Below are positions 1 to 64,000 of a stretch of 64,000 bases of DNA, piece by piece. This DNA is from Zhihengliuella flava (lineage in GTDB: Bacteria > Actinomycetota > Actinomycetes > Actinomycetales > Micrococcaceae). Below the pieces are notes generated by a model. That model saw only the letters and a list, made by a program, of their open reading frames with translations. It searched no databases and was not told where the DNA came from. A program made the translations under genes and the position numbers. How positions within the stretch are numbered: the first letter of the stretch is position 1; every line of letters begins with the position of its first letter. The stretch covers positions 1,116,001-1,180,000 of the forward strand of contig NZ_JADOTZ010000001.1 of assembly GCF_015751895.1 (NCBI RefSeq), given 5' to 3'.

Positions 1-642
1 CACGGTGCGGAAGGTCAAGGGGCCGTTGGCCGGCGTGACCGCACCGTCTTCGCCGGGCTTGGTCACGTTCAGCGTCACGGAGGAGCACTCGGTGAGCAAC
101 CGCTGCACCACCTCATAGTGGGATTGAAGCTGCCCCGGGTCGTCATTCTTCGCCACCTCCACGGTGCCGATCGCGCTGACACCCTCGGCGGTGAATTGAC
201 TCAGCGCGGCGTCCTCAACCGAGCCGGCGAGGAGCGTCGGCGACCAGTTCAGCTGCGTCAGCGGGTCCTGACAGGCCGACGGCGCCACGACCACGTCTTC
301 CAGCGCGTCCGCCGGATCCTCGCGGAGCGCCGTCAGGTCCTCGCTGCGGGCGTCGGAGGACAGGTCAAACCCGAGTCCGCTAGCCTGCAGCACGCCGGCC
401 GTCACGGCCACGCGCGGGATGGTGACCTCCGCCTCGGATTCGGCCGACGCTTCGCCTGAGCCTCCGGGCGACGCCGTGGCCGCCGAATGCACGGCGTCGT
501 CGGGAACATCGCTGCCGGACGGCCCGCCGCAGGCAGACGCTGCCAACAGCGCGACGGCGGCCGCGGAAGCCCAGCCGGCGCGGGTAGCCCGGCGCGTGCC
601 GCTCGAGCGGCCGGGTCCTGGTGCGCGGAGATTAACGGCCAC
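1..642 (-). CDS. Predicted lipoprotein, partial (C-terminus beyond window)
   Basis: Reading leftward from a GTG at 642, the protein opens with a basic N-terminus, a short Ala/Leu-rich stretch and the lipobox-like LLAASAC followed by a Gly/Ser/Asp-rich linker. I therefore expect a membrane-anchored extracytoplasmic lipoprotein. The following 150 or so residues contain a 'PSACQDPL' segment but no family I can name; a PknH-like sensor or other small lipoprotein fold is possible. The start overlaps the 3' end of the CopD-CtaG gene by 11 bp, with an AGGAACGAGG sequence just upstream, so translation is probably coupled. That places it in the copC-copD operon and suggests, without proving, a role in copper handling or respiratory-oxidase maturation. 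The stop codon is not in the window. Confidence 0.7.
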   Translation of the reverse strand, partial: MAVNLRAPGPGRSSGTRRATRAGWASAAAVALLAASACGGPSGSDVPDDAVHSAATASPGGSGEASAESEAEVTIPRVAVTAGVLQASGLGFDLSSDARSEDLTALREDPADALEDVVVAPSACQDPLTQLNWSPTLLAGSVEDAALSQFTAEGVSAIGTVEVAKNDDPGQLQSHYEVVQRLLTECSSVTLNVTKPGEDGAVTPANGPLTFRTV

Positions 643-2686
643 GGATTCCTCGTTCCTGGTCCTGCTGGTTGAGCTGCTGAATCATCTGGTTGTAGGCGGC
701 GAGCTCGGCGTCGTCGTCCCGGTCCGCCTTGCGATCTTGACGCTTGGCCTCACGCTCCGAGGACCTAGACCAGGAGAACATGACCCCGAGAGCCAGCAGC
801 AGTGTGGGCACCTCGCCGATGCCCCACATGGCCCCGGCGCCGAATTTCTGGTCCTCCATCGGGGTGGCGCCCCAGTCGCGGCCCATGTTGCCGAACCAAG
901 AGCCCTGAATGAGCGACTCGCTGCTCATGAGGGAGACGCCGTAGAACGCGTGGAAGCTGATGGTCACCAACAGGATGACGAGGCGCAGCGGGTAGGTCGC
1001 CCGCCGTGGCAGGGGGTCGATGCCGATCATGTTCAGCGCAAAGATGTAGCCGGTGAGCAGGAAGTGGAAGTTCATCAGCTCGTGGCCCACGTGCTCTGAC
1101 AAGGCGAAGCGGAAGAAGTCCGTGTTGTAGAAGACGATGATGGACCCCGCGAAGTTCACCGCCGCGAAGATGGGATGCGTGACCACCTTGGAGAATCGGG
1201 AGTGAACTATCGTGAGGATCCACTCGCGCGGCCCGCGGGTGCCATCCGTCCGGGACGGCAGCGCGCGCAGGGCCAGGGTGACGGGCCCGCCGAGGACGAG
1301 GAAGTACGGGGCGATCATGGTCAAGGCCATGTGAGCGATCATGTGGGAGGAGAACAGCACCATCCCGTACACGGCCAGCGCGCCGGAGGTGATGTAAAAG
1401 ACTGCGGCGAGGCCCACGAGCCAGCTCACCAGCCGCATGACTGGCCAGTGATCGCCGCGGCGCCGGACCTGAAGGAACCACCGGATATAGAACACGGCGA
1501 GCGCGATGACGATGGCTACCCACAACCAGTCGATCCGCCACTGGGTCCACCACGACTCGGCCGTGAGCTCCGGAGGCAGCTCATACCCGGTGAGGTACCG
1601 CGCCGGCGTCGGGTTCTCCGGTTCCAGCTGCGGCACCGGAGGCGCCGTGCGCGCCAGCACGGCCGCCACGGCCATGACGACGGCGATGATGGCCACCTCG
1701 ACCCCGACGATCCGCCAGGCGGCCTTGGCCGCGGAGAGTTTGCCCGCCAGCAGCTGCGGGATCGTGGCTTGGCGGTGCATCCAGCCGAGCGCGCCCAGGA
1801 TCAAGGTCAGGGCCACCTTGACGATGAGCAGCACGCCGTACTCGGTGGTGAGCCCCTCCAGCGTGGTGACGCGCAGGGAGGCGCTCACCACGCCGGAGAC
1901 GGCCACCAGCAGGATGGACAGGGTGGCGAGGGCCGAGAATCGCTGCAGGACGACGCCGGTGAGCACCGGGGTGGGGCTCCCCCACCCGCGGCCCGGGGCG
2001 GGGGCATCGAGCAGCCCGGCGAGGCACGCGAGGACCACCAGCCCGCCGACCCACAGGCAGACGCCACCGAGGTGTAGGAGCATCCCGTTGACCGCGGTCC
2101 AGTGATCATCAGCGCCGCCAGCGTGGCCAATGAGGGAGAGCGGAACGATCGCCACCAACGCGAACACGGCGCCGAGCGCGATGCCGGTGGCGGAACGGAC
2201 ACCGAAGGACCAGGCGGCGGTGACCGCCGCGATCACCACCATCCAGGCCCACGCCTGACCCGTGCCAATGTTCAGAACGAAGTCCAGCATGCCGCTGGTG
2301 TACGCGGGGGTGCCGGCCAGCGGCAGCCCGGAGACGTCGGAGAACGTCAGGACCAGAACCACGGCCGCCGCGACGGTCCAGACGCACGCCGCGATGGCCG
2401 CGATGTTCATCGTTCGCTCGAACGCCGGGTGCGCTCCCCCGGCGTCGGAATCCGTCCGCGTGGGCTTCATGCCGCGCGGCAGGATCGCCGCCGCAAACAC
2501 CAGCGCGCCGATGGTCGTGGCCATCGCCGTGTGGTGGATGGTGCGCGCCAGCGGCAAGCCCCACCGCGTCAGGGCCCCGGGGTCAGCCAGCTGGCCCGCG
2601 ACGGCCGCGCCCGAGTAGGCGAGCGCGATGACGAGGGCAAGGAGGCCGAGCCCGGCGGCGGGCAGGGTCAGGCGAAGGGGCTTCAC
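632..2686 (-). CDS. CopD copper-resistance domain fused to CtaG (caa3-type oxidase assembly)
   Basis: This integral membrane protein of about 684 residues has a CopD-like N-terminal half, with many hydrophobic helices and the segment 'RTIHHTAMATTIGALVF', and a CtaG-like C-terminal half ('SSHMIAHMALTMIAPYFLVLGGPVTL', then 'MNFHFLLTGYIFALNMIG'). CopD proteins are thought to move copper across the membrane. CtaG is required for assembly of the copper centre of cytochrome c oxidase, and fusion of the two is known in actinobacteria. Histidines in the membrane segments (HH, SSHM, FHF) are plausible copper ligands. I chose GTG 2686 because it lies 11 bp after the copC stop and gives a compact N-terminus; longer in-frame versions run into copC. 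The highly charged tail (RSSEREAKRQDRKADRDDD) is cytoplasmic by inference. It is cotranscribed with copC and the downstream lipoprotein. Confidence 0.88.
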   Translation of the reverse strand: MKPLRLTLPAAGLGLLALVIALAYSGAAVAGQLADPGALTRWGLPLARTIHHTAMATTIGALVFAAAILPRGMKPTRTDSDAGGAHPAFERTMNIAAIAACVWTVAAAVVLVLTFSDVSGLPLAGTPAYTSGMLDFVLNIGTGQAWAWMVVIAAVTAAWSFGVRSATGIALGAVFALVAIVPLSLIGHAGGADDHWTAVNGMLLHLGGVCLWVGGLVVLACLAGLLDAPAPGRGWGSPTPVLTGVVLQRFSALATLSILLVAVSGVVSASLRVTTLEGLTTEYGVLLIVKVALTLILGALGWMHRQATIPQLLAGKLSAAKAAWRIVGVEVAIIAVVMAVAAVLARTAPPVPQLEPENPTPARYLTGYELPPELTAESWWTQWRIDWLWVAIVIALAVFYIRWFLQVRRRGDHWPVMRLVSWLVGLAAVFYITSGALAVYGMVLFSSHMIAHMALTMIAPYFLVLGGPVTLALRALPSRTDGTRGPREWILTIVHSRFSKVVTHPIFAAVNFAGSIIVFYNTDFFRFALSEHVGHELMNFHFLLTGYIFALNMIGIDPLPRRATYPLRLVILLVTISFHAFYGVSLMSSESLIQGSWFGNMGRDWGATPMEDQKFGAGAMWGIGEVPTLLLALGVMFSWSRSSEREAKRQDRKADRDDDAELAAYNQMIQQLNQQDQERGIRGR

Positions 2687-2697
2687 AGGGGTTGGGC

Positions 2698-3378
2698 CTA
2701 CTTTTGCTGGTTGCGGACCTTGACGATGACCACGATGACGGCGGCGAGGGCCGCGGCGGCCAGCAGGATAATGATCAGCGGCGTGGCCCACCCGCTCTCC
2801 TCCTCGGTGAGGTCGAGCTCGATGGGCCCTGAGCTCTCTGACGCCGTCGCTTCCGGGCTCACCGGTGAGGCTGTGGCCTGCGTGGTGGTCGGCGTCGCCG
2901 TCCCGTCCTCGGCGGGAGCGGACGTGGCCGCGGAGGCCTCGTCGTCGGCGCTCGGGCCGGATTCCACGGTGAAGTCGACGGCGCCGTCGTTCTCGACGGT
3001 CCCCTCGATTGGGTGACCATCGCTGGAGGTGACGCGCCACGCGAGCGTGTAATCGCCGGCCTGCAGGGGCTGGGCCGGGGTGAGCACCAAGTCGGCCCGC
3101 TCGACAGCGAGCTCGACGTCGTACGCCTGAGCGTCGGCATCGGTGAGCTCCACCGCGGAGCCGATGTCCTGGATCTCGCCGCTGAACGTCAGCCGAAGTT
3201 CCTCGGGGCTCTCAGCGAGCGTGTCCCCGTCGGCCGGGTCGGTAGAAATGAGCTGATCGTGCGCGTGCGCGGCCGGAGCTAGGGCGACGGCGCCGCACAG
3301 CGCGGCGAGAGCGATCAGCGCGGCGGCGAGTGCCGCGGGCAGTACAGAGGGGCGGGCAATTTGCCGCAGGGAAGTCAT
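2698..3378 (-). CDS. copC: CopC-domain copper-binding protein with C-terminal membrane anchor
   Basis: The 226-residue precursor has a signal peptide ending AAHA, so the mature chain begins with His40 (H-D-Q-L). An N-terminal histidine is the classic copper ligand of CopC proteins. The CopC fold follows ('STDPADGDTLAESPEELRLTF ... SSDGHPIEG'); the His in SSDGHP is the second conserved ligand. After the roughly 95-residue domain comes a Thr/Ser/Ala/Glu-rich linker and then a single C-terminal transmembrane helix (about residues 198-220) ending in basic residues. It is therefore tethered to the outer face of the membrane, as is usual in Gram-positive CopC. It is the first gene of the copC-copD/ctaG-lipoprotein operon. 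A short perfect inverted repeat lies about 30 bp upstream (3408-3424). Confidence 0.9.
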   Translation of the reverse strand: MTSLRQIARPSVLPAALAAALIALAALCGAVALAPAAHAHDQLISTDPADGDTLAESPEELRLTFSGEIQDIGSAVELTDADAQAYDVELAVERADLVLTPAQPLQAGDYTLAWRVTSSDGHPIEGTVENDGAVDFTVESGPSADDEASAATSAPAEDGTATPTTTQATASPVSPEATASESSGPIELDLTEEESGWATPLIIILLAAAALAAVIVVIVKVRNQQK

Positions 3379-3407
3379 AGCGTCCTCACTGGTCGGAAGC
3401 GTTCACA

Positions 3408-3424
3408 TTCTACGCCACGTAGAA
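3408..3424. promoter_or_regulatory. Perfect inverted repeat upstream of copC (possible operator)
   Basis: TTCTACG-CCA-CGTAGAA is a perfect 7-bp inverted repeat with a 3-bp spacer, about 30 bp before the copC start. It touches the foot of the hup terminator. Its position fits a regulator site for the copper operon; which protein binds it cannot be told from the sequence. Confidence 0.4.
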
Positions 3425-3462
3425 AGGCCCGCCGTTTCGCGTGCTGCGAGACGACGGGCCTT
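3424..3462 (-). terminator. Terminator hairpin downstream of hup
   Basis: The arms AAGGCCCG (3424-3431) and CGGGCCTT (3455-3462) close a long stem that continues inward with CGTTTCGC/GCGAGACG (one G-T pair) around a small loop. Read on the minus strand it ends GGGCCTTTCT, a short T-run, about 40 bp after the hup stop. It separates hup from the copC operon. Confidence 0.75.
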
Positions 3463-3502
3463 CTGTGCCTCCCGTGTGGGGAAGCGAACAGGCTAGGGAG
3501 CC

Positions 3503-3778
3503 TTACTTGGCGACGGCAGCCTTCAGCTTGGAGCCGGCGGTCAGCTTCACGGAGTGGCCGGCCGGGATCTGGATGGCCTCGCCGGTCTGCGGGTTGCGGC
3601 CGGTGCGGGCGGCGCGGTCAGTGCGCTCGACAGCCAGCCAGCCCGGGATGGACACCTTCTCGCCCTTGGAGATCTGCTCAACGAAGACCTCGAAGACGGA
3701 GTCCAGCACGCCGTTCACGGCGACCTGGGAGTTGCCGGTCTTCTCGGCAACAGCGGCAACAAGCTCACTACGGTTCAT
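3503..3778 (-). CDS. hup: HU-family nucleoid DNA-binding protein
   Basis: This 91-residue basic protein opens MNRSELVAAVAEKTG and carries the HU beta-arm signature 'RAARTGRNPQTGEAIQIPAG', which is the DNA-intercalating arm. HU dimers bend and compact DNA. The 'IPGWLAVERT' replacing the more common 'FGSFEVRER' is typical of the short HU of Arthrobacter-like bacteria. It lacks the long Lys/Ala-rich tail of mycobacterial HupB. I chose ATG 3778 because it matches the universal HU N-terminus; the upstream extension in the same frame has no conserved content. It is monocistronic, with its own terminator downstream. The 278 bp upstream to the divergent aztD-like gene hold its promoter and an unexplained hairpin (3894-3919). 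Confidence 0.95.
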   Translation of the reverse strand: MNRSELVAAVAEKTGNSQVAVNGVLDSVFEVFVEQISKGEKVSIPGWLAVERTDRAARTGRNPQTGEAIQIPAGHSVKLTAGSKLKAAVAK

Positions 3779-3893
3779 AGCCAATGTATGTCCTCCTGGA
3801 CTGCTCTTCCCCGGGCAACGGGGCCCGGATGCCCCGCGTTTGCGAGGACTTCTGGGATGAAAACTATCAGCCATGCCCCGCGGACACGCCCAG

Positions 3894-3919
3894 ATCGGCC
3901 CGATTTGGGCCGATTTTTT
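3894..3919 (+). terminator. Intrinsic-terminator-like hairpin with T-run, no gene in front of it
   Basis: ATCGGCCC-GATTT-GGGCCGAT is followed directly by a run of Ts (3914-3919), a textbook rho-independent terminator on the plus strand. It lies in the hup/aztD-like divergent region with no plus-strand gene preceding it. On the minus strand it would be an A-tract plus hairpin in the hup leader. Confidence 0.55.
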
Positions 3920-4021
3920 GAGAAATCCGCGAGATTCCAAGCGTATTCGCAGGTTCGCGGCCGGATTCGAGGCCCTCGACCCCGCCCGGCCCGCCGCCGC
4001 GTCAGCACGAACGCCACAAAT

Positions 4022-4036
4022 TGCAAACGATTCTCA
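4022..4036 (+). promoter_or_regulatory. Zur-like box overlapping the promoter of the AztD-like gene
   Basis: TGCAAACGATTCTCA differs at two positions from the near-palindromic TGAAAACGATTTTCA type of site bound by actinobacterial Zur. It overlaps a possible -35 (TTGCAA, 4021-4026), followed 18 bp later by a possible -10 (TAAGCT, 4045-4050). That -10 ends six bases before the ATG at 4057, with no ribosome-binding site between, so the transcript may be leaderless. Zinc-dependent repression of a zinc chaperone gene would make sense. Confidence 0.6.
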
Positions 4037-4056
4037 TTTAGTTCTAAGCTGCTTCT

Positions 4057-5373
4057 ATGAATCGACACAGCGCCTCATGGCAGATCCCTTCAAGCACTCG
4101 CCGCGCCGCCGCGCACTGGCGCCCGGCCACCGCCGTCGCCCTCACCGCGCTTCTGGCGGGCCTCACCGGATGCGCGGCCTCCAGTGCCTCCTCCAACAAC
4201 TCTTCCGGCAGCGCGTCGGCCCCGGGTTCCGAGGAGCCCGCGGCTGAGGCCACGGAAGTCACTGCCGACCAGCCCCGCTTCGCGACCACGTACGACGGCG
4301 GCGTGCTGATCGTGGACGCCACCACCGGCGAGGTGCTGGTGGACGAGCCGGTGGAGGGCTTCGCCCGCCTGAACGCGGCCGGCGATGGTCGCCACGCGAT
4401 GCTCAGCGCCGAGGGAGCGTTCCGCGCACTGGACCTCGGCTCGTGGGAACAGGGCCACGGCGACCACTCCCACTACTTCGCCGGGCCCCCTGCGGTGACG
4501 GACGTCGTCGTCCCCGCCGAGCAGCCGGGCCACGTCCTGGCCCACTTGGGCCAGACGGCCCTCTTCGACGACGCCACGGGCACCATCACCCTGTTGGACG
4601 CCACAGCGCTCGACGCCGACGCGGACCCGGTCATCGAGACCCTCGAGCTGCCGGATGCGCACCACGGGGTGGCCGCAGCCCTGGCGGACGGGTCGATCCT
4701 CACGAGCCTCGGCACCGAGGACGGGCGCAACACGGCGGCCGCCTATGCACGCGCTGACGCTGACGGCCATCGGGAGATCGTCGCGCAGAACGAGGACTGC
4801 CCGGGCCTGCACGGCGCGGCGATCGCGGCCGAGGAGACGGTGGCGTTCGGTTGCGAGGACGGCATGTTGATTTACCAGGACGGCGCCTTCACGAAGGCCG
4901 AGGCCGCGGACACCTACGCCCGGATCGGCAATCAAGCCGAGGACGCCGAGTCGCCGATCGTCCTCGGCGACTACAAGGTGGACCCCGATGCGGAGCAAGA
5001 GCGGCCCACACGCGTCAGTCTGGTGGACACCCGCGACGCGTCCATCGATCTCGTGGAACTTGAGGCCAGCTACACCTTCCGCGGCCTCGGCCGCACGGTC
5101 GACGGCGGCGGCCTGGTGTTCGGCATGGACGGCACCCTGCGCCAGATCGACGTCGAAACCGGTGAGGTGACCGACTCGCTCGAGCTCATGGGCAGCTGGG
5201 AGGAGCCGGAAGATTGGCAGCAGCCCATGCCCACGCTCGCCGTGGACGGGGACCTAGCCTATGTCACGGAGCCGGAGACGGCGCAGGTCCACGTGGTCGA
5301 TCTGGCCGCGTGGGAACTGGAACGCAGCATCGACCTGCCGCAGACCCCGAATGAGATCACCGGGAGAAGCTAA
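4057..5373 (+). CDS. aztD: AztD-like zinc metallochaperone lipoprotein (beta-propeller)
   Basis: The 438-residue protein has a lipoprotein signal (ALLAGLTGC, Cys about residue 39), then a Ser/Ala/Glu-rich linker and a repetitive beta-strand-rich body that fits a beta-propeller. The histidine cluster 'QGHGDHSHYFAGPPAV' (about residue 130) matches the HxH-type zinc site of AztD. AztD is a periplasmic metallochaperone that hands zinc to the AztC binding protein of an ABC importer. Further His/Asp/Cys residues ('DAHHG', 'DCPGLHG', 'FGCEDG') match positions expected in the family. The Zur-like box in front supports zinc control. No aztABC transporter genes are adjacent, so its partner must be encoded elsewhere. 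The start is supported by the promoter-to-ATG spacing rather than by a Shine-Dalgarno sequence. Confidence 0.75.
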   Translation: MNRHSASWQIPSSTRRAAAHWRPATAVALTALLAGLTGCAASSASSNNSSGSASAPGSEEPAAEATEVTADQPRFATTYDGGVLIVDATTGEVLVDEPVEGFARLNAAGDGRHAMLSAEGAFRALDLGSWEQGHGDHSHYFAGPPAVTDVVVPAEQPGHVLAHLGQTALFDDATGTITLLDATALDADADPVIETLELPDAHHGVAAALADGSILTSLGTEDGRNTAAAYARADADGHREIVAQNEDCPGLHGAAIAAEETVAFGCEDGMLIYQDGAFTKAEAADTYARIGNQAEDAESPIVLGDYKVDPDAEQERPTRVSLVDTRDASIDLVELEASYTFRGLGRTVDGGGLVFGMDGTLRQIDVETGEVTDSLELMGSWEEPEDWQQPMPTLAVDGDLAYVTEPETAQVHVVDLAAWELERSIDLPQTPNEITGRS

Positions 5374-5388
5374 CACCTCGCGAAGCCA

Positions 5389-5438
5389 TCAACGTGCACT
5401 GAGGGAGCAGCCGCGGCTGTTCGCTCAGTGCACGTTGA
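5389..5438. terminator. Long perfect hairpin without T-run between aztD-like and DUF1992 genes
   Basis: TCAACGTGCACTGAG (5389-5403) is perfectly complementary to CTCAGTGCACGTTGA (5424-5438). Inside, CAGCC/GGCTG extend a second stem. It lies 15 bp after the aztD-like stop. No T-run follows, so it is either a terminator of the tail-less type proposed for actinobacteria or a repeat element. Confidence 0.5.
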
Positions 5439-5504
5439 CGTGCGCTCTCCGCCTGGCGACCTCCGGATCTACACTGGCCCTACCCGGCAGGATGAGGTGA
5501 TCGG

Positions 5505-6182
5505 ATGGGTGCGCGCCACGACGATGAACGGCCCCCGCGGCAGGAGACCGACCCGGTGCTTCGCGCCGCCCGGTATCGGGATCAACAGGAGCGGGCGTCG
5601 GATGTGGACGTCCCCGATGAGTCCGGGGTGGTGAACCTGGGCGGCGAGCGCCTCGCCGAAATCCGCCCCCGGCTCTCAGCGCATGACGACGTCGGTGCGG
5701 TCGCCGCGTCCGCCCTCGAGCAGGCCATGGACCGGGGCGACTTTGACTCCCTCTCTTACGCCGGGCGTCCGCTGCCGGGCAGCACCACCGCGGCGAGCGA
5801 CACCTTGGACCCCGACTGGTGGGTGAAGTCCCTCATTGAACGCGAGGGCATCCGCGGGCTCGGGCCACCGGCCATCGCCCTGCGCACGGAGGACGCACAC
5901 TTGGACCAACGACTCGCTGCACTCGGTTCCGCCTGGCAGGTCCGGCAGCTGGTGGAGGACTTTAACGCTCGCGTGGTGGAGGCGCGGCGGCAGTTGCTCG
6001 GCGGGCCACCCGTCGTCACGCCCCTGCGCGACGTCGACGCGGAAGTGGAGCGGTGGCAGCTCCACCGGGATGAGCGAGCGGAACGCGCCGCCCGCCAGCG
6101 GCGCCGCCGCGAAGTGGCCCGGCAGCGCGCCCGCGCCGCCTCACGCGCCCGATTCTTCAGCCGCTGGATTCCGTGGCGCTGA
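5505..6182 (+). CDS. DUF1992 (DnaJ-homologue subfamily C member 28-type) domain protein
   Basis: The protein has 225 residues. The central part (about residues 60-130) carries the DUF1992 signature: 'AMDRGDFDSLSYAGRPLP' followed by 'DPDWWVKSLIEREGI'. This domain is found in bacteria and in the animal protein DNAJC28; its biochemical role is not established. The N-terminus is charged and the C-terminal 40 residues are extremely Arg-rich (ERAARQRRRREVARQRARAA), which suggests nucleic-acid or membrane-surface contact, though this is inference. No signal peptide or transmembrane segment is seen. The ATG at 5505 is preceded by GAGGTGA at good spacing. It stands alone and faces the ribosomal-protein operon across a shared terminator. 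Confidence 0.8.
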   Translation: MGARHDDERPPRQETDPVLRAARYRDQQERASDVDVPDESGVVNLGGERLAEIRPRLSAHDDVGAVAASALEQAMDRGDFDSLSYAGRPLPGSTTAASDTLDPDWWVKSLIEREGIRGLGPPAIALRTEDAHLDQRLAALGSAWQVRQLVEDFNARVVEARRQLLGGPPVVTPLRDVDAEVERWQLHRDERAERAARQRRRREVARQRARAASRARFFSRWIPWR

Positions 6183-6201
6183 GGAGCGCGCACGTTAAAC
6201 G

Positions 6202-6236
6202 ACGAGGGGCCCCACCGTCACGGTGGGGCCCCTCGT
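6202..6236. terminator. Bidirectional terminator between DUF1992 gene and rpsN
   Basis: ACGAGGGGCCCCACCG-TCA-CGGTGGGGCCCCTCGT is a perfect 16-bp stem with a 3-nt loop. It lies between convergent genes, 20 bp after one stop and 34 bp from the other. Confidence 0.85.
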
Positions 6237-6269
6237 GTCTAGTCAGCCGGCAGCGCTAGCTGCGTGGGC

Positions 6270-6575
6270 TTACCAGGAGGACTTGGTGATGCCCGGCAGC
6301 TCGCCCTTGTGGGCCATGTCGCGGAAGCGAACACGGGAGATGCCGAACTTCTGGAACGTACCGCGCGGGCGGCCGTCAATGGCGTCGCGGTTGCGGACGC
6401 GCACCGGCGAGGCGTTGCGCGGCAGCTTCTGCAGGCCCAAGCGGGCCTCTTCGCGAGCCTCATCGGTAGCGTTCGGGTCAACGAGCGTCTTCTTCAGCTC
6501 GGCACGCTTCGCGGCGTAGCGCTCGACGATGACCTTGCGCTGCTCATTCTTGGCAATCTTGGACTTCTTGGCCAT
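6270..6575 (-). CDS. rpsN: 30S ribosomal protein S14 (zinc-independent type)
   Basis: The 101-residue protein begins [13 protein letters not shown] and contains the S14 core '[45 protein letters not shown] ... TKSSW'. It lacks the CxxC pairs of the zinc-ribbon form, so it is the longer 'C-minus' version that needs no zinc. S14 sits in the head of the small subunit. The start is three bases after the rpmG stop, so the genes are cotranscribed. C-minus S14/L33/L28 operons are known zinc-starvation back-ups in some actinobacteria and the main copy in others. I see no convincing Zur box upstream of this operon. Confidence 0.95.
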
Positions 6576-6578
6576 GTC

Positions 6579-6746
6579 TTAGCGCTCCTCTCGGAATTCG
6601 ACGTGCTTGCGGATGACCGGGTCGTACTTCTTCAGGACAATGCGGTCCGGATTGTTACGACGGTTCTTGCGGGTCACGTAGGTGAAGCCGGTACCAGCGG
6701 TGGACTTCAGCTTGATGATGGGACGTACGTCCTTGTCCTTAGCCAC
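6579..6746 (-). CDS. rpmG: 50S ribosomal protein L33 (zinc-independent type)
   Basis: A 55-residue protein translated from GTG 6746: [16 protein letters not shown], then '[35 protein letters not shown]'. This is the complete L33 fold, without the two CxxC motifs of the zinc-binding form. The first base of its GTG is the last base of the rpmB TAG stop, so translation is coupled. rpsN starts three bases after its stop. L33 is located near the E-site of the large subunit. Confidence 0.95.
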
Positions 6747-6982
6747 TAGAGCTTCACTCCCTTCGCGATCAGCTCGGCCACCACGGCGTCAATACCGCGG
6801 GCGTCGATGGTCTTAATGCCCTTGGCCGACAGCGTCAGCGTGACGTTGCGGCGCAGGGAAGGAACCCAGTAACGCTTCTTCTGGATGTTCGGGTCGAACC
6901 GGCGCTTGGTGCGGCGGTGCGAGTGGGAGATGCTGTGCCCGAAGTTCGGGACTGCACCAGTCACCTGGCATACAGCTGCCAT
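6746..6982 (-). CDS. rpmB: 50S ribosomal protein L28
   Basis: The 78-residue protein [29 protein letters not shown]... has the L28 signature '[29 protein letters not shown]'. ATG 6982 is chosen over the in-frame ATG six bases upstream because GGAG sits about seven bases before it and because L28 proteins begin MA/MS-AVCQ. It is the first gene of rpmB-rpmG-rpsN, and its stop codon overlaps the rpmG start by one base. Confidence 0.95.
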
Positions 6983-7353
6983 GATCACTCCTCAGTAGTA
7001 GTAGTAAAACGGCGGTACTCATCAAGCAGGCGCACGCCAGCGAGGTGGCCTGTGCCTGTTATTGCGTTGAATCGTCCCGCCACCAGTTGTGACACCGTTC
7101 TTTACTGCTTGAAGGTAACCAGGCTGGGTGAGATCCAACCGAAGCGCCCTGTCTTGCGCGATACACGGTGAATTCGGCGCCCCGGCGAGATCATCTGACG
7201 ATGTTTCCTTATCTCGCGGGCCGCGTTATTCGGTTTACGGGAAACCACGCCTGTCACGGAGCGGCACGAGGCCGCACCTGAGCGCAGGCATGACTTAACG
7301 CCTTACTATCTTAGGCGTCGCCGCTGCCCAGCGCAAAACGGGCCAGCGTACTC
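6983..7353. other. 371-bp intergenic region upstream of rpmB
   Basis: This region separates rpmB from the MarR gene, both on the minus strand. It must contain the rpmB promoter. I could not pick out a convincing -35/-10 pair, a Zur palindrome, a tRNA or a hairpin, apart from a CTA/GTA repeat tract (TAGTAGTAGTA, about 6996-7006) just before the rpmB ribosome-binding site. Confidence 0.5.
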
Positions 7354-7848
7354 TCAGTCACCCTGGTCGTGAAAGATCCAGTGGTCCTCGTCCAGCCCGC
7401 GGATGATCTTTTGACCCACTCGAGTCAGGTCAGCAATGTCTGCCTCGTCGAGCTGGTCAAACATCAAGCGGCGCACCGATTCCACGTGCTCCGGCGCTAG
7501 CGCTTGGACGGAACGAACGCCATCCGGGGTCAGCGTCGCCATGGTGACGCGAGCGTCCAGCGGCGATTGGCTGCGCGTCAGCCAACCGCGCGCCTCGAGT
7601 TTCTTGGCCACGTGGCTCAGCCGAGACAAGGACGCGTTGGTCATCCCCGCCAGCCGAGACATGGTCATCGTCCGATCATCCTGCTCGGAGAGCATGGCCA
7701 GGACGTTGTAATCAAAGATGGACAGTTTGGCCTGCTTGTAGAGCTCGGAATCGAGCGTCGCCGGCAACTTCAGCATGACGGCCCACAACGCCAACCATGC
7801 TTCCCGTTCGTCAGGGGTCAACCACCGTGGTTCCGTCATGAACGCCAT
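7354..7848 (-). CDS. MarR-family transcriptional regulator
   Basis: The 164-residue protein has a winged-helix layout: an N-terminal helix ('TPDEREAWLALWAVMLKLPATLDSEL'), then 'LSIFDYNVLAMLSEQDDRTMTMSRLAGMTNASLSRLSHVAKKLEARGWLTR', the helix-turn-helix and wing of MarR proteins with the basic 'SPLDARVTMATLT' wing, and a C-terminal dimerisation helix. MarR proteins usually respond to small phenolics or oxidants and repress neighbouring genes. It is on the same strand as sdaA but separated from it by an inverted repeat that could be its operator. The ATG at 7839 is an alternative start; neither has a strong Shine-Dalgarno sequence. The target and ligand are unknown. Confidence 0.88.
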   Translation of the reverse strand: MAFMTEPRWLTPDEREAWLALWAVMLKLPATLDSELYKQAKLSIFDYNVLAMLSEQDDRTMTMSRLAGMTNASLSRLSHVAKKLEARGWLTRSQSPLDARVTMATLTPDGVRSVQALAPEHVESVRRLMFDQLDEADIADLTRVGQKIIRGLDEDHWIFHDQGD

Positions 7849-7860
7849 TCTGACATGACT

Positions 7861-7887
7861 CGCCCACGAAACGACGGTACGTGGGCG
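7861..7887. promoter_or_regulatory. Inverted repeat between MarR gene and sdaA
   Basis: CGCCCACG (7861-7868) and CGTGGGCG (7880-7887) form a perfect 8-bp inverted repeat about 13 bp upstream of the MarR start and 40 bp beyond the sdaA stop. It may be a MarR operator or the terminator of the gcv-sdaA operon. Confidence 0.4.
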
Positions 7888-7927
7888 TGTTTGACTAGGA
7901 ACGACGTCGACGCGCGCCGTGGACCGG

Positions 7928-9361
7928 TCAGCATTCGACGACGTTTACGGCGAGTCCGCCGAGGGCAGTCTCCTTGTACTTGTGGCTCATGTCCTTGCCG
8001 GTCTCCCGCATGGTCACGATCACCTCATCGAGGCTCACCCGGTGCTCACCGTCCCCCATCAGCGCCATCTTGGCCGCGTTGATGGCCTTCGCCGCGGCAA
8101 TCGCGTTGCGCTCAATGCAGGGAACCTGCACGAGCCCGGAGATCGGGTCGCACGTGAGCCCCAGGTTGTGCTCCATGGCAATCTCCGCCGCATTCTCCAC
8201 CTGCTGCGGGCTGCCGCCGAGAATCTCCGCCAGCCCAGCGGCCGCCATGGACGAGGCGGATCCGACCTCGCCCTGACAGCCCACCTCGGCCCCGGAAATC
8301 GAGGCCTGCTCCTTGTACAGGACGCCAATCGCCGCGGCGGTCAAGAAGAATCGCACCACAATATCCTCCTTGACCCGCTGAGCTTCCTCCTCGCCGCGAC
8401 CGATCGCTTCCTTGATCGCCGCCGAGTAATGCGTCGCGTAGAACATCACGGCCGGAATGATGCCGGCGGCCCCATTGGTGGGGGCGGTCACCACGCGCCC
8501 GCCGGAGGCGTTCTCCTCGTTGACGGCCAACGCCACGAGGTTGACCCATTCCTGCCAGAACACCGGTTCCCGGTTGGGGTCCTGTTCCGTCAGGCGTGCA
8601 TGCCAACCGGGCGCACGGCGCCGCACCGCGAGCCCTCCCGGCAAGGTGCCACTGCGCTCCAAGGCGTGGTCCTTGGACGCTTCCATGACCTCCCACAGGT
8701 GCAGAATCCCCGCCCGGACCTCGCTCTCCGGGCGCATCGTCGTCTCGTTGGCCAACATGATGGCGCTCAGGGGTGCGTCCTGTTCGGTGCTGTGCTCCAA
8801 GAGCTCTGCGGCCGTCCGGAAGGGGTACGGGACCGCCGCGAGGTCCTGTTCAATCTCCTGAGCGACGGCGTCCTCTGCGCCTTCGCGGACAATGAACCCC
8901 CCGCCAATCGAGAAGTAGGTCTCCTCGATCAACGGCGCGCCGTCGGCGTCCAAGGCCGCGAGCCGGAGCCCGTTTGTGTGCCGCTCCAGCACGGTCAGCG
9001 GGTGCAGGATCATGTCCCCCACCCCGAAGGTCACGGTCCGCGTCGGCCCCTCCAGCTGAGCGGCGACGTCGACGGTGCCCGTCTCCGCGTGGACCGCTTG
9101 CCGCTGTTCGGCCACCTCCGGGAGGATCTCCTCCGCCGCGTATCCTTCGAGCCCGAGCAGGATCGCGCTGAACGTCCCGTGTCCACGCCCCGTGGCCGCG
9201 AGCGAGCCGTAGACGTCAATTTTGAGCCCATCGAGGCGCTCCAGCACGCCCGCCTCCGCGGCGCGCGCCACAAAATCGGCGGACGCACGCATGGGGCCGA
9301 CGGTATGGGACGACGACGGCCCAAGGCCGACGCTAAACAGGTCAAAGAGGGACAGTGCCAT
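7928..9361 (-). CDS. sdaA: L-serine ammonia-lyase (iron-sulfur dependent)
   Basis: A 477-residue enzyme that converts L-serine to pyruvate and ammonia. The N-terminal domain starts [20 protein letters not shown], the SdaA beta-type signature. The C-terminal alpha domain has the three cysteines that hold the 4Fe-4S cluster: Cys362 in GCQGEVG, Cys404 in LTCDPISG and Cys415 in [10 protein letters not shown] 9361 has AGGAG at ideal spacing; longer reading frames upstream have no conserved sequence. It lies downstream of gcvP-gcvT-gcvH on the same strand, so glycine turned over by the cleavage system, and serine made from it by GlyA elsewhere, can be drained to pyruvate. Two hairpins lie between gcvH and sdaA and may reduce its expression relative to gcv. 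Confidence 0.95.
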
Positions 9362-9428
9362 GGATGTTCTCCTTCGGAACGGGTGGTCCAGAACGGCGCG
9401 GCGTTCTGGCGTGTCCGCGGTGCAGGGA

Positions 9429-9502
9429 ACACGACGACGCCGGGGCGATGCGCGCCGGCGTCGTCGTGTGCTCAACGTTCGGGGTCAGGCCACGCTGACC
9501 CC
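9429..9502. other. Two adjacent perfect hairpins in the gcvH-sdaA gap
   Basis: Hairpin one: ACACGACGACGCCGG (9429-9443) pairs with CCGGCGTCGTCGTGT (9455-9469), a 15-bp perfect stem. Hairpin two: GGGGTCAG (9481-9488) pairs with CTGACCCC (9495-9502). Read on the minus strand, hairpin two comes first after the gcvH stop. No T-run follows either, so they could be partial terminators or processing/stability elements within the operon. Confidence 0.6.
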
Positions 9503-9517
9503 GGACAGGGTGCCGTA

Positions 9518-9898
9518 TTAGGCGATTTCTCCACCATTGGCGGAGGCGTAATCCTCGGCCGAGAGCAGCGGGCCTTCCTCGGTAACCTCCACCGTGAAGA
9601 GCCAACCGGCACCGTAGGGATCCTCGTTCAGGATGGCCGGGTTGTCGATGGGCTCCTGGTTGACCTCAACCACCGTGCCGGTGATCGGGGAAAAGATTTC
9701 CGAGACGGACTTCGTGGACTCAACCTCGCCGCAGGCCTCTCCGGCCGTGAGCTCAGCGCCGACCTCCGGCATGTCGACGTACACCACGTCGCCGAGCGCG
9801 TCGGCGGCAATCTGCGAAATGCCAATCTTGGCCGGAGTGTTGCCATCAATCCACTCGTGCTCGGCGGAGTAGCGGAGGGTGGAGAGAACCTTGCTCAT
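9518..9898 (-). CDS. gcvH: Glycine cleavage system H protein
   Basis: The 126-residue lipoyl carrier of the glycine cleavage complex. The lipoylation site is Lys63 in 'GEVESTKSVSEI', and the family motif 'EHEWI' is near the N-terminus. The lipoyl arm carries the aminomethyl group from the P protein to the T protein. The second of two consecutive ATGs (9898) is preferred because AGGA is then about five bases upstream; the first gives one extra Met. It follows gcvT by about 50 bp. Confidence 0.95.
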   Translation of the reverse strand: MSKVLSTLRYSAEHEWIDGNTPAKIGISQIAADALGDVVYVDMPEVGAELTAGEACGEVESTKSVSEIFSPITGTVVEVNQEPIDNPAILNEDPYGAGWLFTVEVTEEGPLLSAEDYASANGGEIA

Positions 9899-9948
9899 CA
9901 TGTTCCTTTGGGTCGGGGGCGAAATAAATACGGGACGTGGAATCTACG

Positions 9949-11055
9949 TTACTTCTGGCGGCGGTAGAACGGCAGTGCCACCACTTCGAAGGGCTGCGGC
10001 TTCCCGCGCACATCGACGTCGACAGCGGTGCCGGGTTCGGCATGGGCAACGTCGACGTAGGCCAGCGCAATCGGGTAGCCCAGCGTGGGGGACGGCTGGC
10101 CCGACGTGACCGCGCCGACGACCTCGCCGTCGACGGTCACCTCATAGCCTTCACGCCCGGCGCGGCGGCCCAGCCCCTTGAGCCCCACCAGTTTCCGCGG
10201 CGAGCCGGCGGCCTTGGCCTCCTCGAGGGCGGCGCGACCCACAAAGTCGTCCTCCTTCTTCAGGGAGACCACCGGCCCGAGGCCGGCCGCGTACGGGGTC
10301 GTCTCGAGGGTCAGCTCATGCCCGTAGAGCGGCATGCCGGCCTCCAGTCGCAGCGAGTCACGAGCGGCCAGTCCCGCGGGAATCACGCCGGATTCGGCGC
10401 CGGCGGCGAGCAGAGCCCGCCACAGGGCGACGGCGTCGTCGGAGCCAACGTAGAGCTCAAACCCGTCCTCGCCGGTGTAGCCGGTCCGGGCCAGCAGGAC
10501 GCGGATTCCGGCGACCGTGACCTCGTCGGCGGCGTAGTAGCCCATGGAGGTGACCGTCTCCGCCTCGGCCTCCGGGGTCTCGCTCAGCAGCACGGCCTCC
10601 GCGACGGGGCCCTGCAGGGCGATCATCGCGGTCTCGGCCGAGGCGTCCCGGACGGCCACGTCAAAGTTCGCGGAGCGTTCGGACAGGTCCGCGGCCACGG
10701 TGGGGGCATTCGATGCGTTGGAGACCACCAAGTAGGTGTCCTCCTCGCGGCGGTAGACGATCAGGTCATCGATGATGCCGCCGCGCGCGTTGGCGATCAT
10801 CGTGTACTTCGCCTTGCCGACCTTGACGGCGGCGAGGTTGCCCACCAGCGCGTAGTTCAGGAAGGCGGCCGCCTCGGGGCCCTCAATCCAGATTTCGCCC
10901 ATGTGGGAAATGTCGAACAGCCCCGCCGCCTCGCGGACGGCGCGGTGCTCGGCGAGCTCGGAGGAGTACTTCAGCGGCATCTGCCACCCGCCGAAATCGG
11001 TGAAGGATGCCCCGAGCGCCTCGTGCTCGGCGGCCAGCGGTGTCTGCTGTGTCAT
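9949..11055 (-). CDS. gcvT: Glycine cleavage system T protein (aminomethyltransferase)
   Basis: The 368-residue enzyme transfers the aminomethyl carbon from lipoyl-GcvH to tetrahydrofolate, releasing ammonia. The family segments 'FTDFGGWQMPLKYSSELAEHRAVREAAGLFDISHMGEI' (N-terminal), 'RTGYTGEDGFELY' and 'RDSLRLEAGMPLYGHEL' (folate domain) are all present, and the length is normal. It starts 18 bp after the gcvP stop and is cotranscribed with it under the glycine riboswitch. Confidence 0.96.
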   Translation of the reverse strand: MTQQTPLAAEHEALGASFTDFGGWQMPLKYSSELAEHRAVREAAGLFDISHMGEIWIEGPEAAAFLNYALVGNLAAVKVGKAKYTMIANARGGIIDDLIVYRREEDTYLVVSNASNAPTVAADLSERSANFDVAVRDASAETAMIALQGPVAEAVLLSETPEAEAETVTSMGYYAADEVTVAGIRVLLARTGYTGEDGFELYVGSDDAVALWRALLAAGAESGVIPAGLAARDSLRLEAGMPLYGHELTLETTPYAAGLGPVVSLKKEDDFVGRAALEEAKAAGSPRKLVGLKGLGRRAGREGYEVTVDGEVVGAVTSGQPSPTLGYPIALAYVDVAHAEPGTAVDVDVRGKPQPFEVVALPFYRRQK

Positions 11056-11073
11056 GGTGTCCTCTCGAAACGG

Positions 11074-13962
11074 TTAGTTGCTCTCCGGGGCCTCGAAGGC
11101 CTCCGGCGGCGGGCAGGAGCAGACCAAGTTGCGGTCGCCATGGGCGCCGTCGATGCGGCCCACGGGCGGGAAGTACTTGTCCTGGCGCAAGCGGCCCACG
11201 GGGAACGCGGCCTGCTCGCGGCTGTAGGGGCGGTCCCAGTCGTTGCCTGCCAGCACGGCAGCCGTGTGCGGGGCCCGCCGCAGCGGCGAGTCCTCCACCG
11301 CATGCGCCCCGTCGACGACGGCGGTGATTTCGGCGTGAATGGCGATCATGGCCTCGATGAAGCGGTCCAGTTCGCCGAGGTCCTCGGACTCCGTCGGCTC
11401 CACCATGAGGGTGCCGGCCACCGGAAACGCGAGGGTCGGCGCGTGGAAACCGAAGTCGATGAGGCGTTTGGCGACGTCCTCGGCGGTGACACCCGAGGCT
11501 GCGGTGAGCTCGCGCAGGTCCAGAATGCACTCGTGGGCCACCAGTGACGTCTGCCCCGTGTAGAGCGTCGGGTAGTAGTCGGCCAGCGCCGTCGAGACGT
11601 AGTTCGCGGCGAGCAGTGCGTTCGCCGTCGCGTCCGTGAGGCCCTCGGCGCCCATCATGGCGATGTAGGCCCAGGAGATCGGCAAGACGCCGGCCGAACC
11701 GTACGCGGTGGACGCCACCGGGGTGCCGTGATGGCCGTTGTGCGGGCCAGTGGCCGCGCCGGGCAGGAACGGCAACAAGTGCTCGGCCACCGCAACGGGG
11801 CCAACGCCGGGGCCGCCACCGCCGTGCGGAATGCAGAACGTCTTGTGCAGGTTCAGGTGGGAGACGTCGCCGCCGAACTGCCCGGGCTGGGCAAGGCCCA
11901 CGAGGGCGTTCATGTTGGCGCCGTCGATGTAGACCTGACCGCCGGCAGCGTGCACCTTGGCGCAGACATCGCGCACATCGGCGTCGTACACCCCATGGGT
12001 GGACGGGTAGGTGATCATGATGCCGGCCAGGCTCTCACGGTGCTTGTCGATCTTCGCGTCCAAGTCCGCTGCGTCGATGGTCCCGTCCTCGGCCGTGGCC
12101 ACCACGACGACCTTCAGGCCGGCCAACACCGCCGAGGACGCGTTGGTCCCGTGGGCCGAGGCCGGGATCAGGCAGACGTCACGGCCCGTATCGCCGTTGG
12201 CCACGTGGTACTGGCGGATGGCCAGCAGGCCCGCGTACTCGCCCTGCGAACCGGCGTTCGGCTGGATGGAGACCCCGGCGTACCCGGTGATCGCGGCCAA
12301 ACGCGCTTCCAAATCGCCGATGAGCTGCCGCCAGCCAGCGGTCTGGTGCTCGGGCGCGTAGGGGTGAATCGCCGCGAATTCTGGCCACGAGATCGCGGCC
12401 ATCTCCGCGGTGGCATTGAGCTTCATCGTGCAGGAGCCCAGGGGAATCATGGTGCGATCCAACGCCAAGTCGCGGTCCGAGAGGCGGCGGAGGTAGCGGA
12501 GCATCTGCGTCTCCGAACGCACCGTGTGGAAGATCGGGTGCTCCATGTACGTGCTGGTCCGCACGACGGCGTCGGCCAGACCGGTGCCCGCGGCACCGTC
12601 GGCGGCGGACTGAATCGCCGCCTCGGCGTCGGACACCCCAAACGCTGCGGCGACGGCGGCGAGGTGAGCGGGCGTCGTCGTCTCATCCGTGGAGAGGCTC
12701 AGCGTGTCCTGGTCCAGCAGGCGCAAATTGATCCCGGCGACCTCGGCGTCAGCCACGATGGACTCGGCGCGGTCCGGCGCGGTCACGGTCAGCGTGTCAA
12801 AGAATTGGTCCGTGGCGAGCTCGAACCCGGCGCCGGTCAGCACCGCGGCCAGGGTGCGGGCGGAGGCGTGCGCATGCTCCGCGATCTTCTTCAGCCCTTC
12901 CGGCCCGTGGTAGACGCCGTACATGCCCGCGGCGATGGCGAGCAGCGCCTGCGCGGTGCAGATGTTGGAGGTCGCCTTCTCACGGCGAATGTGCTGTTCG
13001 CGGGTCTGCAGGGCCAAGCGGTAGGCGCTGGCTCCCGCGTCGTCGAAGGAGACGCCGACGATACGGCCCGGCAGGTTGCGCTCGAGCCCCTTGCGGACGG
13101 ACATGTAGGCGGCGTGCGGACCGCCGAAGAACAGCGGGACGCCGAGGCGCTGGGTGTTGCCGACGGCGATGTCCGCGCCCTGCTCGCCGGGAGGCGTGAT
13201 GAGCGTCAGGGACAGAATGTCCGCCGCCACGGTGACCATGGCCCCACGCTCATGGGCGGCTGCAATCACGGCTGCATGGTCCGTGACGCGCCCGGAATTG
13301 CCCGGCTGCTGCAGCACGATGCCGGAGATCTCCCCGTCGGGCAAGCCCGCCGAGAGGTCAGCGACCTCGAGGTCAAAGCCAAGGGCCTCGGCGCGTCCGC
13401 GAACCACCTCGATGGTCTGCGGGAAGAGGTCCGCGTCCAGCACCGTCTTGGCATCAGCCTTCTTTTTATTGGCCCGGCGCATGAGCAGCACGGCCTCGGC
13501 GACGGCGGAGGCCTCATCGAGGAGGGAAGCATTGGCGACGGGCAGGCCGGTCAGGTCGCCGATCATGGTCTGGAAGTTCAGGAGCGCTTCGAGACGGCCC
13601 TGGGAGATCTCCGGCTGGTACGGCGTGTAGGCCGTGTACCAGGCCGGGTCCTCCAGGATGTTGCGCATGATCACGGGTGGGGTGTGCGTGCCATAGAAGC
13701 CCTGACCGATCATCTGGGTCTTCACCACGTTCTTCGATGCGATCTGCCGCAAGTCCTCCAACACCTCGGCCTCACTGCGGGCGGCCGGCAGTTGCAGGCT
13801 CTCTTGCTGGCGAATGTCAGCCGGCACCGCGGAGTCGACCAGGTCGGCCAACGAGGCGTAGCCAATGGTCGCGAGCATGTGGGCTGCGGCGTCCCCGCGC
13901 GGGCCAATGTGGCGATGCGCGAAGGACTCCGCTGCGGGGTACGTGAAATCGGTGCTGGTCAT
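11074..13962 (-). CDS. gcvP: Glycine dehydrogenase (decarboxylating), P protein
   Basis: The 962-residue PLP enzyme decarboxylates glycine and passes the aminomethyl group to GcvH. It is a single-chain P protein with two homologous halves. The N-terminal half begins '[21 protein letters not shown]'. The C-terminal half carries the PLP lysine in '[17 protein letters not shown]', preceded by '[12 protein letters not shown]'. ATG 13962 matches the usual start (short lead before the HRHIGP motif), with GGGAG upstream; the longer reading frame extends into the riboswitch and is not coding. It is the first gene of gcvP-gcvT-gcvH-sdaA. Confidence 0.96.
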
Positions 13963-14503
13963 GAGGTGGGACTCCCGGGTCGGGTTACACAGATCAAAAG
14001 CGAGGGCGAGCACAAGTGCCGCCACCCAGTACGCGGGCAACGGCTGCTTCCCTCCCCGCTCTGTAGTGGACCTGAGAGTTTCCGCGAAAATGATTCCGCT
14101 TGCACCTTCGGTGAGCGACACCGGTTGGCCGGCTCGCTACTTTCCAGAGTCGCCTCTTCGCGGCGGTACGGGGGCCTGAGAGATTCCTGGGGAGGAAATT
14201 GCTCCTACGGCGCCCGACCGTGGCTTCGGCCGGGGCTCTCCCGCCGCATGTCGACAGCGTGTACCGCGGAACCACAACACCCGTTGCGGCCGTCGGCACA
14301 TCTCCCAGTGTAGTGCGCTCCGTGAGAGCCAAACAACAGCCTCCGGTGGCACGGCCCACGCTCGTGACGAAGCGCGTCGGCGCATGACGAGTTCTGACGC
14401 AGTGGGGCTGCGGCCGCGCCACAACCACGAGGCCCCGGTAGTCTGAACTATCGTCCCTAGTAAAACCTCGAACGAGCCCCATCAACGAGCGGGAGAATCT
14501 TTC
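13963..14503. other. Divergent leader region gcvP / SLC13 permease
   Basis: Apart from the glycine riboswitch this 541-bp stretch holds the gcvP promoter, upstream of 14246 on the minus strand, and the permease promoter, probably near the TAGTCTGAACTATC sequence at about 14438-14451. A 90-bp expression platform lies between the riboswitch and gcvP. No other gene is seen. Confidence 0.5.
14051..14246 (-). promoter_or_regulatory. Tandem glycine riboswitch controlling gcvP-gcvT-gcvH-sdaA
   Basis: Read on the minus strand, the leader shows two glycine aptamers in series. The first begins GCGGGAGAG, contains GGCGCCGTAGGAGCAA and ends AATCTCTCAGGCCCCC. The second begins GCGAAGAGGCGACTCTGG, contains CACCGAAGGTGCAAGCGG and ends AACTCTCAGGTCCACTACAG. 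The paired GGAGAG...CTCTCAGG and 'CCGAAGG..GCAA' segments are diagnostic. In such elements glycine binding turns expression on. It ends about 90 bp before the gcvP start. Confidence 0.95.
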
Positions 14504-16270
14504 ATGCCGGTTGACGCCATCCTGGCCCTCGGCACCGTCGTGGCCGTGCTGATGGTCCTCATCACCACCCGGATCGCAGCCGACGTCGTCCTCGTTTCCG
14601 CCGTCGTCTTTCTCATGCTCACCGGCATCCTCACCCCCCAGGAAGCGCTGTCAGGGTTTAGCAACACCGGCGTGCTCACCATCGCCGCTCTCTACGTGGT
14701 CGCCGCCGCGCTCAAGGAGTCCGGTGCCATCCAGTGGTTGGCCCTCCGCGTGCTCGGCCAACCCAAGCGGACCAAGCTGGCGCAGTTGCGCATCTTGGGC
14801 CCGGCCGCGGGCCTGAGTGCCTTCATGAACAACACGGCCGTGGTGGCCATGCTCATTCCGGCGCTGCAGGATTGGTCCTCTCGGCTCAAGATCGCGCCGT
14901 CGAAGCTCATGATTCCGCTCAGCTACGCCTGCATTCTGGGCGGCACGGCCACCGTCATCGGCACCAGTACCAACCTCGTCGTCGTCGGTCTGCTGGATTC
15001 GGAGAAAGACGTCCAGCTCTCCATGTTTGAGCCCGCGTGGATCGGCGTGCCGCTCGTGGTGGTCGGTGGGCTGTACATGTTCTTCTTCGGCAACAAACTG
15101 CTGCCACGCCGGCAAGGCTTCCTCGAACAATTTCAGAGCGCCCGTGAATATGGGGTGGAAGTCCTCGTCGACGCCAACGGCCCCCTCGTCGGCAAGACGA
15201 TCGCCGCCGCCGGACTGCGCCAGCTCACCCACGGATACCTCGCCGAGATTGAGCGCGAGGACCAGCTGATGACCGCTGTCTCCCCACAGACCGTGCTCCG
15301 TGGTGGCGACGCCCTGATCTTCATCGGGGCCCCCGACTGCGCGCAGGAACTGCGCCGAATCGACGGACTCACCCCGGCGGATGGGCACGTGCAGGAACTC
15401 AACATCCGCCACTCCAGCCGACGGCTGATCGAGGCGATCATCGGGACCGACTTTTCCGCCCTCGGACAATCGATCCGGGCCGCAAAGTTCCGTACCCGCT
15501 ACAACGCGGTGGTGCTGGCCGTCTCCCGCCACGGCAAGCGCCTGCCCGGCAAGTTGGGCGACATTGAATTGCAGGTGGGCGACACCCTGCTGCTGGAAGC
15601 TGGCGACGACTTCGTGGGTCAGTACCGGCACCGCAAAGACTTCCTCATGGTCAGCGCCCTCAACGACTCCTCCCCACCGGATTTCAAGAACGCCCCGGCG
15701 GCACTCGGCATCTTGCTGGCCATGGTGGTGGTCAGCGCGGTGGGCCTGCTCAGCATCCTGGAGGCGTCCTTCCTCGCCGCGCTCGCCCTCATCGCCATCC
15801 GCTGCGTGCCCGTCTCGAAGGCGCGCCGGGAAATCGACTTGTCCGTGCTCACCGTGGTGGCGGCGTCCTTTGCGCTCGGCAGCGCCATGGCCAGCAGCGG
15901 CGCGGCCGAGCGGATCGCGGGCCTCCTCCTCTTCGCCGATGGCCTCGCCCCGTGGTTGGCCCTCGCGATGGTCTACGCGCTGACCGTCTTCTTCACCGAG
16001 CTCATCACCAACAATGGTGCGGCCGTGCTGATGTTTCCCATTGCGGTGGAGGTGGCCGCGCAGTTGGACGTCAGTTTCATGCCGTTCGTTCTGGCCGTCA
16101 TGTTCGCCGCCTCGGCGAGCTTCATGACGCCGTTGGGGTACCAGACGAACCTGATGGTTCTGGGTCCCGGCGGTTACCGCTTTACGGACTACCTGCAGGT
16201 GGGTGCTCCGATGAGCCTGCTGGTCGGTGCCGTCGTCGTCGGCCTGGTTCCCTTGGTCTGGAGCTTCTAA
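14504..16270 (+). CDS. SLC13/DASS-type permease with two central TrkA-C (RCK_C) domains
   Basis: This 588-residue integral membrane protein has an N-terminal helix bundle with 'LSAFMNNTAVVAMLIPAL' and 'GGTATVIGTSTNLVV', the paired Asn/Thr motifs that bind sodium and carboxylate in this family. Two cytoplasmic TrkA-C-like domains follow (about residues 205-285 and 300-385; 'GVEVLVDANGPLVGKTI' and 'NAVVLAVSRHGKRLPGKLGDIELQVGDTLLLEAGDD'). A second helix bundle carries the repeat 'ELITNNGAAVLMFPIA' and 'FMTPLGYQTNLMV'. Such proteins import anions such as dicarboxylates or sulfate with sodium; the substrate cannot be told. GGGAG lies 8-9 bases before ATG 14504. It is monocistronic, convergent with the TRIC gene. 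Confidence 0.88.
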   Translation: MPVDAILALGTVVAVLMVLITTRIAADVVLVSAVVFLMLTGILTPQEALSGFSNTGVLTIAALYVVAAALKESGAIQWLALRVLGQPKRTKLAQLRILGPAAGLSAFMNNTAVVAMLIPALQDWSSRLKIAPSKLMIPLSYACILGGTATVIGTSTNLVVVGLLDSEKDVQLSMFEPAWIGVPLVVVGGLYMFFFGNKLLPRRQGFLEQFQSAREYGVEVLVDANGPLVGKTIAAAGLRQLTHGYLAEIEREDQLMTAVSPQTVLRGGDALIFIGAPDCAQELRRIDGLTPADGHVQELNIRHSSRRLIEAIIGTDFSALGQSIRAAKFRTRYNAVVLAVSRHGKRLPGKLGDIELQVGDTLLLEAGDDFVGQYRHRKDFLMVSALNDSSPPDFKNAPAALGILLAMVVVSAVGLLSILEASFLAALALIAIRCVPVSKARREIDLSVLTVVAASFALGSAMASSGAAERIAGLLLFADGLAPWLALAMVYALTVFFTELITNNGAAVLMFPIAVEVAAQLDVSFMPFVLAVMFAASASFMTPLGYQTNLMVLGPGGYRFTDYLQVGAPMSLLVGAVVVGLVPLVWSF

Positions 16271-16288
16271 CCGCCCCACCCGGGACTG

Positions 16289-16933
16289 TTAACGGGCTTC
16301 GCCTCCGCGCACCGTTCCCCCGCCGGCCAGCGGCACGTGCCACCCAAACCGGAGGGACAACCCGCGCAGGGTAAAGACGGCCGCTGCAATGCCGATGCCG
16401 ACCCACGTGGAGAACCAACCCAGCTCGAGGGCGCCCACCGTGAAGAACGCCCCCAGCATGGCCGGGATCGCGTACACGCCGCGCGGATTAAACAACTGCG
16501 GGGTCTCATTGGCCACCACATCACGCATCACGCCTCCGCCCACCGCGCTGGTGACGCCCAGCAGGGCGGCCGCCACGGGGTTGAGGCCGGCCTCGTAGGC
16601 AATCAGCGTGCCGGACGTGCAGAATAGCGCGAGCCCGCCGGCGTCGAACAGCAAGAGGGTCCGGCGCAGCCGGGTATCGTGAATGATCCGCGTGGCGACC
16701 AGCAGCATGGCCAGCACGGGCGGCACCAGATAGACGGGTTGTTCGAACGCGTTGGGCACGCCCTCGCCGATGATCACATCACGCGTCACCCCACCGCCCA
16801 GCCCGACGAGCGAGGCGAGCAGGAGCGAGCCCACGACGTCGAACTGCTTGCGCGCAGCCAAGAGCGAGCCCGAGACGGCAAAAAAGAACGTGCCGAGGAG
16901 ATCAAGAATGAGCATGGACATCGGCTCGAGCAT
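16289..16933 (-). CDS. TRIC-type trimeric cation channel family protein (UPF0126/YadS-like)
   Basis: A membrane protein of about 214 residues with seven predicted helices arranged as two repeats. Each repeat carries a glycine-rich motif: 'LVGLGGGVTRDVIIGEGVP' and 'VTSAVGGGVMRDVVANETPQLF', the GGGxxRD signatures of bacterial TRIC channels, which conduct K+ or Na+. I start at ATG 16933 (MLEPMSMLILDLLGTFFFAVSG), with a GGGG sequence upstream; a GTG at 16948 is an alternative. It converges on the SLC13 gene with an 18-bp gap. Confidence 0.88.
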   Translation of the reverse strand: MLEPMSMLILDLLGTFFFAVSGSLLAARKQFDVVGSLLLASLVGLGGGVTRDVIIGEGVPNAFEQPVYLVPPVLAMLLVATRIIHDTRLRRTLLLFDAGGLALFCTSGTLIAYEAGLNPVAAALLGVTSAVGGGVMRDVVANETPQLFNPRGVYAIPAMLGAFFTVGALELGWFSTWVGIGIAAAVFTLRGLSLRFGWHVPLAGGGTVRGGEAR

Positions 16934-16993
16934 AGCGGCCCCACGCACGCTTGCGCCGGTGAGCCCACGCCCGGCGCCGTCACACGAGCTCGC

Positions 16994-17764
16994 CTAGTCG
17001 GCCGCCACCTGCACGTAGTCTGGATACTTGGCGCTCATGTTGTCCCCGGAGCTCACCCCGGTCAGGCGCCGCTTGACCCACGGGAGCAAGTGGACCTTGG
17101 CCCACGTGGCGTTTTCCTTCAGGAGCTCGACGCGGCTCCGCGCGGCGGGCGTGGATAACTCCGGCACCTCGATACTGTGTTCGGCCCGCAGGAGCTCAAG
17201 GATCCGGGTGGCCATCAGCGTGTGCCCGGCCGTGTTCATGTGGAGCCGGTCCTCATCCCAGTAACCAAAGTTCTGGAACTGCCGCCACCGCCAGTAGTCG
17301 GCGATCACCACCTCGCGGCGATCGGCGATCTCGCGGAGCCGCTCGTTAAACAACGCGACGCGGCCCAGGGTGGTGTTCACGAGCGGGGATTTGGAAACGT
17401 CAAACCCGGTAAAGACGACGACGGCGGCGCCGGTGCCCTTCAGGTCGGCGAGAGCGCCGTCCAATTGCCGCGCGATGGCCTCGACGTCCACTCGCGGACG
17501 CAGGATGTCATTTCCGCCGGCGGAGATGGTGACCAGCGTCGGCTTCAGCTCGATGGCGTGTGGCACCTGCTCGGCCACGATCTGCGGGAGCTTCTTTCCG
17601 CGGATGGCGAGGTTGGCGTAGCCCCAGGCAGGATCGGCGGTGATCAGCTGCTCGGCCACGCGATCCGTCCAGCCGCGCACGCCGTTCGGGCGGTCCGGAG
17701 CCGGGTCACCGACGCCTTCGCTGAACGAATCTCCCAAGGCAACATATCGCTTCTCGAAATCCAC
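16994..17764 (-). CDS. SGNH/GDSL-family hydrolase
   Basis: The 256-residue protein has the four SGNH blocks: 'YVALGDSFSEG' (nucleophile Ser), 'NLAIRGK', 'ISAGGNDI' and 'DRLHMNTAGH' (catalytic Asp-x-x-His). These enzymes hydrolyse esters of lipids or carbohydrates. There is no signal peptide, so it is probably cytoplasmic. GTG 17764 is chosen because AGGG lies about nine bases upstream and the GDS motif then falls at its usual distance from the N-terminus; the longer frame is Arg/Ser-rich and unconserved. The substrate is unknown. Confidence 0.85.
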   Translation of the reverse strand: MDFEKRYVALGDSFSEGVGDPAPDRPNGVRGWTDRVAEQLITADPAWGYANLAIRGKKLPQIVAEQVPHAIELKPTLVTISAGGNDILRPRVDVEAIARQLDGALADLKGTGAAVVVFTGFDVSKSPLVNTTLGRVALFNERLREIADRREVVIADYWRWRQFQNFGYWDEDRLHMNTAGHTLMATRILELLRAEHSIEVPELSTPAARSRVELLKENATWAKVHLLPWVKRRLTGVSSGDNMSAKYPDYVQVAAD

Positions 17765-17822
17765 GATCAGTACCCTAATACACGCTGGGCCACTACTGCG
17801 GGATGGAACACCCGGTGCAACA

Positions 17823-19019
17823 CTAGGCGCGTGGAACAGTCGCCGCGAGCCGCGCCTGACGCACCGCCGCGCCGAGGATGCCGTTGCGGGAGAGATTCCC
17901 GTTGTCCTCACCACGCAGGGGGACGTAGCCGAAGGCGAGCCCGTAGGCGGGGTCCGCCCACCCGAAGGACCCGTTGGCGCCGTTGTGGCCATACGCCCAC
18001 ACCGATCCGAAGCTGTTCTGGGGAGCCGGCTTCATGAAGCCAATCCCAAAGGCGGTCAGCTCGCCGCTGGCGCGGTCCGCGCCGAAGACCTGATCCTCGG
18101 TCATCAGGCGCGTTGTCTCGGCGGAGAAGAGCGGCTCGGTGCGGGAGCCGGCGTCGTCCACGACGCCGGTGCTCGTCACCGCGTACAGCCTCGCCAACCC
18201 GCGGGCGTTGGCGACGCCGCCCGCGGAGGAGTGCCCGCCGGCACGGACGGCGCGGTGGTTCGGCAAGTCCAACAATTCACCCGCTGTGCCGTCCTCGCGC
18301 TCAAACACCCCGGTGGAGTTGAAGGCCAAGCCGGTATAGCCAAACGGGTCGATGAAGGGCAGGGGCGCGGCGGCGGGCTTGAGGACGTTTCGGTAGCGGA
18401 ACTCCTCGGCCTCCGGCAGGCCCAAGTAGAAATCGATCCCGTACGGGGAACGCACGCGGTCCTCGTACACCTGTTGCAAGGACTCTCCCGTGGTGCGCCG
18501 CACCAACTCCTCCATCAGCACGCCGATGGTCAACCCGTGGTAGGCGTGCGTGATGCCAGGCCGCCAGGCCGGGGGCGCCGCCGCCAGCTGGGCGGCGGCG
18601 CGCTCCGACTCGTTGTACTCCGCCAAGCTAAACCCGCCCGGGACGCCGAGCGCGCCGGCCTGATGGCTGAGCGCCTGCCGCACCGTCGTCGCTTCCTTGC
18701 CAGCCGCCGCGTACTCGGGCCAATACTCGGCAACGCGCGCATCCAGATCGAGCACACCGTCCTGAACCAAGAGGCCCATGACCACGGCGCCAGCCCCCTT
18801 GCTGCAGGAGAACACCCCGGTCAGGGCCTCGCGCCTCAAGGCCGGCGGCTCGTCGTCGGCCCCAAACCCACCGGCTTGCGGGGCGTGATCCTGCCCGACG
18901 GCGAGGTCGAGCACCGGGGCTCCGTCGAGATACACACACAGCTGTCCCGCGTAGGCGGGATCCTCTTCAACGAAGCGATCCAAGAGGTCCGCGACGGCAG
19001 CGAAACGGGGATCAATCAT
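17823..19019 (-). CDS. Serine hydrolase of the beta-lactamase / EstB-like family
   Basis: The 398-residue protein resembles class C beta-lactamase-fold esterases. The nucleophile motif SxxK is 'FSCSKGAG' (about residue 80). Conserved context follows in 'WPEYAAAGKEATTVRQALSHQAGAL' and 'YHGLTIGVLMEELVRRTTG', and a C-terminal 'YGHNGANGSFGWADP' replaces the KTG box with HNG, as in esterases of this fold rather than true beta-lactamases. There is no signal peptide, so it is probably an intracellular esterase and not a resistance determinant. ATG 19019 has AGGATG upstream; a TTG 15 bases earlier is an alternative. It lies 58 bp beyond the GDSL hydrolase gene on the same strand. Confidence 0.85.
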   Translation of the reverse strand: MIDPRFAAVADLLDRFVEEDPAYAGQLCVYLDGAPVLDLAVGQDHAPQAGGFGADDEPPALRREALTGVFSCSKGAGAVVMGLLVQDGVLDLDARVAEYWPEYAAAGKEATTVRQALSHQAGALGVPGGFSLAEYNESERAAAQLAAAPPAWRPGITHAYHGLTIGVLMEELVRRTTGESLQQVYEDRVRSPYGIDFYLGLPEAEEFRYRNVLKPAAAPLPFIDPFGYTGLAFNSTGVFEREDGTAGELLDLPNHRAVRAGGHSSAGGVANARGLARLYAVTSTGVVDDAGSRTEPLFSAETTRLMTEDQVFGADRASGELTAFGIGFMKPAPQNSFGSVWAYGHNGANGSFGWADPAYGLAFGYVPLRGEDNGNLSRNGILGAAVRQARLAATVPRA

Positions 19020-19078
19020 GTATTCATCCTTCAACGATTGCAGCGAGAAGGGGCCTCGCGCGGGGCCCTGCGGGGGTT

Positions 19079-20020
19079 TTAGCGTTCCGGGGTTGACTGG
19101 CGAAACCGCAAGCGCCAGCGGTCATCTTGGCGGACCCACAGGGAGGAGACGATGAGGGCGTATCCCGCCCCAGCGATCCGGTACGTCAGGTGGGCGCCAA
19201 GGGGATGGGCGTCTGCGCCCGCCCCGTCCGCGGGCACCGCGCTGGCGTGGAGCAGTTCAAACGTCCCCGCCGGGGCACCCGCCGCCTCGGCGAGCGCAGC
19301 GACGGCCGCGTCTCGGTCGTGCACCGTGCCGCGGGAGCCGACCTGCAGGAAGTCGTGATGCAGCAGATAGGCCACAGCGGAGGAATCCGCGCGGACGGAC
19401 GGCTCCATGAGCTCCCGCTCTAACGTCACGACCGCGTCGAGTTCCGCGGTGCCCGCCCCGGCCTCTTGCACGTCCTCAAAGCTGCTGAACAGGTGGTCCT
19501 GCTCGCTCTCTACGGCGGGTGCCGCCGGCTGCTGGACCGTCTCCGCCGCCGGGCCGCCGCCGAGGCCCGGACCCGCGTCGAGCTCCCGGCCTTGCTGAAA
19601 GGCGGTGGCCGCGGCCCGTGCGCGCACGTCCGCGGCCTCGTTCATGGCGTGCCCGGCGTGGCCCTTGACCCATTCGAATTCGTACGTGCGGCCCACCAGG
19701 GCGGCGTCGATCTCTTGCAGGAGGTCCACGTTGAGCACCGGCTTGCCGTCGGACTTTTTCCAGCCCTTCTTTTTCCAGCCCGGCATCCACTTGGTCACCG
19801 AGTTAATGACGTACTGCGAGTCGCAGAGGATGTGTAGCGGCTCGGCGGGGCGGTCGGCGGTGGCGCGCAGCAGGTCCAAAACCGCCATGAGCTCGCCCAT
19901 GTTGTTGGTGCCGTGCTTCCAGCCGCCAGCGCGCCAGTGGTCGTCGTCGATGTACCAGGCCCACCCGGCGGGCCCCGGATTGCCGAGGGCGGAGCCATCC
20001 GCTGCAGCGATGATCGTCAT
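19079..20020 (-). CDS. RNase HI domain fused to an NTF2-like (DUF4440) domain
   Basis: The 313-residue protein has an N-terminal RNase HI (residues 1-140) with the carboxylate set 'AADGSALGNPGPAGWAWY' (Asp), 'NNMGELMAVLDLL' (Glu), 'LCDSQYVINSVTKW' (Asp) and 'NEAADVRARAAA' (Asp), so hydrolysis of the RNA strand of RNA-DNA hybrids is expected. A low-complexity linker (residues about 145-200) leads to a C-terminal domain 'LERELMEPSVRADSSAVAYLLHHDFLQVGSRGTVHDRDAAVAAL', which resembles DUF4440/SnoaL-type NTF2-like folds. The reason for the fusion is unknown. ATG 20020 places the first catalytic Asp at the standard distance from the N-terminus. Confidence 0.85.
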   Translation of the reverse strand: MTIIAAADGSALGNPGPAGWAWYIDDDHWRAGGWKHGTNNMGELMAVLDLLRATADRPAEPLHILCDSQYVINSVTKWMPGWKKKGWKKSDGKPVLNVDLLQEIDAALVGRTYEFEWVKGHAGHAMNEAADVRARAAATAFQQGRELDAGPGLGGGPAAETVQQPAAPAVESEQDHLFSSFEDVQEAGAGTAELDAVVTLERELMEPSVRADSSAVAYLLHHDFLQVGSRGTVHDRDAAVAALAEAAGAPAGTFELLHASAVPADGAGADAHPLGAHLTYRIAGAGYALIVSSLWVRQDDRWRLRFRQSTPER

Positions 20021-20239
20021 GCAAACCATCCTGCCACGGCGTCCTGACGGGCCGGAACGCAGAGCGCCCCGCGGCCGCAGGCCCGACCGAGCCGAGCGCC
20101 TGCCGCCGCGTGAGCTAGCCCTCACCACCATTTTGTGAGACACTTCACAGGTTTTTGCGTGGCCTGCAACACGATTGCAATCAATCAAGTGCATGATTAA
20201 GCGCATCACTTAGCACTTTCGACGAAGGATCCTCACACC

Positions 20240-21781
20240 ATGAGCGAAGTCTTAGCTTCCATCAATGAAGTGATCTGGAGCGACTGGCTGGTTTATCTCT
20301 GCCTCGCTACCGGCGTCTACTTCTCCATCCGCTCCCGTTTCCTGCAGGTGCGGCACTTCAAGGGAATGATTCAGCAGCTCATCCGCGGCGAGCGTTCCCC
20401 CTCCGGCGTCTCCTCCTTCCAGGCGCTGGCCCTGTCCCTCTCCGGCCGCGTCGGCACCGGCAACATCGCCGGCGTCGCCACCGCCATCGCTTTCGGCGGC
20501 CCGGGTGCCCTGTTCTGGATGTGGATGGTGGCCTTCCTTGGCGCCTCCACCTCCTTCGTGGAGTCGGCCTTGGGGCAGCTCTACAAGACGCGTGACCCGC
20601 TGACCGGCGAGTACCGCGGCGGCCCGGCCTACTATCTGTCCCGCGCACTGGCCCACACCAAGGCCGCCGGGTTCTTCAAGGTCTACGCCTACATCTTCGC
20701 GTTCGTCACCGTCCTCGCCTGCGGCGTGCTGCTGCCCGGCGTGCAGTCCAACTCGATGGCCACAGCCATCGACGGCGCCTGGACCGTGCCCTCCGGCGTC
20801 GTCGCCGTGGGTGCCGTGATCATCCTGGCGTTCGTCATCATCGGCGGCGTGAAGCGCATCGCGAACTTCGCCACGATCGTGGTGCCGTTCATGGCCGTCG
20901 CGTACATCGTCCTGGCCCTGATCGTCGTGTTCGTCAACGCTGCCCAGCTGCCCGAGGTCATCGCCATGGTCTTCCGCAGCGCGTTCGGCATGGACTCGGC
21001 CTTCGGCGCCGTGATCGGTCTGGCCGTGATGTGGGGCGTCAAGCGCGGCGTCTACTCCAACGAGGCCGGCCAGGGCACGGGCCCGCACGCGGCCGCCGCC
21101 GCTGAGGTGTCCCACCCGGCCAAGCAGGGCCTGGTGCAGTCCTTCGCGGTTTACGTGGATACCCTGTTCGTCTGCTCCGCGACGGGCTTCCTCATCCTCT
21201 CCACCGGCGCCTACCGCGTCTTCGACAACGGCGCCGAGGATGGCAACGTGATCGCCGAGGGCGGGATGCTCTCCGCGACCGCCACCGTGGGCCCGCAGTT
21301 CGCCCAGGAGGGCTTCGATAGCGTCTTCGCCGGGTTCGGCTCCTCCTTCATCGCGGTCTCGCTGATCTTCTTCTGCCTGACCACGATCATCGCGTACTAC
21401 TACATGGCGGAAACCAACCTCCGCTTCATCGTGGGCCAGGCCTCCAAGAAGCTCATTCCGGGCATCAACGCCTCGGTGGGCCGCGTGACCACCATGGCCC
21501 TGCAGATCGCCATCCTCGTCGCCGTGGCCTACGGCTGCATCAACACCGCCTCGGACGCGTGGGCGATGGGCGACATCGGTGTGGGCCTCATGGCGTGGCT
21601 GAACATCATCGGCATCCTGATCCTGCAGCAGCCGGCGTTCAAGGTCCTCAAGGACTACGAGCAGCAGAAGAAGCTCGGCTTGGATCCGGTGTTCAACTCG
21701 TCCAAGCTCGGCATCACCGGCGCGACGTTCTGGGAGACGTACGAGTCGGACCGCGCAAAGCGGGACACTGCCGGGGTCTAA
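20240..21781 (+). CDS. Alanine/glycine:cation symporter family protein
   Basis: A 513-residue membrane transporter of the AGCS family. Diagnostic segments are 'SSFQALALSLSGRVGTGNIAGVATAIAFGGPGALFWMW' near the N-terminus and 'GVKRGVYSNEAGQGTGPHAAAAAE' in the centre, with about eleven helices. AGCS proteins take up alanine and/or glycine with Na+ or H+. Given the glycine cleavage operon 6 kb away, glycine or alanine use is plausible, but this gene has no glycine riboswitch of its own. AAGGA precedes the ATG. A strong terminator follows. Confidence 0.93.
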   Translation: MSEVLASINEVIWSDWLVYLCLATGVYFSIRSRFLQVRHFKGMIQQLIRGERSPSGVSSFQALALSLSGRVGTGNIAGVATAIAFGGPGALFWMWMVAFLGASTSFVESALGQLYKTRDPLTGEYRGGPAYYLSRALAHTKAAGFFKVYAYIFAFVTVLACGVLLPGVQSNSMATAIDGAWTVPSGVVAVGAVIILAFVIIGGVKRIANFATIVVPFMAVAYIVLALIVVFVNAAQLPEVIAMVFRSAFGMDSAFGAVIGLAVMWGVKRGVYSNEAGQGTGPHAAAAAEVSHPAKQGLVQSFAVYVDTLFVCSATGFLILSTGAYRVFDNGAEDGNVIAEGGMLSATATVGPQFAQEGFDSVFAGFGSSFIAVSLIFFCLTTIIAYYYMAETNLRFIVGQASKKLIPGINASVGRVTTMALQIAILVAVAYGCINTASDAWAMGDIGVGLMAWLNIIGILILQQPAFKVLKDYEQQKKLGLDPVFNSSKLGITGATFWETYESDRAKRDTAGV

Positions 21782-21806
21782 TCCTCCCCCCCGGCTCGGA
21801 CACACG

Positions 21807-21861
21807 AAAGCCGGCGTCCCGTCGTCGTACCTCATCTGGACGACGGCGGGACGCCGGCTTT
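21807..21861 (+). terminator. Terminator after the AGCS symporter gene
   Basis: AAAGCCGGCGTCCCG (21807-21821) pairs perfectly with CGGGACGCCGGCTTT (21847-21861), with further pairing inside, and is followed by T and CC. It also lies 45 bp before the stop of the convergent GST-like gene, so it may serve both. Confidence 0.85.
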
Positions 21862-21904
21862 TCCGTGTCCGGCGGCTGGGTGCCAGCCGCCTCGGCTGCC
21901 CAGC

Positions 21905-23032
21905 TTAGGCGGGGTACATCGGGTTGTGGCCAGCCTCGACGCGTTCGGCCTCGCGCACAGGGCCCGGGGCCGTGCCGTCACCGAACGGTCGGCCGCCCAA
22001 CTCCTCACGCCCGTGCTCGCTGAGCCAGCCGGACAGGTCCGGGCCCACGGGAACGATTTGGGTGGGGTTCACATCCTCATGCACGACGTAGTAGTGGCGC
22101 TTGATCTGTTCAAAGTCGATGGTGTCGCCGAAGCCCGGGGTCTGGAAGAGGTCCCGCGCGTACCCCCACAGCGCTGGCATCTGCTCCAGCTTGTTGCGGT
22201 TGCACTTGAAGTGGCCGTGGTACACCGGGTCAAACCGCACCAGGGTGGTAAAGAGGCGGATGTCCGCTTCCGTGATGCTCTCCCCCATAAGGTACCGCTG
22301 GCGGCTCAACCGCTCCTCCAGCCAATCCATGGCGGTCCACAGCCGGCCATAGGCCTCCGCGTAGGCCTCCTGGCTGCCCGCGAAGCCGCAGCGGTAGACA
22401 CCGTTGTTGACCTCGGTGAAAATCCGCTTGATGACCGGAAACATGTCATCCAGCTTGTCGGCCGGGAGCAGGTCTGGCGCGCCCTCCCGGTGAAAGGCCG
22501 TCCACTGGGTGGAGAAGTCCAGCGTCATCTGCGGATAGTCGTTGGTGACCACCCCGCCAGTTTCGATGTCCACGATCGCGGGGACCGTGATGCCACGCGG
22601 GTAATCGGGGAAGCGGGCCAAGTAGTTTTCCTGCAGCCGCTCGGTGCCAAGCACCGGGTCCCGTCCGTCCGGATCCAGATCGAACGTCCACGAGCGCGCG
22701 TCGTGCGTCGGGCCGGGGGTGCCGAGGGAGAGCGCGTCCTCGAGCCCCAACAGGCGCCGAACAATCAGCGCCCGGTTGGCCCATGGGCAGGCCCGGGCGG
22801 CCACGAGCCGGTACCGGCCCGCCTCCACCGGCCACGCGTGGGCGCCATCCGTCAGTCCCGCACCCACCTGGCCGATCGTGCTGGACTCGGCGGTGGGCAG
22901 CGCCCGGATCGCGTCCGGATCGGCGACCACGCGGTCCTCAATGTAGTTCGTGTCTCGCGTGAATTCTCCCCCGGTGACGTAGGCCCCCTTGGTCGAAAAT
23001 TCGTTGTTGTTCTGGGTGTGTTCTGCGCTCAT
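21905..23032 (-). CDS. Glutathionyl-hydroquinone reductase-like (Xi-class GST) protein
   Basis: This 375-residue protein is of the YqjG/ECM4 type. The active-site motif is 'ARACPWANRAL' (Cys-Pro-Trp, about residue 83). Further family segments are 'VPAIVDIETGGVVTNDYPQM' and the all-alpha domain 'EAYAEAYGRLWTAMDWLEERLSRQRYLMGESITEADIRLFTTLVRFD'. Family members reduce S-conjugated hydroquinones using a thiol. Actinobacteria generally use mycothiol instead of glutathione, so mycothiol is the likelier partner here (inference). It is the last gene of pirin-GNAT-FMN reductase-GST. Its ATG overlaps the stop of the FMN reductase by four bases. Confidence 0.9.
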   Translation of the reverse strand: MSAEHTQNNNEFSTKGAYVTGGEFTRDTNYIEDRVVADPDAIRALPTAESSTIGQVGAGLTDGAHAWPVEAGRYRLVAARACPWANRALIVRRLLGLEDALSLGTPGPTHDARSWTFDLDPDGRDPVLGTERLQENYLARFPDYPRGITVPAIVDIETGGVVTNDYPQMTLDFSTQWTAFHREGAPDLLPADKLDDMFPVIKRIFTEVNNGVYRCGFAGSQEAYAEAYGRLWTAMDWLEERLSRQRYLMGESITEADIRLFTTLVRFDPVYHGHFKCNRNKLEQMPALWGYARDLFQTPGFGDTIDFEQIKRHYYVVHEDVNPTQIVPVGPDLSGWLSEHGREELGGRPFGDGTAPGPVREAERVEAGHNPMYPA

Positions 23033-23598
23033 GATTCCTCCTGCTCACGCACCGTCTGCAGGGCACGGCCCCACGCGATGACCTGATCTAGCATCGATTT
23101 CATGGCCCTTTCCGCGCTGGGCGACGGCGTGAAGGTGCCCTCGTCGAAGTCCGCTCCCAAGGCAAACGCCACCGTCTTCTGCACGTGGGCGATACCGACG
23201 GCGGACAGTTGCTGACGCAATACCTCCGTGGCGCGGGCGCCCTTAACGCCGCCGTAGGAGACGATTCCGGCCGACTTATCCGCCCATTCGGCGAAGAGGA
23301 AGTCGATGGCGTTCAGCAGCGCCGGCGACGGCACGTGGTTGTATTCGGCGGTGACGAACACGTACGCGTCAAAGGAGGCCATTTTGGCGGACCAGACCTT
23401 GGTGTGCTCCCGCTCGTAGACGCCGCTACCGGCGGGGAGCGGTTCATCCAACAGCGGCAGTGCGTAGTCGGCGATGTCCACGTACTCGAACTCCACGTCC
23501 GGCCTGACCCGCGCGGCGACCTCGTGAGCCCATTGGGCCACTTGGGGGTTGAGGCGGGATGGGCGGGTGGACCCGGTAACGACGGCGATCCTGAGCAT
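23029..23598 (-). CDS. NADPH-dependent FMN reductase family protein
   Basis: The 189-residue flavodoxin-fold protein has 'IAVVTGSTRPSRLNPQVAQW' (FMN phosphate loop), 'VFVTAEYNHVPSPALLNAIDFL' (the EYN motif that stacks on the flavin) and 'AGIVSYGGVKGARATEVLRQQL'. Relatives reduce quinones, azo compounds or free FMN with NAD(P)H. ATG 23598 has a near-perfect AGGAGGAA ribosome-binding site; the longer frame upstream is Pro/Ser-rich and not conserved. It overlaps the downstream GST-like gene by four bases (ATGA). The pairing with a hydroquinone-reductase-like enzyme suggests quinone detoxification. Confidence 0.92.
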   Translation of the reverse strand: MLRIAVVTGSTRPSRLNPQVAQWAHEVAARVRPDVEFEYVDIADYALPLLDEPLPAGSGVYEREHTKVWSAKMASFDAYVFVTAEYNHVPSPALLNAIDFLFAEWADKSAGIVSYGGVKGARATEVLRQQLSAVGIAHVQKTVAFALGADFDEGTFTPSPSAERAMKSMLDQVIAWGRALQTVREQEES

Positions 23599-23605
23599 GT
23601 TCCTC

Positions 23606-24019
23606 CTAGTCCTCGGTGGCTCCGGCGCCGCGGACGGCCTCGAGGTGGGCTGGCTTGACGGGGACGGCGTGTTCGCCAAACTCATCGGAGTGCTTGGCAA
23701 TGAAACCCTTGATGAACGGGCAGACAGGCACGATCTTCAGCCCATCGGCAATCGTCGCTTCTAGGGCGCCGCGGCCGAGCACGTGGGCGAGGCCGCGGCC
23801 GGAGTAGGCGTCCTCGACCACCGTGTGGAAGAAGACGCGCTGGTCCGCGGCGGGGCCATGCGGCAGGTAGTGTGCCCGCCCGACGACCTGGCCGGTGGCG
23901 TCATCGAGGAGCTGGAACTGCCGCGCCCGCGAATCGTGGTGGACGGTAAAGGTCGTGCCGTGCTCGGTCAACGGGTCTCCTGTGAGGTTGAAGCGGTCAG
24001 AGTCATGGCTCGCGGTCAC
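23606..24019 (-). CDS. GNAT-type N-acetyltransferase (YjdJ/GATA-like, short form)
   Basis: The 137-residue protein matches the small GNAT-like family in which acetyl-CoA binding is reduced to 'HTVVEDAYSGRGLAHVLGRGALEATIADGLKIVPVCPFIKGFIAKH'. The GRGLA loop contacts the CoA phosphates, and the 'PVCPFIKGFIAKHSDE' tail is diagnostic. The substrate is unknown. GTG 24019 overlaps the pirin stop by four bases (GTGA), and the next gene begins seven bases after its stop, so it is an internal operon gene. Confidence 0.88.
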   Translation of the reverse strand: MTASHDSDRFNLTGDPLTEHGTTFTVHHDSRARQFQLLDDATGQVVGRAHYLPHGPAADQRVFFHTVVEDAYSGRGLAHVLGRGALEATIADGLKIVPVCPFIKGFIAKHSDEFGEHAVPVKPAHLEAVRGAGATED

Positions 24020-25029
24020 TGCTCGCGCGGCCGCAAGCGCGCATTGGGCAACGCGGGCGCCGGCAGCGCGGCCGGCTCCCTCGGCGGGAAGGTGCCGTAC
24101 CGCGGCACCGGTGCGCCGTCGTCGTACACCCCGGACGACGGCGGATCGGCAGGTTCCGCGCCGATTTCCGCCTGCCAGGCCGCACGGTAGGCGGCGATTT
24201 CCTCGTGCTCGCGGCCCACAAAGTTCCACCACATGACGATGCGCTCGCCAAACGGTGTCCCCCCGACCAGGAGCGCGCGCACGGGCCGTTCTCCGGCCGT
24301 GAGGACGAGCCCCTGGCGCCCGGTGGGCAGGTAGGCCAGATGATCCTTGGGCAGCGCCACGTCGTCCAATTCAAGGTCGCCGGAGTCTAGGAGGAGGCCG
24401 TGTTCGTAGGTCGGGTCCACGTCGAGGACCAGCTCGGCGCCCGGCTCCAGCAGGATCTCCGCGCCCAGGGTCGGGTGGTGCGTGGTCACCGGCGACTCGC
24501 TGCCGGCGAGTGAACCGAGGAAGACGCGCACGACGGCGCCGGCGCGCTGGACGGGTTCCGGGGCGTAATGCTCGAACGTGGGCTCCATGTGCCGGGCGCT
24601 CTCCGGCAGGGCCAACCACAGCTGAGCCCCGTGCAGAACGGTGGTCTCCGCGGTGGAAAACTCCGAGTGACTGATGCCCCGGCCCGCGGTCATCAGGTTG
24701 ACCTCGCCCGGGCGCACCGTGGCGGCGAACCCGGCCGAATCCCGGTGGTCGATGGCGCCGGTGAAGAGCCAGCTCACGGTCTGCAACCCGGTGTGCGGAT
24801 GACGCGGCACATTCATGCCGCCGGTGTGCGCCACGTCGTCTGGACCGTAGTGATCCAGAAAGCACCACGGACCAATGAGGCTGCGCTCGCGCTGGGGCAG
24901 AGTGCGGCGCACGGACATGTGCCGAATCCCGCCCAGCGGCACGTCCCGTGGGGAGAGCACCTTCACGCCCTCACACTCATCCCCCGGGGCGCAGGTGACG
25001 GCCTCCGGGGCCAGCTCAAGGTCACTCAT
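24016..25029 (-). CDS. Pirin family protein
   Basis: The 337-residue bicupin has the pirin iron site in 'NVPRHPHTGLQTVSWLFTGAIDHRDS' and 'GRGISHSE' (three His and a Glu). The C-terminal cupin carries 'LLVGGTPFGERIVMWWNFVGREHEEI'. Some pirins have quercetinase activity and others act as redox-sensing cofactors; the role here is unknown. It is the first gene of the four-gene redox operon. The upstream gap to the membrane protein gene (25030-25098) is short. Confidence 0.92.
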   Translation of the reverse strand: MSDLELAPEAVTCAPGDECEGVKVLSPRDVPLGGIRHMSVRRTLPQRERSLIGPWCFLDHYGPDDVAHTGGMNVPRHPHTGLQTVSWLFTGAIDHRDSAGFAATVRPGEVNLMTAGRGISHSEFSTAETTVLHGAQLWLALPESARHMEPTFEHYAPEPVQRAGAVVRVFLGSLAGSESPVTTHHPTLGAEILLEPGAELVLDVDPTYEHGLLLDSGDLELDDVALPKDHLAYLPTGRQGLVLTAGERPVRALLVGGTPFGERIVMWWNFVGREHEEIAAYRAAWQAEIGAEPADPPSSGVYDDGAPVPRYGTFPPREPAALPAPALPNARLRPREQ

Positions 25030-25098
25030 GGCGAAAGCCTAGCGCGTGGACCGGCCCGGCGTCTGTGGGCTTCAACGCAAAGTCCCGGCGTTGGCCCG

Positions 25099-25578
25099 TT
25101 ACTTTTCCGGCCGCTCCGCTGGGCGGCGGGCACCGAAAATCTCCAGCAACCACGCGGTGAGGACGGCCACGGCGGCGGGCAGCGTCATCGCGTAGGCAAC
25201 CAGCGCCCACGTGGGCCCGTCCGGGAACTGCACAGGTGCCCCGGTCAAGAACGCACCGGCCGTAAACTGCAGCAGCCACACGGCAAAACCCAGCGCATAG
25301 GCGCCGACGGCGGTGAAGAACACCGTCAGCATGCGCCACTTGCGGGAGGACTCCAAGGTCTCGGCGTGCCTCAGCAGAGCAGGCCGCAGGAGCAGAATCA
25401 GCAGTAGGAACGCCACGAAGAAGCCGGCGGAGAAGAAGGCCGTGAGGATCACGAGCGAGCCGAAGGAGAGGAGGCCGATCAGCAGGGACCCTCCGATACT
25501 CGCCGCGAGCGCCCACCACAGGCGCTTGGCGAACGTCTTCAGAGGTACCGGCGGCAAGTCCATCAGGGAGGCGAGCAT
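25099..25578 (-). CDS. Small integral membrane protein, unknown function
   Basis: The 159-residue protein has about four hydrophobic helices ('LWWALAASIGGSLLIGLLSFGSLVIL', 'SAGFFVAFLLLILLL', 'MLTVFFTAVGAYALGFAVWLLQF', 'WALVAYAMTLPAAVAVLTAWLLEIF') and a charged tail ending ARRPAERPEK. I do not recognise a family. It is read toward the pirin operon, 69 bp upstream of it, and is divergent from the G6PDH-like gene. An internal ATG at 25563 is an alternative start. Confidence 0.7.
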   Translation of the reverse strand: MLASLMDLPPVPLKTFAKRLWWALAASIGGSLLIGLLSFGSLVILTAFFSAGFFVAFLLLILLLRPALLRHAETLESSRKWRMLTVFFTAVGAYALGFAVWLLQFTAGAFLTGAPVQFPDGPTWALVAYAMTLPAAVAVLTAWLLEIFGARRPAERPEK

Positions 25579-25698
25579 GGCCAGTAGCCTACCGGCCGCT
25601 CAGGACGTCGTGTGGTTCGAAGCCCTGAATGACGTTCACCCTGGCCGCAGCGGGCACCCCACCTGCCGCGCCGGCGTCGGGCATGCCAGAGTAGGAGT

Positions 25699-27102
25699 AT
25701 GAGTCAGAGCGATGCGCAGACCACCACGACCCTCCTCATTTTGGGCGCTTCCGGCGACCTGACCTCTCGCCTGCTGCTGCCCGGCCTCGCGACCCTCCTG
25801 ACCGTGGAGACGGATCGGCGGGTGCGCGTGCTTGGCTCCGACCTGCCGGACATGGACGAGGACGCGTGGCGCGACCGCGTGCGGGAGGCCTTCACGAAGG
25901 TCGACGCCGGCGCCGAGGCTGAACGGGTCCTTGGCGACACTGCCTACATCGCGGCCGATGCAACGGACGCGGATGGACTGCAGCGTGCCCTTGACGCCGC
26001 CGGCGACGGCCCGCTGGTCATCTACTGTGCGCTGCCACCGCAGATCACGGCCAAGGCGTGCGCCGCGTTGGCCAACGTCAGCTTGCCCGAGCAGACCACG
26101 CTCGCCTTGGAAAAGCCGTTCGGGTACGACGCCGACTCCGCCCGAGAGCTCAATCGGACCCTCGCCCGCTCCGTGCCGGAAGAGCGGGTCTTCCGAATCG
26201 ACCACTTCTTGGGCCTCTACACGGTGCTAAACCTCTTGGGCCTGCGGTTCACCAACCGACTGTTCGAGCCGGTCTGGAACCGGGACTCGATCGAATCGGT
26301 GGAGATCATCTACGACGAGATGGTGACGCTTGAGGGCCGCGCCGGGTACTTCGACCACGCCGGCGCCCTCCGAGACATGATTCAGTCCCACCTTCTGCAG
26401 GTCATGGCGGTCGTCGCGATGGATCCTCCCGCCAGCGTCGGCGAGCGGGACCTGCGCGATGCGATCGGGCAAGTGCTACGCGCGGCCCGCATCGTCGACC
26501 CGGCGGAGCATTCCCGCCGCGCCCGTTACACCGCCGGGTCCATCGGCGAGCGCGAGGTCCCGGATTACACGGCCGAGGAGGGCGTGGATCCGGACCTCGG
26601 CACGGAGACGCTAGCGGAGGTTCAGGTGGACATCGCCAACCACCGCTGGGCTGGCGTGCCCTTCATCCTGCGCAGCGGGAAGGCCTTCGGCGAGATTCGC
26701 AAGCGGGTGGTGATCCACTTCAAGCCGCCAGCACACATCCCCGACGGCCTATTGGGCCAAGACACACCGGACTCGCTGACCATCGACCTCCGGCCCGACT
26801 CTTTCACGCTGTCCCTCACCACGAACGGTGCGGGCGACGCGTTTACGCTCGGCCGCACGGACCTGACCGGACAACTCGGCGGGGGCCAGTTGGAACCCTA
26901 CGGCGAGGTCCTGTCCTCCATGCTGGATGCCAACCCCCGGTTGGCCGTGCGCGGCGATGCGGCGGAAGAGTGCTGGCGGATCCTCGAACCCGTCCAGCGC
27001 GCGTGGGACGCGGACGACGTCCCGCTGGAGGAATACCCTGCCGGCTCGCAGGGCCCTTCGAGCTGGCCCACGGCGGGCGCATCCGGCGCGCGTCAAAGCT
27101 AG
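25699..27102 (+). CDS. Divergent glucose-6-phosphate dehydrogenase-like protein
   Basis: The 467-residue protein has the G6PDH architecture: a Rossmann dinucleotide loop 'LILGASGDLTSRLLLPGL', 'LEKPFGYDADSARELN', the catalytic neighbourhood 'RIDHFLGLYTVLNLLGLRF', and 'HAGALRDMIQSHLLQVMA'. In standard enzymes the motif reads RIDHYLGKE; here the substrate-binding Lys is Leu and the next Glu is Tyr, while the Asp-His pair and the later catalytic His (SHLLQ) are kept. The KRKL after GDLT is also replaced by SRLL. It may be an active paralogue with a different substrate preference or a weakened enzyme. Its TAG shares the CTAG tetranucleotide with the stop of the convergent ggt gene. AGGAG lies very close before ATG 25699. 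Confidence 0.8.
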   Translation: MSQSDAQTTTTLLILGASGDLTSRLLLPGLATLLTVETDRRVRVLGSDLPDMDEDAWRDRVREAFTKVDAGAEAERVLGDTAYIAADATDADGLQRALDAAGDGPLVIYCALPPQITAKACAALANVSLPEQTTLALEKPFGYDADSARELNRTLARSVPEERVFRIDHFLGLYTVLNLLGLRFTNRLFEPVWNRDSIESVEIIYDEMVTLEGRAGYFDHAGALRDMIQSHLLQVMAVVAMDPPASVGERDLRDAIGQVLRAARIVDPAEHSRRARYTAGSIGEREVPDYTAEEGVDPDLGTETLAEVQVDIANHRWAGVPFILRSGKAFGEIRKRVVIHFKPPAHIPDGLLGQDTPDSLTIDLRPDSFTLSLTTNGAGDAFTLGRTDLTGQLGGGQLEPYGEVLSSMLDANPRLAVRGDAAEECWRILEPVQRAWDADDVPLEEYPAGSQGPSSWPTAGASGARQS

Positions 27103-28799
27103 GGGGCGTCGACGGTGTGCGCCGCTTCGCGGCGAGAGTCATTGGCGCCCGTGACGCTGCCGGAGGCGTAGTCGATCTCCAACGCCTGCACCGATCCAAA
27201 CACCGCATCGAGCCGCCCCGTGACCCGGCTGTCCCAGCCGCGGCGTTGGATCAGCGCGGCCACATCGGCGGAGGCGGGCGACTCGAGCGCTAGGGTGCCA
27301 TCCTGCAGGTGGTGTCTCGGCGCATCGATCGCCTCCTGCAGTGGGGCGTCCTGCAGTGCCCACGGCACCAGGACGGAGGTGAGAATGTTCGGAATCTGGT
27401 GACCGCCCGGGCTGCCCAAGGCCAAGACCGGCCGCCCCTCGCCGTCCAACACCATGGTCGGCGCCGCCCAACTCACCGACTTACGGCCCGGCGAGGGCCG
27501 ATTCGCCGCGCTCGGGTCAGAGGTGAACCGGGAGAGCTGATTGTTCAGGAAAAAACCTCCCACGCTTTCGGTGGTCCCACCGCCCCAAAAATTGGTGATG
27601 GTGTTGGTCATCGAGATGGTGAAGCCGTCAGAGTCGACCACGCTGAGGTGGGTGGTGTTTCCGGCGACGATCTCAGCCGGTTCGTTCGCCGCGCTGCCCC
27701 CACGGGGTGCCGCGGCGGGTTCGACGACGGACTCAGCCAGTTGCGCATTCCGGGCGGCATCCGTCATGGCGTCCGTGGAGACGTCCACGAAGCGCTGGTC
27801 ACCGAAACGCGTGGCCACATTGTCCTCAGCCACAGTCCATCCCGCCGACAGCGTGTCAATGTAATCGGCGGACCCCGGGGCGTGGTCCGCGGCGCCGGCG
27901 GCCTCACCGATTTGAAGCATCTGGATGACCGCCGCTCCCGGCAACGCCGGGGCCATCGAGACCAGCTCATACTCGCCGAATTCCCCGCGGACCGGTTCCA
28001 GTTTCTCCGTCTCATAGGCCGCTAGCGAGGCTCGATCGATCCCCTCGACCGCGGCGAGCTGATCCGCCAAGCTACCGGTATAGAACGCGTCCGCGCCCTC
28101 AGCCGCCAAGACCTCCATGAACCGGGCCAGTTCCTCCTGCACCAACTGATCCCCCTCGCCCACGCGCCCGAACCCGGACTCAAACTGTTCCAGGCCCGCC
28201 ACGGCGGCCGGACCGGCGTCGGACTCAATCCGGTGCGCCAAGAACGGCGTCACCGCAAACCCCTCCCGGGCCACGTCAATGGCGGGTTGCAGCACCTCGG
28301 ACCATTCCAGTTCGCCATGTTCAGCGTGAAGGGTCGCCATGCCATCGACGAACCCGGGAATACCGGTGCCCGATTCCGGCACCTCCCCCGCCTCATTGAC
28401 GACCTCGCGGTAGTCGTAAGTGACCGGCTCGTGGCCGGCTTGCGCCAGCACGGCGGAACCGCCCCCGCCCATCCCGGAGGCAAAGGGTTCGACGACGGCG
28501 ACGGCGAACGCGGTGGCCACGGCGGCATCGGCCGCGTTGCCGCCAGCGTTCAACATCTGCACTCCAGCGTCCACCGCCGCGGGATGGGCCGCTGCGACCC
28601 CGTGCTCCTGCAGCAGCCGCTCAGCCTCAGCAGGCTCACTCGCCGGCGCGGACTCGCTGGCTGGGGCGCTGGGACTCGGGGCAACGGGTGCTGACGAGCT
28701 AGGGGTCGCGGAACGCGGATCAGGCTCCGGGGCCGGTGCGGAGCACGCCACGGTGGCCAAGAGCAGGACAGTGACGGTGACGGGGGCAGTTCTCTTCAT
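27099..28799 (-). CDS. ggt: Gamma-glutamyltranspeptidase, exported
   Basis: The 566-residue exported protein has a signal peptide with a Cys at residue 19 (LLLATVAC, an imperfect lipobox), then a Pro/Ser/Ala linker. GGT segments follow: 'HPAAVDAGVQMLNAGGNAADAAVATAF' and 'VEPFASGMGGGGSAVL'. The autocatalytic cleavage and nucleophile site 'NTTHLSVVD' (Thr382) and 'SPGGHQIPN' are also present. GGT removes gamma-glutamyl groups from glutathione or other gamma-glutamyl peptides, here outside the cell. GAGGAAGG precedes the ATG. Overlapping stop codons with the G6PDH-like gene leave no room for a terminator between the two. Confidence 0.92.
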   Translation of the reverse strand: MKRTAPVTVTVLLLATVACSAPAPEPDPRSATPSSSAPVAPSPSAPASESAPASEPAEAERLLQEHGVAAAHPAAVDAGVQMLNAGGNAADAAVATAFAVAVVEPFASGMGGGGSAVLAQAGHEPVTYDYREVVNEAGEVPESGTGIPGFVDGMATLHAEHGELEWSEVLQPAIDVAREGFAVTPFLAHRIESDAGPAAVAGLEQFESGFGRVGEGDQLVQEELARFMEVLAAEGADAFYTGSLADQLAAVEGIDRASLAAYETEKLEPVRGEFGEYELVSMAPALPGAAVIQMLQIGEAAGAADHAPGSADYIDTLSAGWTVAEDNVATRFGDQRFVDVSTDAMTDAARNAQLAESVVEPAAAPRGGSAANEPAEIVAGNTTHLSVVDSDGFTISMTNTITNFWGGGTTESVGGFFLNNQLSRFTSDPSAANRPSPGRKSVSWAAPTMVLDGEGRPVLALGSPGGHQIPNILTSVLVPWALQDAPLQEAIDAPRHHLQDGTLALESPASADVAALIQRRGWDSRVTGRLDAVFGSVQALEIDYASGSVTGANDSRREAAHTVDAP

Positions 28800-28911
28800 G
28801 CGGGGCCTTCCTCGTTTTTCCGGCCAGGGCCACGGATCAGCGCGCCGTGGCGACCCTCAGGCGTGGTGTCCCGGCTCTCATCCGGGCCGCTGCCCCATTG
28901 CAACACGTCAA

Positions 28912-28930
28912 CCTGAACGCAGCATTCAGG
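28912..28930. promoter_or_regulatory. Inverted repeat in the divergent ggt / DUF418 promoter region
   Basis: CCTGAA-N7-TTCAGG lies in the 196-bp gap between two divergent genes, immediately before a possible plus-strand -10 (TAGGAT at about 28939). It may be an operator; nothing further can be said. Confidence 0.3.
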
Positions 28931-28995
28931 CCCGTACCCTAGGATCAACATCAATCACCGTTGGCCTTCCGATCAGTCAGGCGGGACCTCGCCCC

Positions 28996-30099
28996 ATGAC
29001 ACGCACCACCGCTTCCAGCCCGGCGCCCGGGTCCCACCCGGCGCGGCCGTCACTGGGCCGTGTGGCAGCGCTCGACGCCGCCCGGGCGGTCGCGATCGTC
29101 GGCATGATGGCCGTCAACGTCGGGCCCCGTGATGTCGAGGGACCCGTTGGACTGCTCTATCAACTCCCGGCCGGGCGCGCGTCCTTATTGTTCATGGTGC
29201 TCGCCGGCGTCGGCATGTCCATCTTGACCCGCACGGCCCGGCAGCCGGGAGGACACCTGCCGTGGCAGACCATTCTGTGGCGGGCCGCCCTGCTGCTGGT
29301 GGGCGGGCTGGCGCTGCAGATGCTGGACCACGAGGTCAGCGTGATTCTGCCTACCTACGGTTTTCTGTTCCTGATCTGCATGCCGTTATTGCGGCGCTCC
29401 AACCTGACCCTGGCCGTCATCGCAACAGCCTCGACCCTGGCGGGTCCGCTGATCTGGTTGCTGGCCCAACGCGCGACGGGACAGACGTACGATTTCACGC
29501 AGCCGGTCCTCGCGGACGCGCCTCGGGACATCCTCGAGGGAATTGTGCTCTCCGGCTCCTACCCCGCCGTCGTCTGGATCGCCCCGTTCGTGCTCGGCCT
29601 GCTCTTGGGCCGCGCCGACTTGCGGGCCCGCCGCGTCCAAGTGCGCCTGGCCGTCGCGGGAGCGGCCACGGCGCTGATCGCCTACGTGCTCTCCCAGATC
29701 CTAATTGTCCTTCTTGGCGAACCGAGCGAGCCCGCGGGGTGGACCAAGCTCGTCTCCGCCGTCGACCACTCGCAAATGCCGTTGTGGCTCATCTCCGGCA
29801 CCGGAAGCGCCGTGTTGATCCTGGGGATCTTCCTGTTGGCCGAGGACGTCGTCGCCCGGCGCTTGAAATTCCTGTGCGCTGCCGGGCGGCTCTCCCTGAC
29901 GGTCTACGTCGGCCATTTGCTGGTGCTCGCCGCGTGGGTCCGCCCAGAACCGCACACCCTAGCCGAGGGCATCCTCATCACCCTCGTCATGGCCGTGGCC
30001 GCGTTGATCTTCGCGTCCGTCTGGACGCGCTTCTTCGCCACGGGCCCGCTCGAGTTCCTGTTCCGCTGGCCGCGATCCCGCAGCTCGTCCCGCGGCTAG
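28996..30099 (+). CDS. DUF418/HGSNAT-like acyltransferase-type membrane protein
   Basis: The 367-residue protein has about nine to ten helices. It opens with 'RVAALDAARAVAIVGMMAVNVGP', the RLxxLDxxRGxA motif of the DUF1624/HGSNAT acyltransferase group, and ends with a DUF418-like half 'RRLKFLCAAGRLSLTVYVGHLLVLAAWV'. Relatives are thought to acylate sugars or other cell-envelope substrates. The substrate is unknown. ATG 28996 is used because longer frames cross the ggt promoter and are not conserved. Confidence 0.78.
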   Translation: MTRTTASSPAPGSHPARPSLGRVAALDAARAVAIVGMMAVNVGPRDVEGPVGLLYQLPAGRASLLFMVLAGVGMSILTRTARQPGGHLPWQTILWRAALLLVGGLALQMLDHEVSVILPTYGFLFLICMPLLRRSNLTLAVIATASTLAGPLIWLLAQRATGQTYDFTQPVLADAPRDILEGIVLSGSYPAVVWIAPFVLGLLLGRADLRARRVQVRLAVAGAATALIAYVLSQILIVLLGEPSEPAGWTKLVSAVDHSQMPLWLISGTGSAVLILGIFLLAEDVVARRLKFLCAAGRLSLTVYVGHLLVLAAWVRPEPHTLAEGILITLVMAVAALIFASVWTRFFATGPLEFLFRWPRSRSSSRG

Positions 30100-30136
30100 G
30101 CACGGGCGCGGCGGACCCGGCGACGACAGCCCGCGG

Positions 30137-32065
30137 CTACATCTCCGCCTTACCGCGCCGCCAATAGCCCATGAAGGACACCTGCTTGCGGTTGATGCCC
30201 GCGTCTCGCACCAAGTAACGGCGCAGTTCCTTAATGGTTCCGGCCTCCCCGGCGAGCCACGCATAGAAGGGCGCATCGGCCGCCTGGGCCGGCTCCCACA
30301 AGATGGTCTCGTCGATGTCAACGTCTTCGGGTTCCTGCCCGGCCACCACTGCGCCCGCGGCCGGGATGGCGACGGCGCCTCGCACCGCCGTGCCGAGGAG
30401 CTCACCATGGGGGCGGGAGCCGCGCGGCAGCCACTGCACGGAGACTCCCGATCGGGTGAACGAGCCCTGGATATCGTCCACGCTGGGGACCTCGATGAAC
30501 GCATTGCCGGTCATGCCCGGCGGCAGGGTCTCGAGGATGGAACAGATGGCCGGTGCCGCCGTCTCATCCCCAGCCAGCAGGATGCGGCGCGCGGAGCCCG
30601 GTTTGAACTCGATCCCCGCGTAGTCCGGCTTCACCAAATGCTTGTTCGGGCCGATCATGGTGACGTGCTGGCCCGGCTCCGCCTCGGCGGCCCAGACCGA
30701 GGCCGGACCGCCGACCAGCTTGCCGTTCTCCCGGGCCACGTGCAGCACGAAGTCGATGTCGATCTCCGCGTACTCGCCGACATTGCCGGGATGCCCGGGC
30801 GCGCGGAACGAGCGGATGGAATAGGTCCGCATCCAGCCGCGATCCGCGGGGTCCTTTTGCAGCCAATGCCGGTACCAGCCGGTCACGTCTGCCTCGGCAA
30901 TGCGGCCGTCAGGACGCAGGCGCGCAAAATGGTCCGCGCTGGCCTCCGGCCCCGGGATGACCAGCTTGATGCGCAGGTCCAACGGGTGCCCGCCGGTCCC
31001 GAAGTGCTCAAGGTCCGGCCCCGTGAACGTCACACGCCGGTAATTGGGGCTGATGGTGGTGGCGGCGACGGTGGTCAGCGTGAACGCGAGCGCTTGGCAG
31101 GCCTCCAACGCCGGCTTCAGCCCGTCATCGTTCAGATCGCCGGTAGGTGCCTCGGCCGGCGACGCGGCGCTAACGGTAGTGGGCGCATCCTGCGGGGCGT
31201 TCAACTGCGGCAGGGTTCCCGTCGAGCGGCCCCCGGCCGCCGCCCGTGAGGCGTTCTCATCGTGGTTTGTCCCGCGCACCACCCGGTTGCGTCCAATCGG
31301 CAGCACCAAGGGGGTGCCAGCCACCGGATCGGGGATCACGCGCGAGGGCATGCCGAAGACGTCCTGCACCATCGTCTCCGTGACGACGGCGGCCGGGTGC
31401 CCTTGAGCGTAGATACCGCCCTCCTTCAAGGCGACGAGGTGATCCGCGTAGCGGGCCGCGAGGTTCAGGTCATGCAGCACGATCGCCACGGTGGTCCCGC
31501 GGCGGCGGTTCAGATCCGCGACCACGTCGAGAACCTCCAGCTGGTGCGCTACGTCGAGGTAGGTCGTCGGCTCGTCAAGCAGCAGCAGGTCCGTCTCCTG
31601 GGCCAGCGCCATGGCGATCCACACGCGCTGGCGCTGGCCGCCCGACAGCTCGTCAATCGCGCGGTCCGCCAACTCCTCGGTGCCCGTGGCGTGCATGGCG
31701 CGCGCCACGGCGTCGTCGTCCTCGCCGGACCAGCGGCGGAACCAGCCCTGATGCGGGTAACGGCCCCGCCCCACCAGCTCGCGCACGGTGATGCCGTCCG
31801 GGGCGATCGGCGTCTGCGGCAGCAGGCCGAGCACCTTGGCGATCTCCCGCGCCGGCTGGGTATGAATGTCCTTGCCGTCCAGCACCACGGAGCCGGCCGA
31901 GGGCTTGAGCAGCCGGGAGAGCCCACGCAACAACGTGGACTTGCCGCAGCCATTGGCGCCCACAATCATGGTCACTTCGCCGGTGGGCAGCTCCAGGCTG
32001 AGATCGTTGACGATCATCGACTTGTCATACCCCAGGCTCAGGGCCTGGGCTTGCAGTTGGGCCAT
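30137..32065 (-). CDS. Iron-siderophore ABC transporter ATPase fused to a siderophore-interacting (SIP) reductase domain
   Basis: The protein has 642 residues in two parts. Residues 1-265 are a FepC-type ATPase: Walker A GANGCGKST (36-44), Q-loop LLPQTP, signature LSGGQRQRVW, Walker B LLLLDEPTTYLD and H-loop LHD. A variable linker (about 270-345, Ala/Pro/Asp-rich) follows. The C-terminal 290 residues are a SIP/ViuB domain with the flavin motif RTYSIRSFR, the NAD(P)H-binding LLAGDETAAPAI and the family tail 'WLAGEAGTIKELRRYL ... GYWRRGKAE'. The ATPase powers uptake of the ferric siderophore, and the SIP domain would reduce or strip the iron in the cytoplasm. One polypeptide thus joins import and release. 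It starts two bases after the permease stop. Confidence 0.92.
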   Translation of the reverse strand: MAQLQAQALSLGYDKSMIVNDLSLELPTGEVTMIVGANGCGKSTLLRGLSRLLKPSAGSVVLDGKDIHTQPAREIAKVLGLLPQTPIAPDGITVRELVGRGRYPHQGWFRRWSGEDDDAVARAMHATGTEELADRAIDELSGGQRQRVWIAMALAQETDLLLLDEPTTYLDVAHQLEVLDVVADLNRRRGTTVAIVLHDLNLAARYADHLVALKEGGIYAQGHPAAVVTETMVQDVFGMPSRVIPDPVAGTPLVLPIGRNRVVRGTNHDENASRAAAGGRSTGTLPQLNAPQDAPTTVSAASPAEAPTGDLNDDGLKPALEACQALAFTLTTVAATTISPNYRRVTFTGPDLEHFGTGGHPLDLRIKLVIPGPEASADHFARLRPDGRIAEADVTGWYRHWLQKDPADRGWMRTYSIRSFRAPGHPGNVGEYAEIDIDFVLHVARENGKLVGGPASVWAAEAEPGQHVTMIGPNKHLVKPDYAGIEFKPGSARRILLAGDETAAPAICSILETLPPGMTGNAFIEVPSVDDIQGSFTRSGVSVQWLPRGSRPHGELLGTAVRGAVAIPAAGAVVAGQEPEDVDIDETILWEPAQAADAPFYAWLAGEAGTIKELRRYLVRDAGINRKQVSFMGYWRRGKAEM

Positions 32066-32066
32066 G

Positions 32067-33188
32067 TCAGCCTCCCATTCCTTGTTTGTTGGAGCGCACC
32101 AGCAACCACAGCAGGAACGGCGCGCCGAGCGCACCGGTGATGACCCCTGCCGGGAGGGTGACGTCCCCGAAGAGATTGGCTCCAGCAAAGTCGGCGGCGA
32201 GCACCAGCGCCGCGCCAACCAGTGCGGAGGCCACAAAATTGGTGCGGTGCGTCAGGAGGCGGGCCAGCGGTCCCGCCAAGAACGCGACGAACGCGAGCGG
32301 CCCGGTGACCGCAATGGTGCACGCGCTGAGGGCGACGCCGAGCACCACGAGCGCGGCGCGGGTGCCCCGCACGTTGAGGCCCAAGCTGGTGGCCGCGTCA
32401 TCGCCCAGTTCCAGGATCCTCAGCTTCGAAACCGCCAGGGCCGTGAGCGGGGCGAGCACGACGAGGCAGGCCGCCAGCACGGCCGCCCGGTCCCACGTGC
32501 TGGAGCTCAGGGAGCCCACGAGCCAGTGCAGCGCGTCGCCCGCCGCACGCACATCGGTGCGGGTCAGCAAATAGTTCATGACGGCCTGAAGCATCGCGGC
32601 CGCGCCAATGCCGATGAGGATAAAGCGTCCACCGGTGTTCTTACCGCTTTCCGCCATGAAGTACACGAACAGTGCCACCACGAGGCCACCGGCGAATGCG
32701 AACAGGCTCAGCGCCGGCCCAGTGATTCCGAGCGCCAGCATGCCGGCGACCGCCGCGGTCGCCGCACCGTAGCCCACACCGATGACATCGGGGCTGGCCA
32801 GCGGATTGCGCAGCAGCGTCTGGAAGATGGTGCCGGACAGCCCCAGCGCGGCACCGGCGAGGGCACCGACGACGGCGGCCGGGCCGCGGTGCTCGGTCAC
32901 GATGAAGCTGAGCCCTGGCACGGTCTCCCCCGTCAGGATCAGCCACAGTTGATCGAGGTACACCACCGGATCACCGAGCACCACGCGGGCGATGAACAGG
33001 ACGATCACGGCGGCGATGAGCCCGGCCAGGACCCGGCGCACCCGGCGCGAGGCCCGCTGTGTGGCCGTACCGTCCGCACCGACGCTGGCACTCAAGACGG
33101 CCTCACGGGTGGCGTTGGCGTCGGCGGGTGCGGTGGCGCTCGCGGTAGCGGCGCGGGACGCGGAGCGGGAACTAGCGCGCTGGAACAT
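32067..33188 (-). CDS. FecCD-family iron-siderophore permease (second subunit)
   Basis: The 373-residue membrane protein has about ten helices and the family segments 'GPAAVVGALAGAALGLSGTIFQTLLRNPLASPDVIGVGYGA' and 'TGPLAFVAFLAGPLARLL', the coupling region to the ATPase. The N-terminal 60 residues are Ser/Ala/Thr-rich and probably cytoplasmic. ATG 33188 forms TAATG with the stop of the upstream permease, with AGGTGA at good distance; a GTG 36 bases earlier is less likely. It pairs with the upstream permease to form the channel. Confidence 0.93.
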   Translation of the reverse strand: MFQRASSRSASRAATASATAPADANATREAVLSASVGADGTATQRASRRVRRVLAGLIAAVIVLFIARVVLGDPVVYLDQLWLILTGETVPGLSFIVTEHRGPAAVVGALAGAALGLSGTIFQTLLRNPLASPDVIGVGYGAATAAVAGMLALGITGPALSLFAFAGGLVVALFVYFMAESGKNTGGRFILIGIGAAAMLQAVMNYLLTRTDVRAAGDALHWLVGSLSSSTWDRAAVLAACLVVLAPLTALAVSKLRILELGDDAATSLGLNVRGTRAALVVLGVALSACTIAVTGPLAFVAFLAGPLARLLTHRTNFVASALVGAALVLAADFAGANLFGDVTLPAGVITGALGAPFLLWLLVRSNKQGMGG

Positions 33189-34189
33189 TACAGGTTCACC
33201 TGCTTCCGGGTGCGGATCAGCCACATGAAGACGGGCGCGCCGATCACGGCCGTCATGACGCCCACCTGCACTTCGCTCGGCGGCAACACGATGCGGCCCA
33301 GCACGTCAGCGCCGAGCAGCAGCACCGGCCCGGCGAGCACACTCAACGGCAGCAGGACGCGGTAGTCGGAACCGACCATCAGGCGCAGCGCGTGCGGGAC
33401 AACGAGGCCGAGGAAGGCAATCGGTCCGGCCAGCGCCGTCGCTGCACCCGCGAGGAGGACGACGCCGAGTCCGGCGATGAGCCGCCCCCGGCCAACGCGC
33501 ACGCCCAGGCCCGTGGCGGCGTCGTCCCCCAACGCCAGCGCGTTAAACAAGCGCGTGGATCCGAGGATCAGCAACGCGCCGGCGGCGAAGAACGGCAACA
33601 GGGTGACGACGTCGGCCACGGACCGGGCGCCCAGCGTGCCCACCTGCCAGAAGCGGAACCCGTCCAGAGCCGTCTGGTCCAGCAACAGCACCGCGTGCAT
33701 GATCGAGCTGAGCCCGGCGGCCAACGCCGCGCCAGCCAGCGCGAGTTTGATGGGGGTCGCCCCCTCCCGCCCCAGGCTGGCCACGGCATAGATCACGACG
33801 GCGGCCGCGGCCGCGCCGACGAACGCGAACCAGATGTAGCCGGAGACGGTCGCCACCGAGAAAAAGTGGATACCCAGCACCACCGCGAGGGCCGCGCCCG
33901 CGTTGAGCCCGAGAATGCCGGGGTCAGCCAGCGGGTTGCGGGTCATCCCCTGCATCGCGGCGCCCGCCAGCGCCAGCGCCGCGCCCACCACGAGCCCGGT
34001 CACGGTGCGCGGGATGCGCGAGTGGATGATGACGTGGTCCGTGTTGGACGGATCGAAGGCGGTCAGGGCCTCAAACACCACGGCGGGACCGGTGGCGCGG
34101 GCTCCTACCGTGACGGAGAGCACAGCCAACACGACCACCGCAGCGGCCAGGAGCAGTGCCACGGCCGTGCCGCGCAACGTCTGGCTCAT
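33188..34189 (-). CDS. FecCD-family iron-siderophore permease (first subunit)
   Basis: The 333-residue permease has the motif 'RIPRTVTGLVVGAALALAGAAMQGMTRNPLADPGILGLNAGAAL' and 'AGPIAFLGLVVPHALRLMVG', and about ten helices. It is the first gene of permease-permease-ATPase/SIP. ATG 34189 is chosen because the upstream in-frame extension overlaps the divergent metallo-beta-lactamase-fold gene, whose start is only 26 bp away. The promoter of this operon must therefore lie partly inside that gene. Confidence 0.93.
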   Translation of the reverse strand: MSQTLRGTAVALLLAAAVVVLAVLSVTVGARATGPAVVFEALTAFDPSNTDHVIIHSRIPRTVTGLVVGAALALAGAAMQGMTRNPLADPGILGLNAGAALAVVLGIHFFSVATVSGYIWFAFVGAAAAAVVIYAVASLGREGATPIKLALAGAALAAGLSSIMHAVLLLDQTALDGFRFWQVGTLGARSVADVVTLLPFFAAGALLILGSTRLFNALALGDDAATGLGVRVGRGRLIAGLGVVLLAGAATALAGPIAFLGLVVPHALRLMVGSDYRVLLPLSVLAGPVLLLGADVLGRIVLPPSEVQVGVMTAVIGAPVFMWLIRTRKQVNL

Positions 34190-34215
34190 GCGTTGGTTCT
34201 CTCTAGACTGGTCAA

Positions 34216-35064
34216 ATGGTCGATCTTCACGCACCACAGCCCGTGTCAGCGTTTGCTTCATTGCTGCTGGCTCCCAACCCGTCGGCGATGACGCTCGACG
34301 GCACGCAATCTTACGCCGTTCGGTTCCCCGGGCATACCTCGCTGATCGTGGTGGACCCGGGGCCCGACGACGCCGGCCACGTGGCCGCTCTGGCCGCCCT
34401 GGGGGACGTGGCGCTGATCCTCATCACGCACCGACACCCGGACCACACCGCGGGGATCGACGCGCTGCACCAGCTCACCGGCGCGCCCGTGCGGGCCGTC
34501 CTCAGCGAGTTCTGCCGCCCTGCGGCGCCACCTCACCCGGCCCACAACACCCCGGCCGGGTTCGGTGAACCGCTGCGAGACGGGGAACTGATCACGGAAG
34601 CCGGCGTGAGCCTGCGCGTGGTAGCCACGCCCGGCCACACGTCCGATTCCGTGAGCTTCTTCCTGCCGGAAGACGGCCAGCACGGGGCGATGATCACCGG
34701 TGACACCATTTTGGGCCGCGGCACCACCATCCTGGACTTCCCCGACGGGACCCTGGGCGATTACCTCGCCTCGCTCGAGCGCCTGGCCGGGTTCGGCGCC
34801 GCCACCGTGTTGCCGGCTCACGGCGGCACCCTCCCCGACCTGGCCCGCATCGCCGGCGAGTATACGGCGCACCGCAACCAGCGGCTCGCCCAAGTGCGCG
34901 ACGCCGTCGAGCGGGTGGAGTCCGGGCACGACGACGGTTCCGCCGCGTCCGTGGCCGAGGTGACCGACGTCGTGTACGCGGACGTCGATCCCGCGGTGCG
35001 GGGCGCGGCGGAACACTCCGTGTCCGCGCAAGTGGCGTACCTGCGCGGGACTGAAGGCGCCTAA
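34216..35064 (+). CDS. Metallo-beta-lactamase-fold hydrolase
   Basis: The 282-residue protein has the HxHxDH metal motif as 'ITHRHPDHTAG', 'TPGHTSDSVSF', 'ITGDTILG' and 'LPAHGG', so a binuclear zinc site is expected. It resembles LACTB2-like/glyoxalase-II-like hydrolases; the substrate is unknown. A TAGACT ten bases before the ATG and the absence of a Shine-Dalgarno sequence suggest a leaderless transcript. It sits in opposite orientation between the siderophore binding protein gene and its permeases. That raises the possibility of a linked role such as siderophore ester hydrolysis, but this is only inference. Confidence 0.85.
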   Translation: MVDLHAPQPVSAFASLLLAPNPSAMTLDGTQSYAVRFPGHTSLIVVDPGPDDAGHVAALAALGDVALILITHRHPDHTAGIDALHQLTGAPVRAVLSEFCRPAAPPHPAHNTPAGFGEPLRDGELITEAGVSLRVVATPGHTSDSVSFFLPEDGQHGAMITGDTILGRGTTILDFPDGTLGDYLASLERLAGFGAATVLPAHGGTLPDLARIAGEYTAHRNQRLAQVRDAVERVESGHDDGSAASVAEVTDVVYADVDPAVRGAAEHSVSAQVAYLRGTEGA

Positions 35065-35095
35065 AGCCGACAAGCTCGGGGAGCTACCGCGTCGA

Positions 35096-36148
35096 TTATT
35101 CGACGACCGACTCGACCGTCTCGGCCATCTCCGGCACCACGTTCTCGAGGGCCCACGGCAGGCTCAGCGCGCTGGCCGCGGAGATGGAGAGCGTCTGGTG
35201 GTCATCGTTGGTGTAGATCAGGCCGCCGTTGCCGACCGCCGGGATCTGGGCGAACAGCTCGTTGGCCGCAACGTCCTCGGCGGTGGTGCCCGCCGGGATC
35301 CAGGTGTAGAAGACGTCAGACTCGAGCTCGTCGCCACGCTCAGCGGACCAGTCGTAGTAGAACTGCCCCTCCGGCGCGTTCTCCGCAACGATGGGGGCCT
35401 CCGTCATGCCCAAGGACTTGAAGAAGCGGGGGCGGGTGTCCTCACCCGTGTACAGGCTGACGATGTTCTGCGCGGTGTCGAGGTTACCGGCGATGAACGT
35501 GGCCTCGGACAGCGCCGGGTGCTCGTCGCTGACGGCCTGGACCTGGGACTCGACGTCTTCGATGAGCGCGGCGGCTTCCTCCGACTTGCCGAGAGCCTTG
35601 CCGGTGGCCTCCGCAACGGACTGCCACGAGGCGAGGTAGTTCTCCTTCTGCGGGCCCACGACGGGGGCGATCTTGGAGAGCTTGTCGTAATCTTCCTGCG
35701 TCAGGCCCGAGTAGCCGGCGAGGATGACGTCCGGCTGCAGCTCGGCGATGGCCTCGAAGTTCACGCCGTCGGCCTCGCTGTAGAGCTCCGGGGCGCCCTC
35801 GGAACCGATCGGGGCGCCGAGCTCCTCCAGCTTGGCGTCAATCCAGTCGGTGCTGCCGTTCTCGTTACCGCCCCAGGTGACCTCCGGCATGCCGGCCGGC
35901 ACCACGTCGAGCGCCAGCGCGGTATCCGCGTTGACCCAGGAGACGGTCACGACGGTCTCGGGCTGCTCCGGGATCTCCGTCTCGCCGTAGATGCTCTCCA
36001 CGGTCACCGGGAAGGCGCCGCTGGCCTCCTCGTCCGCCGGGGCGTCTTCGCCCGTGGCGGCGCCCGAGCAAGCGGACAAAGTCAGGGCGGTGGCTGCGGC
36101 TGCGGCAAGCAGCCCTACGCGACGAGAGGCGCGGCGGGAGATGTTCAT
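35096..36148 (-). CDS. Iron-siderophore ABC transporter substrate-binding lipoprotein
   Basis: The 350-residue lipoprotein (lipobox ALTLSAC, Cys27) belongs to the FepB/FhuD-type class III binding proteins: 'IPEQPETVVTVSWVNADTALALDVVPAGM', 'NFEAIAELQPDVILAGYSGLTQEDYDKLSKIAPVV' and 'WQSVAEATGKALGKSEEAAALIEDVE' are typical. It captures ferric siderophore outside the cell for the permeases encoded at 32067-34189. A DtxR/IdeR-like box 53-71 bp upstream indicates iron repression. It is on the same strand as the permeases but separated from them by the metallo-beta-lactamase-fold gene. Confidence 0.93.
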   Translation of the reverse strand: MNISRRASRRVGLLAAAAATALTLSACSGAATGEDAPADEEASGAFPVTVESIYGETEIPEQPETVVTVSWVNADTALALDVVPAGMPEVTWGGNENGSTDWIDAKLEELGAPIGSEGAPELYSEADGVNFEAIAELQPDVILAGYSGLTQEDYDKLSKIAPVVGPQKENYLASWQSVAEATGKALGKSEEAAALIEDVESQVQAVSDEHPALSEATFIAGNLDTAQNIVSLYTGEDTRPRFFKSLGMTEAPIVAENAPEGQFYYDWSAERGDELESDVFYTWIPAGTTAEDVAANELFAQIPAVGNGGLIYTNDDHQTLSISAASALSLPWALENVVPEMAETVESVVE

Positions 36149-36200
36149 AGCTGGTCCTTGCGTGAATGCGGGGTTGATGCAGCGGCCACGTAGCCGCCTG

Positions 36201-36219
36201 AGTAAGGTTAGCCTCAGTG
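36201..36219 (-). promoter_or_regulatory. DtxR/IdeR-like iron box upstream of the siderophore-binding protein gene
   Basis: On the minus strand the site reads CACTGAGGCTAACCTTACT. The GAGGCTAACCT half agrees closely with the IdeR consensus TTAGGTTAGGCTAACCTAA; the other half is weak. Its position 53-71 bp before the start fits a promoter operator. Confidence 0.6.
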
Positions 36220-36241
36220 AGCACCATTACGCAAAGCGGAT

Positions 36242-36257
36242 GTGACGAAATTGTCAC
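36242..36257. promoter_or_regulatory. Palindrome GTGAC-N6-GTCAC
   Basis: GTGACGAAATTGTCAC is an inverted repeat with perfect 5-bp arms and a near-palindromic centre. It lies between the siderophore-binding protein gene and the YqaJ-like gene (stop 36294). It is a possible operator for the former; the binding protein is unknown. Confidence 0.35.
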
Positions 36258-36293
36258 CCGTGGTGCCCACGCAGCACCGCACGGACACCCGGC

Positions 36294-36998
36294 TCAGTAA
36301 TGCAACGCCGCCGGACCATAATCCGCGCGTTGGGCGGCCCGCTCGCGGGACGCCTGCGTCTTCTCGTGCAGCCGGTCAATCAGCCGGTTGGCGTTGGAGA
36401 TCAGATCCGCGATGGCCGCATCGTCCCGGTCAATCCAGACGTGCTGCGGCTCGCGGCGCAGCGGCCTGAAATCCCGGTGCTCCTCCCACACAAAGAGCGT
36501 CCGCTGGGCCCCGATGACGTACTGCTGCCACCAGACTTGGCGCAGGTAATGCTTGGGAATCGTGCGCCACGCCTTATTGGTGGTCTTGATTTCCGCGAGC
36601 TCCACGGCCCCGTCGGCCCGGAGGGCGATCCCGTCCGGGGTAGCCAGGTGCCGGACCTCGGACGCCGCATGGAACAACAGGGAACTCGGCTCGATGACAA
36701 ACCGCTCCTGAACCCAGGCCGCGATGACGGGCTCCCGCTGCCGGCCATACTCCGTGTACGGGTTACCGGCGAACCCTGAGCCGTGCAGTTTGGCCTCCGC
36801 CGCGGCCTCGATACTCCGCGGGGTGGACAGCTTCGCCACGTCCGTCGCGGTAATTCCTCGGGTCCGCGCACGCAACCAGTTGACGCGGTCGCTGGAATCG
36901 GCCACCACGCGGCTGAGGCACGCATGCCGCGTGGGCGCCGGGCCGTCCCCGCCGGCGCCGATCGGTGGTGCTGGGACGACGGGGGCGGAGGGATTCAC
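36294..36998 (-). CDS. YqaJ-like / PD-(D/E)XK nuclease-fold protein
   Basis: The protein of about 234 residues contains 'WLRARTRGITATDVAKLSTP', 'GNPYTEYGRQREPVIAAWVQERF', 'HLATPDGIALRADGAVELAEIKTTNKAW' and 'HYLRQVWWQQYVIGAQRTLFVWEEH'. The D in TPDG and E-x-K in AEIKTT form the PD-(D/E)XK active site, and the overall layout is that of YqaJ viral-recombinase-type exonucleases. Members act in phage recombination, but chromosomal copies without a phage context are common in actinobacteria. No phage genes are nearby. The start is uncertain: GTG 36998 is favoured by AGGCGG nine bases upstream, with a GTG at 37004 as alternative. Confidence 0.72.
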   Translation of the reverse strand: MNPSAPVVPAPPIGAGGDGPAPTRHACLSRVVADSSDRVNWLRARTRGITATDVAKLSTPRSIEAAAEAKLHGSGFAGNPYTEYGRQREPVIAAWVQERFVIEPSSLLFHAASEVRHLATPDGIALRADGAVELAEIKTTNKAWRTIPKHYLRQVWWQQYVIGAQRTLFVWEEHRDFRPLRREPQHVWIDRDDAAIADLISNANRLIDRLHEKTQASRERAAQRADYGPAALHY

Positions 36999-37086
36999 AG
37001 GCACCCGCCTATTCTGCCCCAGCACGCGCTCGGGCCCCGGCAGCCAACGCCGCCGGGGCCCGAAGTCAGTGCGTCGCAGTAGAAAC

Positions 37087-38241
37087 CTATTCGCTCGCCG
37101 ACTGGATCATCGGCTTCGGCAACGCCTCGGGGTAGTTCTCGCTCAGTTCCTTGAGCAAGGCCTCCCGGACCGAGTTGTGCAGTTCCCAGAGCTCGCCAGC
37201 GTTGGCGGCGGTGACCCAAATGAAGATGGTCATCAACCCGCCACGGGCGTCGCTGACGGCCAGGTCGGAGTCCCGGCCATCCCAGTGCGGGTTGGTCTCG
37301 AGGACCTTCTGGAACGTGGAGCGCAGCACATCAACCGGCGCCTTCCACGTCAGCTCGATGCTGATACCACCAGCCACGTCGTTGGTTCCGCGCGAGTAGT
37401 TCCTGAACGGCGTCGTCGTGAAGTACGTCGAGGGTAGGATCAACCGGGTCTCGTCGATCAGCTTGACCACCACGTACGTCAGGGTGATCTCCTCCACGTT
37501 GCCGCGGGAGCCCTCCACAAACACGGTGTCATCGACGCGCAGCGAGTCCGTAAAGGCGATCTGCAGGCCGGCAAACAGGTTGGTCAACGCGGACTGCACC
37601 GCCAGGCCGGCCACCACCGAGATGAGGCCGGCGGACGCCAACAGGCCAGCTCCGAGCGCGCGCACCTGCGGGATCATGAGCAGGACACCGGCGACGGCCA
37701 GCACCAGAACGACGGCGACGGCCACCCGCCGCAGCAATCCCACCTGGGTGCGCATTTTGGACATGCGCCGGGCGTCCACGGACTGCTCGGAGCGGTACTT
37801 GGAGAGCATCAGCGATTCGACGAAGTGCAGGACCACCACGAGGAGCCAGGCGAACGCGGCGACCATGCCCGCCAACAGCAGGAAGTTCGCGGCCTCATAC
37901 CAACTCGCGTCGGGGGCGGTCACGCCGATCGCACCGAGCGATCCCGTGGCGCAGAGCAGGAAGAAGATGGGCCAGCGCGCCCGGGACATATCCGCCAACA
38001 GTTCGGGGCGTTTGCGCAGCACTCTGCGCAGTACGGTGATCCCCACCCACGTGACAATGAACGCGATCACCACGGCAATGGCGATGCCGACCACCGGCTG
38101 GAGGTAGTCCGGCAGCCCGGAGGTGGCCGATTCCGTGAGGCCGCTCAGGCCGTTCTCGCCGGGCACCACCCGGTCCGGGTCAATCAAGGGATCAGCGGAT
38201 TCGCTCGGGGACGAGCTCGAGGAGGACACAAGAGAACGCAT
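37087..38241 (-). CDS. MscS-family mechanosensitive ion channel
   Basis: The 384-residue protein has an N-terminal Ser-rich lead, four hydrophobic helices and then the MscS pore helix 'GAGLLASAGLISVVAGLAVQSALTNLFAGLQIAFTD', followed by the beta-domain 'LRVDDTVFVEGSRGNVEEITLTYVVVKLIDETRLILPSTYFTTTPFRNYSR'. The channel opens under membrane tension on osmotic downshock. ATG 38241 is chosen because the longer frame adds an unconserved basic stretch; AGGG lies just upstream. It is divergent from the PhzF-like gene. Confidence 0.9.
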   Translation of the reverse strand: MRSLVSSSSSSPSESADPLIDPDRVVPGENGLSGLTESATSGLPDYLQPVVGIAIAVVIAFIVTWVGITVLRRVLRKRPELLADMSRARWPIFFLLCATGSLGAIGVTAPDASWYEAANFLLLAGMVAAFAWLLVVVLHFVESLMLSKYRSEQSVDARRMSKMRTQVGLLRRVAVAVVLVLAVAGVLLMIPQVRALGAGLLASAGLISVVAGLAVQSALTNLFAGLQIAFTDSLRVDDTVFVEGSRGNVEEITLTYVVVKLIDETRLILPSTYFTTTPFRNYSRGTNDVAGGISIELTWKAPVDVLRSTFQKVLETNPHWDGRDSDLAVSDARGGLMTIFIWVTAANAGELWELHNSVREALLKELSENYPEALPKPMIQSASE

Positions 38242-38362
38242 GTCCCTAGCCTGACATAGCCGGCGCCGCGCCCGCTGTGAACTAACCATGAGTGGCCCCA
38301 CGCTTCACCGGTGGCGAAACGATCAGTCACGAAACACTGTGGTGGTACGGACGGGCGAGCCA

Positions 38363-39403
38363 ATGTGTCACGATTCAATCATGCTTGCCTCTGCCCCGAA
38401 CCAGGATTCCCCGTACGCGCGCGTTCACTTTAAGCAGGTCGACGTGTTCTCCGCGGTGCCGTACTTGGGCAATGCGCTGGCGGTGGTGCTGGATGCGACG
38501 CACTTGGACACCGAGACCATGCAACGCATCGCGCAGTGGACCAACCTGTCGGAGACCACGTTTGTGCTGCCGCCCACCACCGCGGGGGCCGACTACCGCG
38601 TGCGGATCTTCACCTCGACGACGGAGCTGCCGTTCGCCGGGCACCCCACCCTCGGCACCGCGCACGCGTGGCTCGAGGCCGGAGGCGTCCCGGCGGCGGG
38701 CGACGTCGTGGTCCAGGAGTGCGAGGCGGGGCTGATCGAGGTGCGCATTGAGGACCCGGACGCGGCGGCGCCGCGGTTGGCGCTGAAGGCCCCGCAGTTC
38801 TACCGCACCGGCCCGCTGGAGGACGACGTGCTGGAGTGGGCCGTGACCGGGCTGGGGCTGCGCATGGACGACGTCGTCGGTCACCAGTGGTTGGCCAACG
38901 GCCCACAGTGGGCCGGGTTGCTATTGCGGGACGCGGAGACCGTGCTGCGGATCGAACCGGATTTTGCGTCGCTCGAGGGGCTGGAGGTCGGGGTGATTGG
39001 GCCCCACCTCGAGACGCCGTCGGGCAACATTCACACGGGCCGCGATCCGCGGCACGAGGCCGCCCGCCCGTCGGGAACACGTGCCGAACTTGAACCGCTG
39101 CCGGATACCGGGGCGATCAGCATGGGGGCGTTCGCCTCGGCGATCTCCCATGTCCCGGCCGACTACGAGGTGCGCGCGTTCTGCCCCGGCGAGGCCCTGC
39201 CGGAGGACCCGGTGACGGGCAGCCTCAACGCCGGGTTCGCGCGGTGGCTCGTGACGGAGAACCTCGCCGCGCCGTCGTTCACCGTGCGCCAGGGCACCCG
39301 CGTGGGCCGGGCTGGCTACGTGCAGGTCCACCAGGACGAGGCCGGTTTGTGGATCGCTGGCGACTGCCTGACCTGCATCGACGGCTCGGTGCTGGTTCCC
39401 TAA
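38363..39403 (+). CDS. PhzF-family isomerase-fold protein
   Basis: The protein has about 346 residues and the PhzF family pattern: 'FKQVDVFSAVPYLGNALAVVLDA', the catalytic Glu region 'TNLSETTFVLPP', 'RIFTSTTELPFAGHPTLGTAHAWL' and, in the second half, 'EDPVTGSLNAGFARWLV' and 'GRAGYVQV'. PhzF-fold enzymes isomerise or epimerise small acids; the substrate here is unknown. ATG 38381 is an equally possible start. It is followed after three bases by a drug-efflux-type transporter gene and then a TetR gene, so export or detoxification of a small molecule is plausible. Confidence 0.85.
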   Translation: MCHDSIMLASAPNQDSPYARVHFKQVDVFSAVPYLGNALAVVLDATHLDTETMQRIAQWTNLSETTFVLPPTTAGADYRVRIFTSTTELPFAGHPTLGTAHAWLEAGGVPAAGDVVVQECEAGLIEVRIEDPDAAAPRLALKAPQFYRTGPLEDDVLEWAVTGLGLRMDDVVGHQWLANGPQWAGLLLRDAETVLRIEPDFASLEGLEVGVIGPHLETPSGNIHTGRDPRHEAARPSGTRAELEPLPDTGAISMGAFASAISHVPADYEVRAFCPGEALPEDPVTGSLNAGFARWLVTENLAAPSFTVRQGTRVGRAGYVQVHQDEAGLWIAGDCLTCIDGSVLVP

Positions 39404-39406
39404 CCC

Positions 39407-40906
39407 GTGCCGTCAGCCAGCCACACCGCCGCCGACGACCGCCAAGCGTGGGGCGCCCTCTGGGCGCTCGTCATCGGGTTCTTCATGATCCTGGTGGACT
39501 CGACGATCGTCACCACCGCCATGCCCGCCATCATGGCCGGCCTCAACACGGGCGTCTCCGGCGTCGTCTGGGTCCATAGCTCGTACCTGCTCGCGTTCGT
39601 GGTGCCGCTGCTCATCACCGGGCGCATGGGAGACCGGTTCGGCCCCAAAAACTTGTACCTGACCGGGCTCGCCGTGTTTACCGCCGCCTCCCTCTGGTGC
39701 GGGCTCGCGCCGGATTTGCCCAACCTCATTGCTGCCCGCGTGGCTCAGGGGCTAGGGGCCGCGCTGATGACGCCGCAGTCGATGACCTTCATTACCCGCC
39801 TCTTTCCGGCGGAGCGGCGCGGGGCCGCGATGGGCCTGTGGGGCGCGGCGGGCGGGCTGGCCTCGCTGACCGGCCCGCTGCTCGGAGGCGTACTCACCGA
39901 TTCTCTGGGGTGGGAATGGATCTTCTTTGTCAACATTCCGCTGGGGATCTTCACCTTCTGGCGGGTGCTGCGCAAGGTCCCGGCGCTGCCGACGCACGCG
40001 CGCAGCTTTGACATCCCGGGCGTGCTGCTGTCCGCGGCCGGCGTCTTCCTCTTGGTCTTTGGGATTCAGGAGGCGGAGACCTTTGACTGGGGCCCCGTCG
40101 TCGGCTGGTTCGGGATCTGGCACATGATCGCCCTGGGAATCGCCCTGTTGGTGACGTTCATCTGGTGGCAGCGCCACACCCGCACGGAGCCCCTGCTTCC
40201 GCTTAACCTCTTCGCGGACCGCAATTTTTCGCTCGCTACGAGTGCCATCGCGTGCATGGGCGTCGCCATCACCACCCTGAGTATCCCCGTCATGTTCCAG
40301 TTGCAGTCCGTCCGCGGCCTCACCCCCACGCAGGCGGCGCTCGTCATCGCACCCATGGCCCTGCTCGGTGCCGCGATGGCCCGCTACGCTGGCCGTCGCG
40401 TCAACCGCAAGGACCCTCGCACGCAGGCCGTCCTCGGCTTCTTGGTCTTCGGCGCCGCCATCATCGCCTTCGGGATGATGCTGCCGCTGAGCATCTCCGT
40501 GCTCTGGCTGCTGATCCCCGCGGCCCTCATGGGCGTTTCCAACGCGCTCGTGTGGCCGGCGGTCTCGCTGACCGCCACGCGGGATCTGGGACCCACCAAC
40601 GCTGGCGCCGGCTCGGGCGTCTACAACATGACCCGCCAGATCGGCGCCGTGCTCGGTTCCGCCATGATGGCCGTGCTCATCGAGGCCCGGATCGCAGCGC
40701 ACGTCGCGCGCACAGGGCACGACGGCGGTGCGCCGGGCGGCCTCTCCGAGGTCATGTCCCAGCAGGTGCCGGCTGCGCTGGGGCAGGCTGTCTCCGCCGG
40801 GCTCGGCGAGGCGATGTTCCTGCCAGGCCTCGCGGCCGTGGTGGGTGGGATCCTCTGCCTCGGGTTTCGCCGCTCGGGCACTGTACAGACGGTGACGGGC
40901 CGCTAG
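39407..40906 (+). CDS. MFS transporter, DHA2 (EmrB/QacA-like) drug-efflux type
   Basis: A 499-residue membrane protein with about fourteen helices. The DHA2 marks are 'LVIGFFMILVDSTIVTTAMPAI' in helix 1, 'ITGRMGDRFGPKNLYLTGLAVF' (motif A) and 'GPLLGGVLTDSLGWEWIFFVNIPLGI' (motif C and following). Proton-driven export of drugs or metabolites is expected. GTG 39407 begins three bases after the PhzF-like stop. A TetR gene follows 38 bp after its stop and is the obvious candidate regulator. Confidence 0.92.
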   Translation: MPSASHTAADDRQAWGALWALVIGFFMILVDSTIVTTAMPAIMAGLNTGVSGVVWVHSSYLLAFVVPLLITGRMGDRFGPKNLYLTGLAVFTAASLWCGLAPDLPNLIAARVAQGLGAALMTPQSMTFITRLFPAERRGAAMGLWGAAGGLASLTGPLLGGVLTDSLGWEWIFFVNIPLGIFTFWRVLRKVPALPTHARSFDIPGVLLSAAGVFLLVFGIQEAETFDWGPVVGWFGIWHMIALGIALLVTFIWWQRHTRTEPLLPLNLFADRNFSLATSAIACMGVAITTLSIPVMFQLQSVRGLTPTQAALVIAPMALLGAAMARYAGRRVNRKDPRTQAVLGFLVFGAAIIAFGMMLPLSISVLWLLIPAALMGVSNALVWPAVSLTATRDLGPTNAGAGSGVYNMTRQIGAVLGSAMMAVLIEARIAAHVARTGHDGGAPGGLSEVMSQQVPAALGQAVSAGLGEAMFLPGLAAVVGGILCLGFRRSGTVQTVTGR

Positions 40907-40944
40907 GAGGCCGCCCCCGGCCCACCCGTGCTAGATTCCCCGCC

Positions 40945-41637
40945 ATGACCTCTGCCAGCGACTCCGCCCTCCCCGTCAGCGCGCTCCGGCTGCTGCTAGA
41001 CCAAGGATTCGGCGCGACCAGCGTGGAAGACCTCGCGGCGGCCGCCGGCGTCAGCCGCAGCACGTTCTTCCGCCGCTTCGGGTCCAAGGAGGGCATGGTC
41101 TTTGCCGACATGGAGCACGTCATCACCTCGGTGACCGAACGGCTCGGCGAGCGTGCGCAGCAGCCGGTGGGCGACGTCGTCGTGGCCGCCTCCCTCGGCG
41201 TGTTCGACCACCTGACCGCGGACGCCGAGCGGGCCGAGCTACGGCACCGGTTGCTCGTGGCCGTGCCAGCTCTGCGCGACCGCGAGCTGGTCAGCACGCA
41301 CCGGTTCGAGTCCGCGTTCCGCCAGGGGCTGGCGGGCGTGTTCGCTGATCCCGCGGAGGCGGTCGCGTACAGCGCCGCCGTCGTGGCTGTCCACAATTTC
41401 CACCTGCGCCGCTGGTTGGCCGAACCGTCCGCCGCGCACCGACAACAGTTGGCCGCGGACCTCCGCGCGCTCGGCGCACGCTATGCGGAGGTACTGGATC
41501 CCGATCATGCGGTGCCCGGCGCGCCGGAACCGCGTGGTGCGGCCGCGAGCGCGGTGGTCGTGACCGTACTGGATTCCGCGGACGAAGGCCAGGTGCTGCA
41601 GGCGGTGCGTTCGGCCTTGCGGAGCCGGACTTCCTGA
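40945..41637 (+). CDS. TetR-family transcriptional regulator
   Basis: The 230-residue protein has the TetR N-terminal helix-turn-helix 'SALRLLLDQGFGATSVEDLAAAAGVSRSTFFRRFGSKEGMVFADME' and a helical ligand domain that I cannot assign. It probably represses the PhzF-MFS genes with which it is cotranscribed. ATG 40945 gives the typical distance to the HTH; the long open frame upstream lies inside the MFS gene and is not coding. Confidence 0.9.
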   Translation: MTSASDSALPVSALRLLLDQGFGATSVEDLAAAAGVSRSTFFRRFGSKEGMVFADMEHVITSVTERLGERAQQPVGDVVVAASLGVFDHLTADAERAELRHRLLVAVPALRDRELVSTHRFESAFRQGLAGVFADPAEAVAYSAAVVAVHNFHLRRWLAEPSAAHRQQLAADLRALGARYAEVLDPDHAVPGAPEPRGAAASAVVVTVLDSADEGQVLQAVRSALRSRTS

Positions 41638-41670
41638 GCGTTCACGGGGTCGCCGGACGCCGCGCAGACG

Positions 41671-42507
41671 CTAGCCCTCGACGCCGACGCGGCGCGCGCT
41701 CTCGGCCCAAAGGGCCTCGACGAGCCGGACGTCGTCCTCCTGCGGATGCGGCGTGCGGGGCGGACGGCGGTGTTCGGTGAAGTAGTGGCCAGACATCCCC
41801 GGCTCCTTCGCCACGGAGTCCATGGCCCAGAGGAGATTGTCCGCGCCGAATTGTGCCGGGCTGAGCAAGCGAGACACGGGGGTCTTGTAGATCAGGCGCA
41901 TCAGCGCACTGCCCGTCTCTTGGGCGAAGTTGGAAGAGATGTTGCCGGGATGGATGGCCACCGCCGCCAATCCACGTTCGTGGTAGCGGGTGTGGAGCCC
42001 CTGGACGTGCAGGATGTTGGCCAGCTTCGAGTCACCGTAGGCCTTCATGGCCCGGTACTTCCGTGACGCATCCAGGTCATCCATCCGCAGGCGTCCAAAC
42101 GCGTGCGCTCCGACGCTGGAGGTATTCACCACGACGCCCCGCGCGGCGAGCAACGAATCCATGAGCAACTGGGTGAGTAGGAATCCGGCATAGTGATTGA
42201 CCTGCATGGTCCGTTCGTGGCCGTCCGGCGTGATCTTGCGCTCGGCGAAGACCCCGCCGGCGTTATTGGCCAGCACCTCGAGGTGGTCGGTGCGCTCGAG
42301 GACCCAGGCGGCGGCCGCACGGACCTGGCTGAGGTCCTCGAAGTCCGCCGCAAACGCTTCGGCACCGAGCGGTCCGGCGACCGCGTGCAGCTTCTCTGTG
42401 GTCCGGCCGACCAGCAGCAGGCGTTCGCCGCGGGCGGCCAGGGAGCGTGCCGCAGCCGCGCCGATTCCATCCGAGGCACCGGTGATGAGGATGGTTCGCT
42501 GGGTCAT
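41671..42507 (-). CDS. Short-chain dehydrogenase/reductase (retinol-dehydrogenase-like)
   Basis: The 278-residue Rossmann enzyme has the cofactor loop TGASDGIG, 'ADFEDLSQV', 'LANNAGG' and the catalytic Tyr-x-x-x-Lys as 'YGDSKLAN', with 'NTSSVGAHAFG' giving the Ser. The pattern and the C-terminal extension resemble retinol dehydrogenase/WW-domain oxidoreductase-like SDRs, which usually prefer NADP. The substrate is unknown. CAGGAG precedes the ATG. It converges on the TetR gene with a 33-bp gap and is divergent from the acyl-CoA dehydrogenase gene. Confidence 0.9.
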   Translation of the reverse strand: MTQRTILITGASDGIGAAAARSLAARGERLLLVGRTTEKLHAVAGPLGAEAFAADFEDLSQVRAAAAWVLERTDHLEVLANNAGGVFAERKITPDGHERTMQVNHYAGFLLTQLLMDSLLAARGVVVNTSSVGAHAFGRLRMDDLDASRKYRAMKAYGDSKLANILHVQGLHTRYHERGLAAVAIHPGNISSNFAQETGSALMRLIYKTPVSRLLSPAQFGADNLLWAMDSVAKEPGMSGHYFTEHRRPPRTPHPQEDDVRLVEALWAESARRVGVEG

Positions 42508-42658
42508 TGTGCTCCTGACGCCGTGAGGTGGGCAGGAATCACGCTACCAAGGGAACAGGCACCATGAGACTCAGTTTCTTGACGTGGAACTGAGTTCCAG
42601 TGGATAGTGGTGTGCACCACGTCCACACCGCCGCACCGGCCCGCCCCAGGGAGTCGCC

Positions 42659-43939
42659 ATGTCCAGCCCACAATCCTCCGCCCACGCGGCCACCGAAGAG
42701 TCCGCCAACTTCCCCACCGGCGTGACGGCCTCCGAGTACGAGGTGTGGGGCGACGTCGACGCGGACCCGGCCGGAGTCTTCGCCGATGTCACCGGCGCGG
42801 ACCGCGCCTACTGGGATACCGCTCGGACCTTCGGGCGTGAGGAGGTCGCGCCCGTCATTGACGACTTCTGGAACCGTGCCGACTACCCGCTAGAGCTGGC
42901 GCGCCGCATGGGTGCGCTGGGGCTGCTGCGCGACGGCGTGGACGTTGACGGCTACGAGCCGATGACGCCGCTGGCCGCTGGCCTGGTCAACATGGAGCTC
43001 TCCCGTGCGGATGGGTCCATTGGCACCATCTGCGGCGTACAGGCCGGGCTGGCCATGCGCTCGATCGCCCTATGCGGCACGGACGAACAAATCGCCCAGT
43101 GGGTGCCGAAGCTGGTCCGCGCCGAGGTGTGGGGCGCCTTTGGCCTCACCGAGCCCACCCACGGCTCCGACTCCGTGTCTTTGGAGACGACGGCGACGCG
43201 CGTGGACGGCGGCTACCGGATCTCGGGCGAGAAAAAGTGGATCGGCAACGCCTCGCTCGCCGACACCACCGAGGGCGGCATCACCGTTATTTGGGCCCGC
43301 GTGATCGGTGGCGAGCACGACGGCAACGTGCGTGGCTTCATCGTTCAACAGGAGTGGGACGGATACTCGGCCACCACCATTGAGAACAAACTCAGCCTGC
43401 GCGCCATCTGGCAGGCGCACATCCGCATGGACGCCGTCTTCGTCCCGGACAGCCACGTCCTGGAACGGTCCACATCCTTCAAAGATGCCTCACGTGTCCT
43501 CTTTGCCACCCGCCTCGGCGTCGCGTGGTCCGCCGTCGGGCATGCCACGGCATGCTACGAGACGGCGGTGCAGTACGCGGGTCAGCGCGTCCAGTTCGGT
43601 CGGCCGTTGGCCAAGAGCCAAATCGTGCAGGAACGGCTGGCGCGCATGCAGTCGGAACTGGTGAGCATGCAGCTGATGGCCCGCCACATGACCGAGCGCG
43701 ACGCAGCGGGGCAGCTCACGCCGGAGCAGGCTTCGCTCGCCAAGTTCACCTGCACGCGGCAAGCCCGGCAGATCGCCGCCAACGCCCGTGACCTGCTCGG
43801 CGGCAACGGCATCCTGTTGGAACACCGCGTGGCGCGGCACTTCGCCGACGTCGAGGCCATTCACACGTACGAAGGCACCGAGACCATCCAAGCGCTCCTC
43901 ATCGGCCGCTCCATTACCGGCGTCTCCGCCTTCGCGTAA
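42659..43939 (+). CDS. Acyl-CoA dehydrogenase, glutaryl-CoA dehydrogenase-like
   Basis: A 426-residue flavoenzyme. Segments 'WGAFGLTEPTHGSDSVSLETTATRVDGGYRISGEKKWIGNAS' (FAD and substrate binding), 'QYAGQRVQFGRPLAKSQIVQERLARMQ' and 'ARDLLGGNGILLEHRVARHFADVEAIHTYEGTETIQALLIGRSITG' identify the family. The catalytic base is the Glu in HTYEGTE. The spacing and 'EVWGAFGLTEP' resemble glutaryl-CoA dehydrogenase, but short-chain acyl-CoA substrates cannot be excluded. GGGAG precedes ATG 42659. No electron-transfer flavoprotein genes are adjacent. Structured element A follows about 85 bp after its stop. Confidence 0.9.
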   Translation: MSSPQSSAHAATEESANFPTGVTASEYEVWGDVDADPAGVFADVTGADRAYWDTARTFGREEVAPVIDDFWNRADYPLELARRMGALGLLRDGVDVDGYEPMTPLAAGLVNMELSRADGSIGTICGVQAGLAMRSIALCGTDEQIAQWVPKLVRAEVWGAFGLTEPTHGSDSVSLETTATRVDGGYRISGEKKWIGNASLADTTEGGITVIWARVIGGEHDGNVRGFIVQQEWDGYSATTIENKLSLRAIWQAHIRMDAVFVPDSHVLERSTSFKDASRVLFATRLGVAWSAVGHATACYETAVQYAGQRVQFGRPLAKSQIVQERLARMQSELVSMQLMARHMTERDAAGQLTPEQASLAKFTCTRQARQIAANARDLLGGNGILLEHRVARHFADVEAIHTYEGTETIQALLIGRSITGVSAFA

Positions 43940-44023
43940 GCGGGAATCCTCATTCCCACGCACTTCACCGAGGCCATTCAGAGAAATACCAGCTTGAGCG
44001 ATTAGCGTCATGGTTACCTCATG

Positions 44024-44098
44024 AAGGTGCGAGTGATGAGAGCACCGGTCGCGTCAGTCTTTCGAGACCATCCGACCGGTGCTCGTCTCACTTAACCA
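44024..44098 (+). repeat. Structured repeat element, copy A (upstream of the small acidic-protein gene)
   Basis: The element begins AAGGTGCGAGTGAT and folds into a stem: AGTGA pairs with TCACT, then GAGCACCGGTCG (40-51) pairs with CGACCGGTGCTC (73-84 of 44000+), after a 3x3 internal loop. The loop contains a second hairpin GTCT-TTCG-AGAC. It ends CACTTAA. A related copy lies at 44418. It starts 85 bp after one stop codon and ends about 70 bp before the next start. Confidence 0.65.
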
Positions 44099-44167
44099 CG
44101 CTTCTGAGCTGGCCAAATGGCACGCACGGGAGCAGACTAGAACTAACCAGTGGAGAGGAGAAGTGCC

Positions 44168-44329
44168 ATGACCACGACGGACCCAACTAAGAAGTCTTCT
44201 GAAGCCGCCACGGATGAGGAAGCGCTGCAGGCACGCCGGGACAAGGACCAGCACGACCACGACGACGCGCGAGTCGATGAGTGGGAAGACGAGTCTTTCC
44301 CGGCGTCCGACCCTCCCTCGAACTACTGA
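44168..44329 (+). CDS. Small acidic protein with C-terminal FPASDPPSNY motif
   Basis: A 53-residue protein, strongly charged (many Asp, Glu, Lys, Arg, His), with no hydrophobic core and no membrane segment, probably largely unstructured. It has an excellent ribosome-binding site (GAGAGGAGAAG). It ends 'DEWEDESFPASDPPSNY'. A tail of the form SFPASDPPS(W/N) recurs at the C-terminus of many small hypothetical proteins in diverse bacteria; its function is not established to my knowledge. The gene stands alone, bracketed by the two structured repeat copies (44024-44098 and 44418-44498). The middle 'DKDQHDHDDARVDEW' includes two His in an acidic run that could bind metal, though this is speculation. 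Confidence 0.85.
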   Translation: MTTTDPTKKSSEAATDEEALQARRDKDQHDHDDARVDEWEDESFPASDPPSNY

Positions 44330-44417
44330 TCACACCGGCCCTCAAGAGTGCCAGAAGCCTCCAACGTTGCTCTCAGGTGATTCCAAGAATGGGCCGTTAG
44401 GCTGAAATCACCTTCTC

Positions 44418-44498
44418 AAGGTGCGAGTGATCAAGAAGCACCGGTTGTCAGCGGTTTATCGCCTCCTTGTCCGTTGACGCCGGTGCTTCGCTCATTTA
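44418..44498 (+). repeat. Structured repeat element, copy B (between small acidic gene and aldo/keto reductase gene)
   Basis: The element begins with the same AAGGTGCGAGTGAT as copy A and folds through AAGCACCGG (44436-44444) pairing with CCGGTGCTT (44480-44488), with further pairing of GTCA/TGAC and TGA/TCA. Relative to copy A the stem changes GAGCACC/GGTGCTC to AAGCACC/GGTGCTT, a compensatory change. It ends CTCATTTAAT. It lies 89 bp after one stop and 75 bp before the next start; a possible promoter (CTGACA-N15-TAGCAT, 44507-44533) follows it. Confidence 0.65.
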
Positions 44499-44573
44499 AT
44501 ACCGCACTGACAAGCCCCGGCTGCGGATAGCATGAAGTGAGCAGCAGCACGTGACTAACCCTAGGAGGACGCC

Positions 44574-45632
44574 GTGCCGGAATTCCGGATCCAGCCCACC
44601 CACGAGACGCACCGCCCGTACGTGGCCGCACCGGATCGCTACGAGTCCATGGCGTATCGCCAGGTCGGCACCTCCGGCCTCCTGCTACCTCCTTTGAGCT
44701 TGGGCCTCTGGTGGAACTTCGGCGACAACCGCCCCTTCGATACGCAGCGGGAGATCCTCCGGCATGCCTTCGATCGCGGCATCACGCACTTCGACCTCGC
44801 GAACAACTACGGGCCTCCCTACGGCAGCGCCGAAGAAAACTTCGGCCGGATGATGCGCACCGACTTCGCCCCGTACCGGGATGAAATCATCGTCTCCTCC
44901 AAAGCCGGGTATGACATGTGGCCCGGCCCCTACGGGATCGGCGGCTCCCGGAAATATCTGCTCTCCTCCGCCGAGGCCTCGCTGCGCCGCATGAATCTGG
45001 AGTACGTGGACCTCTACTACTCGCACCGTCCGACGCCGGAGGTGCCGCTGGAAGAGACCATCGGCGCGCTCGACACCCTCGTCCGGCAGGGCAAGGCGCT
45101 GTACGTCGGCATTTCCTCCTACTCCCCCGAGCGCACGGCGGAAGCCGCAGCGATCGCGCGGGACCTCGGCACACCGCTGGTCATTCACCAGCCCTCCTAC
45201 TCACTCCTCAATCGGTGGGTGGAAGACGGCCTACTCTCCACCCTGCAGCGCGAGGGCATGGGCTCCATTGCCTTCACCCCGCTCGCGCAGGGCCTGCTCA
45301 CCAACAAGTACGTCGACAACCCGCAGGCCGCCGCGGCCGGGGGCCGCACCACGGTTCAAGGCCTGACCGAGGACAATCTCGCCATCGTCAAGAACCTGGC
45401 CCGCGTGGCCGAGGAGCGCGGCCAGAGCCTGCCCCAGTTGGCGCTGGCGTGGCTGTTGCGCGACGGCGGCGTCACGTCCGTGCTCGTCGGCGCCTCGTCC
45501 ACCGCACAATTGGATGACAACCTCGGCGCCCTCTCCAACACCTCCTTCACCGACGAGGAGCTGACGCTGATTGACCGCATTACCTCCGGCGAGCCCAGCG
45601 TCGACCTGTGGCGCGCGCAGTCTCAGGTGTAA
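44574..45632 (+). CDS. Aldo/keto reductase, L-glyceraldehyde-3-phosphate reductase-like (YghZ type)
   Basis: The 352-residue TIM-barrel enzyme has the AKR tetrad: Asp in 'THFDLANNYGPPYG' with Tyr following, Lys in 'IIVSSKAGYDMWPGPYG' and His in 'DLYYSHRP'. The sequence 'MAYRQVGTSGLLLPPLSLGLWWNFGD' and the GPPYGSAEENFGR stretch are typical of YghZ-like proteins, which detoxify methylglyoxal and reduce L-glyceraldehyde-3-phosphate with NADPH. GTG 44574 has AGGAGGA at good spacing. The TPM-domain gene starts nine bases after its stop. Confidence 0.92.
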   Translation: MPEFRIQPTHETHRPYVAAPDRYESMAYRQVGTSGLLLPPLSLGLWWNFGDNRPFDTQREILRHAFDRGITHFDLANNYGPPYGSAEENFGRMMRTDFAPYRDEIIVSSKAGYDMWPGPYGIGGSRKYLLSSAEASLRRMNLEYVDLYYSHRPTPEVPLEETIGALDTLVRQGKALYVGISSYSPERTAEAAAIARDLGTPLVIHQPSYSLLNRWVEDGLLSTLQREGMGSIAFTPLAQGLLTNKYVDNPQAAAAGGRTTVQGLTEDNLAIVKNLARVAEERGQSLPQLALAWLLRDGGVTSVLVGASSTAQLDDNLGALSNTSFTDEELTLIDRITSGEPSVDLWRAQSQV

Positions 45633-45641
45633 AGGAGCCCG

Positions 45642-47135
45642 ATGAGCCACCACGTCAATCGTTCGACTCCGCGTCCGCCGCGTCCCCTATCGGGTGTCCG
45701 AGCCGCGTTCGCTGCCGCCGGCGCGGCTCTCGCGGCGCTCACTCTCGGGGCCCCCGCGGCCTCGGCGGTCCCCCCGTCCGAGGTGACGGTGGTCGATCAG
45801 GCACAGGTGTTTGACGACGCCGCCCTCAGCACCGCTGTGGGCGAGGTGGACTTCCGCGAGCCCACCGACGTCGTCGTCATCAGTCTGGACGCCCAGCCGA
45901 CCGACGAGGACGAGGAGGCCACGGCCCTGAACGCGGCCGTGCTGGAGCACGCGCGGGCCGAGGCACCGCAGTGGTTGAGTGGCGAGAAGTGGGCCGACGG
46001 CCTCTTCATCTTGGCCGTGGACCCCGAGGCCCGGCTGGTCGGCACCTATTTTGGCGAGGATCGCGCGGTATCCGACGGCGCTCAGGGCGAGATTCAGGAT
46101 GCCACCAAGGATGATTTCCGAGCGGGCGAATGGAACGCCGGTGCCATCGCCGGCGTCGAGGAGGCAGCCGCTGCGATCGGACGCCCATGGTTCCAGCATC
46201 CCGGGTTCATCGTGCTCGTGGGCGCCCTGGGACTCGGCGCCGCTGGGACGGGCATTGCCGTGATCGCCACCCGCGCGAGCCGGCAGCGCCGCTTCGCTGA
46301 CGCGCTGCGTCGAGGCGATGAGCACGTCGCCCGCGTCGATGCGGACCTGCGCACCACCGCAGGGTACGCCGCCGAGATTCCCACCGGTTCCTCCTACGGG
46401 GCCCAGGTCCTGCAGCAATACCAAACCTTCCAACAAGACGTGGTGGCGGTGAAGGCCGAAGGCCAGCAATTGGCCGCCCGCACCCCCGCCGAACGCGCAC
46501 AGAAGGACGCGGTGGGCGAGGCCCATGACTGGGCGGATCGAGCCGGACACCTCGACCTCTTCGACGACGTCGTCGCGGACACAGCGGTGCTGTTGACGAT
46601 GAGTCCCGGATGGCAGGCCGCATGGAAGCGCCAAGTGGATCCGTTCCGGCAGGATCTCGACGAAGTGCCGGGCGTCGTAGACCTTGCTCCCGAGGCCGCT
46701 GAATCCGACGCCGCGCGCGAACTGCTGGACTTCGCGGGCACGGCGCGGGCGGAGATTCAGGTCATTTCCAACCGGCTCAACGCCCGGCAAATGACCTCCG
46801 ACCTGGCGCTGGATGGCCTGCACCGCCTGCGCGTGCAGCTCTCCGAGCTCTTTGAGACGTACACCCTCGAAGTGATTGCCACTCGGGCCGAAACGGACGA
46901 GCAGCGCCAGATCATGATGGATGACCTCGAGGACCGGCGCAATGGCCCGTTGCGCACCAACGCCGGCATCCTCGACGTGTCCTACCCGTCGCTCCTCGTG
47001 TTCTACCCCGCCCTGTTTGTCACGTGGAACAGCAGTAGCAATGCAGCCGTCGAAGCGGCGACGGCCAGTTCCTCCGCCAGCTACGGAGCCACCGCTGGCG
47101 GGTTCTCCGGCACCGGCTCGTCCTCAAGTTTTTAG
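45642..47135 (+). CDS. TPM-domain (DUF5129-like) secreted/membrane protein
   Basis: The 497-residue protein has a signal peptide ending near APAASA, then a TPM-like domain (residues about 45-170: 'VVDQAQVFDDAALSTAVGEVDFREPTDVVVIS ... SGEKWADGLFILAVDPEARLVGTYFGEDRAV'). A transmembrane helix follows (about residues 187-208), then a long helical cytoplasmic part rich in Gln/Glu/Ala and a Gly/Ser-rich tail GGFSGTGSSSSF, as in YgcG-type proteins. TPM domains are linked to phosphatase activity or photosystem repair elsewhere; the function in actinobacteria is unknown. AAAGGAG precedes the ATG. The next gene, AI-2E-type, starts 35 bp after its stop. Confidence 0.8.
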   Translation: MSHHVNRSTPRPPRPLSGVRAAFAAAGAALAALTLGAPAASAVPPSEVTVVDQAQVFDDAALSTAVGEVDFREPTDVVVISLDAQPTDEDEEATALNAAVLEHARAEAPQWLSGEKWADGLFILAVDPEARLVGTYFGEDRAVSDGAQGEIQDATKDDFRAGEWNAGAIAGVEEAAAAIGRPWFQHPGFIVLVGALGLGAAGTGIAVIATRASRQRRFADALRRGDEHVARVDADLRTTAGYAAEIPTGSSYGAQVLQQYQTFQQDVVAVKAEGQQLAARTPAERAQKDAVGEAHDWADRAGHLDLFDDVVADTAVLLTMSPGWQAAWKRQVDPFRQDLDEVPGVVDLAPEAAESDAARELLDFAGTARAEIQVISNRLNARQMTSDLALDGLHRLRVQLSELFETYTLEVIATRAETDEQRQIMMDDLEDRRNGPLRTNAGILDVSYPSLLVFYPALFVTWNSSSNAAVEAATASSSASYGATAGGFSGTGSSSSF

Positions 47136-47170
47136 ACCCTTAACCCACCCTCTGACTGACGAGGAGCATC

Positions 47171-48337
47171 ATGTCACTCGGGCTTTTCCGCCGGCGCAAT
47201 CGCGCTGGAAGCATGTCCAGCGAGGACGTCGTCGCCCGCCGCCCACCGCGGGATCGCGTGGCCGGTATGTGGAGCGATTTCCTCGGCGTCACGGCGACCC
47301 GCGCCGCCCAGCTGCTGCTGGCCTTGGCGATCCTCGCCGTCTTTGTCGTCGCGTTCCAACAGGTCAGCCTCGCCGTGCTGCCGCTCCTGATCGCGCTCAT
47401 TCTGGCGTGTGCGCTCTGGCCCTTGGTGCGACTACTGCGCAAAGTCATGAGCCCCCTGCTCGCGGCGTGGACCGTTTTCCTCGGTGCCATCAGCGTCCTG
47501 GGCGGCATCGGGTGGGGTTTGGTGGCCTCCGTCATGAACGAGTGGCCGGAGCTGGTGGATCAGGCCGTGCAGGGCTTCGGCGAGGTGCAGCGGCTCTTCG
47601 AACAGTACGCGCGCAATTTCCCGATCCAGATCAGCCAGGATCAGATCAATGACGCCGTGAGCTCCGTGACGTCGTTCCTGACCAGCAGCCAGTTCGGCGC
47701 CGGCGCCATCAGCGGGATATCGGCCGCCGGTTCGTTCCTGACCGGCACCATTCTGCTGATGGTCATCCTCTTCTTCTGCCTCAAAGACGGGGACAAGATC
47801 TGGGAATTCTTCCTCTCCTGGATGCCCGAGCGGCATCTGGAGCACTGGAAAGCCTCCGGACACGAAGCCCGCGAGACCTTCGGCGGGTATATCCGCGGCA
47901 CCGCCACCATCGCCGCGGTGGACGCCTTGGGCATCGGCATCGCGCTCGCCATTCTGGGCGTCCCGCTGGCCCTGCCGCTCGGCGTCTTCGTCTTCGTGGC
48001 GTCGTTCATTCCGATGGTGGGCGCCACGGTCGCGGGCATTCTGGCCACGCTCGTCGCCCTCGTGGCCAACGGGTGGATCATTGCCTTGGTGGTGCTCGGC
48101 GTCGTCATCTTGGTCAATCAGCTGGAGGGCAACTTCCTGCAGCCGATCGTTATGGCGCGCGCCCTGAACCTGCATGCGCTGGTGATCCTGCTGGCGCTGA
48201 CCATGGGTACGGTGCTCTCCGGCATTGTGGGCGCCGTGCTGGCCGTCCCGCTGACCGCGGCGGCGTGGGCCGTCATCAAGGTCTGGACGGGCCGGTCCCA
48301 CCCGGAGCTCGAGTCCGTCTCCTCCACCAGCAGGTAA
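47171..48337 (+). CDS. AI-2E/PerM family transporter
   Basis: A 388-residue membrane protein with about eight helices. Diagnostic pieces are 'LFFCLKDGDKIWEFFLSWMPERHLEHW', 'GGYIRGTATIAAVDALGIGIALAILGVPLALPLGVFVFVASFIPMVGATVAGILATLVAL' and 'LVNQLEGNFLQPIVMARALNLHALVILLAL'. Members were named for autoinducer-2 export, while others work as Na+/H+ antiporters, so the substrate is open. GAGGAG precedes the ATG. It lies in the aldo/keto reductase-TPM-AI-2E gene run. Confidence 0.92.
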   Translation: MSLGLFRRRNRAGSMSSEDVVARRPPRDRVAGMWSDFLGVTATRAAQLLLALAILAVFVVAFQQVSLAVLPLLIALILACALWPLVRLLRKVMSPLLAAWTVFLGAISVLGGIGWGLVASVMNEWPELVDQAVQGFGEVQRLFEQYARNFPIQISQDQINDAVSSVTSFLTSSQFGAGAISGISAAGSFLTGTILLMVILFFCLKDGDKIWEFFLSWMPERHLEHWKASGHEARETFGGYIRGTATIAAVDALGIGIALAILGVPLALPLGVFVFVASFIPMVGATVAGILATLVALVANGWIIALVVLGVVILVNQLEGNFLQPIVMARALNLHALVILLALTMGTVLSGIVGAVLAVPLTAAAWAVIKVWTGRSHPELESVSSTSR

Positions 48338-48350
48338 CGGTGTCATTGAC

Positions 48351-48962
48351 ATGAGCGCTATGGCCGAACTGCCCGAACTCCTCCTCCCGGATGCCGACGC
48401 GTGGCGCGAGTGGCTGGCGGCTCATCACCGACACAGCAGCGGCGTCGCCCTGATCCTGACCAAGAAGAACGGGACGACGACGCGGCTGACGTACGCCGAG
48501 GCCGTCGAGGAGGCGCTGTGCTGCGGTTGGATCGACGGGCGCCGGAATGCTCGCGACGCCGAAACCTTTACGAACCGATTCACGCCGCGGCGGCCCGGCG
48601 GGATCTGGTCCTCGCGCAACGTGAGCCTGGTAGAGCGGCTCACGGCGGAGGGGAGGATGCTCCCCGCCGGCCTCGCGGAGGTCTCCGCGGCTCAGGCCGA
48701 CGGCCGCTGGGAACGCGCCTACTCCGGGTCCGCAGCGGCCGAGCCCCCGCCCGAACTCCTCGCCGCGCTGGAGGAGAACCCCGCGGCGGCGCGCCTGTAC
48801 GCAGAGCTGAGCGCCACCAATCGCTACGCCCTGTACTTTCGCATCCAGACCCTCAAGCGCGCCGAGTCACGCTCGCGCCGCGCTCGAGAGCTCGTCGCCC
48901 AGCTCGAACAACGCCGAGTCCCGCACCCTCAGCCCGGATTCACCACACCTGACGCCTCCTAG
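48351..48962 (+). CDS. YdeI/OmpD-associated family protein
   Basis: The 203-residue protein matches the YdeI 'bacteriocin-protection' type: 'WREWLAAHHRHSSGVALILTKKNGTTTRLTYAEAVEEALCCGWIDGRRNARD', 'FTPRRPGGIWSSRNVSLVERL' and a Glu/Ala/Arg-rich helical tail. Cytoplasmic; the biochemical role is not established. It begins 13 bp after the AI-2E-type gene, with only a weak ribosome-binding site. Its stop codon shares CTAG with the stop of the convergent DUF305 gene. Confidence 0.85.
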   Translation: MSAMAELPELLLPDADAWREWLAAHHRHSSGVALILTKKNGTTTRLTYAEAVEEALCCGWIDGRRNARDAETFTNRFTPRRPGGIWSSRNVSLVERLTAEGRMLPAGLAEVSAAQADGRWERAYSGSAAAEPPPELLAALEENPAAARLYAELSATNRYALYFRIQTLKRAESRSRRARELVAQLEQRRVPHPQPGFTTPDAS

Positions 48963-49723
48963 CCCAGGGCCGCAAGCAGGTCCTTCATGCGGGCGATCTC
49001 CGCGCCCTGGCTGGAAGTCATGTGGGTGGCCATCTGCTCCACCGTGGCATCGATGCCCGTGATCACCACGTCGTCGCACATCATGATGGCGCCCTCGTGG
49101 TGCTCGATCATGCCGGTCAAAAAGAGGCGGTCGAACTCGGCCCCGCTGGCCGCTTGAAGTTCAGCCATCTGCTCGTCGGTCAGCATGCCGTGCATGCTCA
49201 TTCCGCCGGGCTGCCAGCCCGTTTCCGCTTCCGCGGGAACCGCCAGGCCCCGCTCCGTCAGCCAGTCGGCCATGACCTTGATCTCGGCCCCCTGCTCGAG
49301 GTTCATCCGGTGCGCCAAGGACTTCAGCTGCTCCGACTCGGCCTGCTCGGCGGCCCAATCCGTCATGGTCAGCGCCTGCGCATGGTGCGGAATCATCATG
49401 GCCATGAACTCTGCATCGGCCTCGTTCCACGTCTCCTGCGGGTCGGGATCAGCGGACTCCGATCCGCCTCCCGGATCCCCCGACTCATTGCCGCCGCCGG
49501 GCCCACCCGGCGTGATCACGACCGGAGCCGTCGGGCTGGGGCTGGGCGAGGGCTTCTTGTTTCCCTTGCCCTCCGGAGGGGCCGCCCCCGCCGCGGCGCA
49601 GGATGCGAGCACCAGTGCCAAAATTCCCGCCAGCAGGGCGGCACCGGCACGCCGACCACGGGCCTTCAGCGACGTCGTCGTTTGCTTGAAGATTTGAGTT
49701 TGACTAGGAGCGAAACATTTCAC
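48959..49723 (-). CDS. DUF305 lipoprotein
   Basis: The 254-residue lipoprotein (lipobox ALVLASC, Cys about 42) has a Pro/Gly/Ser-rich linker and then a ferritin-like DUF305 four-helix domain. The paired motifs are 'FMAMMIPHHAQALTMTDWA' and 'FLTGMIEHHEGAIMMCDDVV', whose HH and Met residues suggest metal (copper or silver) binding. Proteins of this family are often found with copper-resistance genes; the role is unproven. It starts at GTG 49723 with a purine-rich GGAGAGGATG sequence upstream, and is divergent from the LVIVD protein gene. Confidence 0.9.
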   Translation of the reverse strand: MKCFAPSQTQIFKQTTTSLKARGRRAGAALLAGILALVLASCAAAGAAPPEGKGNKKPSPSPSPTAPVVITPGGPGGGNESGDPGGGSESADPDPQETWNEADAEFMAMMIPHHAQALTMTDWAAEQAESEQLKSLAHRMNLEQGAEIKVMADWLTERGLAVPAEAETGWQPGGMSMHGMLTDEQMAELQAASGAEFDRLFLTGMIEHHEGAIMMCDDVVITGIDATVEQMATHMTSSQGAEIARMKDLLAALG

Positions 49724-49839
49724 GCCTACATCCTCTCCCTGATGTGTATCGGCTGTGTTTAACCTTTGAAAAGGTCTGGACTAATCCGGTGTTTGAGAGA
49801 CAGACTACAGTCACCCGATACAGGAGGTGAAGACGCACC

Positions 49840-51309
49840 ATGCGTCCCATTCATTCCAAACACCCGGGCCGGCGAGCGCTGTCGGCGACCGCCGCGCTCC
49901 TTCTCGCCGGCTCCACGCTTGCCACCGCGAGCGCTGCCAGCGCGGACCCGGACCACCGTCAGCACCGGCAAAACCTCGAGGAAACGTTTGAGCTGAATCA
50001 GCAGTTTTCCGAGGCGGAGTACGCTGAGGAGCTCTCGGCCGACGAGTCCGCGGCGAGCCCGGATGTCCCCGCTGGCGAGGTGGCCAGCGAAAACATGGAC
50101 TTGGTGACCAACATCCCGATGGACGGGCAGCTGCAGGGCACGGGTTCTGACCTGGCCTTCGCGGGTGACTACGCCTATGCAGGCAACTACGACGGATTCA
50201 CGATTTACGAGCTGGCCGACAACGGGGTCCCCACCAAGCTCACCGAGGTCAAGTGCCCCGGCTCGCAGAACGACGTCTCGGTCTATGGCGACCTGCTCAT
50301 CACGTCCGTCGATGCGCGCATGACGGACAATTCCTGCAACGCCGAGCGCACCAATGACCCGGAGAACTACTGGGAAGGCATCCGCGTCTTCGACATCAGC
50401 GACCCGCTCAACCCGGAGTACATCCAGGCCGTCGAGACCAAGTGCGGCTCCCACACGAACTCGCTGGCCCCGTCGAAGAACGGCAAGGACCTGTACGTTT
50501 ACGTGTCCTCTTACTCACCGAATGACGCGCTGGCCAACTGCAAGACCCCGCACGACCTGATCTCCGTGGTCAAGGTTCCCGTGAAGGATCCGGCGGCGGC
50601 CGCCGTCGTCTCCGAGCCCGTCCTCTTCCCGGATGGCGGCTACGCGGGTGGCAGCGGCAGTGCGACGTCCGGCTGCCACGACATCACGACGTACGCCAAG
50701 AAGGATCTGGCCGCGGGCGCCTGCATGGGCGACGGCATCCTGATGGACATTTCTGATCGCGAGAACCCAGAAGTCATCGACGTCGTCCGGGACACGGAAA
50801 ACTTCGCGTTCTGGCACTCGGCCACCTTCAACAATGACGCGTCCAAGGTCATCTTCACCGATGAGCTCGGCGGCGGCGGTTGGGCCACGTGTACCGAGGA
50901 GTTTGGCCCGGAGTTGGGCGCCAACGGCATTTACACCATCGAGGACAACGAGATGGAGTTTGCCTCCTACTACAAGATCCCGCGCATCAACACGGAAAAT
51001 GAGAACTGCGTGGCGCACAACGGCTCCCTGATTCCGGTCAAGGGCAAGGACCTCATGGTCCAGTCCTGGTACCAGGGCGGCACCTCTGTCTTCGACTTCA
51101 CGGATGCTGAGAACCCTAAGGAGATCGCGTGGTTCGACCGCGGCGAGGGGCTCTCCGGCGGCGGAACCTGGTCTTCCTACTACTACAACGGCTACGTCTA
51201 CTCGAATGATCTGGACTTGGGACTCGACGTCTTCACTCTGGATCCGGCGATTGACGCCAAGGCCAAAAAGTTGAAGGAACTCAACCCGCAGATGCAGCAA
51301 AAGTTCTAA
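49840..51309 (+). CDS. Secreted LVIVD-repeat (beta-propeller) protein
   Basis: The 489-residue secreted protein has a signal peptide (basic RR start, cleavage near ASA-DPD). The body consists of LVIVD-like propeller blades with repeated 'vfDISDPxNPE' units ('GIRVFDISDPLNPEYIQAVE', 'GILMDISDRENPEVIDVV', 'SVFDFTDAENPKEIAWFD'). About ten cysteines outside the signal probably form disulphides. The function of LVIVD proteins is not settled. A strong AGGAGGTGA ribosome-binding site precedes ATG 49840, so high expression is likely. It is followed by a terminator and divergent from the DUF305 gene. Confidence 0.87.
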   Translation: MRPIHSKHPGRRALSATAALLLAGSTLATASAASADPDHRQHRQNLEETFELNQQFSEAEYAEELSADESAASPDVPAGEVASENMDLVTNIPMDGQLQGTGSDLAFAGDYAYAGNYDGFTIYELADNGVPTKLTEVKCPGSQNDVSVYGDLLITSVDARMTDNSCNAERTNDPENYWEGIRVFDISDPLNPEYIQAVETKCGSHTNSLAPSKNGKDLYVYVSSYSPNDALANCKTPHDLISVVKVPVKDPAAAAVVSEPVLFPDGGYAGGSGSATSGCHDITTYAKKDLAAGACMGDGILMDISDRENPEVIDVVRDTENFAFWHSATFNNDASKVIFTDELGGGGWATCTEEFGPELGANGIYTIEDNEMEFASYYKIPRINTENENCVAHNGSLIPVKGKDLMVQSWYQGGTSVFDFTDAENPKEIAWFDRGEGLSGGGTWSSYYYNGYVYSNDLDLGLDVFTLDPAIDAKAKKLKELNPQMQQKF

Positions 51310-51328
51310 CCGAACCTTTGCTCCCCGA

Positions 51329-51390
51329 CGACGGCGGCATCGGCCCGACGCGACCTCACACTGGGTGTCGTTGGGCCGGGGCCGCCGTCG
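51329..51390 (+). terminator. Terminator hairpin after the LVIVD protein gene
   Basis: CGACGGCGGC (51329-51338) pairs with GCCGCCGTCG (51381-51390). Inside, CGGCCC and GGGCCG extend the stem. It starts 20 bp after the stop. There is no clear T-run. Confidence 0.65.
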
Positions 51391-51538
51391 CCGTTGGTGG
51401 CATGGGAGTGGACGCCGGGCCGCTGCGGCGCAACTCTTCACGTATGGTACGGGTAAATTCAATACCCTCAGCGCATGATCATATGCCGATGCGGACGATT
51501 CTCTTGTCCGCGTCCGGCCCACCGCGAAGCATGGGAAC

Positions 51539-52660
51539 ATGACCCACGATTCGATCCGCAGCATCAGCCTGTCCACCCTCACCCTGCCGCTCGAGGCCCC
51601 GATCTCCGACGCCAAAGTCTTCACCGGGCGCCAGAAGCCGATGACCGAGGTCGTGTTCCTCATCGCCGAGATCACCACCGAGCAAGGTCACGAAGGCCTC
51701 GGCTTTTCCTACTCCAAGCGTGCCGGCGGTCCGGCCCAGTATGCGCACGCGCGGGAGGTCGCGCAGGAAGCCATCGGTGAGGATCCGAACGACATCGCCA
51801 AGCTCTACACCAAGCTGCTGTGGGCCGGCGCGTCGGTGGGCCGCTCCGGCGTGGCCACCCAGGCGCTGGCCGCTATCGACATCGCCCTGTGGGACCTCAA
51901 GGCCAAGCGCGCGAACCTGCCGCTGGCCAAGCTGCTCGGTGCACACCGCGATTCGGTCCGCACCTACAACACCTCCGGCGGCTTCCTCCACGCGAGCATC
52001 GAGGAGATCCAAGAGCGCGCAACCCGATCGTTGGCCGAGGGCATCGGCGGCATCAAGATCAAGGTGGGCCTGCCCGATTCCCGCGAGGATCTGCGCCGCG
52101 TCGCCGCCGTTCGCGAGCACCTGGGCGCGGACGTGCCGTTCATGGTGGACGCCAACCAGCAGTGGGACCGCGCGACGGCGCTGCGCATGGGCCGGGCGCT
52201 GGGCGAGTTTGACCTGGTCTGGATCGAAGAACCGCTCGATGCCTATGACGCCGCGGGCCATGCCGACCTGACGCGCCGGCTCGACACCCCCATCGCGACG
52301 GGTGAGATGCTGGCGTCGGTCAACGAGCACGTGCAGCTGATCGAGCAGCGGGCCTGCGACATCATCCAGCCGGACGCGCCCCGCGTCGGTGGCATCACCA
52401 ATTTCCTGCGCCTCGCGACCCTCGCGGATCACGCTGGCCTGGACCTCGCTCCGCATTTCGCGATGGAGATCCACCTACACCTGGCCGCCGCCTACTCGCG
52501 CGAACCGTGGGTCGAGCACTTCGACTGGCTCAACCCGCTGTTCAACGAGCGATTGGAGACTCGCGATGGCCGGATGCTCATCCCGAACCGGCCGGGCTTG
52601 GGCGTCACGCTCTCCGATCAGGCACGCGCTTGGACCACCGACAGCGTCACGCTCCAGTGA
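51539..52660 (+). CDS. Enolase-superfamily acid-sugar dehydratase, L-talarate/galactarate dehydratase-like
   Basis: The 373-residue protein of the mandelate racemase subgroup has the KxK motif at Lys173/Lys175 (GIKIKVG), metal ligands Asp204 (DANQQW), Glu230 (VWIEEP) and Glu256 (ATGEM), then Asp279 and the general acid/base His306 (APHFAMEIH). Counting residues, these fall at a constant offset from the active site I recall for Salmonella L-talarate/galactarate dehydratase. It would dehydrate galactarate (or a related aldarate) to 5-keto-4-deoxyglucarate, the substrate of KdgD two genes on. ATG 51539 is the start; the ribosome-binding site is weak (GGGAAC). The gene precedes the LysR regulator. 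Confidence 0.85.
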   Translation: MTHDSIRSISLSTLTLPLEAPISDAKVFTGRQKPMTEVVFLIAEITTEQGHEGLGFSYSKRAGGPAQYAHAREVAQEAIGEDPNDIAKLYTKLLWAGASVGRSGVATQALAAIDIALWDLKAKRANLPLAKLLGAHRDSVRTYNTSGGFLHASIEEIQERATRSLAEGIGGIKIKVGLPDSREDLRRVAAVREHLGADVPFMVDANQQWDRATALRMGRALGEFDLVWIEEPLDAYDAAGHADLTRRLDTPIATGEMLASVNEHVQLIEQRACDIIQPDAPRVGGITNFLRLATLADHAGLDLAPHFAMEIHLHLAAAYSREPWVEHFDWLNPLFNERLETRDGRMLIPNRPGLGVTLSDQARAWTTDSVTLQ

Positions 52661-52731
52661 CGCGCAACACAGCTCAGGCTATGATGCCTTAGATCACCCT
52701 TTATTCCGCTTATCTATACCCGGAGCGCATT

Positions 52732-53628
52732 GTGTTCACTCTTGATCAGATCCGCAGCTTTGTCGCCGTCGCCGAAGAGCTTCACTTCGGCAGAGCTGCG
52801 GATCGATTGAACATGACACAGCCACCGCTGAGCCGGCAGATCCAGAAGTTGGAAAAGAACGTCGGAGTCACCCTGGTAGAGCGGGACAACCGCAAGGTTT
52901 CCCTCACCGCTGCGGGGACAGCGTTCCTTGACGAAGCACGCAAGCTCCTCATCACTGCCGAACAGGCCCCCTTCACGGCGCGCAGGATCGCTCAGGGCCA
53001 AGCGGGCATTCTCCGCATCGGGTTTACCGCCACCTCGGGATTCAGCATTCTCGGGACTCTGCTGACCCGTCTCAGCAAAGCCCTACCCGATGTAGACCTT
53101 GATTTGCGTGAACTGGTCACGAGCGAACAATTGCAGTCACTGATCGATGGTGACTTGGACCTCGGCTTAGGGCGCCCGCCGTTCGACAACGAGCTCTTCG
53201 CCTCGAGGGTCCTCCAGTCCGAATCACTACTTTTGGCCATCCCGGATGGTCACCATCTTGCGGATGGTAACCATCCGGTGACCGAACACGACCTGCGCGG
53301 CGTGCCACTGATCATGCACTCGCCGATCAAGGCGCGCTACTTCTACGACCTAGCGATCCGCCACATGCCAGTCGAACACGGCAACGTCATCCACACCGTG
53401 AGTCAGATTCTCACCATGGTTTCTTTGGTCGCCGCAGGCCGCGGTGTCGCCTTCGTGCCCGAGTCGGCTCGGCGGCTCGGAATTCGCGGAGTGACGTACC
53501 GGCCGATCGCGGGTGAGGCCCCCGGTTCTGTTGAGTTGCACGCCATCTGGCGCCGCGGTGCCCGCAATCCCGCACTGCGGCGCGTTGCTGATCTCTTGGC
53601 CCAAGAAGCCCCTCTCAGCCACCGCTAA
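52732..53628 (+). CDS. LysR-family regulator of the aldarate pathway
   Basis: The 298-residue protein has the LysR winged helix-turn-helix 'FTLDQIRSFVAVAEELHFGRAADRLNMTQPPLSRQIQKLEKNVGVTLVERDNRKVSLTAAG' and a periplasmic-binding-like effector domain ('GILRIGFTATSGFSILGTLLTRL ... VDLDLRELVTSEQLQSLIDGDLDLGLGRPP'). Given its place between the dehydratase and kdgD, an aldarate or keto-acid is the likely co-inducer. GTG 52732 is chosen for the GGAG upstream and the standard LysR N-terminus. Its codon use is less GC-rich than that of neighbours. Confidence 0.92.
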   Translation: MFTLDQIRSFVAVAEELHFGRAADRLNMTQPPLSRQIQKLEKNVGVTLVERDNRKVSLTAAGTAFLDEARKLLITAEQAPFTARRIAQGQAGILRIGFTATSGFSILGTLLTRLSKALPDVDLDLRELVTSEQLQSLIDGDLDLGLGRPPFDNELFASRVLQSESLLLAIPDGHHLADGNHPVTEHDLRGVPLIMHSPIKARYFYDLAIRHMPVEHGNVIHTVSQILTMVSLVAAGRGVAFVPESARRLGIRGVTYRPIAGEAPGSVELHAIWRRGARNPALRRVADLLAQEAPLSHR

Positions 53629-53734
53629 TACTCTGAGGGCATCAGATCATCTAATTTCGGGCTTGGACAGGCATCAATCTCGGCTCATAGGCTGACGTCA
53701 ATTGACCCGACCATGCCTCCAAGGAGTCGCTGCC

Positions 53735-54664
53735 GTGACCCGTTTTACCCCGACAGAATTGGCCGCCCATCTCAAAGACGGGCTGCTCTCCTTCCCCGTC
53801 ACCGCGTTCAACCAGGACCTCGAAATCGACGAGGAAAACTACCGGCGCCACCTCGACTGGCAGTCCAGCTTCGACGTCGCCGGCCTCTTCGCCGCGGGCG
53901 GCACCGGCGAAGGCTTCAGCCTGACCCCCGACGAATCAGCACGCGTGGTCCGCATGGCCGTCGAAGAAGCCGGCGACCGCACCCCCGTCCTCGCCTCCGC
54001 CGGCGGCTCCACCCGCCAAGCCGTCGAGAACGCCCGCGCCGCCGAAGCCGCAGGAGCCGAGGGCCTCCTCCTCCTGCCGCCCTACCTCACCGAATGCGAC
54101 CAAGCCGGCCTCACCGCCCACGTCGACGCCGTCTGCGCGGCCACCAACATCGCCGTGATCGTCTACAACCGCGCCAACGCCATCTACTCCGCCGACACCG
54201 TCGCCACCCTCGCCGAACGCCACCACAACTTCATCGGCTTCAAAGACGCCACCGGCGACATCGAAGCCGTCACCCGCGTCGTCGCCAAAAACGGCGACCG
54301 CCTCTTCTACCTCGGCGGCCTCCCCACCGCGGAAACCTTCGCCCTGCCCATGCTCCAACTCGGCATGAGCACCTACTCCTCCGCCATGTTCAACTTCGTC
54401 CCCGAATTCGCCCTCGAGTTCTACGCCGACGTCCGCCGCCAAGACCGCACCGCCATCACCGAAAAACTCAACCGCTTCGTCCTGCCCTACCTCGAGATCC
54501 GCGACCGCGTGAAAGGCTATGGCGTATCCATCGTCAAAGGCGGCCTCACCGCCATCGGACGCGACGCAGGCACCGTCCGCCCACCCCTCCAAAACCTCAC
54601 CCCCACCGACATCACCGACCTCACCCACCTCATCGATTCCGCCGGAATCCGCCCGACTTCGTAA
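53735..54664 (+). CDS. kdgD: 5-dehydro-4-deoxyglucarate dehydratase
   Basis: The 309-residue enzyme of the DHDPS/NAL fold converts 5-keto-4-deoxyglucarate to 2-oxoglutarate semialdehyde, releasing CO2 and water. The Schiff-base Lys170 is in 'FIGFKDATGD' and the catalytic Tyr144 in 'VIVYNRANA'; the substrate loop is 'GGTGEGFSLT'. GTG 53735 has AAGGAG at good spacing; a longer frame starting at 53702 crosses that site. The codon use is odd: all six Lys codons are AAA, Gln is mostly CAA and Glu mostly GAA, while pyrimidine-ending codons are almost always C. Neighbours use AAG and CAG. This suggests a different origin. Confidence 0.95.
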   Translation: MTRFTPTELAAHLKDGLLSFPVTAFNQDLEIDEENYRRHLDWQSSFDVAGLFAAGGTGEGFSLTPDESARVVRMAVEEAGDRTPVLASAGGSTRQAVENARAAEAAGAEGLLLLPPYLTECDQAGLTAHVDAVCAATNIAVIVYNRANAIYSADTVATLAERHHNFIGFKDATGDIEAVTRVVAKNGDRLFYLGGLPTAETFALPMLQLGMSTYSSAMFNFVPEFALEFYADVRRQDRTAITEKLNRFVLPYLEIRDRVKGYGVSIVKGGLTAIGRDAGTVRPPLQNLTPTDITDLTHLIDSAGIRPTS

Positions 54665-54703
54665 CCACCACCGACAGGGACACCCCTTCAGGAGGAACAC
54701 CAG

Positions 54704-56296
54704 ATGCCCACCACGCAGCTGACCGGCCACTCGATCATCGCCGGTGAGACGACGCCCGGCGACGGCAGGACCGTCAACGGGTTCGACCCGTCAACCAACG
54801 AGGCCCTGCAGCCGGCCTATTCGCTCATCAATGAAGAGCAGCTCGCCGCCGCGACCACCGCGGCGGCCGAGGCCTTCGACGCGTTCCGCAGCCTCGACGT
54901 CGAAACCCATGCCGCGTTCTTGGAAAAGATCGCGGAGAACATTGAGGCCGTGGGTGAGGCGATCGTCGCCCGCGCCATGGAAGAGACTGGCCTGCCTGAG
55001 GCCCGCCTGGTCGGCGAACGCGGACGTACCTGCAACCAGCTGCGCCTCTTCGCCCAGGTAGTCCGCACCGGCGATCACCGCGGCGTGCGCGTGGACCCGG
55101 CGCTTCCAGATCGCAAGCCGTTGCCGCGCCCGGATATCCGCCAACGCAAGATCCCGCTTGGTCCCGTGGCCGTGTTCGGCGCTAGCAACTTCCCGCTGGC
55201 CTTCTCAACCGCCGGTGGAGACACCGCCAGCGCCTTGGCCGCGGGATGCCCGGTAGTCTTCAAGGCCCACAATGCGCACCCGGGCACCAGCGAGCTCGTA
55301 GGCCGCGCGGTGACGGACGCGGTCAAGGAGTTCAACCTGCCCGCAGGCGTGTTCTCCCTGATCTACGGCCCGGGTTCGACGATCGGCCAAGCGCTGGTCT
55401 CTGACCCAGCCATCAAGGCCGTGGGCTTTACCGGGTCCCGGGGCGGCGGCACGGCGCTCATGGCGACGGCGGCCGCCCGCCGCGAGCCGATCCCGGTGTA
55501 CGCGGAGATGAGCTCCATCAACCCGGTGTTCGTGTTCGACGGCGCCCTTGAGGGCGATCTCGACGAGCTCGCTGCCGCCTACCTCACCTCCGTGACCGGA
55601 TCCTCGGGTCAGCTCTGCACGGCTCCGGGCCTGATCTTCGTCCCGGCCGGCGCGCGCGGCGATGCCTTCGCGGGCGCCATCAGTCAGGCGGCCACCGGAC
55701 ACGCGGGCCAGACCATGCTGACCGCCGGCATCGCCGGTTCGTGGAACGACGGCGTCGCCCAGTTGGGCGAGCAGGACGGCGTGACCCAGCTGGGCCGCGG
55801 CTCCGACGGGCCGGGTGAAAATGCGCCGGCCCCGGCTGTCTTCGCCACGGACGCCTCCACGTTCCTCGCCAACGAGGTGCTGCACGAGGAAATCTTCGGC
55901 GCCGCCTCCCTGGTCATCCGGTACAACAGCGCGGAGGAACTGGCCCAAGCGGCCGAGCACCTCGAGGGACAGCTGACGGCGACCCTGCAGCTGACGGAGG
56001 CCGACTACCCTGCCGCCGCCACGCTGCTGCCGATTCTGGAGCGCAAGGCGGGCCGCGTGCTGGCCAATGGCTGGCCCACCGGCGTCGACGTCGGCCACGC
56101 CATGGTGCACGGCGGCCCGTACCCGGCGACGTCGGACAGCCGCACCACCTCCGTGGGTTCTTTGGCGATCGACCGCTTCCTGCGCCCCGTCGCCTACCAG
56201 AACCTCCCGGATCAGTTGCTGCCCGCGGACTTGCAGGCGGAGAACCCACGCGGGCTCAACCGCCTCGTGGACGGAAAACTGACCCTAGCCGAGTAG
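54704..56296 (+). CDS. 2-oxoglutarate (alpha-ketoglutaric) semialdehyde dehydrogenase
   Basis: The 530-residue aldehyde dehydrogenase has the catalytic Cys305 in 'SGQLCTAPG', the general base Glu268 in 'PVYAEMSS', and the cofactor segments 'FGASNFPLAFSTAGGDTASALAAGCPVVFKAH' and 'GFTGSRGGG'. The length and the 'ASNFPLAFS' motif are those of the dehydrogenases that oxidise 2-oxoglutarate semialdehyde to 2-oxoglutarate with NAD(P)+. It completes the aldarate pathway: dehydratase, KdgD, KGSADH, then the TCA cycle. CAGGAGGA precedes ATG 54704, and kdgD ends 39 bp upstream. A shared terminator follows. Confidence 0.93.
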   Translation: MPTTQLTGHSIIAGETTPGDGRTVNGFDPSTNEALQPAYSLINEEQLAAATTAAAEAFDAFRSLDVETHAAFLEKIAENIEAVGEAIVARAMEETGLPEARLVGERGRTCNQLRLFAQVVRTGDHRGVRVDPALPDRKPLPRPDIRQRKIPLGPVAVFGASNFPLAFSTAGGDTASALAAGCPVVFKAHNAHPGTSELVGRAVTDAVKEFNLPAGVFSLIYGPGSTIGQALVSDPAIKAVGFTGSRGGGTALMATAAARREPIPVYAEMSSINPVFVFDGALEGDLDELAAAYLTSVTGSSGQLCTAPGLIFVPAGARGDAFAGAISQAATGHAGQTMLTAGIAGSWNDGVAQLGEQDGVTQLGRGSDGPGENAPAPAVFATDASTFLANEVLHEEIFGAASLVIRYNSAEELAQAAEHLEGQLTATLQLTEADYPAAATLLPILERKAGRVLANGWPTGVDVGHAMVHGGPYPATSDSRTTSVGSLAIDRFLRPVAYQNLPDQLLPADLQAENPRGLNRLVDGKLTLAE

Positions 56297-56312
56297 GTTC
56301 CCCACGCCCAGC

Positions 56313-56347
56313 GCTGGCCGCTTCACCCGTCGGGTGAGGCGGCCAGC
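56313..56347. terminator. Bidirectional terminator between KGSADH and LacI genes
   Basis: GCTGGCCGC (56313-56321) pairs with GCGGCCAGC (56339-56347), with TCACCC/GGGTGA continuing inward. It lies between convergent genes. Confidence 0.8.
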
Positions 56348-56367
56348 TGCGTGTGGTGCCGTGAAAC

Positions 56368-57381
56368 TTAGCGCGCGGGCGCCGGTCCCGTGGAGCCGCG
56401 CCAGATCACTTCGGTCAGGCTCCGCTCCGGCTCCGGCTCAAGGTCCACGTCCAGCATGCCCAGCAGACGCCGGATCGCCCGGCGCCCAATACTGTGGAAG
56501 TCGATCGCCACGCTGGTCAGTCCGGGCGGCATGATGGCGCCAACCTCCGTGTTGTCCCAGCCGGTGACGCTGAGGTCTTGGGGCACGCGCCAGCCGCGCT
56601 CGACGGCGCCGGCGATGGCGCCGGCGGCCAGCTGATCGTTCGCGGTGATGATGGCCGTGACCCCGGCGCTCTCCGGCAGATCCAGCACACCGCGGCGCGC
56701 AGCCTCGGGATCCCAGTTGGCTTCGACCACACCGCGGGAGATGAGTCCCAGCCGCTCGATCGTCTGCACATACGCATCGCGGCGGTAGCGCGCCGTCGTA
56801 TTGGTGTAGTTGCCGGCAATGTGCAGGAAGGTGGTGTGCCCCCGGCTAGCCAACCCCTCCACGAGGTCGACGATCCGCTGGCCGCTGGCGAGCTCGCCGA
56901 TGCCGCGCATGGATTCGTCGTAGCGGGTCTCCACCGCCACCGGGGTGGACATCGTGGGGGCCAACTGCTCGACCTCGGGGATCGGTGTCAGGGACACCAG
57001 CCCCTCAAACAATCCGCAATCTGCCAGCTCAAGGACCCGCTGATAGCGCTTGTGCGCATCGCCGCCCAACGTGACCGCTTCCACCACGTACCCATGCGCT
57101 TCCGCCGCCTCGGTGGCGCCCTTGAGCACCTCGAGCGCGCTGATCGCCACACCGGTGGGCAGCAGGAGCGCCAGGCGGCCCGTCCGCCGGTCCCGCATGG
57201 CGCGAGCGGCGATGTTAGGCCGGTACCCAAGCTTTGTGATGGCCGCCTTGATCCGCTCCCGAGTCTCCGGCCGCATGCCCGTCTCCGAGCGGAGGTAGCG
57301 GGAGACGGTTTGGTGGGAGACTCCGGCCTCCTGGGCCACCTCGATGATCGTGGCGCGCTTGCCTGCTCGCTGCGTTGTCAT
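56368..57381 (-). CDS. LacI-family regulator of the rhamnogalacturonan locus
   Basis: The 337-residue protein has the LacI headpiece 'ATIIEVAQEAGVSHQTVSRYLRSETGMRPETRERIKAAITKLGYRPNIAARAMR' and a sugar-binding domain with 'GVTAIITANDQLAAGAIAGAVERGWRVPQDLSVTGWDN'. It should bind a palindromic operator and release it with a pectin-derived sugar. ATG 57381 follows GGAGGTG and gives the normal headpiece position. It is divergent from the lyase gene, with a perfect 20-bp palindrome sitting in the lyase promoter (57521-57540). Confidence 0.93.
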   Translation of the reverse strand: MTTQRAGKRATIIEVAQEAGVSHQTVSRYLRSETGMRPETRERIKAAITKLGYRPNIAARAMRDRRTGRLALLLPTGVAISALEVLKGATEAAEAHGYVVEAVTLGGDAHKRYQRVLELADCGLFEGLVSLTPIPEVEQLAPTMSTPVAVETRYDESMRGIGELASGQRIVDLVEGLASRGHTTFLHIAGNYTNTTARYRRDAYVQTIERLGLISRGVVEANWDPEAARRGVLDLPESAGVTAIITANDQLAAGAIAGAVERGWRVPQDLSVTGWDNTEVGAIMPPGLTSVAIDFHSIGRRAIRRLLGMLDVDLEPEPERSLTEVIWRGSTGPAPAR

Positions 57382-57513
57382 GTCCGGTCCACCTCCGTTT
57401 CGCTTCAGTCTGTCACTTTCTGCGTGAGAACGTGCGCTTGGCCCGTTCCACATGACGTGTGCGGTGGGCCAAGCAGCCCTCGCCGATCGTCAATATTACC
57501 GTTGAGTATGTGA

Positions 57514-57542
57514 TTGACGTCATAGTGAACGTTCACTATGGT
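57514..57542 (+). promoter_or_regulatory. Core promoter with embedded LacI-type operator for the lyase-esterase operon
   Basis: The -35 TTGACG (57514-57519) and -10 TATGGT (57537-57542) are 17 bp apart. The palindrome CATAGTGAACGTTCACTATG (57521-57540) is perfect, has the central CG of LacI/GalR sites, and fills the spacer and most of the -10. Binding would block RNA polymerase. The promoter lies 120 bp before the lyase start and 140 bp from the lacI start. Confidence 0.85.
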
Positions 57543-57661
57543 GAGCTCAGGTCGAACGTCACCGCGCACCCCGCACACTGCGGCTTTGCTCGATTTTTCG
57601 CGGCCCCGACCTCACGATCCTGACGGAACCACAGACATCTCAATGAGGAGTGAAACGTTTT

Positions 57662-60406
57662 ATGAAACACGTCAGTCGACGACATCTTCTGCAAGGCGCT
57701 GCCGCGTCCGGCGCGGGAGGGCTCATCAGCTCATCCTTGTTTGCTGCCACCGCCGCGGCAGCCCCCGCTGCTCCCCAAGCCACCGCTGCGACCGGTCATG
57801 GCCCCGTCAACCTCACGTGGTTGGAGGAGAACGTCCCCGCACGTTTGGCAGCCGGTGCGACCTTCGGCGTTCCATGGCCCCGCGGCGCCCTCGACGCAGA
57901 CTCAGACTTTGCCCTCACCACGGCAGATGGCAGCTCTGTGCCGGTACAAAACTGGACCACCGGTTGGTGGCCGGATGGCTCCATCAAGTGGACGGCGCAC
58001 GCGGTCGGCGACGGGCGGGATCACGCGGAGGCCTACACGCTAGCCCCCGGCACGCCGACCCAGCCAGAGACCGCCCTCAGTGTCAAACAACAGGGTTCTC
58101 AGACCATCGTGGACACCGGCGTCATTCGCGTGACCTTCGCCTCCAAGGGGCCGCATTTGATCAAGAAGATCGAGCGCGGTTCAACGGTCATCGCCGAGCA
58201 CGGCACGCTCGTCGCGCAGCGCAAGGACCAGCCAGCCAGCGACGCTGCCGAGAAAGTCACCACCGAGGCATTCACGGCTCGCATCGATGAGGTCACCGTG
58301 GAACAGGAAGGGCCTGTCCGCGCCGTCGTGCGCATCACGGGCCGCCACGAGCACGGCAACCGGCGCTGGCTGCCCTTCGACGTCCGCTTTTACCTCTACG
58401 CCGGGTCCGACGGGCTCCGCTTGGTACACAGTTTTGTTTTCGACGGCGACGCTGGGACTGACTTCATCAGCGGCCTCGGCGTCCAGTTCTCGGTCCCCAT
58501 GCGCGGGGAACAGTACGACCGGCACATCCGGTTCGCGGGGGCCGACCGAGGCGTCTTGGCCGAGGCGGTCCGGGGCATCACCGGCCTGCGGCGAGATCCC
58601 GGGGAGGAGGTCCGGGCTGCGCAGATCGCTGGCCAGGCGCTCCCCGACCCATCGACCTGGGACCAACGAGTCACCGAGCGGCTTCACTGGATCCCAACGT
58701 GGGGAGAATACAGCCTCACTCAGCTGACGGCCCACGGCTTTGAGATCCACAAGCGGACCAAGCCCGGCCACTCGTGGATCCGCGTGGACGCGGACCGCCG
58801 GGCGGGCGGACTCGGCTACGTCGGCACGCCCTCCGGCGGCCTCGCGTTTGGCCTGCGCAATTTTTGGCAGCTCCACCCCACCGAGCTTGCCGTCGCCGGC
58901 GCGGAGACGGACGCCGCGACGGCCACCGTGTGGATGTACTCGCCCAAGGCAGATCCAATGGACTTGCGGTTCTACCACGACGGCCTGGGCCAAGACACGT
59001 ATGAGGAACAACTCGACGCCCTGAACATCACGTACGAAGACTATGAGCCCGAGTTCGGCACCCCCTACGGCGTCGCCCGCACGTCAGAGCTCATGTTCTG
59101 GGCCTTGGACGCGACCCCTTCCAACGATGAGTTCGCCGATCTCGCCGAGGCCAATGCCACGCCACCACTCCTGCAATCGACTCCCGAACACATGAGTAGC
59201 ACGGGGATCTTCGGCTCCTGGGCACCGGTCGACCGTTCAACACAGGCCAGGGCGGCGATTGAAGACAACCTGGACGCGATGCACGCCTATTACGTCGGTC
59301 AGACCGAGCAGCGCTCGTGGTACGGCTTTTGGGACTACGGCGACGTCATGCACACCTACGACGGCGACCGGCACCAGTGGCGGTACGACGTCGGCGGCTA
59401 CGCGTGGGACAATTCGGAACTCTCCACGGACATGTGGCTGTGGTACCACTACCTCCGCACGGGAGACGCCACCGCGTTCCGGTACGCCGAGGCGATGACC
59501 CGCCATACGGGCGAAGTGGACGTATACCACCTAGGAGACTGGGCCGGGCTCGGCACCCGCCACGGCGTGCTCCACTGGGCGGACAGCGCCAAACAGCTGC
59601 GAATCTCCAACGCCGGGTACCGGCGCTTTTACTATTTCCTCACGGCCGACGAGCGCGTTGGTGACCTGATGCACAGCCTGATCGACGCCGATGAAACGTT
59701 CCTCAAGCTCGACCCCTACCGCAAGATCCGCGAGGACGAGTACAACCCCGATCCCAGCGCACTCGCGGTATCCAACACCACCGACTGGGGCTCAATCGCC
59801 CTCGCCTGGCTGGCCGAATGGGAACGCAATGGAGACGAGATCGCCAAGACGAAGCTCCTCAACGGCGCCCGGACCATTGCCGCGATGCCCAACGGCTGGT
59901 CCCAAGGCGGCACCCTGAAGTACAACATGGCCGACGGCAAATTTGCCGAGGAAACCGAGCAGACGGTGGAGGTGGGTTCCCTCGATTCGGTCTTCGGACT
60001 CATCGAGCTCATGACGGAGCTGGTCGAGTTGCTGGACGAGGATGACGTGCGCGAGCAATGGACCACGTACTGCCGCCTCTATAACGGGACGAGCGACGAG
60101 CAACGCGAAGCCACCGGACACTCTTGGGGTAGCCAGAACCTCCGGCAGTCCTACTCCCGAGCCTCGGCCTACGCCTCCGTGCAGCTCTCCGACCCGGACT
60201 TGGCAGCCCGCGCGTGGAAGGAGTTCCGCACCGGTCACGCCGGCTACCCGGAGGGGCACGATTTCAGCACGCGGCGCATCGAGGGCTCCGCGGTGCTCAA
60301 GCCCGTCGACGAGGCCGACCTCTCCACGAACGCCAGCGCTCAGTACGGGCTGGCAGCCATCCAAAACCTCGCCCTCATCGGCGACCACCTTGAGGAGTCC
60401 AACTAA
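57662..60406 (+). CDS. Tat-exported exo-rhamnogalacturonan lyase family protein (PcRGLX-like)
   Basis: The 914-residue protein begins with a Tat-type signal (residues 5-10 SRRHLL, then a hydrophobic Ala-rich stretch). The mature part starts 'VNLTWLEENVPARLAAGATFGVPWPRGAL', the typical opening of the exo-rhamnogalacturonan lyase family (three-domain PcRGLX type). A beta-rich first half is followed by a catalytic-looking region with aromatic and His/Trp-rich segments ('WYGFWDYGDVMHTYDGDRHQWRYDVGGYAWDN', 'YHLGDWAGLGTRHGVLHWADS'). It should cleave the rhamnogalacturonan I backbone or a related uronic-acid polymer such as ulvan outside the cell. ATG 57662 is preferred to GTG 57650, which abuts the GAGGA site. 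The esterase gene overlaps its stop. Confidence 0.82.
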   Translation: MKHVSRRHLLQGAAASGAGGLISSSLFAATAAAAPAAPQATAATGHGPVNLTWLEENVPARLAAGATFGVPWPRGALDADSDFALTTADGSSVPVQNWTTGWWPDGSIKWTAHAVGDGRDHAEAYTLAPGTPTQPETALSVKQQGSQTIVDTGVIRVTFASKGPHLIKKIERGSTVIAEHGTLVAQRKDQPASDAAEKVTTEAFTARIDEVTVEQEGPVRAVVRITGRHEHGNRRWLPFDVRFYLYAGSDGLRLVHSFVFDGDAGTDFISGLGVQFSVPMRGEQYDRHIRFAGADRGVLAEAVRGITGLRRDPGEEVRAAQIAGQALPDPSTWDQRVTERLHWIPTWGEYSLTQLTAHGFEIHKRTKPGHSWIRVDADRRAGGLGYVGTPSGGLAFGLRNFWQLHPTELAVAGAETDAATATVWMYSPKADPMDLRFYHDGLGQDTYEEQLDALNITYEDYEPEFGTPYGVARTSELMFWALDATPSNDEFADLAEANATPPLLQSTPEHMSSTGIFGSWAPVDRSTQARAAIEDNLDAMHAYYVGQTEQRSWYGFWDYGDVMHTYDGDRHQWRYDVGGYAWDNSELSTDMWLWYHYLRTGDATAFRYAEAMTRHTGEVDVYHLGDWAGLGTRHGVLHWADSAKQLRISNAGYRRFYYFLTADERVGDLMHSLIDADETFLKLDPYRKIREDEYNPDPSALAVSNTTDWGSIALAWLAEWERNGDEIAKTKLLNGARTIAAMPNGWSQGGTLKYNMADGKFAEETEQTVEVGSLDSVFGLIELMTELVELLDEDDVREQWTTYCRLYNGTSDEQREATGHSWGSQNLRQSYSRASAYASVQLSDPDLAARAWKEFRTGHAGYPEGHDFSTRRIEGSAVLKPVDEADLSTNASAQYGLAAIQNLALIGDHLEESN

Positions 60407-61233
60407 TGCGCCACACTCCTGTTGCTCACATCACCTCATCCGGGGTCTCCCGCCGCAGCGCCCTCGGCGGTCTCGCTGCAGCCGCCCTCGGCACCCTCGC
60501 GTTGGCAGCACCGGCCTCCGCGCACCCAATCCGCACGCTCTACATCGCTGGGGACTCCACGGCCAGCATCAAACCCCTGGACGTCTACCCGGAAACCGGG
60601 TGGGGCATGGGGCTTGGTTACTACCTCACTCCCCACGCACGCGTCGCGAACCACGCGGTCAACGGGCGCAGTTCCAAGAGCTTCATCGACGAGGGCCGGC
60701 TCGCGGGGCTCCTTTCCACCGCGGCCAGTGGCGACGTCTTACTCATCCAGTTTGGGCACAATGACGCCAAGCCCGATGCCGAGCGGCACACTGATCCCTG
60801 GGGAAGCTATCAGGACTACCTCGCGCAATACGTCGATGCGGCACGCGCCCACGGGATGACGCCCGTGCTCGCCACATCCATTGAACGGCGGCGGTTCCGC
60901 AGCGACGGGACCGCGTACTCCACGCACGGTGACTACCCGGAGGCTATGCGCCAGCTCGCGCAGAAGAAACACGTGCCGTTGATTGATCTGCAGCGGCAGA
61001 GCCTCGCCCTCTGGCAACAGCTCGGCCCCGAACGCACCAAGGATTATTTCCTCCACACCGAGGACGGCCGGCGAGATAACACCCACCTCAGTGAGGTGGG
61101 CGCCGCCGCCATCGCGCAGCTCGCAGCCATCGGACTCCAGGGCACCGGCGCACTGAGCCCGCGTGACCTGCGCAGGCTGGATGAGCTGGTGCCGCATGGG
61201 TGGTTCGAACGGCCAGAGACGGTCCCGGCGTAG
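60406..61233 (+). CDS. Rhamnogalacturonan acetylesterase-like SGNH hydrolase, exported
   Basis: A 275-residue SGNH esterase. It has an exported N-terminus with SRRSALGG, possibly Tat. Family blocks are 'LYIAGDSTAS' (Ser), 'NHAVNGRSSKSFIDEGRL' (Gly), 'LIQFGHNDAKPD' (Asn) and 'DNTHLSEVGAAAIAQL' (Asp, His), which together are typical of RhgT/Rgae-type enzymes that remove acetyl groups from rhamnogalacturonan. The ATG overlaps the lyase stop (TAATG), so the two are made together, deacetylating and cleaving the same polymer. Confidence 0.9.
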   Translation: MRHTPVAHITSSGVSRRSALGGLAAAALGTLALAAPASAHPIRTLYIAGDSTASIKPLDVYPETGWGMGLGYYLTPHARVANHAVNGRSSKSFIDEGRLAGLLSTAASGDVLLIQFGHNDAKPDAERHTDPWGSYQDYLAQYVDAARAHGMTPVLATSIERRRFRSDGTAYSTHGDYPEAMRQLAQKKHVPLIDLQRQSLALWQQLGPERTKDYFLHTEDGRRDNTHLSEVGAAAIAQLAAIGLQGTGALSPRDLRRLDELVPHGWFERPETVPA

Positions 61234-61253
61234 CCTCGAGCCCGACACAACGA

Positions 61254-61286
61254 CGGCGGGGCGCCACCAGAGGTGACGCCCCGCCG
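61254..61286. terminator. Bidirectional terminator between esterase and binding-protein genes
   Basis: CGGCGGGGCG pairs with CGCCCCGCCG, with CACC/GGTG continuing inward around AGA. It is flanked by convergent genes. Confidence 0.85.
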
Positions 61287-61307
61287 GTGCGAGGGATAGG
61301 GCAGCGG

Positions 61308-62588
61308 TTAGCCGATCGCCGATTCCATCTCGGCGACCATGCTCTCCGCGGCATCGGCCGCGCTCTGGCGCTCGAACATGACCTCAAGTTCGTAGCGGTA
61401 GAGGATGTTCTGCAGCTCGGAGAAGCCCACCGGCGGCACCGGCTCCGCCTCGCCCAGTTCCGGCTCGACCTCGGTCACGAACTCGGCCGAGGCCTTATCC
61501 ACGCCCTCGAGTTCAGCCATCACGGCCTCACGAACCTCGGAGTTAGCCGGCAATCCGCGCTCGGTCATGCCGATGAGGCCCGCGTCCACGTTGTTGACAA
61601 AGAAGTCGATGAACTGCTGCGCCTCCTCCGGGTGGTCCGTGCCGGAGAATGCGGAAAGCATCATGGAGGCCTTGTACCAGAGGCCGGCGTCCTCGGCATT
61701 GCCGGTCTCCGACGGGTAGCGCAGGGGCTGAATCTCGGCGCCGGAAGCACCGGCGATGGCCGAGACCTGGTTGGACCAGTACGTGCCCATCGCGGCGGTA
61801 CCCGTGCCCATCAGGGACTGGTCCACTGCGGCGGTCTGGTCCTCGGCGATGGCCGCGGCGGAGGGGTACGCCCCCGCTTCACCGAGATCCGCCACGTGCT
61901 GCAGGTAGGCCTCCGCGTCATCGACGCTCAGGCCGAGCTGGCCTTCCTCGGTGGTCAGGTTCTTGCCCTGCTGGCGGAGCCAGACCTGAATGTTCAGCGG
62001 CTCAGACGGGGAGCCCGCTCCGAACTTTCCGTCCGCACCCGCGGTGACCTCGGAGGCGACCTGCTCGAAGTCGTCCCACGTCCACGTCGTGTCATCCGGA
62101 ATCTCGACGCCGGCCTCGGCGAAGACATCGGGGTTCGCCAGGATGACCGGAGTGTTCACGCTGGTGGTAAGGCCGAAGAGGCCATCGGTGGTGCGGCCGT
62201 TGTCCACAATCGACTCTTCGATCTGGGACAGGTCCACGTCCGCGAGGTCCAGCAGGGCGCCGCGATCCGCGTACTCGCGCAAGTACTGCGCGTCCATCTG
62301 GATGATGTCCGGCGCATCATTGGCGGCGGTCTGCGTGGCGAGCTTGTCCCAGTAACCGTTCCAGTCGCCGTACTCCGGCTGGATGTCGATGTTCGGGTTT
62401 TCGGCCTCGAACGCCGCGATGATCTCCTCGGTGATCTGGGCACGGGCGTCGGAGCCCCACCACGTAAACCGCAGGCTGACCTTGCCGTCCTCGGAGTCTC
62501 CGGCGTCTCCACCGCCGCCGCAGGCGGTCAATGCCAACGCGGCGGTCGCGCCGATGGCGGCTGCCTGTGCAAGTCGTTTGAACCTCAT
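61308..62588 (-). CDS. Sugar ABC transporter substrate-binding lipoprotein (first paralogue)
   Basis: The 426-residue lipoprotein (lipobox LALTAC, Cys23, then GGGG) is a family 1 extracellular solute-binding protein: 'LRFTWWGSDARAQITEEIIAAFEAENPNIDIQPEYGDWNGYWDKLATQTAANDAPDIIQMD'. It captures a sugar or oligosaccharide for ABC import, presumably the product of the nearby lyase. No permease genes lie between it and the second copy at 62903, so it depends on a transporter encoded elsewhere, perhaps beyond the window. Three LacI-type palindromes lie upstream. Convergent with the esterase gene. Confidence 0.92.
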   Translation of the reverse strand: MRFKRLAQAAAIGATAALALTACGGGGDAGDSEDGKVSLRFTWWGSDARAQITEEIIAAFEAENPNIDIQPEYGDWNGYWDKLATQTAANDAPDIIQMDAQYLREYADRGALLDLADVDLSQIEESIVDNGRTTDGLFGLTTSVNTPVILANPDVFAEAGVEIPDDTTWTWDDFEQVASEVTAGADGKFGAGSPSEPLNIQVWLRQQGKNLTTEEGQLGLSVDDAEAYLQHVADLGEAGAYPSAAAIAEDQTAAVDQSLMGTGTAAMGTYWSNQVSAIAGASGAEIQPLRYPSETGNAEDAGLWYKASMMLSAFSGTDHPEEAQQFIDFFVNNVDAGLIGMTERGLPANSEVREAVMAELEGVDKASAEFVTEVEPELGEAEPVPPVGFSELQNILYRYELEVMFERQSAADAAESMVAEMESAIG

Positions 62589-62663
62589 GGTCCCACCTTC
62601 ACTGTCTCTGACTAGGAATGATGCGGGGTCAGCGTCATCGTGACCCGCTTCAACGCATCCCAG

Positions 62664-62680
62664 TATTGGAACGTTTCATA
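62664..62680 (-). promoter_or_regulatory. LacI-type operator candidate 1 upstream of first binding-protein gene
   Basis: TATTGGAACGTTTCATA is an imperfect palindrome with a central CG (GGAAC/GTTTC), 76-92 bp before the start codon. Confidence 0.5.
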
Positions 62681-62686
62681 GAGCGA

Positions 62687-62700
62687 GTAAGCGCTTTCCA
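62687..62700 (-). promoter_or_regulatory. LacI-type operator candidate 2 upstream of first binding-protein gene
   Basis: On the minus strand this reads TGGAAAGCGCTTAC, with a perfect AAGCGCTT core and the central CG typical of LacI-family (or catabolite-type) sites. It lies seven bases from candidate 1. Confidence 0.5.
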
Positions 62701-62758
62701 CGTCGCTTGAGCACCAGCGTAGCCGACTCCTGTGACCGCGCACACATCCCGTTACCGA

Positions 62759-62774
62759 ATTGAAACATTTCAAT
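62759..62774 (-). promoter_or_regulatory. LacI-type operator candidate 3 (ATTGAAA-CA-TTTCAAT)
   Basis: A perfect 7-bp inverted repeat with a 2-bp centre, related in sequence to candidate 1. It lies about 170 bp before the first binding-protein gene and 42 bp past the terminator of the second. Confidence 0.5.
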
Positions 62775-62815
62775 ACGGTGGTGGTGAGCGGACGGTCAGC
62801 GTCACACCACGCAAA

Positions 62816-62857
62816 GGAGCGCCACCGTTTCCCGCAAAGGGGGAACGGTGGCGCTCC
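62816..62857 (-). terminator. Terminator of the second binding-protein gene
   Basis: GGAGCGCCACCGTT (62816-62829) pairs with AACGGTGGCGCTCC (62844-62857), with CCC/GGG continuing the stem around a short loop. It begins about 45 bp after the stop at 62903. Confidence 0.85.
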
Positions 62858-62902
62858 AGAGTACCTAGTCAGCGAAGGGTTCTGACCGGTAGACGCCGGG
62901 AA

Positions 62903-64000
62903 CTAGCCGATGGCTGAGCTCATCTCAGCGTGCGCAGCTTCCGCGGCCTCCGCCGGAGTCTGACGCTCGAAGAAAACCTCCAGCTCATAGCGGTAGATGA
63001 TGTCCTGCAGCTCAGAGAAGCCCATGGACGGGATCGGCTCCGCCGGGCCCAGCTCATCCTCGATGTCGGCGATGAACTCGGCCGAGACGGCGTCGGGGCC
63101 CTCCAGTTGGGCCACCACTGATTCACGCACCTCGGCATTGGACGGCAGGCCACGGTCCGTCAGATTGAGCTCGCCGGCCTCCTGCGAGTTGACGAAGTAG
63201 TCAATGAACGTCTTGACGGCTTCCGGGTGCTCCGTCTGGGAGTAGCCGGACATCAGCATGGAGGACTTGTACCACAGGCCCGCATCCTCCGAATTACCCG
63301 TCTGGCTCGGCATCCGCAGCGGCTCGAGGTCCACGCCAGCGGAACCGGACAGCGCGGTCAGCTGGTTGGTCCACCACATACCCATGGCCGCGTCACCCGT
63401 GCCCGTCAGGGACTGATCCGGCCCCGGGCTCTGATCTTCGGCGATGACGGAGGCCTCGGGGTAGGAGCCGTTCTCCATCAAGTCCAGGTGGTGCTGGAAG
63501 TAGCCCTCCAAGTCGGCCACATCAATGCCCAATCCGCCCTCCGGGCTGATCAGGTGCTTGTCCAACTGACGGGCCCAGATCTGCAGGCCAGCCGGCTCAT
63601 TGGGGCCAGTCGCCCCGTACTTCCCGTCCACGCCCTCGGTGATCTGCTTGGTGATCTCCGCGTAGTCATCCCACGTCCAGGTTTCGTCATCCGGCAACTC
63701 CACACCGGCCTGTTCAAACAAGTCCGGGTTCGCCATCAACACCATGGCGTTGATGCCGGTGGTAATGCCGAGCAGCCCGTCCTCCGTGGTGCCGTTGTCA
63801 ATGGTCCCCTCATCGAACTGGGAGACGTCCACGCCGTCCAGATCGAGGAGCGCGCCGCGGTCGCCGTATTCGCGCAAGTACTTGTCATCCATCTGGATGA
63901 CATCCGGCGCATCATTGGAGGCCACCTGTGTTGCGAGCTTGTCCCAGTAGCCGCCCCAGTCGCCGTACTCCGGCTGGATGTCAATGTCCGGGTGCTCAGC
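62903..64000 (-). CDS. Sugar ABC transporter substrate-binding protein (second paralogue), N-terminus beyond window
   Basis: The C-terminal 365 residues of a family 1 solute-binding protein. The reading frame is open to the window edge, where it reads AEHPDIDIQPEYGDWGGYWDKL, so the signal peptide and first 50 or so residues are missing. By eye it is more than half identical to the protein encoded at 61308-62588 over its whole length, with the same ends ('MGFSELQDIIYRYELEVFFERQ', 'AEMSSAIG'). It is probably a tandem duplicate with altered ligand preference. It is likely to be the last gene of an operon that continues past the window. Confidence 0.93.
   Translation of the reverse strand, partial: AEHPDIDIQPEYGDWGGYWDKLATQVASNDAPDVIQMDDKYLREYGDRGALLDLDGVDVSQFDEGTIDNGTTEDGLLGITTGINAMVLMANPDLFEQAGVELPDDETWTWDDYAEITKQITEGVDGKYGATGPNEPAGLQIWARQLDKHLISPEGGLGIDVADLEGYFQHHLDLMENGSYPEASVIAEDQSPGPDQSLTGTGDAAMGMWWTNQLTALSGSAGVDLEPLRMPSQTGNSEDAGLWYKSSMLMSGYSQTEHPEAVKTFIDYFVNSQEAGELNLTDRGLPSNAEVRESVVAQLEGPDAVSAEFIADIEDELGPAEPIPSMGFSELQDIIYRYELEVFFERQTPAEAAEAAHAEMSSAIG

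Follow-up and report, generated by a model that had tools for sequence, protein, structure and literature searches.

A multicopy family of predicted small RNA genes with a putative response-regulator box in the Micrococcaceae

We read two structured elements of Zhihengliuella flava as free-standing genes for small RNAs of ~80-90 nt, belonging to a multicopy Micrococcaceae family that would be controlled by a two-component system and act in trans on ribosome-binding sites, and we give this reading a probability of about 0.72. The family, its promoter architecture, structure, orientation and synteny emerge from the comparison of genomic sequences. Since the copies combine promoter elements of their own with a terminator-like hairpin and an orientation independent of their neighbors, a small-RNA gene is the best reading of each.

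Results

Two related elements flank a gene for a small acidic protein

The window, i.e., the entire 64,000-nucleotide stretch of Z. flava DNA that was analyzed, contains two compensated-stem elements, copy A (44015-44095) and copy B (44409-44499), standing on either side of a 53-codon gene for an acidic protein (44168-44329). The features of the locus are as follows:

43951-43993 (+): regulator-type box of copy A, with four registers at 11-bp spacing (CAC 43957, CCG 43968, CAG 43979, CAG 43990), three of the four having CA and the last ending 10 bp 5' of the -10 hexamer
44003-44008 (+): -10 hexamer of copy A, TAGCGT, which aligns with the TAnnnT of other copies
44015-44095 (+): predicted small RNA A, 5' end at ~44014-44016, ending at the CTCACTTAA tail; folding energy -48.5 kcal/mol (z -5.2; equaled by 0/200 shuffles)
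44015-44029 (+): constant 5' hairpin of copy A, TACCT-CATGA-AGGTG, the family-wide pairing of hairpin 1
44024-44037 (+): near-invariant AAGGTGCGAGTGAT of copy A, comprising the 3' arm of hairpin 1 and GAGUGAU, the latter unpaired in the family model
44040-44084 (+): variable terminator-type stem of copy A, of the A subtype GAGCACCGGTCG/CGACCGGTGCTC, with an inner TTCG hairpin and no C-rich loop
44168-44329 (+): 53-codon acidic protein ending in DEWEDESFPASDPPSNY, a conserved neighbor of B-type copies
44346-44388 (+): regulator-type box of copy B, degenerate (registers CAG, AAC, CAG, AAG; CA in two of four)
44398-44403 (+): -10 hexamer of copy B, TAGGCT, from alignment with other copies
44409-44499 (+): predicted small RNA B, 5' end at ~44408-44410, ending at the CATTTAA tail; folding energy -43.2 kcal/mol (z -6.2; equaled by 0/200 shuffles)
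44409-44423 (+): constant 5' hairpin of copy B, CACCTT-CTC-AAGGTG
44435-44489 (+): terminator-type stem of copy B, with 6 of 11 outer-helix pairs changed on both sides in relatives
44462-44468 (+): CCTCCTT, an anti-Shine-Dalgarno sequence in the apical loop of copy B, present in 25/25 B-type copies

The two look-alike copies lie where the preliminary description had placed them, and the opening that it took them to share, AAGGTGCGAGTGAT, has exact matches at 44024-44037 and 44418-44431 and nowhere else in the window; the 2.9-Mb genome holds a third at C1:1313154, and this 14-mer read backwards does not occur in it. The compensated change that it saw in the stem, from GAGCACC/GGTGCTC in A to AAGCACC/GGTGCTT in B, was recovered, as were the TTCG-looped inner hairpin of copy A (GTCT-TTCG-AGAC), the 53-codon length of the intervening ORF and the distances to the flanking genes (copy A: 84 bp from the stop at 43939 and ~70 bp on to the ATG at 44168; copy B: 88 bp from the stop at 44329 and ~75 bp on to the GTG at 44574). 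The real start of the element lies 5' of the one first described and takes in a hairpin arm (ACCT...AGGT), the -10 hexamer and the regulator-type box. The acidic protein of the window has no Pfam or NCBIfam match.

That the elements belong to no known RNA family, as first supposed, is borne out by Rfam, which gave no match for them in the window or in the family loci; PtaRNA1 (RF01811) reaches 20.4 bits in the window and 22.3 bits in L172 against a gathering score of 47 bits. Elsewhere in the window, a glycine riboswitch aptamer (RF00504; 14154-14253, reverse strand) scores 62.7 bits against a gathering score of 32. Our search of the literature, which covered few subscription journals, found no name for the family; the string GGTGCGAGTGAT is present in one human-genetics paper, which is unrelated.

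A multicopy family in the Micrococcaceae

Exact matches to AAGGTGCGAGTGAT in genome contigs amount to at least 120 loci, of which 17 were taken as family after selection on organism names, with a CCT filter and by eye, the other 103 of those listed being left as chance 14-mers. The 17 named loci come from Arthrobacter, Rothia, Nesterenkonia, Glutamicibacter, Paeniglutamicibacter, Micrococcus, Zafaria and a ‘Micrococcaceae bacterium’; Nesterenkonia sandarakina belongs to the Micrococcaceae, and its locus (L037) matches L161 of genome G042, a member of the window's family. The alignment of 24 exact-match copies, 21 from these loci and three from the own genome, displays a block order of TAnnnT, ~7 nt, (G)TTACCTCATGAAGGTGCGAGTGATnA and then a second hairpin of variable sequence, with a small hairpin 1, of 5-6 bp, in which ACCT pairs with AGGT. 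From it, leaving out L044, we derived R1, a covariance model of the 37-nt 5' module trained on 23 copies; the three copies of the own genome are among these, and the scores of copy A (46.2 bits) and copy B (43.4 bits) are thus those of training members.

A covariance-model search of actinobacterial genomes had been proposed as a check on the elements. In the own genome R1 detects the three copies, and at E up to 0.05 it matches 138/149 Micrococcaceae genomes, which have 1-9 copies each and represent 31 of 32 genera; the count of 138 is not fully independent as R1 was trained with loci of genomes that are counted (e.g., L037 corresponds to G042 and L021 to G050). The 11 family genomes lacking a match belong to the genera g6 (all eight tested) and g3 (three). 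In an order-wide draw of 297 genomes, 22 are matched by R1 with E no higher than 0.01, every one a member of the Micrococcaceae; two further family genomes in this draw had no match at that threshold, nor did any of the 273 genomes outside the family, 18 of which were seen to belong to other families and the remaining 255 inferred to do so. By this sequence-based measure, the family is confined, in the genomes searched, to the Micrococcaceae, a group with members in soil and on skin.

Copies are sometimes clustered, some at intervals of 160-460 bp. One tandem array has four family copies in ~520 bp (G023:C5 179121-179637), and elsewhere three equal-scoring copies stand ~10-11 kb apart (G093:C1 2443604, 2454898 and 2465119), perhaps as a result of segmental duplication. 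For the counts that follow, 111 R1 hits less two duplicate rows (L195) gave 109, of which 85 were kept at <70% upstream identity.

Promoter elements and the putative regulator box

In the 45 bp 5' of the -10 element, CA stands at -46, -35, -24 and -13 in 57, 58, 41 and 69 of the 85 copies, respectively, over a background of 0.066 per position, and three or four of these four registers have CA in 53/85 copies. Distances from CAG to CAG peak at 11 (69), 22 (38) and 33 (18), all other distances up to 40 having counts of 1-8. In most copies the half-site is TTCnCAG with an 11-bp period, in up to four tandem units, the last of them at the -35 region. At promoters that they activate, OmpR/PhoB-type regulators sit on direct repeats of 11-bp period that extend to the -35 region, and we consider this a putative box for a response regulator of that type. 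Several paralogues per genome (1-9 copies; three in the own genome) appear to stand behind such a shared box. The boxes of both window copies are degenerate. Weak boxes, scoring 2-4 of 12, are seen in L030, L063 and L097 (all three named Rothia) and, of the same type, in L152 and one L188 copy; a score of 8 is reached by the second L188 copy and by L060 of Rothia halotolerans.

A promoter-only model, R2, recovers the box of copy A in the own genome at E 0.0185, this stretch being among its 35 building rows; at E up to 10 it has four hits there, two of which are promoters of the predicted RNAs (copy A and the third copy), and the box of copy B is not found. In 14 other genomes the five best hits are promoters of family members, the others beginning at E 0.008; since the first two of the latter fall in genomes of other families, we treat hits away from the predicted RNAs as chance matches or leads. 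One such box, CACAG...GCAG...CACAG followed by TAGACT, precedes a VKOR-family gene by a few bases (L201; G000:C1:62723-62766, reverse strand) and, with an E of only 0.1, is a regulon lead at most. In another family of the order, locus L210 (G173, 1501-1554) has CAG repeats in ~11-bp phase ~70 bp before an ORF, the start of which by eye resembles an ABC-transporter permease and the first 90 residues of which have no Pfam match; a similar regulator may thus exist outside the Micrococcaceae.

The likeness of the box to those of PhoR and PhoP prompted us to consider the phosphate regulon, which we rejected: the own-genome pstS box is of another type, presumably the GTTCACC type as judged by eye, and we therefore do not name the regulator of the TTCnCAG box. 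CutR was rejected as well, its site, TAWATAAA (PMC12802291), being a misfit to TTCnCAG.

Structure of the predicted RNAs

Conservation is highest in the promoter and the 5' module, and the sequence of the 3' hairpin varies. Pairing in hairpin 1 extends to 99.4% of cells across 94 distinct copies, in an alignment fitted to that very structure, and the covariation of this hairpin is not significant (154/500 shuffles as high). The heptamer GAGUGAU is nearly invariant though it lies outside the module hairpin. The A-type stem, compared over 12 copies, has two pairs with both partners changed (41/500 shuffles as high; 8/500 for the covariation score). An unpaired run of at least four C, or CCTCC, occurs in 59/85 copies versus 17% of 850 shuffles, a test whose significance is overstated by the relatedness of the 85 copies, as in the other shuffle tests on this set. 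The C-runs carry the enrichment (56/85 copies versus 15% of shuffles), unpaired CCTCC alone being not clearly enriched (6/85 versus 4%) and CCTCC anywhere downstream occurring in 16% of copies versus 21% of shuffles. By this minimum-free-energy test 26/85 copies, copy A included, have neither loop type; together with the family-wide lack of a clear CCTCC enrichment, this means that the anti-Shine-Dalgarno argument rests on the B subtype.

The B subtype and its neighborhood

The B-type module is present in 25/197 family genomes from 3 of 32 genera, including all five genomes of the window's genus. Counting from the RNA side, the B-type copies follow an acidic gene in 25/25 loci: in 24 of these the encoded protein ends in ESFPASDPP(S/A)NY and the stop lies 62-188 nt upstream, and the 25th (L248) has a variant acidic gene, EEWSDESFPGSDPPSNY, further upstream. 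B-type RNAs and the small acidic protein hence constitute what is, by synteny, a conserved neighborhood. A further family copy lies within 900 nt upstream of the B-type copy in 14/25 loci. The suggestion that the two elements are the ends of a small RNA-protein cassette was the nearest of the original guesses in this respect; it fits less well in that promoter elements stand before each copy separately and that a B-type copy is missing from most family genomes.

The outer stem of the B type has 6 of 11 pairs changed on both sides over 21 distinct sequences, with 97.9% of cells paired (L225 was kept in this alignment though one base out of register); 0/500 shuffles are as high for pairing and double changes, and 466/500 for the number of pair types. 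The loop CCTCCTT is invariant in all 25 copies while this stem varies. CCUCCUU is the anti-Shine-Dalgarno sequence of 16S rRNA.

Discussion

Alternative explanations

One could take the elements for cis-acting leaders or attenuators, riboswitch-like or coding a leader peptide, of the genes downstream. Both window copies are indeed on the strand of a start codon 70-75 bp downstream, and the invariant AAGGTGCGAGTGAT has the look of a Shine-Dalgarno sequence with a GTG start. However, a simple ORF caller, applied to the 84 of the 85 copies whose locus was long enough, places the downstream gene opposite in 49 and on the same strand in 29 (six unassigned), so that 49 of the 78 assignable copies speak against the leader regulators that had been proposed; the upstream gene is on the same strand in 44 of the 84 copies and opposite in 34 (six unassigned), and seven copies overlap an ORF call; a same-strand position before a gene holds for the two window copies alone and not for the family. 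A leader peptide starting at the invariant GTG was ruled out, as its frame is not kept: the first stop comes anywhere from codon 2 to 133, and nine copies have no stop at all in the stretch after the GTG. We hence regard a leader as highly improbable. It is also very unlikely that the family is one of intrinsic terminators or of REP/MITE-like DNA repeats without RNA function. This idea draws on the strong GC hairpin that follows the module in most inspected copies, some of which consist of just the module and a plain terminator, and on the TTTAA tail found in 36/85 copies versus 6/85 in a stretch further downstream. Against it, conservation peaks in the promoter and 5' module and not in the variable hairpin. 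In 21 of the 84 copies both neighbors are opposite, such that neither needs a terminator there. Moreover, one family copy as query had no match in plasmids, and another had just five partial matches of 33-34 bases in phages. The terminator family of the preliminary description fits only the 3' half, in which we see the probable terminator of the RNA itself.

Two other alternatives accept an RNA but place its activity or ancestry elsewhere. The active part might be the constant 5' module, docking a protein or the ribosome, with the 3' hairpins as mere terminators, a possibility that we hold to be doubtful. The module is the sole part common to all copies (by construction of the search), GAGUGAU is held nearly constant outside any module pairing, and the 26 copies devoid of an unpaired C-rich motif would be accommodated; on the other hand, the copies exceed shuffles about fourfold in unpaired C-rich stretches, and the B type keeps its loop unchanged on a variable stem. 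The family could alternatively be a divergent branch of the 6C RNAs with a new 5' module, which we consider unlikely. A 6C RNA has two stem-loops, each loop with a run of about six C, and its consensus agrees with this description; the C-rich loops of the family are reminiscent of it, yet two or more C-rich hairpin loops occur in only 7/85 copies even by a loose test, and in the window copy A has no C-run loop and copy B just one (CCTCCTT). In its favor, genus g6 has no family copy in 8/8 genomes and one 6C match in 12/12, as if one replaced the other; these matches are at E up to 0.01 (8 of the 12 over the curated cut-off), a threshold at which g3 has 6C in 0/3 genomes. Against this stands genus g11, in which all four genomes have the new family and three of the four 6C as well. 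Further, 6C (RF01066) has no match at E up to 10 in window positions 43900-44700, none at the gathering score in the window and nine loci, and none at E up to 5 in 11 family loci, and ORFs of at least 90 codons from 15 6C loci (~3 kb each) had no tblastn match at 1e-15 in the family loci analyzed. Searched alone at E up to 0.001, 6C was present in 2/36 family genomes drawn over 32 genera, and the own genome has none. Several of the g6 members among the 6C-like RNAs of g6 and g11 (L249-L263) have additional C-rich stretches upstream of the part that Rfam matches. The 6C RNAs and the new family are thus distinct loci, which may work in a common manner.

A proposed mechanism and its implications

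Returning to the preferred reading, that of trans-acting small RNAs, we infer their transcription, regulator and targets, and the part played by the constant module, in the following manner. A two-component system would switch the RNAs on via a response regulator of the OmpR/PhoB type, which, bound to up to four tandem TTCnCAG half-sites, would stand in for the -35 element, with TAnnnT as the -10 and transcription starting ~7 nt after it. The constant 5' module, i.e., the small hairpin and GAGUGAU, would be made first, and the variable GC-rich hairpin, doubling as terminator, would end the transcript. In about two thirds of the members, a C-run or CCUCC is predicted to be exposed, and such loops would pair in trans with mRNAs at their G-rich Shine-Dalgarno region, thereby blocking translation; by analogy with known systems, this is the most likely way for these RNAs to act. 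More tentatively, the 5' module might be a common handle for a Micrococcaceae RNA-binding protein or the ribosome, to which interchangeable terminator-effector hairpins are attached, with the B-type ones mimicking the 16S anti-Shine-Dalgarno sequence and being coupled to the acidic protein. If true, this would represent a modular, two-component-controlled small-RNA system in actinobacteria.

To our knowledge, no general sRNA chaperone has been established in actinobacteria, and the family offers a way to ask how these organisms handle trans-acting RNAs. Absent from Rfam and occurring across the sampled Micrococcaceae (Arthrobacter, Nesterenkonia, Glutamicibacter, Rothia and others), it provides a paralogue set ready for study, with one constant module, variable loops and a candidate regulator box.

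Comparison with known systems

B11 of mycobacteria is a 6C RNA. Its C-rich loops are reported to pair with ribosome-binding sites and mask them (PMC10470900), making it an actinobacterial sRNA comparable to the family in both loops and presumed targets. The two differ in that 6C consists of two adjacent C-looped hairpins, whereas the family has a constant 5' module, mostly a single hairpin and up to nine loci.

As for the promoter, published work gives TCACAGC repeats with a 4-bp spacer for the Mycobacterium tuberculosis PhoP box (PMC4832192) and CCTGTGAAaatCCTGTGAA, the reverse complement of which carries TTCACAGG with an 11-bp period, for the Corynebacterium glutamicum PhoR box (PMC3353115). 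Both are close to the TTCnCAG of the family, which is set apart by its up to four half-sites and by the different box of the own pstS.

CiaR, the response regulator on which the streptococcal csRNAs depend, is of the OmpR family, and by analogy these csRNAs are the closest functional parallel to the system described here. Streptococci have two to six paralogous short csRNAs per genome, with two stem-loops, a stretch conserved in virtually all members and Shine-Dalgarno complementarity, behind an 11-bp-period direct repeat that lies ten bases before the -10 element (PMC3091779). They belong to another phylum, their repeat is TTTAAG-N5-TTTAAG, which is not found before the -10 of the family with its TTCnCAG of 11-bp period in up to four half-sites, and their anti-Shine-Dalgarno stretch lies between hairpins rather than in a hairpin loop. 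Likened by description, however, both are sets of paralogues placed behind an 11-bp response-regulator repeat and endowed with complementarity to the Shine-Dalgarno sequence.
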